A stretch of DNA of 32,643 nucleotides from the NCBI GenBank assembly GCA_030655835.1, contig JAUSPC010000205.1, positions 1-32,643 on the forward strand, written 5' to 3'. The stretch's first letter is position 1. The number at the start of each line of letters is the position of its first letter. The position numbers and the translations under genes were made by a program. This DNA is from Pelolinea sp. Lineage in GTDB: Bacteria > Chloroflexota > Anaerolineae > Anaerolineales > Anaerolineaceae. Under the pieces are notes generated by a model. The model was given only the letters and a program-made list of their open reading frames with translations, did not search any database and was not told where the DNA came from. This document shows, in pieces, positions 1 through 32,643 of this stretch.

Positions 1-219
1 GCTAAGATTTATTTTGCGCACCCTTATTCTTCATGGGAACGAGGGACCAATGAAAATACGAATGGGCTGATTCGCCAATACATTCCCAAAAACACTGATT
101 TTAGTAAATTAACGAATGCAGACATTCAATTTGCTGAAAATCGATTGAATACAAGACCCAAGAAGTGTCTGTCTTTCACATCGCCTGTGGTATTCTTAAA
201 TAATCACTGTTGCACTTGA
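1..219 (+). mobile_element. IS30-family transposase, C-terminal fragment (truncated by window start)
   Basis: Frame 1 reads AKIYFAHPYSSWERGTNENTNGLIRQYIPKNTDFSKLTNADIQFAENRLNTRPKKCLSFTSPVVFLNNHCCT*, the typical IS30 C-terminus (HPYSSWERGTNENTNGLIRQYIPK). TGA stop at 217-219. Confidence 0.93.
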
Positions 220-241
220 GACTTGAATTCAGCGAGTAAAA

Positions 242-1423
242 ATGACAAATATTGATCTGACAAAAAAGATAGATATTCCGGAATGGGTTAACGCGCTTAT
301 GAAACCGACCAAGATCGGCAGCGGCCACATGGAACGCCAATGGGAAGAGATTGGCGATGAAGTAATGGAAGCAGTGAAAAAGGTGCTACCGACCGGAAAA
401 TATACACTTGGCCCATATTTAAAACAGTTTGAAGAGGATTTCGCCAAATTCAGTGACAGCAAGTATGCTATCGGGATATCCAGCGGAACAAAAGCCCTCC
501 ATATAGCACTTGAAGCCATGGGCGTAGGCCCGGGTGACGAGGTCATCACCGTCTGCAATACATACGTGGCAACAGCATTCGCCGCATCCTACTGTGGTGC
601 CACCCCTGTGTTCGTTGATATTGACCCAAAAACCTATAACCTCAACGCGGAACTGGTTGAAAAGAAAATCACATCAAAAACCAAGGCGATCATCCCTGTG
701 CATCTCTATGGACATGTGGTGGATATGGATCCGCTCATGGAATTGGCAAAGAAGCACGATCTGTGGGTGCTGGAAGACGCATCCCACGCGCATGGCGCAA
801 AATACAAGGGCCGCCGAACAGGTTCGCTCGGCCATGCCGCCGCGTTCTCGTTCTACCCCAGCAAGAATATGGGTGCCTATGGCGATGGAGGCATCATCAC
901 AACCAGCGATGATGATCTTCTTGAAAAGATCCGCATGCTGCGCTATGTGGGCCAGCGGGTGAAATTTATCCATGAAGTGGTTGGGTTTCAGGACCGTTTG
1001 GACGAGTTGCAGGCAGCGATGCTTAGCGTCAAGCTGCGAAATTTGGATGACTGGAACAACCGCCGCCGGAAAATTGCCGCAATATACGATAAAATGCTCG
1101 CGGATACGCCCCTCCAACTTCCCCACGTTGCGGATTACGCCCACCATGTATATTACTCATACGCAACCATCACACCCAGCGAAGAAGAACGCAAGAACCT
1201 GCTTCTTTTCCTGGCAGACCATGATATTGGCGGCTTCGCCATGTATCCCATTCTGGTTCCCATGCAGGGAGCATACGAAGACCTTGGCTATAAAGAAGCG
1301 GATTTCCCGATCGGCGCTTCCTATGCCACCCGCGTGTTGAATTTGCCGATGTTTGAAACTCTGCGAGAAGATGAAGCTGTCGCCACCGCAGAAGCCATTC
1401 TGGCTTATTACGATCTTGCCTAA
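242..1423 (+). CDS. DegT/DnrJ/EryC1/StrS family PLP-dependent aminotransferase
   Basis: 393 aa. GISSGTKALHIALEAMGVGPGDEVITVCNTYVATAFAASYCGATPVFVDID, PVHLYGHVVDMDPLMELAKKHDLWVLEDASHAHGAKYKGRRTGSLGHAAAFSFYPSKNMGAYGDGGII (Lys motif). Confidence 0.95.
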   Translation: MTNIDLTKKIDIPEWVNALMKPTKIGSGHMERQWEEIGDEVMEAVKKVLPTGKYTLGPYLKQFEEDFAKFSDSKYAIGISSGTKALHIALEAMGVGPGDEVITVCNTYVATAFAASYCGATPVFVDIDPKTYNLNAELVEKKITSKTKAIIPVHLYGHVVDMDPLMELAKKHDLWVLEDASHAHGAKYKGRRTGSLGHAAAFSFYPSKNMGAYGDGGIITTSDDDLLEKIRMLRYVGQRVKFIHEVVGFQDRLDELQAAMLSVKLRNLDDWNNRRRKIAAIYDKMLADTPLQLPHVADYAHHVYYSYATITPSEEERKNLLLFLADHDIGGFAMYPILVPMQGAYEDLGYKEADFPIGASYATRVLNLPMFETLREDEAVATAEAILAYYDLA

Positions 1424-1452
1424 GGATTACAAGAAGAATCATAGAGAATAAT

Positions 1453-2679
1453 ATGAAAAAACTAACCGTTCTGGGAGGCAGTTCGATTGCCTCCCCGACA
1501 CTTATCCAGGAGATGCTCTCCCGGAAAGATCGTCCTCCTTTTGAAGTGTGTTTGGTTGGACGCACGAAGCCCAAACTGGAAAAGGTGGCTGCTGTCTGCA
1601 CAGCGCTTGCGGAAAACGCGCAAATTCCCCTTAAGATTACTTTTGAAACCGATTTACAAAGAGGTTTATCAGGCACGGATTACATCCTAAATCAGATCCG
1701 TGTGGGCGGCTACAAAGCACGCGCGTATGACGAACGATTTCCAAAACAATTCGGCATCCTGGGTGAAGAGACGTTCGGCCCCGGCGGCATGAACAACGCC
1801 AAGCGCACGATTCCCATTGTGCTCGAATATTGCAAGGCAATTGAAGAATATGCTCCAAACGCGCTTGTACTTAATCTCACCAATCCCAATAGTTTTATCC
1901 AATACGCGGTTGTTCGCTACTCCAATGTCAATATCATTGGTGTGTGTGACTCACCAGTCGGTATCGGAGAAGGTATCGCGGAAATGCTTGGCATACCCTA
2001 TCAAGACCTGTGGATCCAGTACGTTGGCATGCACCACTTCGGATGGGTAACCAAAGCCCTGCATAAGGGAGTGGATATGATGCCCGCTATCCTTGAAAAA
2101 TTAGGCCAGATACCCGGATTACCGGTTGATGCGGAGATCGCCCGAGCCGTGGGCGGTATCCCCACATCCTATTTCAAGTACTATTACCACTCTAATCGTG
2201 TGTTTGAAACTCAGAGCAAGCAGGAGAAAGTACGCGCGGAGCAACTCTTAGACCTTGAAAATCAGATCCTGGAAGACTATGCCAGTCAAAGTGGAGAACT
2301 TCCTGCATCTCTGAAACAACGCGGCGCACATTGGTATGGGGCAAGTGTGGTGCCGGTCATGTTGGCGCATGTCAACAATGCCAATCAAGTGTTCATTCTC
2401 AACGTGGTCAATGGAACCACCATACCGTGGATGCCCGCAGATGCCATCATCGAAACACCTGCCCTGGTGACGGGCCATGGTTGTGTACCTCTGCAGCCAG
2501 CTGAAATGCCAGTTGACCTGCAGGCGATGGTGCGGTTGAACGCGACATTTGAGATGCTGTGGGTAGAAGCAGTTGTAGAACAGAACTACGATAAAGCCTT
2601 GCGAGCTATGATGCTTAATCATCTCGTACATGACCTTGATCAAGCTAAAGTCATTCTGGAAGAGATTTGGATATTCTAA
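1453..2679 (+). CDS. Glycoside hydrolase family 4 (6-phospho-glycosidase-like, NAD-dependent)
   Basis: 408 aa. N-terminal VLGGSSIASPTLIQEML, NLTNPNSFIQYAVVRY, GVCDSPVGIGEGIAEMLG, GMHHFGWV: GH4 fold signatures. Confidence 0.9.
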   Translation: MKKLTVLGGSSIASPTLIQEMLSRKDRPPFEVCLVGRTKPKLEKVAAVCTALAENAQIPLKITFETDLQRGLSGTDYILNQIRVGGYKARAYDERFPKQFGILGEETFGPGGMNNAKRTIPIVLEYCKAIEEYAPNALVLNLTNPNSFIQYAVVRYSNVNIIGVCDSPVGIGEGIAEMLGIPYQDLWIQYVGMHHFGWVTKALHKGVDMMPAILEKLGQIPGLPVDAEIARAVGGIPTSYFKYYYHSNRVFETQSKQEKVRAEQLLDLENQILEDYASQSGELPASLKQRGAHWYGASVVPVMLAHVNNANQVFILNVVNGTTIPWMPADAIIETPALVTGHGCVPLQPAEMPVDLQAMVRLNATFEMLWVEAVVEQNYDKALRAMMLNHLVHDLDQAKVILEEIWIF

Positions 2680-2718
2680 TTACGATGACTTATTAAGTCG
2701 ATGAACTAACATATATTG

Positions 2719-2749
2719 AAAGACCGGATTCTAATTCTGGTCTTTTTTA
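2719..2749 (+). terminator. Rho-independent terminator after the GH4 gene
   Basis: AAAGACC...GGTCTTT stem followed by a T-run (tcttttttaatt). Confidence 0.8.
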
Positions 2750-2853
2750 ATTATAATTGGCAGCTATAGATCTACTGTGTACCATATTCGCGTTAAGGCA
2801 TGTATGCCAAACGCTTTTTCGAAAAAATGCGGGTTTTGCAGGATCGAATTTAG

Positions 2854-3195
2854 CTACTGAGGCATATATTCCGCGCCCTGGATATTCGGATAGATCACAT
2901 TCGGGTCGCTCGCATCAATTTTCACAGATATCTCGTTTCCCGGTTGAAGCAAGGCAATGCTGGTCTCCTGCACCTTCCAGGTTGTCTTTGCCACAAAGTG
3001 CTTTCCTTGCGGCGGGGTCACCTTTAATAAAAGATTGATCAACCGCCAGGGAAGCCCGCCAGATGAAATTGGTTCCTGATCAAAACTGACCACAATTGCA
3101 CCGCTCCAGATAGCAGTTTTTTCACGCTCACGAAACCCATCCAAAATCGCTTTTGTTTTTTCTATGTCATTTCTTTTTCGATTAAATATCAGCAT
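2854..3195 (-). CDS. Hypothetical protein
   Basis: 113 aa ORF with protein-like composition (ETSIALLQPGNEISVKIDASDPNVIYPNIQGAEYMPQ). No family recognised. Confidence 0.6.
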   Translation of the reverse strand: MLIFNRKRNDIEKTKAILDGFREREKTAIWSGAIVVSFDQEPISSGGLPWRLINLLLKVTPPQGKHFVAKTTWKVQETSIALLQPGNEISVKIDASDPNVIYPNIQGAEYMPQ

Positions 3196-3221
3196 ATTAA
3201 TTATTCTACAGCACTATTTTT

Positions 3222-4157
3222 TCATTTTATGCGCGTCAGTCCCACGCTGGCAAGAATTAATCCGCCGCCCAGGATCTGCACAGGAGTAAGAATTTCTCCA
3301 AACAAGAAAAACGCGACCAGAGCTGTAAATACTGGTTCAATCATCACCACAAGGTTAGCTGTACTCGAGGGTAGATACCGCAAACTGACATTATATAGTC
3401 CAAAGCCCATTAATGTAGGACCGATTGCCAGCGCCAGCAGCATCACCCAGCCCAGCCAAGCGTTTCCCAACCAAAAAAGGTCAGCCGGTTTGGCCGCCGT
3501 ACCTGAAATTAATCCTCCAAATAAGAGGTTGAAACTAAGCATGAAAAGGGATGCGAAAGCGAATATGTAAAATAATGTCGTCCATGTGTTCAAGCCGCGC
3601 TGGGCAGCCGACCGACCCATAATACTGTAGATGGCATACAACAATCCCGTTGCCATCCCCACGACCACACCCTCATTGTTCAAACTCCACACAGTAGGGT
3701 CAAATGCATTGACTATCAACGCACAGCCCATAAGGCTCAAACCAACCACAAGGACTTTTACAAAGGTAAGTTCTTCTTTTAAGATCAGCCAACCCAACAA
3801 CACCGTGAAACCAGCGGATGAATACGCCAGCACCGTTGCCACAGCCGCCCCGTTGAGGGTGACGGAAAAAGTCCATAACGCATTAAATATTGCCAATACC
3901 AGTCCATAACCAACCAGGTAGAGCAAATGACCTTTTACTCCACCCAACCGTTCTGGTTTTAATAATGCAAAAACCAGGAATAATGTGCTGGCTACGAAAA
4001 TCTCCCGCCAGAACGCTAAAACCAGCGCTGGAATAGTGAAGTTTTGGGTAAGATAGCGTATAAAGATAGCTGTCAAAGACAAGAATAGGGCGCTGCCTAC
4101 TGCTGCAGCATATCCACGGTTGGTGAAATTCCTTTGTGAATAGGTATCTTCACTCAT
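3222..4157 (-). CDS. EamA/DMT-family transporter
   Basis: 311 aa, about 10 hydrophobic TM segments; ALFLSLTAIFIRYL...LVVMIEPVFTALVAFFLFGEILTPVQILGGGLILASV. Confidence 0.9.
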   Translation of the reverse strand: MSEDTYSQRNFTNRGYAAAVGSALFLSLTAIFIRYLTQNFTIPALVLAFWREIFVASTLFLVFALLKPERLGGVKGHLLYLVGYGLVLAIFNALWTFSVTLNGAAVATVLAYSSAGFTVLLGWLILKEELTFVKVLVVGLSLMGCALIVNAFDPTVWSLNNEGVVVGMATGLLYAIYSIMGRSAAQRGLNTWTTLFYIFAFASLFMLSFNLLFGGLISGTAAKPADLFWLGNAWLGWVMLLALAIGPTLMGFGLYNVSLRYLPSSTANLVVMIEPVFTALVAFFLFGEILTPVQILGGGLILASVGLTRIK

Positions 4158-4376
4158 ATAAGCTCACTTAATTAAAGAAGTGGTAATTATATAAGATATT
4201 TTGATTCAATTTTGGATGCTTTTTGATTCTTCACCTTTTTGTATGAAACCCATTTTTAAGGCCGAAACCACACTCAAATCCTGTATAATATATGAGACAT
4301 TGAGATTACCCATTCAACGGGGGTCTCCCAGCAGTCTCGCAAATTTATTCAACTAATAGTAAAAGGAGTAAAAATA

Positions 4377-4559
4377 ATGGCTGAAATGAAATTCTATTCA
4401 CTCAAGGACAAAAAGCACGTAATGGTTGACACCTCGAAGGTTACCGTAACAACGCTTAAGAATGGTCGTAAAGCGGCACAAGCATTGGATCCGGTTACCG
4501 GCACCAAACTGTTTAAATTCCTCTCAAAAGATGATCTCAAACTTCTGGGAGTAGAGTAA
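4377..4559 (+). CDS. Small conserved-looking basic protein (60 aa)
   Basis: Strong RBS (aaaaggag) upstream of the ATG; TATAAT-like -10 near 4283; own terminator. MAEMKFYSLKDKKHVMVDTSKVTVTTLKNGRKAAQALDPVTGTKLFKFLSKDDLKLLGVE. Confidence 0.75.
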   Translation: MAEMKFYSLKDKKHVMVDTSKVTVTTLKNGRKAAQALDPVTGTKLFKFLSKDDLKLLGVE

Positions 4560-4566
4560 AAAAAAC

Positions 4567-4602
4567 AGACCGCTGACCGTGAAATTCTAAAGTCAGCGGT
4601 CT
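4567..4602. terminator. Bidirectional terminator between convergent genes
   Basis: AGACCGCTGAC-cgtgaaattctaaa-GTCAGCGGTCT, with A-run upstream and T/A-rich sequence downstream. Overlaps the 3' end of the HAD gene. Confidence 0.8.
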
Positions 4603-5447
4603 AATAATTCATTTAGAAATACCGCTGGTCCATTTTCCCATACTGAGCCGACCACCAGATCCGCAGCTGCCTTCGCGGCAGAAGAAGCATTTTCGACTGC
4701 AACTCCCAGACCCACAGCAGATAGCATTTCAACATCGTTGTTGAAGTCCCCAAACGCCATAATTTCATCTAACGCAATATCCAAACTTGCTGCCAATTTA
4801 CTGATGCCGCTTACTTTTGTGACTCCTTTCGGCATCACCTCCACCAGCGACGAACTGGTGTGCAGGACATCTGCTCGTCCATTTAATTCTCTTTCAAAGA
4901 TATTTCCTATTTCGATCAGATTCTCGCGAACAAAGCTATCTACAACCAGGCATTTATTCGCCCCACCCAGTTCACCTTTGATCGTATCCCAATCCGATAT
5001 TTCAAATAATCCCAATTCAACATTATTGTAAACGGGATGAATATTCTCGTTCATAGCCTTAATATAGATCCCATTACTTATATAAATGACCAGATCCTTT
5101 TCCTGTGCTTCACAGAGATTGATCACATCTTGAGTAACATCTAAAGGGAGTGTCGTCACGCTGACCATTTTCTCCTGGCGGGTCTGGAGCATACCCCCGT
5201 TGATGAGAATAAGAGGCAGGTTGATCTCAAGTTCATCTGCCAGGGACGAAATCCCTGGCAGATTTCTTCCGGTTGCCAGTGTGAACGGAAACCTTTCTTC
5301 TCTTAGCCTAAACAACGTTTTTTTAGTAAATGTACTTAGAACATGGTCCTTACCAACCAGGGTTCCATCAATATCAGAAACGATCAGTTTATACTTGTTT
5401 ATAGAAATATCTTTAATATTCTTCATATTCATCCCAAATCCAAACAA
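4593..5447 (-). CDS. Cof-type HAD-IIB family hydrolase
   Basis: IVSDIDGTLVGKDHVLS, GVTKVSGISKLAASL, MAFGDFNNDVEMLSAVGLGVAVENAS: HAD-IIB motifs. Confidence 0.93.
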   Translation of the reverse strand: MFGFGMNMKNIKDISINKYKLIVSDIDGTLVGKDHVLSTFTKKTLFRLREERFPFTLATGRNLPGISSLADELEINLPLILINGGMLQTRQEKMVSVTTLPLDVTQDVINLCEAQEKDLVIYISNGIYIKAMNENIHPVYNNVELGLFEISDWDTIKGELGGANKCLVVDSFVRENLIEIGNIFERELNGRADVLHTSSSLVEVMPKGVTKVSGISKLAASLDIALDEIMAFGDFNNDVEMLSAVGLGVAVENASSAAKAAADLVVGSVWENGPAVFLNELLDR

Positions 5448-5549
5448 TATTGTACTGGCATTTTTTATTTGGATACCATTAAAATCTCTAATCAGAGGTT
5501 TTTGATATCCTATATATAATTATCCTAACCACTTTAAAGGAAATAAATT

Positions 5550-6926
5550 GTGATTCATTCTTATCTGGATATTCTGGACCGATCAAAAACAGGACGATCA
5601 GTAAATAAGACCGATTGGGATATGGATTTTATTGTCCTTCCCGTCAGGCAGCTGGTTGATACATACCATCTGACATGGGATAAGCAAAATGCGGTCCCGG
5701 ATGATCCCGATCTCATTGATCGCTTATTCCAGGCAGGGTTGGAGCTTGCAGCTGCTTCCGGCATCTACTGTATCTCCACCGGAAAAGTGATCAGCTTCAG
5801 CCGGGATGAGCTATTGGAAGGCATACGGCTGATGCCGCAGCGTCTGCAGATGGGTGAGGGAGATGATGCACGCTGGTTATATGCCCGCAAGATCATGGAC
5901 GAACGCCCTCCGATCATTTGGGCTGGCAATCCCGGCGCGCCGACACCCGAAGAATTGTTTGTTCCCTGTGTAAAAAGCTGGATGCAGGAGCCGATTGTCG
6001 ATCTCGCCACCTGCGGATCCATCACACATGTCGATGGACGAACGGTTGAAACCGGCAGCCCGATGGAGATCCATGCAGCCCGCTGGGAACTGCGTATACT
6101 GCGGGAAACCCTTCAGGGAGTTGGCAGGCCTGGCATGGGCTTATTAGCCGGTCAGAGCGCCGTCACAGAACTTGGTGACCTGGCCATATCGCACCCGGAT
6201 TATTTGCGCCCAACTGATGCGCACCTGGTGGCACTCTTTAATGAACTTATCATTGATCAGATCAACATGGCACGCGCGTTGAACTCTGTGGAATATGGAA
6301 TGCGCAATGCGTCTTTGGCTACTGTGATGGTTGGCGGTTTAGGGGGCGATGCGCCCGGCGCTGCGGTCGTACAGATCGCATCTTTCATTCTGGCAAATAT
6401 AGTCTGCCGGACACATTATCACCTCCTGCACCCCATCCATATCCGTCATGTGGCAACCAGCACCCTCTCAACCATGTGGGTGCAGTCCGCGGTCGAGCAG
6501 GCGTTCGCTCGCAATGCCCCCTGCATCATCGTTGCCGATATTTATCCCAAAAGCGGCGCCCTCACTCGAGAGCTGCTCTACGAAGTGGCTGCCAACGCAA
6601 TCGTCATAACGGTCAGCGGTGGACATTTAGAAGGTGTCGGTTCTGCTGACGGACTATTCCCAAATGGAACGGGGCTGGAAGCCCGCTGGATGGGTGAAGT
6701 AGGGCACGCCGTTGCCCGCCAGAACCTATCATTCGAGGAAGCCAACTTAATCGTAGGCAATCTTCTCCCTCGTTATGAGCATGTGTTTAGAGCAAAAGGC
6801 GGCAACCCCGGTGTGTCTTTTGATCAGGCGTACGACCTCACCACCCTTACCCCTATCCCCGCCTGGCTGGATCTTTATCGAGAGGTCAAAACGGAACTGA
6901 GGGCGTTGGGATTGTCCGCGCTTTAA
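5550..6926 (+). CDS. MtmB-like (monomethylamine:corrinoid methyltransferase family) protein without pyrrolysine
   Basis: 458 aa, collinear with methanogen MtmB: DxxDRSKTGRSVNKTDWDMDFI, LFQAGLELAAASGIYC, GRPGMGLLAGQS (MtmB: GRPGMGV-O-GPETS), YHLLHPIHIRHVATSTLSTMW, GTGLEARWMGEVGHAVA, FDQAYDLTTLTPIPAWLDLY. Fully open; the expected Pyl position is Leu-199. Confidence 0.85.
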   Translation: MIHSYLDILDRSKTGRSVNKTDWDMDFIVLPVRQLVDTYHLTWDKQNAVPDDPDLIDRLFQAGLELAAASGIYCISTGKVISFSRDELLEGIRLMPQRLQMGEGDDARWLYARKIMDERPPIIWAGNPGAPTPEELFVPCVKSWMQEPIVDLATCGSITHVDGRTVETGSPMEIHAARWELRILRETLQGVGRPGMGLLAGQSAVTELGDLAISHPDYLRPTDAHLVALFNELIIDQINMARALNSVEYGMRNASLATVMVGGLGGDAPGAAVVQIASFILANIVCRTHYHLLHPIHIRHVATSTLSTMWVQSAVEQAFARNAPCIIVADIYPKSGALTRELLYEVAANAIVITVSGGHLEGVGSADGLFPNGTGLEARWMGEVGHAVARQNLSFEEANLIVGNLLPRYEHVFRAKGGNPGVSFDQAYDLTTLTPIPAWLDLYREVKTELRALGLSAL

Positions 6927-6944
6927 TATAAAACTTTATTTAAA

Positions 6945-6990
6945 AAACTGGCTGAATATCATTAAACACTTCAGCCAGTTTAATTTTTAA
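6945..6990. terminator. Terminator between convergent MtmB-like and nucleoside phosphorylase genes
   Basis: Perfect 12-bp inverted repeat AAACTGGCTGAA...TTCAGCCAGTTT followed by aatttttaa. Confidence 0.8.
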
Positions 6991-7039
6991 TAAATTATTT
7001 TCAGTAATTACATTTTTTTAAGGATTTATATACTTTCCC

Positions 7040-7804
7040 TTATTTCCCATGATCCATTTCGTTCAACTTCAATGCCGTCTCCAACGAGATCTTGGTCGCG
7101 TTCGAGATGGCCGTCACCATCTCTTCTGGGGTAGCCATCTTGTCCGGATACTGGTGACAGCCGGCTGAACACAGGATCACACCGCCGCGTACTTTGCGGG
7201 CGGTTGCGATGGTGAACACGGTTGACGCTTCCTGAGAAACGATCAGAACACCAGCATCGATCCACGGTTTTTCGATCTCCAATATATCCAATTTTGATAA
7301 CGTAGATCCGGCATAAAATGCGTCATGAGACCATTCATAGCCCGCATGTACTTCAATCCCTAGCTCTTTTGCGGAAGCCAGCATGCTTTCCACTACGTGG
7401 AAATCTGCAACTGCCGGGAATTCCGGCGGGAAATATTCACGTGTCGTTCCGTCACCGCGAACTGCGCCGGTGATCACCAGAATACCCGGTCGGGGAAGCC
7501 ATGTCTGTATCATACCGCCGGTACCGATTCGGATCAGGTTCTTTGCGCCAACCTTGATCAGTTCTTCGATCGCGATCGCCGCAGCCGCACCGCCAACGCC
7601 AGTCGAGGTCACACTGACCTTTACGCCCTTATACATACCGGTGAAGGTGTTATACTGCCGATTCGAAGCGACCAATTCCGCTGAATCAAAATGATCCGCG
7701 ATCACTTTTGCGCGGCTGACATCTCCAGGAAGAAATACGGTTTCGCCAATATCACCGGGTACCAATTGAATGTGGTGTTGTTTTTCCATGTTTATATTCT
7801 CCAA
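7040..7804 (-). CDS. Nucleoside (uridine/purine) phosphorylase family protein
   Basis: HHIQLVPGDIGETVFLPGDVSRAKVIADHF, TSTGVGGAAAAIAIEELIKVGAKNLIRIGTGGMIQ: PNP_UDP_1 motifs. Confidence 0.92.
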   Translation of the reverse strand: MENINMEKQHHIQLVPGDIGETVFLPGDVSRAKVIADHFDSAELVASNRQYNTFTGMYKGVKVSVTSTGVGGAAAAIAIEELIKVGAKNLIRIGTGGMIQTWLPRPGILVITGAVRGDGTTREYFPPEFPAVADFHVVESMLASAKELGIEVHAGYEWSHDAFYAGSTLSKLDILEIEKPWIDAGVLIVSQEASTVFTIATARKVRGGVILCSAGCHQYPDKMATPEEMVTAISNATKISLETALKLNEMDHGK

Positions 7805-7812
7805 TTCTTCTC

Positions 7813-8571
7813 TTACTGATCCAGACCCATCTCATGCAGGATCTTTGCCGTTTCGATTCCAACACGCACCAGATCTTTCTTATGCTCTTCCAGATCTGGA
7901 TCATCTTCGCCTTCGCCAAAGATCGGGTTGCCGCTCAGCAGGATCGTTCCCGCTCGCACACCCTGCATACTCGCGATCACAAATATGGTTGAAGATTCAT
8001 TCTCCACCGCCAGGACACCCAGGTCGAGCCATTTCTGTAATCTGCCTTTATAATCGCCAAACGCCCAGGGAGATTCTAAGTAAAAAGCGTCATGGGTGCG
8101 CACAATACCCAGATGGTAGGTGAGTCCCAATCGTTCACAGGCGTCGATCGACGCGCGCACAATGCGATAATCCGCGATCGCGGGGTAATCGATCGAGATG
8201 AATTCTTCCGTACAGCGCTCACCGCGCACCGCGGCTGTCGCGATGATCATATCGCCCGCTTTCATATTTGGCTGCAGTGCACCGCATGTTCCCATGCGGA
8301 TGATATTCTTACAGCCAATCCGAATAAGTTCTTCCACGCCAATTGCGGTTGGTGAAGGACCAATGCCGGAGCTAGTGCAGCTGACCAGCACGCCATCTTT
8401 CTTGCCCGTATAAGTCACATATTCACGCTTTTCTGCTACCTTCCAGGCTTCATCCATTAACTCAGCAAATAGTTCAACCCGTCCCGGATCCCCGGGGACC
8501 AAAACGGTCGGCGCCGCCTCACCTGGCAAAAGATTGATGTGATGCTGTCGATGCTGGGTTTCTTGATTCAT
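7813..8571 (-). CDS. Nucleoside phosphorylase family protein (paralogue of its neighbour)
   Basis: HHINLLPGEAAPTVLVPGDPGRVELFAELMD, TSSGIGPSPTAIGVEELIRIGCKNIIRMGTCGALQ. Confidence 0.92.
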   Translation of the reverse strand: MNQETQHRQHHINLLPGEAAPTVLVPGDPGRVELFAELMDEAWKVAEKREYVTYTGKKDGVLVSCTSSGIGPSPTAIGVEELIRIGCKNIIRMGTCGALQPNMKAGDMIIATAAVRGERCTEEFISIDYPAIADYRIVRASIDACERLGLTYHLGIVRTHDAFYLESPWAFGDYKGRLQKWLDLGVLAVENESSTIFVIASMQGVRAGTILLSGNPIFGEGEDDPDLEEHKKDLVRVGIETAKILHEMGLDQ

Positions 8572-8718
8572 AATCTTTCTCCTTCTAAATAAATAGTACT
8601 TTTTAACTGGATTTATAAATAAAACAATACACTTTTAATCATACCTGAAATTTGGTCTAAGCTTGAATAATTAAGCAAAAAAGATCTGGTTTTTTCATCC
8701 TCCAATCCATACCCACTA

Positions 8719-8749
8719 ATAAAAAATCCGCGTTCAATAAATGCGGATT
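8719..8749 (-). terminator. Rho-independent terminator downstream of the rhodanese gene
   Basis: On the minus strand: AATCCGC-atttattgaac-GCGGATT-TTTTATTAG. Confidence 0.8.
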
Positions 8750-8799
8750 GATCTTTAGAATACTTTGGAAATATTTTTGCTTTTATTTATATGTTCTGA

Positions 8800-9270
8800 C
8801 TAATTCCCACTATCGATCGGATATCCCGCGTTAAGCCAGGCGCGATACCCGCCCAAAATTGCGTAAACATTAGTATATCCCTTTGAAACAAGATACTGTG
8901 CTGCACGAGCACTTAGGTCTTCGGCCGGTCAGGTGCAGTATGTGAATATAAGCGCGTCTTTCGGGACATCTGGTTCGCTCCCATCAATTTCATTTAATGG
9001 GATCAAAACCGCATCAGGAATATGAGAGGATTCAAATTCCGCGCTGCTGCGCACATCGACCATCAAAGCTTCCCCTGCATCAAAAGAATCTTTGGCGCTT
9101 TGTAAGGTCACTCGAAGAGTATCGTTGTCTCGGCCGTTCTCCGCGTCCGCCGCCACACCGGGATTTTGGCTTTCAGCCTTAAGATTCAAAACCACAAACA
9201 ATATAACAACCGCAATTAGAGCAATACCGACCATCGTTAACGTAATTCGTTTTTGTTTTTTGTTGCCCAT
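8800..9270 (-). CDS. Membrane-anchored rhodanese-like protein, putative selenoprotein (in-frame TGA at 8929-8931 read as Sec)
   Basis: N-terminal TM anchor, ALMVDVRSSAEFESSHIPDAVLIPLNEI, IFTYCT-U-PAEDLSARAAQYLVSKGYTNVYAILGGYRAWLNAGYPIDSGN*. Rhodanese homology continues unbroken through the TGA to TAG at 8800-8802. 156 aa including Sec114. Confidence 0.78.
8890..8931 (-). promoter_or_regulatory. Candidate bacterial SECIS element immediately 3' of the UGA
   Basis: Minus-strand RNA: UGA-ccggccg-AAGA-ccuaa-GUGCU-CGUGC-AGCAC-agua-UCUU. 5-bp upper stem, 4-bp lower stem, 5-nt apical loop with G as second loop nucleotide, loop starting 21 nt after UGA. Confidence 0.65.
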
Positions 9271-9421
9271 CTAATAAACCCTTTCATCTTGCGTAATCAA
9301 TAAATAATACCAACGTAATTGTGGATTTTGTATTAGAGAATGGTAAAGATTTCCCTCCTATACTCATATTTTCAAGAAATGATGTGTTTTGGGATTAAAA
9401 TAATCCTGATCCTTCCACCGT

Positions 9422-10153
9422 TTACCAAATTCCTGGAAATAGCCTGTAACGTACTTCCTGCGTGTACTCTCGATATCCGGGGAGTTCCTCCTGCAGCGTT
9501 CGATCTTCCAATGCGGTGCGGACGATAAGCGCTATGATCGTTAAGAAAACAGGGATTGCCATCCAGTAAGACCCAAAAAATACTGCCGCACCGATCCAGC
9601 AAATGATCCCGCCTGCGTAACCCGGATGCCGCACAAACTGATATGGTCCGCTTCGCGTGACAGTGTGCCCGCGGTCTGTTTGAATGCGCACATGCGAAGA
9701 AAAAAATGGGTTTGCGAACATCGCCCATGTCGAAAACAGACTACCGGCAGCGCTCACCACGAAAGCGGCAATCTGAACGCTGTCAGGCAGCGCTGGTGAC
9801 CATCCAAAGCGAACATCAAGCCCAGCGATAAGCCAGGCAGCCATTGGCATCGACACTGCCACAATCGGAACCAGGTATTTATCCCATTTTTTTACATTTT
9901 CTTTTTTACCCGCATCCATGCGCTCTTGTGCTGTTTCAGGGAATTTGTAGATTAACACGACCCGGCTTATTATCAGATTACCAGCTGTGTAGATCAAATA
10001 TACCCATCCCTCCCACCAATTCCACCGTCCAGCTGAAAGAAATAGTAGACCACCCATTAAAGCAGTCGTGAACACAAACCGCCCGGCAACCACCTTCCAG
10101 TCGATCACAGATTTTTCCTTACTGTCAACTTCATTTTTACCCTGATCCGCCAT
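9422..10153 (-). CDS. Isoprenylcysteine carboxyl methyltransferase (ICMT)-family membrane protein
   Basis: GHTVTRSGPYQFVRHPGYAGGIICWIG...LEDRTLQEELPGYREYTQEVRYRLFPGIW. Confidence 0.88.
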   Translation of the reverse strand: MADQGKNEVDSKEKSVIDWKVVAGRFVFTTALMGGLLFLSAGRWNWWEGWVYLIYTAGNLIISRVVLIYKFPETAQERMDAGKKENVKKWDKYLVPIVAVSMPMAAWLIAGLDVRFGWSPALPDSVQIAAFVVSAAGSLFSTWAMFANPFFSSHVRIQTDRGHTVTRSGPYQFVRHPGYAGGIICWIGAAVFFGSYWMAIPVFLTIIALIVRTALEDRTLQEELPGYREYTQEVRYRLFPGIW

Positions 10154-10332
10154 GTGATCCTCCTAAGTATGTCATTGGATTATCTCTTTTAGTAACACCT
10201 TAATTGCACCTGTCATATATTTTTAGAGGTATATAAATTTCGGTGTGACAATTTTCTGCATCCTTAAGTATCTATATGGATTTCTGAATTAAAAATCATT
10301 TAACTTTTTTAATTTTAGTATATGATACACAT

Positions 10333-11754
10333 ATGAGTACATCCAACCATCTGACAAAATCCGATTTCCTCTTATATCTTGATGCTCCCCTGCATTTATG
10401 GGCGGCAAAACACGATCGCATCGAAACATCACCCTCTCCATTCAATGTGCATTTAATGGATCAGGGATATGAAGTCGAGCAATTAGCCAAACAATACATT
10501 CTTTCTGTTCTCATTAACCCATTAAATGAAGAAACCCTTCATTGGCAGAGTACTTATTCTTATCAAAATTACACCGTCCGGACAGACGCGCTGGTGGAAA
10601 AACCGCATGAGGGATCTTTCGACCTTTACGAAATAAAAAGCGGCACTGGTGTTCAAAAAGAGAATATTCTCGATGCAGTCTTTCAATACCTGATCCTTTC
10701 AAAACAACTCAACATGGACAAGATATTCATTCTGCATTTGAACAAAGATTATGTCAGAGATGGCGATCTTGATATTCCACAGTTATTTACCGCCGATGAT
10801 ATTACTCAGGATGTCTTAGAAAAGAGCGCCGAAGTTGAAGCCGCTCTCCCTCTGGCGTGGGCAGCCGCGCAGTCCGAAACCATGGGCACCATCCCGCACT
10901 GTCTCAAACCGAATACCTGCCCTTGCCCGTCCCTGTGCCATCCCGATCTGCCAGATAATTCGATCTACAATATTCCGCGCTTGTCGGTAAAAAAGAAAAT
11001 GCAGTTACTTGAGCAGGGTATTCTCATGATCCAGGATATCCCCATCGATTTTGAATTGAGCGATATACAGCGTCAGATCGTCGATGTTGTTTGTTCAAAC
11101 ACTGAATTTATCGATGCGGATGGCATCCGTCAGGAATTTCAGGATTTCGAATTCCCGCTCTATTTTTTGGACTATGAATCCTGCCTGACAGCTGTGCCGT
11201 TATACTATGGCTACCACCCCCAGCAGCAGATGGTCTTTCAATACTCTTTGCATAAAATGAAATCTCCAGATGATGATCTCATCCACTCAGACTATCTGGC
11301 AGATACAAAAGGCGATCCCTCAGCGTCCCTTGTGCGGCACCTGCGGGATGACATCGGCGATACTGGCACGATCTTTGTATGGAACAAATCCTTTGAAATG
11401 ACCCGGCATAAAGAGCTGGCCGTCATCCACCCGGAATACGCCCAGTTTCTCACCGATCTTAACGAGCGCGTCTATGATCTGGGAGAGTTCGTCAGCAAAG
11501 GCCTGTATCTTCACCCGAATTTCAAAGGCAGTTGGTCCATCAAAAACATCCTGCCGGTTATGGTTCCCGACCTGAGTTACGAGAATCTGGAAGTGAATAA
11601 AGGCGATCAGGCCGCAGTAGTATGGTGGGACATGATCACTGGCAATCTATCCCCTGAGGAGGTGGAGTCAACCAAAACCGCTCTCCTGACATATTGCGAA
11701 ATGGACACCTGGGCGATGGTCAGGATCTGGCAAAAATTACGTGAATATTGCTAA
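10333..11754 (+). CDS. DUF2779-domain protein, Cas4/AddB-like PD-(D/E)XK plus DnaQ/RNase H-like nuclease candidate
   Basis: SKSDFLLYLDAPLHLW-like N-terminus (LTKSDFLLYLDAPLHLWAAKHDRIE), FDLYEIKSGTG (E-x-K), CLKPNTCPCPSLCHPDLP Cys cluster, FPLYFLDYESC, LTYCEMDTWAMVRIWQKL. Confidence 0.82.
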   Translation: MSTSNHLTKSDFLLYLDAPLHLWAAKHDRIETSPSPFNVHLMDQGYEVEQLAKQYILSVLINPLNEETLHWQSTYSYQNYTVRTDALVEKPHEGSFDLYEIKSGTGVQKENILDAVFQYLILSKQLNMDKIFILHLNKDYVRDGDLDIPQLFTADDITQDVLEKSAEVEAALPLAWAAAQSETMGTIPHCLKPNTCPCPSLCHPDLPDNSIYNIPRLSVKKKMQLLEQGILMIQDIPIDFELSDIQRQIVDVVCSNTEFIDADGIRQEFQDFEFPLYFLDYESCLTAVPLYYGYHPQQQMVFQYSLHKMKSPDDDLIHSDYLADTKGDPSASLVRHLRDDIGDTGTIFVWNKSFEMTRHKELAVIHPEYAQFLTDLNERVYDLGEFVSKGLYLHPNFKGSWSIKNILPVMVPDLSYENLEVNKGDQAAVVWWDMITGNLSPEEVESTKTALLTYCEMDTWAMVRIWQKLREYC

Positions 11755-11759
11755 AATCG

Positions 11760-12430
11760 CGCACTGATTTCAAAGACCGCGAAAACAGCCATTCCGCGTC
11801 TGCTTGTATAAAAAGAAGGAACCTCTTTATGCTCTTGCCATCTCCACAATGATCAAACGAGACACACCGCATAACTCTGCCTGCCATCCTTGCTCTCATA
11901 TCAGATAAGTTGGTTCGCCTCGATTTCTGCGGCAAATACATGTGCGTCCTGAGCGATCTGCATTGCCCCATCTGTTTTATCCCCTGAAACAATACAGCGC
12001 AGCTATCCGTCGCGCGCAGTGACCGGGTATTTTTTTTCAAATGGAACGGTTTTAGACCCGCTTGCATTGGTTTGATCCAGATCTGTAAGAACCGGACCGG
12101 TGTGCTGCTGTCCTCGTTCATCTCGCTGTGAGTGATTCCGGAACCGGTGCATGTATATTGGCTGTCCCCGCGCTGCAGGTAATTTACTTCTCCCATATTA
12201 TCCTGGTGCTTTAAGCTCCCGCTCACGCAGTAGGATATGATCTCCATTTCAGAATGCGGATGTGTTTCAAATCCACTCTTCGGCCTAACTAAAAAATCAT
12301 TAAATGCATACAGCACCCCAAAGGGCTGGTTGGCGCTGTCCTGATAATCACCAAACTCAAAGTGAAACCGTCCGATATGCCAGCCGTAATCTTTATGAAA
12401 AATGTTTGTTGACGGGATTTTTAATAACAC
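11760..12430 (-). pseudogene. Pirin-family gene, frameshifted and decayed in the C-terminal half
   Basis: Intact N-terminal cupin (FLVRPKSGFETHPHSEMEIISYCVSGSLKHQDNMGE...GSGITHSEMNEDSSTPVRFLQIWIKP). After about 11995 homology moves to another frame (CIVSGDKTDGAMQIAQDAHVFAAEIEANQLI*YESKDGRQSYAVCLV*) with two stops. Confidence 0.75.
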
Positions 12431-12437
12431 GTGCGGT

Positions 12438-12785
12438 TTACTTGAATCTTCTATTAAAGATCAGATCCCCGTCATGCCACTCTGGTTCACATTCCAGAAG
12501 TTTCATCATCTTTAAATACTGTTTATTTGATCTCTCGCTTTCCGCGTGTTTTATATATGTATCTTGGCTGCTGAAAATCACCACTAAATACATGATGGAG
12601 TCATCTTCATCCATTTGGTAAACGTACACATCCTCAATGCCTGGAATATCTCTGATTTCCACATCCATATGTTTTTTAAGATCTTTAAGTTTCCCCTCTT
12701 TTAGTTTTAATTTTGCGATTGTTCCATACATCGGATCTCCTTCAAATATTGTTGGATACATTTTACCCGTTATCATTGTACGCAC
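12438..12785 (-). CDS. ABM-like dimeric alpha-beta barrel small protein
   Basis: MYGTIAKLKLKEGKLKDLKKHMDVEIRDIPGIEDVYVYQMDEDDSIMYLVVIFSSQDTYIKHAESE: ABM-like pattern. The start may be the internal Met of MYGTIAKL. Confidence 0.7.
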   Translation of the reverse strand: MRTMITGKMYPTIFEGDPMYGTIAKLKLKEGKLKDLKKHMDVEIRDIPGIEDVYVYQMDEDDSIMYLVVIFSSQDTYIKHAESERSNKQYLKMMKLLECEPEWHDGDLIFNRRFK

Positions 12786-12932
12786 CCAAATCGGGAATAG
12801 GTATTAACAATAAGTATGAAATTTAGATCTTTTTTACAGGAAAAATCCGATCTGATTATTTTTCTGATTAATTGTCATTCTGAGGCCAAAGCGATCGCGC
12901 AGTAAATCCCAGGGGCATCACGAGGCTTTCAA

Positions 12933-13418
12933 TTATCCATCCACCTCAAATGTCGCGATGATCGCCGAATTGCTTTCTTCCATCGTGATATTGAAAACAG
13001 ATATAAATTGGTCCGGTTTTTCAAACACCGTTACGTCCACCATCCTCGCCCCAAAATAGGACTCCATCTCCTCAACGGTCTCCCAGACCTGTACCGCGAT
13101 ATCATACGACTGCCCGCTGTCATACAGCAGCAAAACGCAATTATCCCATCCATGCAGGTTTTCCGCATCCGTCAAAACAGCATAAGGGTCTGGATAAGAA
13201 AAAGACAAACCAAGCGCCTCATCGGTATAGCTGTTCCACCCCTCCGGAACTGCCTCGGTTGATAGAATTTCCACGGGCGCCGCAGTCTCAGTGGGTTCAA
13301 CACGCGGCTCTGGCAGGTCGGGCTGCGGTGCCCTTGGCGTGCACCCAGCAGCGATCAAACTAACACATACGATCAGCAGCTGGTAGGCAATTACTTTTCT
13401 CATTTCAATTTCTCCCAA
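12933..13418 (-). CDS. Putative lipoprotein, hypothetical
   Basis: 161 aa with lipobox-like signal (LLIVCVSLIAAGCTPRAPQP) followed by a Pro/Glu-rich linker. Confidence 0.7.
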   Translation of the reverse strand: MGEIEMRKVIAYQLLIVCVSLIAAGCTPRAPQPDLPEPRVEPTETAAPVEILSTEAVPEGWNSYTDEALGLSFSYPDPYAVLTDAENLHGWDNCVLLLYDSGQSYDIAVQVWETVEEMESYFGARMVDVTVFEKPDQFISVFNITMEESNSAIIATFEVDG

Positions 13419-13593
13419 TCCTCTTCAGGATAAAAAACCACGTTTAACCTAATCTATCAATTGCATCCTACAACAAAATCACTTCAATAGCACATCAATT
13501 TCTTACCCCCCTTTAAGAATAAATTTCACACTTTCTTAGATCATGGCCTCACGGCAGCATATCTTTGGGGTATTGCAAAGCAACCCAAGGAAT

Positions 13594-13632
13594 TGTCATT
13601 GCGAGATTTCCGAAGGAAACCGTGGCAATCCC
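13594..13632. repeat. REP-like interspersed palindromic repeat fragment (GTCATTGCGAG...GGCAATCCC)
   Basis: gtcattgcgagatttccgaaggaaaccgtggcaatccc has the GTCATTGCGAG...GCAATCCC layout and the internal inverted pair TTTCC/GGAAA. Confidence 0.55.
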
Positions 13633-13649
13633 TCCCTTAAGTCATGTCA

Positions 13650-13821
13650 TCCGAAAAATTTCCCCGATTGGGAAGCCAGATACCGCGACCAACTGCAGTA
13701 CACTGGCTTCACCCGCGCCATCCTCTCCTCCATCCGCAATCTGCCCACCTTCAACCTGATGGCCGAATACGAACACGTGGCAGCCAACGGCATCTCCATC
13801 CAGAATCTTATTCGGAATTAA
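13650..13821 (+). pseudogene. Possible alpha/beta-hydrolase gene remnant
   Basis: PDWEARYRDQLQYTGFTRAILSSIRNLPTFNLMAEYEHVAANGISIQNLIRN resembles the region before the catalytic Asp of alpha/beta hydrolases, then stops. No intact 5' part. Confidence 0.45.
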
Positions 13822-13894
13822 GAATCCATTCTCTAATTTTACCGAATGCGTTTTATAATACTTTCATCTAAATATATTTTTTAAGGAAATAATT

Positions 13895-14770
13895 ATGAAA
13901 GTTGCAGTCACTGGCGCCTATGGTCTGCTAGGCAGCGATGTTGTAAAAGTCTTACAGGAACAAAAACATGAGGTCATTCCTTTCCCACCCCATGCTGATC
14001 TAGACTTGGCTGAATTTGGTAAAGTGCGAGAGTTCGTATTTAAGTATCAGCCGGAAGTTATCGTCCACCTGGCTGCCATTCCTAATCCGGATGTGGTTGA
14101 AAAAGACCCTGTACTGGGTTGGCGTAATAATTTTAATTCTACCTATAACCTGGTTCGTGTCCTGCATGAAACTGGTGGGGTAATGTGCTATGGCAGCACG
14201 GATAGCGTCTTTTCCGGGCATGATGCTAAAGGTCCTTATAATGAGTTTTCCATCAAGCATCCGCTCAATATCTACGGACAAACCAAGTACGCATCTGAGC
14301 AGATCATTGAGCAGAAAATGCAAAAATATTTCATTCTTCGCCTGCCCTTTCTTTTTGGGCTGGGTGGGCGGTCAGAAACCAACAAACTTCTCAATCTCAT
14401 AAAAAAAGCCAAAGCCGGTGAAAAGACCGTGTTGCAAAGTGACTCATGGTCTTCGGTTTGCGCCGCTTGGGATGTGGGATGGGCAATTAGTAAGATCATC
14501 TCCACCAGCAATTGGGGCATATATCACCTCGCTAGCGAACCGGCTGTTTCCCGCGCAGGCATGATGCGCTGCTTCCTGAATCTGATTGGCTTTGATACCA
14601 ATCTGGTGGAAGAAACAAATTATGTAGATGCCCGCAAACTTGCCAAACGTGCTCATTATTCAGTCATGACCAGCGTCCTGCTGGAATCCACTTTTGGATT
14701 CAGTATGCCCTCCTGGCAAATTGGTATGCAAAAATGCATTGAAGAATTGAAAAAGCAGGGTGTGGTTTAA
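13895..14770 (+). CDS. NAD(P)-dependent sugar epimerase/dTDP-4-dehydrorhamnose reductase (RmlD)-like SDR
   Basis: MKVAVTGAYGLLGSDVVKVLQEQKHEVIPFP, VIVHLAAIPNPDVVEKDP, NIYGQTKYASEQ. Confidence 0.9.
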   Translation: MKVAVTGAYGLLGSDVVKVLQEQKHEVIPFPPHADLDLAEFGKVREFVFKYQPEVIVHLAAIPNPDVVEKDPVLGWRNNFNSTYNLVRVLHETGGVMCYGSTDSVFSGHDAKGPYNEFSIKHPLNIYGQTKYASEQIIEQKMQKYFILRLPFLFGLGGRSETNKLLNLIKKAKAGEKTVLQSDSWSSVCAAWDVGWAISKIISTSNWGIYHLASEPAVSRAGMMRCFLNLIGFDTNLVEETNYVDARKLAKRAHYSVMTSVLLESTFGFSMPSWQIGMQKCIEELKKQGVV

Positions 14771-14807
14771 TCCTAAACTTATTTATCACCTTCCACTTGC
14801 TTCTTCA

Positions 14808-14830
14808 TGCCACCACAGGTGGTAGTTTTT
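14808..14830 (+). terminator. Rho-independent terminator after the RmlD-like gene
   Basis: CCACC-aca-GGTGG followed by tagtttttta. Confidence 0.65.
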
Positions 14831-14990
14831 TATGGATTCATGACTTTTAACGCATATAAGTTGGATGGATGATCCGCGGGAGGTTGTCCTGAACTTTAAT
14901 GCTCTCGAATAGGATAACCCGGATAATACACAATTTCGTTATTGGAAAAATCAGCGAACAACATTAATTTATAGTTTTATAAATCGCGGT

Positions 14991-15917
14991 TTGATTGAAG
15001 AGGCTCTGATGCAAAATGAACGGATAAAAGCAATTGGGATTGCTCTTTTGGTGCTCATACTCATGTCCTTTGACACTGTATTGATCAAATTATCTTTAAA
15101 TAATGTGTCTCCCTACACATATATTTGGCTTTCTCTGCTAATAGGCATATTGGCGATGGTTATTTACACATTTGTTATTAAAAGAGAACGTGTGCCCTGG
15201 GATATGATGACCAAGAAAGTATGGCTTTATGTATTCCAGATTGGCTTTTTCAACTTCGTTACAGGGCGCTTGAATCTCATTGCGTTGGATTATTTACCAG
15301 CAACTACGAACGCGTTTTTATTTAATTTTATTGGTTTCATAACCATGGGAATGAGCTTCATCATCCTCAAAGAAACCCCATCCCTATTCCAGATTTTTGG
15401 GGCAGGGATCGCGTTTGCAGGGCTTCGCGTCTTTTTTCAAGCGGCTCTCCAGGGGGGGGAATGGATTGGGATCGTGTTGGTTTTAATATCAATAACCGGG
15501 ATCGCGTACACGAATAATATTGCCCGAAAATTATCAATTGAAACTAAGGGAGAGATCAGCAATAACATCATCTCAACCCTCGCGATCATTCTCGGCGGAT
15601 CATTAATGATTATTACGTGTATCGTTATTGATGGTTTCCCCCCCATTATCAACTCTGGTTCTGATTGGTTGGTATTTCTTTACACTGGAATTATTACCAA
15701 CGCGGTTGGCTTAACTGTCTGGAATTTAGTGCTGCGCACCTTGCGGTCTTATGAGGCAAGTGTGTTGGGAGCATCAATGGTGATCTGGACATCAATTTTT
15801 GCGTATTTCATTCTTGATGAAACCATTACAGTACATCAATTGATAGGCATAGCCATGTTGCTGCTTGGTATAAGCCTGGTGCAATTGCGAAACAAACAAA
15901 TAATGGTGAAATCATAG
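14991..15917 (+). CDS. EamA/DMT-family transporter
   Basis: 308 aa polytopic protein: IKAIGIALLVLILMSFDTVLIKLSLNNVSPYTYIWLSLLIGI...GASMVIWTSIFAYFILDETITVHQLIGIAMLLLGISLV. Confidence 0.88.
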   Translation: MIEEALMQNERIKAIGIALLVLILMSFDTVLIKLSLNNVSPYTYIWLSLLIGILAMVIYTFVIKRERVPWDMMTKKVWLYVFQIGFFNFVTGRLNLIALDYLPATTNAFLFNFIGFITMGMSFIILKETPSLFQIFGAGIAFAGLRVFFQAALQGGEWIGIVLVLISITGIAYTNNIARKLSIETKGEISNNIISTLAIILGGSLMIITCIVIDGFPPIINSGSDWLVFLYTGIITNAVGLTVWNLVLRTLRSYEASVLGASMVIWTSIFAYFILDETITVHQLIGIAMLLLGISLVQLRNKQIMVKS

Positions 15918-15941
15918 CGTTAAATGATACTTTTCCCAACC

Positions 15942-16598
15942 TCAATTGTCGAAACCGAAAATCAACCTCACTTCACGCGGTTCGCCCAGAGCACTGAGCG
16001 CTTCGATCAGGTTTGTGACCAGCGGTGCGCTTTCCCGCAGTGGTCGTTGCCATTCCATGGATACCCAATCAGGCAGCGAGCTGAAACCTGCTGCCGTGTT
16101 GGGTGGTTCTCTGTTTTCCTTCCAGCGTCTGGCGGCTTCCGGTGATACCTTGCCCCGCAAAGTGACAGGCGCCTCCAGGTCATAATCCAGAAGCTCTTGC
16201 AGCGTAACCCATGAAAAGGAATGTTCACCCAGAGAAATATATTCCGGTTCCTTATCATCCAGCCATTCATCATTATCCGGCCATTTATCCGCTTCCTCCT
16301 CTTTACGCAGGTGTTCACGCAGTTCCTCTGACAGATCTTCGGGAAAGCCGCGCGGATAGCTGATGGGGATGACCGGATCGCCGCTGTCCATTCCGGCGAA
16401 TGTATACCCATTGCGCACATCTGCCAGAATAGCGAAGGCGCGGTAGTTGCGATAAGTCGGCAGGTCAGCATTCGCCAGATGCCAGAGCCCATCTTTATAA
16501 ACCTCTGCTGCCAAATGGATATCAGTACCCCTATGATTTTCTTTCGCTGCGTTCACTTGAGAATCATATATTTCCAATGTAATTATATGCGCCTTCAT
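15942..16598 (-). CDS. Hypothetical protein (218 aa)
   Basis: Long open frame with acidic, protein-like composition: MKAHIITLEIYDSQVNAAKENHRGTDIHLAAEVYKDGLWHLANADLPTYRNYRAFAILADVRNG. No family assigned. Confidence 0.7.
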   Translation of the reverse strand: MKAHIITLEIYDSQVNAAKENHRGTDIHLAAEVYKDGLWHLANADLPTYRNYRAFAILADVRNGYTFAGMDSGDPVIPISYPRGFPEDLSEELREHLRKEEEADKWPDNDEWLDDKEPEYISLGEHSFSWVTLQELLDYDLEAPVTLRGKVSPEAARRWKENREPPNTAAGFSSLPDWVSMEWQRPLRESAPLVTNLIEALSALGEPREVRLIFGFDN

Positions 16599-16688
16599 CC
16601 TCTTCTGGATAGTGCCGAAGGTCTTTTCCTGAACTCACCGCGTATGATCTTATATGCGAAATGACGCACCCCGTAGATCACTTCACGA

Positions 16689-17034
16689 GAAGTGATCGGA
16701 GGCACTCGACCAGAAGCGACGTCAGGTCGCCATCAGGTCGTGTGCAAGAAGCATGCTTCACAGAAGTATATTTCAAGAGAAATATACGGATGCAAGTCCA
16801 GAGCGAAGTGCGGGGATACTCACGCAGAACGAATGTCAAGTAAGTATCTGCGTGGGTAAGGGAAGTGATCGGAGGCACTCGACCAGAAGCGACGTCAGGT
16901 CGCCATCAGGTCGTGTGCAAGAAGCACACTTCACAGAAGTATATTTCAAGAGAAATATACGGATGCAAGTCCAGAGCGAAGTGCGGGGATACTCACGCAG
17001 AACGAATGTCAAGTAAGTATCTGCGTGGGTAAGG
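16689..17034. repeat. Tandem duplication of a 173-bp structured unit (two copies, partial divergent third)
   Basis: Copy 1 16689-16861 and copy 2 16862-17034 read as identical except 2 substitutions (gcaTGctt vs gcaCActt). Both begin gaagtgatcggaggcactcgacc and end ctgcgtgggtaaggg. Confidence 0.93.
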
Positions 17035-17046
17035 GAAGCGTGAGGA

Positions 17047-17103
17047 GGCCTGTCCAGAGCGAAGCGCCTGCCCTGAGCGCAGCGCCTGCCCTGAGCGCAG
17101 CGT
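17047..17103. repeat. Short GC-rich direct repeats (CCTGCCCTGAGCGCAGCG family)
   Basis: gcctgtccagagcgaagcg / cctgccctgagcgcagcg / cctgccctgagcgcagcg in tandem. Confidence 0.75.
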
Positions 17104-17104
17104 A

Positions 17105-17128
17105 GGGGTAGGGGTAGGGTAGGGTGGG
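17105..17128 (+). other. G-quadruplex motif
   Basis: GGGG-TA-GGGG-TA-GGG-TA-GGG-T-GGG: five G-tracts with 1-2 nt loops. Confidence 0.8.
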
Positions 17129-17708
17129 ATACTCGGTCAGAGGTTAGATCCTTCTACCATCTGACCAAGTACTTTAAGCTGCCATCAGGACGGGTAAGGC
17201 AATCGCGAAGTACCCTTCAGGGCAAACCTGCGACTAACAGGAGTCCCCGCAGGGGAAACCTACTGACTATAGTCCCCTTCTGGGGATTAAGAGTTATCCT
17301 CGATTCACTCTATCCTGTATATAGTCTCTATTATGTCTACAGAGTGACAAATGGTGGGGAAAAACTGTCTATTGTGTGATTTGCGCAGCGAAGCGGAGTC
17401 CCATCTTCTCATGGGACCTGCCACCTTTAGGTGGTTTCTATAGTTTCTACTCAGGTCGCACCATGGTTGCACCATTTGCATTAGAAGGAAGGGCAACTTG
17501 ACACATTACTTATCGGTCGCTTCATCGGTAGTATCTATTTGCTTTACCTATGAATTCCGCCATCGTTTTATTCAGATCGGCGCCCTTTGCAATGCAATGG
17601 TGCGCGGTATCCAGGATATGCTATACACTTTGGGTATCAAAAATACATCAGATTGCAATTGTTAGCATTTATCTATGCATTTATTACCATCTTTGAGATT
17701 TTCAAAAA

Positions 17709-18683
17709 TTATTGTTTTTTATTGCTTCCAATTTTGCTCAGCGCAACAGCAATGATTATGACAGCTCCGAGCGTCACGTACTGGTAAAAAGAAGGTACAC
17801 GCAACATATTCAGTGAATTACGGATGAGCCCAAAAAGTATTACACCCAAAACCATCCCCGGGATCGTTCCTTTCCCGCCCGAAAGTGACACTCCACCGAT
17901 GACAGTCGCCGCAATGGCTTCTAATGGATAGGAAACGCCCATCGCTGGTTGAGATTGACCAATTCTGGATATTACTATTAGGGATGTAAAACCAGCCAGT
18001 AATCCGCTGATTGCGTAAGCCATAATCCTATTAAGATCAAGGTTTATACCTGCAAGGTAAGCTGCCTCAGGATTTCCGCCAATCGTATACAATTTTCTAC
18101 CAAATTTCGTGAAGCGCATTACTAAATATACAATTGTTGCGAGTACAAAAAAATATATTACAGGCAGAGGAACAATACCACCCACCCGGAATGTTCCAAA
18201 ATCTCCAAATTTTCCCTGGAGGTAAATATTTTGGCCGCCGGGTATGATCAATGCAACTCCTTGGTAAACTGTACTTAACCCTAAAGTCGCAATAAATGAA
18301 TCAATCCTGGTTTTTACTACAATCACTCCATTAATAGTTCCTGCGATAAAACCTACCGCGCATGTAGCTAAGATTACCCAAATTTCATCAACACCCGCAT
18401 TTAACAATATCGCCGCGACTGCCCCTGTCGAAGCAAGCACATTGCCAATAGTCAAATCCATACATCCGGCAATCATCACCATAACAACACCCAATGTAGC
18501 TATACCTAAAGTTGATTGTTGGTTTAAAATATTAAAAAGATTCCTGACACTGAGAAAGTATTCATCAAGAATGGACATAATAATGACAGAAACAAGAAGT
18601 ATACCCAGTAAGTACAAAACGGTTTGATCGCTCCTATTATTCCATTTAATAGTTTGTTCCTTTTTTTTATCAATATGATTCAT
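17709..18683 (-). CDS. Sugar ABC transporter permease (RbsC/AraH-like)
   Basis: LGIATLGVVMVMIAGCMDLTIGNVLASTGAVAA, GRKLYTIGGNPEAAYLAGINLDLNRIMAYAISGLLAGF, VIGGVSLSGGKGTIPGMVLG. Confidence 0.95.
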   Translation of the reverse strand: MNHIDKKKEQTIKWNNRSDQTVLYLLGILLVSVIIMSILDEYFLSVRNLFNILNQQSTLGIATLGVVMVMIAGCMDLTIGNVLASTGAVAAILLNAGVDEIWVILATCAVGFIAGTINGVIVVKTRIDSFIATLGLSTVYQGVALIIPGGQNIYLQGKFGDFGTFRVGGIVPLPVIYFFVLATIVYLVMRFTKFGRKLYTIGGNPEAAYLAGINLDLNRIMAYAISGLLAGFTSLIVISRIGQSQPAMGVSYPLEAIAATVIGGVSLSGGKGTIPGMVLGVILFGLIRNSLNMLRVPSFYQYVTLGAVIIIAVALSKIGSNKKQ

Positions 18684-20197
18684 ATTGTTCCTCCTATGGA
18701 GTAGGATAATATATTTTCCTCATTAAGATTTTCTCGATCTATTTCACAGACCAATCTTCCCTGTCTCATAACGATGACACGGTCACACATGGCTATCAAT
18801 TCAGGCATATCAGACGAAATGATCAGAATATATTTCCCTTGTTTTGCAAGTTGGATCATGCTTTTATAAATTTCCTCCTTAGCGCCAATATCTATACCGC
18901 GTGTTGGCTCATCGAATATGATCATTTTTGTATCAGCATAAAGCCATTTCGCTAAAACTAATTTCTGCTGATTTCCTCCGGAAAGATTCCTTGCAAGCTG
19001 CTTTATACTCGGAGTTTTAATATTGAAAGTGCTAACACAACCTTGGGCAGCTTTTCTTTCCTTTACTTCATCAATGATTTGCCCTTTAGTATTACATAAA
19101 TGCACAATGCTAATATTCCATAAAACACTATGATCAAGTATTAATCCTGTCTTTTTTCTATCTTCGGTTAGCAAAGAAAAACCAGCTCTAATTGCTTGTT
19201 TTGGATTCTTTATCGAGGTTTCTTTGCCTTCAAGAGTAATTGTTCCGTCGGTTTTATTATCGGCCCCAAAAATCAATCGGACTAATTCCGTTCTTCCAGA
19301 ACCGACCATACCAGCAAGACCAACAATCTCTCCTTTATGAATATTAAATGAGATGTTGTTAACGGTACTCCCATTAGAAAAATTCTTAAGCTCAATGGCA
19401 TTGGAATAGTCAATATCCACCATTTCACGAGAATAAAATTTATTTACATCTCTGCCAATCATCTCATTGATGATTTTCTCCTCAGATAAATCACCTTTCT
19501 CATGTGACGCAACTTTAACACCATCACGCAAAACAGTGATCCTTGAATAGATATCAAATATTTCTTCCAAATGATGTGAAATATAAATAACACCGACCCC
19601 ATTTTGAGCCACTTGGTCAACTAGCATCAACAGATTACTAATTTCGCTTGAACTATACGAAGCAGTTGGTTCATCAAGGATGAATATCTTTGCCTCTTCT
19701 GCCATCGCTTTCGCAATCTGAACTGATTGTTTTTGTGGGACTCCCAGTTTACGTACTAAAGCATTGACATCTAAATCTATCTTTAAAGTCTCAAGGATTT
19801 TTTTTGATTCCTTTTTAAGTTTAAAATAATCAACGAAGCCAAATCTATTTACTGGCTCCTGACCCATAAAGATATTTTCGGCTACGGTTAAATCTGGAGC
19901 AAGGGATATCTCTTGATAAATGGTACGAATACCCATTTCTTGAGCTAATGAGGGAGTTAATGATGAAAACTTCTTGTCTCCGATACAGATAATTCCTTCA
20001 TCCGGTTTCAATGCTCCGGATAAAATTTTTATCAGGGTAGATTTTCCAGCCCCATTTTCACCAATGATACAATGAATTTCTCCTTCTAACAGATCAAAAT
20101 CAATAGAATTTAGTGCCTTAACACCAGGAAACCATTTGCTGCACCCTTTGATTTCTAGTAATTGTTGCTTGGTCACGGTTGAATATAACCTCCACAA
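18680..20197 (-). CDS. Sugar ABC transporter ATP-binding protein (RbsA/MglA-like, two ABC domains)
   Basis: GENGAGKSTLIKILSG, VAENIFMGQEP, FILDEPTASYS, NLSGGNQQKLVLAKWL, IIFDEPTRGIDIGAKEEIY. The true start may be the downstream GTG (VTKQQLLEIKG). Confidence 0.96.
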   Translation of the reverse strand: MWRLYSTVTKQQLLEIKGCSKWFPGVKALNSIDFDLLEGEIHCIIGENGAGKSTLIKILSGALKPDEGIICIGDKKFSSLTPSLAQEMGIRTIYQEISLAPDLTVAENIFMGQEPVNRFGFVDYFKLKKESKKILETLKIDLDVNALVRKLGVPQKQSVQIAKAMAEEAKIFILDEPTASYSSSEISNLLMLVDQVAQNGVGVIYISHHLEEIFDIYSRITVLRDGVKVASHEKGDLSEEKIINEMIGRDVNKFYSREMVDIDYSNAIELKNFSNGSTVNNISFNIHKGEIVGLAGMVGSGRTELVRLIFGADNKTDGTITLEGKETSIKNPKQAIRAGFSLLTEDRKKTGLILDHSVLWNISIVHLCNTKGQIIDEVKERKAAQGCVSTFNIKTPSIKQLARNLSGGNQQKLVLAKWLYADTKMIIFDEPTRGIDIGAKEEIYKSMIQLAKQGKYILIISSDMPELIAMCDRVIVMRQGRLVCEIDRENLNEENILSYSIGGTI

Positions 20198-20293
20198 AAC
20201 TTATCGGATATATTATTGATATTATTAATAATAAATGATTTTACTGGTTGTTTCTAACAGGTATAGCACATAAGTATTGTGCCGTATTCATGG

Positions 20294-21298
20294 TTATTTA
20301 TATTCAACATATTCTGGCTTTTCGCCTGAATAACAGTCATATTTCTTAAGTAGCTTTCTAAAGAAATTTCGTGCATCCACATATCGTTTATCAACAATTT
20401 CCAGAGTTCCTAGTTGGTGATTTTTGACAATAATCGGCGAACACTGCTCATGGGAGAGTAAGCCGTCATATCCGATTTCTTTGCATACCTTAATGAAAGT
20501 ATCCCAGGGAAGCGGGTCCCCTGGTTCACCAGGAGTCAATTCCTCCCATCCATATGCAGCACCGCCAATTGTGTATAGCGTTTTCAAAGAAATTGTATGT
20601 GAATAAACCATCACATCTTTCATTTTTCTAACAGTTGCCTGTACCGAGTCTGGATCATATGCTTCCATTAAAGGTAGATCTACCCCAACTTTAAGGTTAT
20701 CAGCTCCAACTTCTTCCAGCATTTCGAGTGTTTCATCATTATTATTTGTAACCTCAGGGTGAGTTTGCAATGCCAGAGTTATACCTTTATCCTTTGCATA
20801 TTTGGCGACTTCTGTTAAAGCATCCCGTACCTGATGCCATGCCTGAATAAAATCTTCTCCTCTTGAAACACTGCGGGATCTGCTTTGGAAAGCAGGGAGG
20901 CCATAACCCTGATCTGCATAAGGATTTTGAAAATATCCCCAAAGAGAAGCCATTACACGGACAATTTTACTACCCAAATCTACTGCAAGATCAATGCATT
21001 GCAGTGTGTACATAATTTCTTTCTCTGTGTTGTAGACTAAAACATGGTTGCTGTCCACAAAATTGTTGCAGCATACAATTGCACCCAGCTCAAGATTGAG
21101 TTCATTACAAAGATCGACAAGTTTCTTACGCCTGTCCGCATCAAAATCCATCGGGAATCCGAGAGGGCGATGGGCAAATATACATGCTGCGTCATACCCA
21201 TATTTAGCCGCTCTTCGTATTGAATCCTCTAAGGATAGTTTTTCATAATCCTTGGTAAAATAGCCACCGTAACCGATAGTATCTAAACTGAGCTTCAT
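20294..21298 (-). CDS. Sugar phosphate isomerase/epimerase (AP endonuclease family 2 TIM barrel)
   Basis: LSLDTIGYGGYFTKDYEKLSLEDSIRRAAKYGYDAACIFAHRP, KDKGITLALQTHPEVTNNNDETLEMLEEVGADNLKVGVDLP. Confidence 0.9.
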   Translation of the reverse strand: MKLSLDTIGYGGYFTKDYEKLSLEDSIRRAAKYGYDAACIFAHRPLGFPMDFDADRRKKLVDLCNELNLELGAIVCCNNFVDSNHVLVYNTEKEIMYTLQCIDLAVDLGSKIVRVMASLWGYFQNPYADQGYGLPAFQSRSRSVSRGEDFIQAWHQVRDALTEVAKYAKDKGITLALQTHPEVTNNNDETLEMLEEVGADNLKVGVDLPLMEAYDPDSVQATVRKMKDVMVYSHTISLKTLYTIGGAAYGWEELTPGEPGDPLPWDTFIKVCKEIGYDGLLSHEQCSPIIVKNHQLGTLEIVDKRYVDARNFFRKLLKKYDCYSGEKPEYVEYK

Positions 21299-21411
21299 AA
21301 GCTTTCTCCTTTATTCGATAAGACAAAAAATAGTTTTTGGTTATACGTTTATAAGAGTTATTACTTTTTTCTTTAATTTAAATCTTTTTTATCAATAAAT
21401 ATAATTAATAT

Positions 21412-21450
21412 TTATGAGGCGTACTTAATTAAATAAGATACGCCTCATAA
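21412..21450. terminator. Stem-loop downstream of the substrate-binding-protein gene
   Basis: Perfect 12-bp inverted repeat TTATGAGGCGTA...TACGCCTCATAA directly 3' of the 21463 stop on the minus strand. No long U-tract. Confidence 0.7.
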
Positions 21451-21462
21451 TTTTATTCTGGC

Positions 21463-22515
21463 TTACTGTATTATATATTCTTGATACGCGACGATACCTT
21501 TATCAACTTCCCATCCCAATAGATTTTCTGGTGTATCTTTATCTACCATCGTAGCTGGTGTTATTATAAGTATCGGTATTGTGCCGCCATTTAGAACTTG
21601 GACGACAGCTTTCATTAGGACACCCGCCTCATAAGTTGGTGAATTTGAATTTGTCGCAATAGCATCTCCATCCATTACACCCGCGAAGTCTTCAGGACGA
21701 CCGTTATGGGTAATGATCTTGATGGGATTATTTAGACGACCGGCATCTTTTATAGCTATCACGGAACCAAGGTAAATATCCGCATTCATAGCATAAACCA
21801 GATCGAAATCACCTTCTTTCCAGTTTGCCATCCAGTCTGACATGATGTTTTGAGCCTTTTCCGCACTCCAATCCGCAGGGGCTTTGAGAACAACTTCGTT
21901 TGTTGATGCAAGATTAGCTTCGAAACCCTCTTCAAATGGTTCAACTATACCCTGTCCAAGACCGCCTTCTACAATAGCAATTTTAGATTCAGGGTAGTGA
22001 TCAGCAACATATTTTCCAATCATGCCACCCATGACTACAAAATCGCCTTTAATATTGGATGTAACGGTGCACGGGCCTTCGGCTGGTGTTGAGCCCACTA
22101 CAAAGAAAGGTATATTAGCGTCATTGGTTATACACGCACCTTTTTGAGCGGCTTCAGCAGCTGTTGTGAAAGCGATGATCGCATCATATTCTTGTACGAC
22201 AAAATCTTCAAGAATGGCTAGTTCTTTTTCTGGTGATCCCTCTGAAAGAACAACAGTGAACTCAATACCAAATGGTTCATTTTCGTTGATATAATCAACA
22301 ACCATTTGTGCTGAATCAACCTGCATCTGATAATACGCATCAGGTTGCGATTGGATGTAGCCAATCTTATAGACTACCTTTTCGGCTTCTTCCACAACTC
22401 CAGCCTCTTCAGCGGGTTTAGCCGCTTCTTCGGTTGGCGCTGCGCAAGCTGGAATGAGCAATGCGGTTACTAAAATTAGCGATAGTGATATTAATAAACT
22501 TTTCTTAATCATCAA
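21463..22515 (-). CDS. Sugar ABC transporter substrate-binding lipoprotein (RbsB/periplasmic-binding-protein type)
   Basis: Lipobox ALLIPACAAPTEEAAKPAEEA; YKIGYIQSQPDAYYQMQVDSAQMVVDYI...; VYAMNADIYLGSVIAIKDAGR. Confidence 0.93.
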   Translation of the reverse strand: MMIKKSLLISLSLILVTALLIPACAAPTEEAAKPAEEAGVVEEAEKVVYKIGYIQSQPDAYYQMQVDSAQMVVDYINENEPFGIEFTVVLSEGSPEKELAILEDFVVQEYDAIIAFTTAAEAAQKGACITNDANIPFFVVGSTPAEGPCTVTSNIKGDFVVMGGMIGKYVADHYPESKIAIVEGGLGQGIVEPFEEGFEANLASTNEVVLKAPADWSAEKAQNIMSDWMANWKEGDFDLVYAMNADIYLGSVIAIKDAGRLNNPIKIITHNGRPEDFAGVMDGDAIATNSNSPTYEAGVLMKAVVQVLNGGTIPILIITPATMVDKDTPENLLGWEVDKGIVAYQEYIIQ

Positions 22516-22697
22516 AAACTCCTTTTTATTATTCTTGTTCTCATATAACTGTAAAAAGAAAGACCTTCAGTTATAATGAGATTGAGTTCTACTCGCAAAT
22601 GGGAGGCTTGAAATATAGTCTTCCATTTGCTTTCTGCAATATTTCTTATTCTTATATGTTCACCTCCTTAAAATATGGTTTTAAATACCCCCTGCTT

Positions 22698-23660
22698 TCA
22701 TGCCCAAAACAACTCACCTGGTTCCTCAAAAGTAACTGCATTCTTGAGAACTGAGATTCCTTTTAATATTCCTTCATCAAAAGACATCAAGGCGTCTTCG
22801 TGTTCAATTGAAATCACATAATCATAGCCAACCATACGCAGCGCGCTCACGATGTCTTTCCACACCTTTGTATCATGACCATATCCAATTGCGCGGAATG
22901 TCCATGAACGTTCAGGGATATTCCCATAAGGTTTATGGTCGTTGCAGCCATTAATTGCCGTATTAAATGGGTCAATATAGGAGTCCTTTCCATGAACATG
23001 GAATATTGCCTCTCCAAGTTTTCGGATGGCTGCAACCGCATCCACACCATTCCAAAATAGATGGCTTGGGTCAAAGTTTGCGCCCAGCGCAGGTCCGGTT
23101 TCTGCCCGCATGCGCAATAGGGTCTCCACATTGTAAATCAGCATACCCGGGTGCATTTCTATCCCAATTTTCACGCCATGGTCACGTGCATATTTTTCCG
23201 CCTTCGACCAGTATGGGATGCCCACCTTTTCCCATTGATATTCTAGAATTTCAAGAAAATGCGGAGGCCAAGGGCAAGTTACCCAGTTTGGCATCCGGTC
23301 TCCGGGTGCACCGGCAGGTAATCCCGAAAGCACATTGACTACCGGAACTTGTAGGTGCTGTGCCAATTCAACTGTTTTTCGGAAAAGATCATCCGATTCT
23401 TTTGCGATTTTCTCATCTGGAGATAAGGGTTCATAATGGCAGGATAGCGCGCTGATAATCATTCCTCGGGATGAAAAACCACTCAGATATTTCTTTCGCT
23501 TTTCTTCATTTTCAAGGAGCTCATCAACCGGACAATGGTGGCTGCCAGGATACCCGCCTGTACCAATTTCTGCAGCTGTCGCGCCCAAGGTTTTTATTAT
23601 ATCAAGTGCTTTTTCTAACGGTTCATTCTGATAGGGTGGTGTAAAAACGCCAATCCGCAT
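22698..23660 (-). CDS. Sugar phosphate isomerase/epimerase (second, distinct TIM barrel)
   Basis: MRIGVFTPPYQNEPLEKALDIIKTLGATAAEIGTGGYPGSHHCPVDELL, GVKIGIEMHPGMLIYNVETLLRM, GANFDPSHLFWNGVDAVAAIRKL, IFHVHGKDSYIDP. Confidence 0.93.
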   Translation of the reverse strand: MRIGVFTPPYQNEPLEKALDIIKTLGATAAEIGTGGYPGSHHCPVDELLENEEKRKKYLSGFSSRGMIISALSCHYEPLSPDEKIAKESDDLFRKTVELAQHLQVPVVNVLSGLPAGAPGDRMPNWVTCPWPPHFLEILEYQWEKVGIPYWSKAEKYARDHGVKIGIEMHPGMLIYNVETLLRMRAETGPALGANFDPSHLFWNGVDAVAAIRKLGEAIFHVHGKDSYIDPFNTAINGCNDHKPYGNIPERSWTFRAIGYGHDTKVWKDIVSALRMVGYDYVISIEHEDALMSFDEGILKGISVLKNAVTFEEPGELFWA

Positions 23661-23672
23661 ATGATCCTCCTA

Positions 23673-24971
23673 TTAGTTATTTGATGTGATTATTTGATCT
23701 TGCTCTCGTCTCAATTTGATCACGGAAAGTCCTTCATCCAGAAGAACATCTCCCCATTCAATGATCTCCCCGATCTTTTTATCTTTGATGATTTTCGCTC
23801 CAGGAGCAATGCCCGCTGGAAGTGCATTTAATTTTATTGTTTCTGAGGATAAATCCATTACTCCGTGGAATGTATATCCGCCAAAACCATCTAACGTCTC
23901 TCCTACCTGTAATTTTTTCTTTGCAACTGTCATCACGTCTGCCACAGGTTGATCACGAGATACAAGTGTGACTTCACGATGTAAGTAAGCTTTTGCGACG
24001 GAGATAGGAGCTTCAATGAACCATAGATGATACGGACGGAAAAATGTGAAATACTTCCCCTTTCCTACTTTAAGGTATTCTAGGTCAGCGCAGATGCGCT
24101 CGTCAATCACCCGTACTGTGATAAAAACACCTCCAGCCATCGCTTGTCCCTGTACAAAATCAATACTATTGGGTTTTTTTGAGATCCCGCCGTCTTCTTC
24201 CAGCGCAAATATCTGTGAAATAGTCCCTAAATCTGCTTCAGGCCCAATCATCCCTCGCTGCATAGGTGTTGCACCAACCGCGTTTGCTGCGCATGTCATC
24301 TCGAACATCGTCTTTGTGCCGTCTACATAGGATGCAACCTGATATGCATCTTTATTCGCCTTTTTCGCGGACTCTGCTACAAGATCCGGATTTGCTTTCG
24401 GATTTAAGGGATTGTTTTTCCCTTTACCCATCACTATGGGTTCGAATCCAAGAGTTTTAACAAAATCAAATAACTCCATCAAGCAACCGGGCTCATCCCC
24501 CGATGAAACCGTGTACAGAATACCGGCTTCCTTGGCTTTCTTTTTTAAAATACTGCCGATGGTTACATCCGCTTCGATATTTACCATCACGATGTCTTTA
24601 CCATTCTGAATGCAGCTTAAAGCAGTTTCGGCACCAATCGCGGGAGATGGGGTGATGTCTGCAACAATATCAATATCCGCAATCTGCGCAGCGAGCTGAT
24701 ATGAACCAGTAATTACTTTCTTGCCAGAACGCAGTACATCCATGGCTGACCCGGGAGAATGGGCCTCAACAATGTCACCCATATCAATACCGCTGAGAAT
24801 AAAAGTTTCTCTTGCTAGCGAGAGATCTTCATCAGCCAGCAGATTAACATCCATGCCTTTTACGTATTTGCACTGCTGAACAAACCCGCTGCCTATCCAA
24901 CCTGCTCCGCTGACTCCAATCCGGATGGGTTGATTCTCTTCCTGTAATTTTGCTAGTTCTGCATAAATCAT
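23673..24971 (-). CDS. SAF-domain, homoserine-dehydrogenase/DRL-like NAD(P)-dependent oxidoreductase
   Basis: IRIGVSGAGWIGSGFVQQCKYVKGMDVNLLADEDLSLARETF; DIDIVADITPSPAIGAETALSCIQNGKDIVMVNIEADVTIGSILKKKAKEAGILYTVSSGDEPGCLMELFDF; C-terminal SAF-like AGIAPGAKIIKDKKIGEIIEWGDVLLDEG. Confidence 0.88.
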   Translation of the reverse strand: MIYAELAKLQEENQPIRIGVSGAGWIGSGFVQQCKYVKGMDVNLLADEDLSLARETFILSGIDMGDIVEAHSPGSAMDVLRSGKKVITGSYQLAAQIADIDIVADITPSPAIGAETALSCIQNGKDIVMVNIEADVTIGSILKKKAKEAGILYTVSSGDEPGCLMELFDFVKTLGFEPIVMGKGKNNPLNPKANPDLVAESAKKANKDAYQVASYVDGTKTMFEMTCAANAVGATPMQRGMIGPEADLGTISQIFALEEDGGISKKPNSIDFVQGQAMAGGVFITVRVIDERICADLEYLKVGKGKYFTFFRPYHLWFIEAPISVAKAYLHREVTLVSRDQPVADVMTVAKKKLQVGETLDGFGGYTFHGVMDLSSETIKLNALPAGIAPGAKIIKDKKIGEIIEWGDVLLDEGLSVIKLRREQDQIITSNN

Positions 24972-25942
24972 TTGGCTTTCCTTTTTTCCGCTAATACTTC
25001 CCTAGCCATGTTTTCTATATCTCCTGAAGTGAGGTGATATTTCTTCAGCAGCTCATCCGGATCGCCTGATTCCACATAAGTATCTTCTAGTCCGACAAAC
25101 CGCATGGGTACCGGACAATTCTCGGCCACAACGCGCGCGATATTGCTACCAAAACCTCCATGCAGTAGGTGTTCCTCTGCAGTAACGATTGCGCCGGTTT
25201 CTTTTGCGGCGGAAACAATTGCTTCCACATCCATAGGTCTTAGGGTATGCATATCAATCACACGGGCTTCAATACCTTCGTCAGCTAATTCTGCTGCTGC
25301 GTCCAAACCTGCGGCTACCATTAAGCCGTTTGCTATTATGGTTAAATCGTTTCCTTCTCGGACTGTATTAGCTTTTCCAATTACAAAATCCAAGTCTTGT
25401 GAATAAACTTCCGGCATCGCATAGCGGCTGGAACGCAGCCAAACCGGGCCTTCGTAATCGGTTGCAGCGCGAACAGCAGCACGCATGGAAGCAGGATCGC
25501 ATGGAACCAGGATAACCATAGTTGGAAATCCCCCAACTAGAGCGAGGTCCTCAATCCCCATTTGCGTGGGACCGTCCTTTCCCAATGTGATACCGCCGTG
25601 GCTGCCTAGAATTTTTGCGTTGATTTTGGACATAGCGACGGATAAACGGATCTGGTCATATGCGTTACAAAGAAGGAATGAAGAAAAACTGGTAATCCAG
25701 GGAATCAATCCTACACCTGCCATGCCAGCACCAATACAAACCAAATTGCTTTCCGCTATACCAATATTGAAAGATCGTTCGGGGAACGCCTTTCTGACAA
25801 GTTCTGTCTTAGTAGAATTTCCAAGGTCGCCATCTAAAACAACTACTTTCGGGTTGTCACGTACAACATCTAAAAGCGCCTCTCCGAAAATATCTCTTAG
25901 TGGTTTTGAGTCCTTTAAGCCTGCGTGTTCACCTAACCGCAT
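24968..25942 (-). CDS. Transketolase C-terminal subunit (split transketolase)
   Basis: VVVLDGDLGNSTKTELVRKAFPERSFNIGIAESNLVCIGAGMAGVGLIPWITSFSSFLLCNAYDQIRLSVAMSKINAKILGSHGGITLGKDGPTQMGIEDLALV. Confidence 0.95.
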   Translation of the reverse strand: MRLGEHAGLKDSKPLRDIFGEALLDVVRDNPKVVVLDGDLGNSTKTELVRKAFPERSFNIGIAESNLVCIGAGMAGVGLIPWITSFSSFLLCNAYDQIRLSVAMSKINAKILGSHGGITLGKDGPTQMGIEDLALVGGFPTMVILVPCDPASMRAAVRAATDYEGPVWLRSSRYAMPEVYSQDLDFVIGKANTVREGNDLTIIANGLMVAAGLDAAAELADEGIEARVIDMHTLRPMDVEAIVSAAKETGAIVTAEEHLLHGGFGSNIARVVAENCPVPMRFVGLEDTYVESGDPDELLKKYHLTSGDIENMAREVLAEKRKAK

Positions 25943-26766
25943 AGAATCTCCTTTTTTGCCATTTCGTATTGTTCTGGATCTTTTATTGCTCGTCCATGCC
26001 AGGTAAAATCTTTCTCTACGAACGAAATACCTTTGCCTTTCACGGTATGCGCAATAAGAATGGATGGTTTTTCCTTTACTTCCTGAAGCGTTTTTAATGC
26101 CGCGCTAATTTTTTGCACATCATGACCATCAACCTCTTGTGTATACCACCCGAATGATTGCCACTTTTCTGTCAGTGGTTCCAATCCCATCTCTCTACTG
26201 ATTGGCCCCATTTCTTGGAACTTGTTGTAATCCAGGATCACGATCAATTCTTGCATTTGATAATGAGCGGCGGCCATTGCAGATTCCCAAATCTGTCCTG
26301 CCTGGCATTCACCGTCTCCGATTAGGACATAAGCACTAAAATCTTTTTTAATGAGGCGTGCACCTAAAATATGACCAATAGCTAAAGAAATTCCCTGTCC
26401 AAGTGAACCGGTTGTTGCTTCAACTCCTGGCATACACCCCAGGATCGGGTGTCCTTGAACTGGGCTTCCTGCCTGCCGAAGGCGCCAGAGTTCATCCCGT
26501 GAGAAATAACCAGCTTTTGCCAAGACTGCATATAATAGAGGCGCAGCATGGCCTTTGCTCATGATAAAGCGGTCGCGTTCTGGCCAGAGCGGCTCATCAC
26601 TTCTATAACGAAGAATCCCATTAAAAAATAATGCTGTTAGGATTTCTACAGAGGAGAATGAACTGGATAAGTGGCCTGATTCTGCTTTGGTGGTGGCTTC
26701 AAGAATATCAAGCCGCAGCTCGCGTGCAATTATTTTTAATTCATTTTTATTAGCTATTGACCCCAT
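25933..26766 (-). CDS. Transketolase N-terminal subunit (split transketolase)
   Basis: MGSIANKNELKIIARELRLDILEATTKAESGHLSSSFSSVEILTALFF..., DRFIMSKGHAAPLLYAVLAKAG, LGQGISLAIGHILGARL, YVLIGDGECQAGQIWESAMAAAHY. The ORF track extends to 26922, but homology begins at the ATG at 26766. Confidence 0.95.
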   Translation of the reverse strand: MGSIANKNELKIIARELRLDILEATTKAESGHLSSSFSSVEILTALFFNGILRYRSDEPLWPERDRFIMSKGHAAPLLYAVLAKAGYFSRDELWRLRQAGSPVQGHPILGCMPGVEATTGSLGQGISLAIGHILGARLIKKDFSAYVLIGDGECQAGQIWESAMAAAHYQMQELIVILDYNKFQEMGPISREMGLEPLTEKWQSFGWYTQEVDGHDVQKISAALKTLQEVKEKPSILIAHTVKGKGISFVEKDFTWHGRAIKDPEQYEMAKKEILCG

Positions 26767-27743
26767 GATAAATTCACTCCTTTTGTTTTTAGAAAATTTT
26801 CCACTTGGTTTAATGAGGGTAAGGCCGAGATAACACCACGATTCAAAGCGGTTAGTGCCCCAACTGCAGTTGCAAAAATCATGCAGTTTTTTAAATACGT
26901 AGGTGTAAGATTTTCTCGCCAATTTTTTTTCTTTGAAAGATAAAGAAGTAAACTAGCGATAAACGCATCGCCACAACCAGATGCATCTACAGTTTTAACA
27001 TTGAAAACGGGGAAAAATTCGGAATAATTTTTTGTACAAATATAACTTCCTTTTTCCCCTAATGTAACAACACAAATTTCTGGCCCATATTCCAATATTT
27101 TTTGTGAACCGACTTCGAAGTCGCTAGTATTTGTGATAATCTCTAATTCAATTTCATTTATTTTCACAAGATTTACTAGTTTGCATGTCTCCAACGCTTT
27201 TTTACAGGCTTCCTCTTTGGAAGACCAAAGCGTTGGCCGATAATTGAAATCGTATGATATTAGAGCCCCCGCTTCTTTTGCGATTTCTATTGCTCTATGA
27301 GTTGCGATTTCATATAGCTCATGCTGAAGACTTAATGAATCGAAATGAAAGGAATTGGAATTTTTCAGCAGATCGATATTTAAATCATTTTGAGTGAGTA
27401 GAGTATCCGCTCCTGGATTCCGGTAAAAGATAAAGTCATATGAATTTGGATCAGGTTGGGCAATAAAAACCACTGTTGTAGGGACTTCTTTGCTAAATTT
27501 TAAGCCCGAAACGTTTACATTGTTTTTATCTAACACGTCTGCAAGCCAATGCCCAAAATGATCATCACCCACTTTTCCAATAAATGCCGTTTTTCCCCCA
27601 AGTTTTGAAGCTGCAACGGCGACATTGGCAGGAGCACCTCCAGGGGTAGGAATAAAAGAAGATATTTTGGAAAAAGATTTCCCAATTTCAGATGGAAACA
27701 TATCAATAAGGATTACACCTAAAGTTGTAATATCAAATTGCAT
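26754..27743 (-). CDS. PfkB-family carbohydrate kinase (fructokinase-like)
   Basis: PTPGGAPANVAVAASKLGGKTAFIGKVGDDHFGHWL; VKTVDASGCGDAFIASLLLYL. Confidence 0.95.
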   Translation of the reverse strand: MQFDITTLGVILIDMFPSEIGKSFSKISSFIPTPGGAPANVAVAASKLGGKTAFIGKVGDDHFGHWLADVLDKNNVNVSGLKFSKEVPTTVVFIAQPDPNSYDFIFYRNPGADTLLTQNDLNIDLLKNSNSFHFDSLSLQHELYEIATHRAIEIAKEAGALISYDFNYRPTLWSSKEEACKKALETCKLVNLVKINEIELEIITNTSDFEVGSQKILEYGPEICVVTLGEKGSYICTKNYSEFFPVFNVKTVDASGCGDAFIASLLLYLSKKKNWRENLTPTYLKNCMIFATAVGALTALNRGVISALPSLNQVENFLKTKGVNLSWGQ

Positions 27744-27798
27744 GTATTATCTCCGCTTGATTTTGGACAATATTAATGATCAACATATTTTCCAAGAA

Positions 27799-28929
27799 TC
27801 AATCCTGCTTGATTTCTTCCCATTTTTGAGTATCGAATGATTTGTAAGCCGCATCTAAAACTTCCTGGCATTTATAGCCGTCGTAAAAATTTGGCGATGC
27901 GGTTTTATTCTCCGCAATAGCTTCAACGAAATCTTTGATTTCGTGAATAAAGGTGTGTTCCCACCCAATAATATGGCCTGGGGGCCACCATGCATTAATA
28001 TAGGGGTGAACAGATTCTGTCACAAGGATTGTTTTAAAACCCTGCTCAGCCAGGTCATCATCAACGGAAAAAATATTAAGTTCATTCATTCTCTCTAAAT
28101 TAAAGGAAAAAGCTCCTTTGCTTCCGAAAACCTCTAACCTTAAAAAGTTCTTTTTCCCTGTTGCGAATCTGCTAGCGATAAATGACCCTAAAGCGCCATT
28201 TCTAAATTTAGCCATAAATTGAGCCGCATCATCTGCCGTAACAACGCCTTTTTCTTCACTGCCCTCTATTGGCCTTTCTTTTATAAAAATTTCTTTTGCT
28301 CCGCAAACTGCTTCAATTTCACCGACGAAAAAACGAGCTAAATCAACAATATGAGCATTTTGATCGCCGTGAGTTCCGGAACCGGATTCTTTAATACTGT
28401 GTCGCCAAACTATTGGAAAATCAGGATTAAGTAGCCAATCTTGATAATAAACTGCATTAAAATGACGGATTTTTCCAAATTTTCCTTCATCAATGAATTG
28501 TTTAGCTAGTTGTAAAGCAGGAACACGTCTGTAGTTGAAACCAACCATATGCTTAATTTTGTTTTCCTCGGCGGTTTCCCACATTTTTCTTGCTTCATCA
28601 GCATTTAGTGCAATCGGTTTTTCGCAAATAATATGTTTTTTATTCTTTATGGCTGAAATTGCAATTGGATAATGCATTGCATTTGGAGTGCAAATATCAA
28701 TTATGTCAATATCATTTCGTTCTATCAAATCATGAAAATCGGTTTCTTTGGATTTCCAATCAAATTTATTGCAAAACTTGTCTAAGCGTTCTGTATTACT
28801 ATCGCAAGCAGCGGTCATCTCAACTTTGAAAGGAAGATCGAAAAAATGATTCAAATTCATATAGGCGTTACTATGCGCTTTTCCCATAAAACCAATACCA
28901 ACTAAACCAACATTAATTTGATCTTTCAT
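27799..28929 (-). CDS. Gfo/Idh/MocA-family oxidoreductase
   Basis: INVGLVGIGFMGKAHSNAYMNL; DIIDICTPNAMHYPIAISAIKNKKHIICEKPIALNADEARKM. Confidence 0.95.
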   Translation of the reverse strand: MKDQINVGLVGIGFMGKAHSNAYMNLNHFFDLPFKVEMTAACDSNTERLDKFCNKFDWKSKETDFHDLIERNDIDIIDICTPNAMHYPIAISAIKNKKHIICEKPIALNADEARKMWETAEENKIKHMVGFNYRRVPALQLAKQFIDEGKFGKIRHFNAVYYQDWLLNPDFPIVWRHSIKESGSGTHGDQNAHIVDLARFFVGEIEAVCGAKEIFIKERPIEGSEEKGVVTADDAAQFMAKFRNGALGSFIASRFATGKKNFLRLEVFGSKGAFSFNLERMNELNIFSVDDDLAEQGFKTILVTESVHPYINAWWPPGHIIGWEHTFIHEIKDFVEAIAENKTASPNFYDGYKCQEVLDAAYKSFDTQKWEEIKQD

Positions 28930-28968
28930 TCGTTCTCCAATTTATTGTCCATATATATTATGCCATTA

Positions 28969-29106
28969 TACCAATGTACCAATGATAACATTATATCAAT
29001 ATTTACTGAATAAATCAATATAAAAAAGGATTGTTGCTTTTTTTGTTTTTTCTATATATAATACAAATTAGAATGTTGGCTTGTAAGTACGTTGGTACAA
29101 TATCAT
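28969..29106. promoter_or_regulatory. Candidate operator sites in the divergent intergenic region
   Basis: Tandem 8-bp direct repeat TACCAATG-TACCAATG at 28969-28984. TGTACCAA (28975-28982) and its inverted counterpart TTGGTACA (29092-29099) lie between the two divergent transcription units. Confidence 0.45.
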
Positions 29107-29456
29107 AAATAACAAATATTCCGGTGTTTAATAAATTAGCATGGAAACGTATGAGAAATAATGGTTTAGTAAAAAATGAAGGAATTTCACTTAAAACAAT
29201 GTAATTGAATATCGTGCATGCGTGTTTGTTGCTATTAGCGGAATTGAATAAAAAGTAATACCAAAATCAAGCTGTAGCGTGGGAACCAACAATTTCAGGA
29301 ATAAAAAGTGAGGATACTGATCTTGTTTCCGAGATTGGATTTGAAGTGCTCTCATTGATGAAGGATTGGACAACCATTAAGGTGAAACATAATGATCACT
29401 CAATATTGTGGCCGAATATTTTGATTCGGTGAAAAGGCATAACAAAAAAGGAGCTA

Positions 29457-30878
29457 ATGATGAAAAAAGAGAAACGGAATACTTTGGGGTTAATAATTGG
29501 AACCCGTGATTTTTTCCCTGCTGAACCAGTGAGAGAGGGAAGAAAGGATATTGTTTCAATATTAGATCACTATGACGTGGATTTTGTTACTCTTGATGAG
29601 GAGACTACAAGGTTTGGTGCAGTTGAAACTTGGGAAGACTCAAAAAAATGTGCGGATTTGTTTAAAAATAATCGTGATCGAATTGATGGAATTCTCGTTT
29701 TATTGCCTGTGTTTGGTCCAGAACGAGCGGTTGCTGACACATTAAAATTAGCAAAATTGGATGTTCCGGTATTAATCCAAGCATATCCTGACGATTTAGA
29801 AAAATTAAATGTTGAATTGCGGCGAGATTCCTTTTGCGGAAAATTGTCTGTGACTAATAATCTTTACCAATATGGAATTCCATTTTCTTTAACTAAATCA
29901 CACACAATTCATCCTTCTACAGAGGAATTTAAAAAAGATTTTGAAAAATTTATCGGTGTCTGTCGTGTTGTAAACGGGCTGCGAAATGCTCGGCTGGGCG
30001 CGGTTGGCGCACGTCCAACAATATTTAACACAGTAAGGTACAGTGAGAAATTATTGGAACGAGCTGGAATTAGTGTGTCTACTGTTGATTTATCGGAGAT
30101 TCTTGGGGCTGCCAAAAAAATTAATCCAGACGACTCGAGAGTGAAGGCAAAATTAGATGAAATAAATAATTACGTAAATACACAAGGAATTCCCTCTGAT
30201 CCTTTAATCAAGCTTTCAAAATTAGGGGTTATTCTAGATGATTGGGTTGATGAAAATGAAATTGATGCTCTATCGTTGCAATGTTGGACTTCAATACAAG
30301 AAAATTACGGAATAAATGCGTGTACACTTATGAGCATGATGTCAAATAAGTTAATTCCGAATGCTTGTGAAGTGGATTTGCTGGGATCTTTGACCATGTA
30401 TGCTATGCAACTTGCATCCGGAAAACCAAGCGCTCTTGTTGATTGGAACAATAATTATGCTAATGAAAAAGACAAATGCATGTTGTTTCATTGCGGTAAT
30501 TGGGCAAAAAGCTTTTTTGATGAGGAAATAAAAATGTCTTACGGCGAAATTCTTGCTACTGTACTTGGTAAGGAAAATACCTATGGGACGATATCAGCTA
30601 GAGCAGCTGCAACTCCTGTTACGGTTGCCAGAATTGAGACTGATGACTACCGGGGATGTATTAAATCATATATCTCTGAAGGTCAATTAACCAATGATCC
30701 TTTGGATACATTCGGATGTAGGGCTGTACTTGAAATAAAAGACCTTCAGGTCTTAATGCAATACGTTTGCAAGAAGGGGTATGCTCACCATTCAGCAATA
30801 AACCCGGAAAATATTGGTTCCATATTAGAGGAAGCATTTGAGACATATTTAGGATGGGAGGTCTATTTTCATAAATAA
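29457..30878 (+). CDS. L-fucose/L-arabinose isomerase family protein
   Basis: 473 aa: GILVLLPVFGPERAVADTLKLAKLDVPVLIQAYPDDLEKLN, RRDSFCGKLSVTNNLYQYGIPFSL, GVCRVVNGLRNARLGAVGARPTIFNTVRYSEKLLERAGISVSTVDLSEIL, NACEVDLLGSLTMYAMQLASGKPSALVDWNN. Confidence 0.9.
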   Translation: MMKKEKRNTLGLIIGTRDFFPAEPVREGRKDIVSILDHYDVDFVTLDEETTRFGAVETWEDSKKCADLFKNNRDRIDGILVLLPVFGPERAVADTLKLAKLDVPVLIQAYPDDLEKLNVELRRDSFCGKLSVTNNLYQYGIPFSLTKSHTIHPSTEEFKKDFEKFIGVCRVVNGLRNARLGAVGARPTIFNTVRYSEKLLERAGISVSTVDLSEILGAAKKINPDDSRVKAKLDEINNYVNTQGIPSDPLIKLSKLGVILDDWVDENEIDALSLQCWTSIQENYGINACTLMSMMSNKLIPNACEVDLLGSLTMYAMQLASGKPSALVDWNNNYANEKDKCMLFHCGNWAKSFFDEEIKMSYGEILATVLGKENTYGTISARAAATPVTVARIETDDYRGCIKSYISEGQLTNDPLDTFGCRAVLEIKDLQVLMQYVCKKGYAHHSAINPENIGSILEEAFETYLGWEVYFHK

Positions 30879-30956
30879 TTACGAAAATTCAATATTGATC
30901 TATTGGGTAAATTTTTATTAGTAGGAATATTTTTGGAATAATTTAGAAAAAATATC

Positions 30957-31703
30957 ATGAATAATGAATCAAAAATAATCAATAAAAGAAGCAAGGTTCC
31001 TTATTATCATCAGTTGTATTGGATCTTTCGAGATAAAATTACTTATGGAGAATTGTCCCCAGGTGACCAAATTCCAACAGAACTAGCATTATCAGAGGAA
31101 TATCAGGTCAGCAGAAACACAATACGTAATATGGTGGATATGTTGGTTAATGAGGGATATTTAATCCGACAGCGGGGAAAGGGTACTTTTATAAAGAAAC
31201 CTTCCTTTGAACAAGGACTCGTGCGAATATTTAATTTCACTGAGGAAATGCAACAAAGGGGTCTTGCACCTAGTTCAAAAGTGATTTCATCAGATATCAT
31301 TCCCGCAACTGAAGAAATTGCGGAATCTCTCAATGTTGAGGCTTATGCAGAATTAGCACAACTAACTAGATTGAGAATAGCTGATGGTGAATCCATTAGC
31401 ATTGAGATTACCCACCTAAACCATTCCTTATGTCCAAATGTTTTGAATTTACATAATTACGACAATGTCTCTCTCAGAAATACACTTCGTGATGATTTCA
31501 ATATTAATATTATGAGGGCAACGCAGAAAATTAAATCAGTAAATGCTTCTCATGAGATAGCAAATCTATTGGAGATTTCTCCGAAATCAGCACTTTTGTT
31601 CATTGAAAGGATTTCGTATACTGATAGAGATATCCCAATTGAATTTCTACAAATATATTATCGTGGTGATCGGTATACTCTCTATAACGAACTCAATGCT
31701 TAG
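30957..31703 (+). CDS. GntR-family transcriptional regulator with UTRA effector domain
   Basis: PYYHQLYWIFRDKITYGELSPGDQIPTELALSEEYQVSRNTIRNMVDMLVNEGYLIRQRGKGTFIKKP; UTRA-like C-terminus ending LLFIERISYTDRDIPIEFLQIYYRGDRYTLYNEL. Confidence 0.96.
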   Translation: MNNESKIINKRSKVPYYHQLYWIFRDKITYGELSPGDQIPTELALSEEYQVSRNTIRNMVDMLVNEGYLIRQRGKGTFIKKPSFEQGLVRIFNFTEEMQQRGLAPSSKVISSDIIPATEEIAESLNVEAYAELAQLTRLRIADGESISIEITHLNHSLCPNVLNLHNYDNVSLRNTLRDDFNINIMRATQKIKSVNASHEIANLLEISPKSALLFIERISYTDRDIPIEFLQIYYRGDRYTLYNELNA

Positions 31704-32108
31704 ATTGTCAAGTATTTAAACAACCTTATCTTTTTAATACGATGGATTTGTACGTTGAACTTGTCAATCCCCAAATTTAGCACCTCGACAAGTCCCTCGA
31801 ACATATGTTTAAGTATATAATTTTCCTGTTCTATAACTAAACCGCAAGTTAAACAAACGTTTAACCGAGCCCAGAAGGATAAAATCAGTTGATATATTCA
31901 TCCAGAAGCTTAACTCCTTGTCATACAATATTGACCGTGACTGTTTCACGTTTTTTTCATTGCTCCTGATCGTTTCTGTATTTCTTTCCAACTACCCTAT
32001 TCGCATTTTTATCTCAAGCTGGATTGAGTTAATTGCAATCTTAGCCACTTCCCATTTTATCTAGTCATCCGGGTTTGTGCCGTTTGTCTCGCCGATTGGT
32101 CAAAATGT

Positions 32109-32552
32109 CTACCCCGGCGGTGTCCCTTTCCCTGATCCCAGTCTTTTTTCCACATTGACCTCCCGCAGCGCCCCTTCCAACGCGCTCATGAAACCCTCTC
32201 GCTCGCTTTCTTCTTTCGTGGGCGCCTTCCCCGGCTTTGCGTGCCCCTGCAGTCCCGAGATCCGCAGCACATACATTGCGGTTTTGAGTTTCGTTGGTTC
32301 GTCCCCGTGCACCAGCGCTTTCCGCACCACCTCGATCGCCATCTCAACCAACTCGGTCAATGAGTCCATATGCTTGTCCCGAACCTGCGCCCGCCGTTGC
32401 TGCAGCTCCATGATAAAATCCGCATCCTGGTTCCTCCAACGGCTGATCGTTTGCCGCGCTGCCCCCACCCGCTCCGCGATCTCCCCGTCCGCCATCCCGC
32501 TCAATATCAGGTCAATTACTTTCTCTTGTTTCGGGTTGATAGAACTTTTCAC
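32109..32552 (-). CDS. Phage terminase small-subunit-like HTH protein
   Basis: NPKQEKVIDLILSGMADGEIAERVGAARQTISRWRNQDADFIMELQQRRAQVRDKHMDSLTELVEMAIEVVRKAL: HTH plus alpha-helical region typical of phBC6A51/terminase small-subunit-like proteins. Confidence 0.7.
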   Translation of the reverse strand: MKSSINPKQEKVIDLILSGMADGEIAERVGAARQTISRWRNQDADFIMELQQRRAQVRDKHMDSLTELVEMAIEVVRKALVHGDEPTKLKTAMYVLRISGLQGHAKPGKAPTKEESEREGFMSALEGALREVNVEKRLGSGKGTPPG

Positions 32553-32643
32553 TATTCCTCCCTTTCTTTTCCATTTATCATAAGGAAAAATAAACAGATA
32601 TACAACCTGTTAAAAGCGGAATCCCCCTTTCTATCACCCCTCC

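Follow-up and report, generated by a model that had tools for sequence, protein, structure and literature searches.

The window, a 32,643-nucleotide stretch of contig JAUSPC010000205.1 from a Pelolinea sp. genome, carries two adjacent, near-identical 173-bp copies without indels (TRF period 173, score 686). The copies differ at only two positions, T16754/C16927 and G16755/A16928, and copy 2 is followed directly, at 17035, by a diverged third start, GAAGCGTGAGGAGG. An earlier note on this DNA had described these features together with two motifs, GTATATTTC-AAGA-GAAATATAC (16766-16787 and 16939-16960) and TACTCACGCAG...CTGCGTGGGTA (16817-16858 and 16990-17031), and all of them were found as described. 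The region also lacks a credible coding sequence, as had been claimed, with no ORF of at least 90 amino acids across 16599-17708. The two base differences would make it less likely that the assembly had simply repeated one identical sequence. The array is flanked by a 218-aa ORF on the minus strand (15942-16598) without a Pfam match, and an 18-bp tandem repeat, GCCTGCCCTGAGCGCAGC (17048-17102, 3.1 copies), adjoins it and is partly common to contig C94 of the same genome.

The duplication is real in the sequence, but the 173 bp that had been taken as the size of the structured unit are the length of a local duplication; the unit that recurs is a two-hairpin element of about 75 nt. Read on the plus strand, this head-to-tail doublet runs GNAG-HP2 (9 bp, 4-nt loop)-GNAG-HP1 (18 bp, 5-nt loop), where HP1 comprises 42 nt with 18 pairs and the spacer between HP1 and HP2 is fixed at 5 nt. 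The two motifs named above are HP2 and HP1 of one such element, here with a longer, 29-nt linker. The unit was reached by aligning the shared part, which gave hairpins with differing yet pairing stems; from these an HP1-only covariance model (R1) was built, and the flanks of its matches revealed HP2, which is included in the two-hairpin covariance model (R2). The first HP1 alignment was assembled by hand from known copies, and our conclusions rest on the later alignments and on non-carrier genomes as controls. The features of the window are as follows.

16662-16670, minus strand: TGACGCACC, the reverse complement of the tRNA-Lys 3' end GGTGCGTCA; one border of an interrupted attachment-site relic
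16670-16744, plus strand: complete first element in tag register, R2 78.8 bits (model match on the minus strand), with GTAG 16673-16676, HP2 16676-16697, GGAG 16698-16701 and HP1 16703-16744, tags on the plus strand
16689-16861, no strand: 173-bp tandem copy 1, beginning in the second arm of the first element's HP2
16766-16787, plus strand: HP2 of the second element, copy 1, preceded by GAAG, R2 19.3 bits
16817-16858, plus strand: HP1 of the second element, copy 1, R1 55 bits
16862-17034, no strand: 173-bp tandem copy 2, departing from copy 1 at 16927 and 16928
16876-16917, plus strand: HP1 of the first element, copy 2, R1 63.5 bits (R2 43 bits over 16849-16917)
16939-16960, plus strand: HP2 of the second element, copy 2, R2 19.3 bits
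16990-17031, plus strand: HP1 of the second element, copy 2, R1 55 bits
17130-17171, plus strand: further, diverged HP1 outside the 173-bp copies, R1 55.6 bits, followed by half an HP1 at 17181-17197
17255-17510, minus strand: decayed attachment-site block with a GGTGCAA motif, ACANAATAGACA direct repeats and tRNA-Lys pieces
17257-17295, minus strand: ACTCTTAATC and CAGTAGGTT, pieces of the tRNA-Lys anticodon arm with a small hairpin between them (locus L056 is split at the same place)
32109-32552, minus strand: helix-turn-helix (HTH) protein resembling a phage small terminase, co-distributed with the element

One 173-bp period spans two elements, and the junction falls inside an HP2, at a shared GAAG. 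Because the junction cuts this hairpin, the HP2 of the first element is reduced to one arm in copy 2 (16862-16870). The stretch has been doubled recently and is bounded by the 4-bp microhomology GAAG; slippage or microhomology between the two GAAG sites, aided by the hairpins, may have produced the duplication, which would not itself be a transposition unit. Within its own genome the 173-bp sequence matches only partially, on contigs C69 and C94, in both cases next to tRNA-Lys or a tRNA-Lys fragment, and at the DNA level it has no match in 100 relatives. It was therefore rejected as a genome-wide repeat.

The pairing of the element is kept while the stem sequences change. In the 82 aligned R2 matches, an alignment fitted to the model, covariation is 0.536 compared to 0.188 in shuffled alignments and at most 0.104 with slid partners, and all 27 base pairs have compensatory double changes. 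Among 20 ungapped units of equal geometry aligned with MAFFT, 24 of the 27 pairs are changed on both sides, 90.7% of the cells are paired, and covariation reaches 0.694 (0.255 in shuffles, at most 0.194 with slid partners). RNAalifold, unaided, recovers both hairpins.

In about 54 of 57 copies a GNAG stands at the foot of each of the two hairpins. It precedes HP2 in 54 and is in register before HP1 in 43, most of the remaining HP1 tags being displaced by 1-2 nt. Exact GTAG in register is less frequent (12 copies for HP2, 10 for HP1), and degeneracy in positions 2 and 3 of the GTAG tag is accepted (PMC3733652). Many of the invariant alignment columns are tag bases. Since R2 includes the tag columns, the tag count is partly selected; the HP1-only model excludes the HP2 tag, yet 25 of the 26 units listed for it carry this tag.

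The RNA fold of the 173-bp unit lies 6.5 SD below dinucleotide shuffles on both strands alike, so that folding energy alone gives no choice of strand. From the single wobble pair in one stem, it had been argued that a plus-strand RNA would pair better. At the family level this guess is weakly borne out: G.T pairs on the plus strand outnumber A.C pairs by 95 to 41 in 1907 cells, which come from non-independent copies and of which one column supplies 25 of the 95, and the GNAG tags stand at the plus-strand 5' feet. Both observations suit a single DNA strand equally well as a plus-strand RNA. The plus strand is thus mildly favoured as the folded strand. The minus strand, which the orientation of the tRNA had suggested as the working strand, was dropped once the tags were located on the plus strand.

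The units are dispersed and in tandem in one genus plus one other lineage, and are mostly intergenic. R2 copies number at least 17 in the own genome (G000), at least 24 in G001, at least 30 in G002 and at least 31 each in G003 and G031; the counts are lower bounds, with 33 candidates per genome scored by R2. G000 to G003 are all four genomes of this genus, while G031 belongs to another genus of the same family, and R1 also detected HP1 in these five. The 142 other genomes of the family gave one strong R2 match, in G157, one weak match, in G112, and no more. A 400-kb sample of G003 contains 13 matches, which are clustered, and tandem arrays with a period of 75-79 bp are present in G002 and G003. 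According to a simple ORF caller, 39 of 58 units lie clearly between ORFs of at least 100 amino acids and the remainder mostly within short, possibly spurious ORFs; the orientations are mixed, and divergent gene pairs seldom flank the units. No shared neighbour gene or consistent gene neighbourhood was found around them. Pattern scans returned no viral matches, and two genome matches, in apparent coding regions of unrelated bacteria, were treated as chance.

Sequence comparisons bear on mobility. One unit, together with a few additional bases, breaks up a homologue of the HTH gene on contig C69, and the copy in the window (32109-32552) is uninterrupted. Near-identical units of G003 agree for approximately 10 bp on the upstream side and for a few bp on the downstream side, beyond which their flanks are unrelated. 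The interruption and the unrelated flanks, along with the mostly intergenic placement of the units in mixed orientations and the C203 case described below, appear to indicate movement of a small unit.

The HTH protein is confined, among 61 genomes, to four of the five carriers and is absent from the 56 other relatives. On contig C203 another HTH homologue starts directly at the end of a unit, and at five of about 11 places of the HTH gene (L062 and L245-L249 among the loci) an element lies inside the gene or within about 1.1 kb of it. No relatives of the protein were found in viral contigs. We regard the protein as a candidate partner of the element, which is a weak lead: the gene and the element may both simply reside in the same mobile regions, and the members of the genus are not independent.

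We consider it likely that the 173-bp finding belongs to a REP-type family of mobile DNA hairpins, which are small and non-autonomous. Like REPs of the GTAG superfamily, the element is a short, palindromic, mostly intergenic stem-loop structure whose 5' foot bears a tetranucleotide tag (PMC3733652, PMC2817692, PMC8266576); it occurs in tens of copies per genome (at least 17 to 31 in each of the five), clustered as well as single, with paired stem changes and a limitation to a genus or a few species. It differs from them in its tag, GNAG with a free second base instead of GTAG, and in being a doublet of two unlike hairpins, head to tail and at fixed spacing; known REPs seldom form head-to-tail doublets (PMC3733652). 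With REPINs it has in common a doublet as the dispersing unit and compensatory stem changes, but the REPIN doublet is a palindrome that forms one large hairpin, whereas here the two hairpins fold separately (PMC3116915, where the SDR of Nostoc is also mentioned). The tags of HP2 and HP1 are on the same strand, so that the element is not a pair of inverted REPs.

REPs of the GTAG superfamily go with the TnpA-REP transposase, or RAYT (PMC3733652, PMC2817692, PMC8266576). A RAYT association was sought and not found: no Y1 transposase (Y1_Tnp/RAYT) is present in the carriers G000 and G002, and R2 elements are missing from the roughly 2 kb on either side of the RAYT-like genes of G001 (L251) and G003 (L253). 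The carrier genomes are about 91-96% complete, so that the absence of RAYT from them is not final. Most genomes without the element possess a Y1 transposase. Classical GTAG repeats of another kind, for example GTAGGTCACACATTCCTGTGTGAC, border the RAYT-like gene of G003 and make up a second REP system of the genus, unrelated to the present element. Because of the degenerate tag, the unlike head-to-tail hairpins and the missing link to RAYT, we name the element REP-like, and not a RAYT-mobilised REP or a REPIN. The Nostoc SDRs of Elhai et al. 2008 are reportedly similar in being very small, structured, nested, limited to one clade and marked by compensatory changes; at 21-27 nt, apparently with no paired tagged hairpins and with a suggested RNA intermediate, they are said to be otherwise unlike the present element.

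If the element is indeed REP-like mobile DNA, a putative enzyme would recognise the tag and the folded single plus strand and copy or move the units, on the model of TnpA-REP/RAYT acting on classical REPs. RAYT transposases are the usual explanation for REP-like repeats; here the REP architecture, with a very strongly conserved structure and signs of movement, is found in genomes without any RAYT that can be linked to it. A new class of miniature mobile DNA, in which unlike GNAG-tagged head-to-tail hairpins are served by a non-Y1/RAYT enzyme, perhaps together with the small-terminase-like HTH protein, is conceivable, and we put it forward tentatively. With a defined 75-nt substrate, five carriers and about 140 element-free genomes of the family, what moves the tagged hairpins is directly testable.

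Could the hairpins instead act as RNA? A structured noncoding or cis-regulatory RNA family, duplicated here, whose plus-strand transcript folds HP2 and HP1 and binds a protein, would account for the very strong covariation, the fixed geometry and the excess of G.U over A.C (95 vs. 41). We nevertheless judge it unlikely, since no Rfam family matches above its gathering score, orientations are mixed without a common neighbour gene, and there are many copies per genome, some in tandem and one within a gene. Wobble pairs make up only about 5% even on the better strand, with roughly a quarter of them from a single column, and Watson-Crick swaps are far more numerous than such intermediates. The earlier note had left the choice between a noncoding RNA and the substrate of a hairpin-recognising enzyme; the latter fits the tags, the dispersed and tandem copies, the interrupted gene and the covariation, while the former has found no positive support, and a DNA hairpin substrate is favoured. 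One Rfam candidate, P37, was rejected at 20 bits, far under its gathering score of 50.

We regard as quite improbable a reading in which template-switch (quasipalindrome) mutation keeps the DNA palindromes perfect, and slippage and recombination alone spread them, with no dedicated enzyme. Such a process would be expected from paired changes that are almost all Watson-Crick, from the 4-bp microhomology at the duplication in the window and from the frequency of tandem arrays, but it leaves unexplained why both hairpin feet carry GNAG, why the 5-nt spacer and the loop lengths are constant, how units reached unrelated sites and how one came to interrupt the HTH gene. The units are probably mobile, as read from sequence comparison; against this, palindrome-correcting mutation could also produce paired changes.

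By sequence comparison, the units of the window sit inside a tRNA-Lys attachment-site relic, beside GGTGCGTCA. On the minus strand, 17510-17255 contains tRNA-Lys pieces in order, and GGTGCGTCA then follows at 16670-16662, as judged by comparison with the tRNA-Lys of contig C94 and with loci L003, L056 and L054; the order of the pieces is the same in L056 and L054. The attachment-site block has seven further matches on other contigs of its own genome and related copies in four related genomes. Ordered 3'-end pieces and arm-type direct repeats, as in tRNA-associated attachment sites, belong to this host site and not to the hairpin element. Since such blocks, and fragments of tRNA-Lys, are also present in places that lack the element, the elements seem to have been inserted later, and we read the site as a probable decayed attachment site with hairpin elements inserted into it. 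That the array is instead part of an integrative element's attachment site at tRNA-Lys, its hairpins being recognised by the tyrosine recombinase, is very improbable: the units of the window, C94 and G001 do lie within tRNA-Lys 3'-end repeats, and in G001 a tyrosine-recombinase gene, the element and tRNA-Lys stand together in an intact integrase-tRNA-Lys arrangement, but for most of the other units retrieved there is no tRNA gene nearby, and the blocks and fragments exist without the element. A search of the own genome for integrases gave no match on C101 and hence no integrase gene beside the site in the window. As REP-like insertions, the units of the window show structured repeats accumulating in decayed tRNA attachment sites.

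A small CCC..GGGGAC hairpin splits the tRNA-Lys anticodon-arm piece at the identical point in two genomes, in the window (17257-17295) and in L056 of G003; L054 of G031 carries a different hairpin, which lies in the T arm. At a tRNA 3' end in E. coli, the 178-bp repeats of tyrT, with the rtT RNA, form a tandem array of about the same repeat length as the 173-bp unit; every copy there includes the tRNA 3' end, whereas the 173-bp unit lacks it. Downstream of tRNA-Lys, several genomes of the family (L077, L087, L089, L095, L100, L079) carry additional copies of the tRNA 3' end, in some cases in tandem, whose T arm contains a small insertion, often a hairpin, an arrangement which we take to recall the tyrT repeats.
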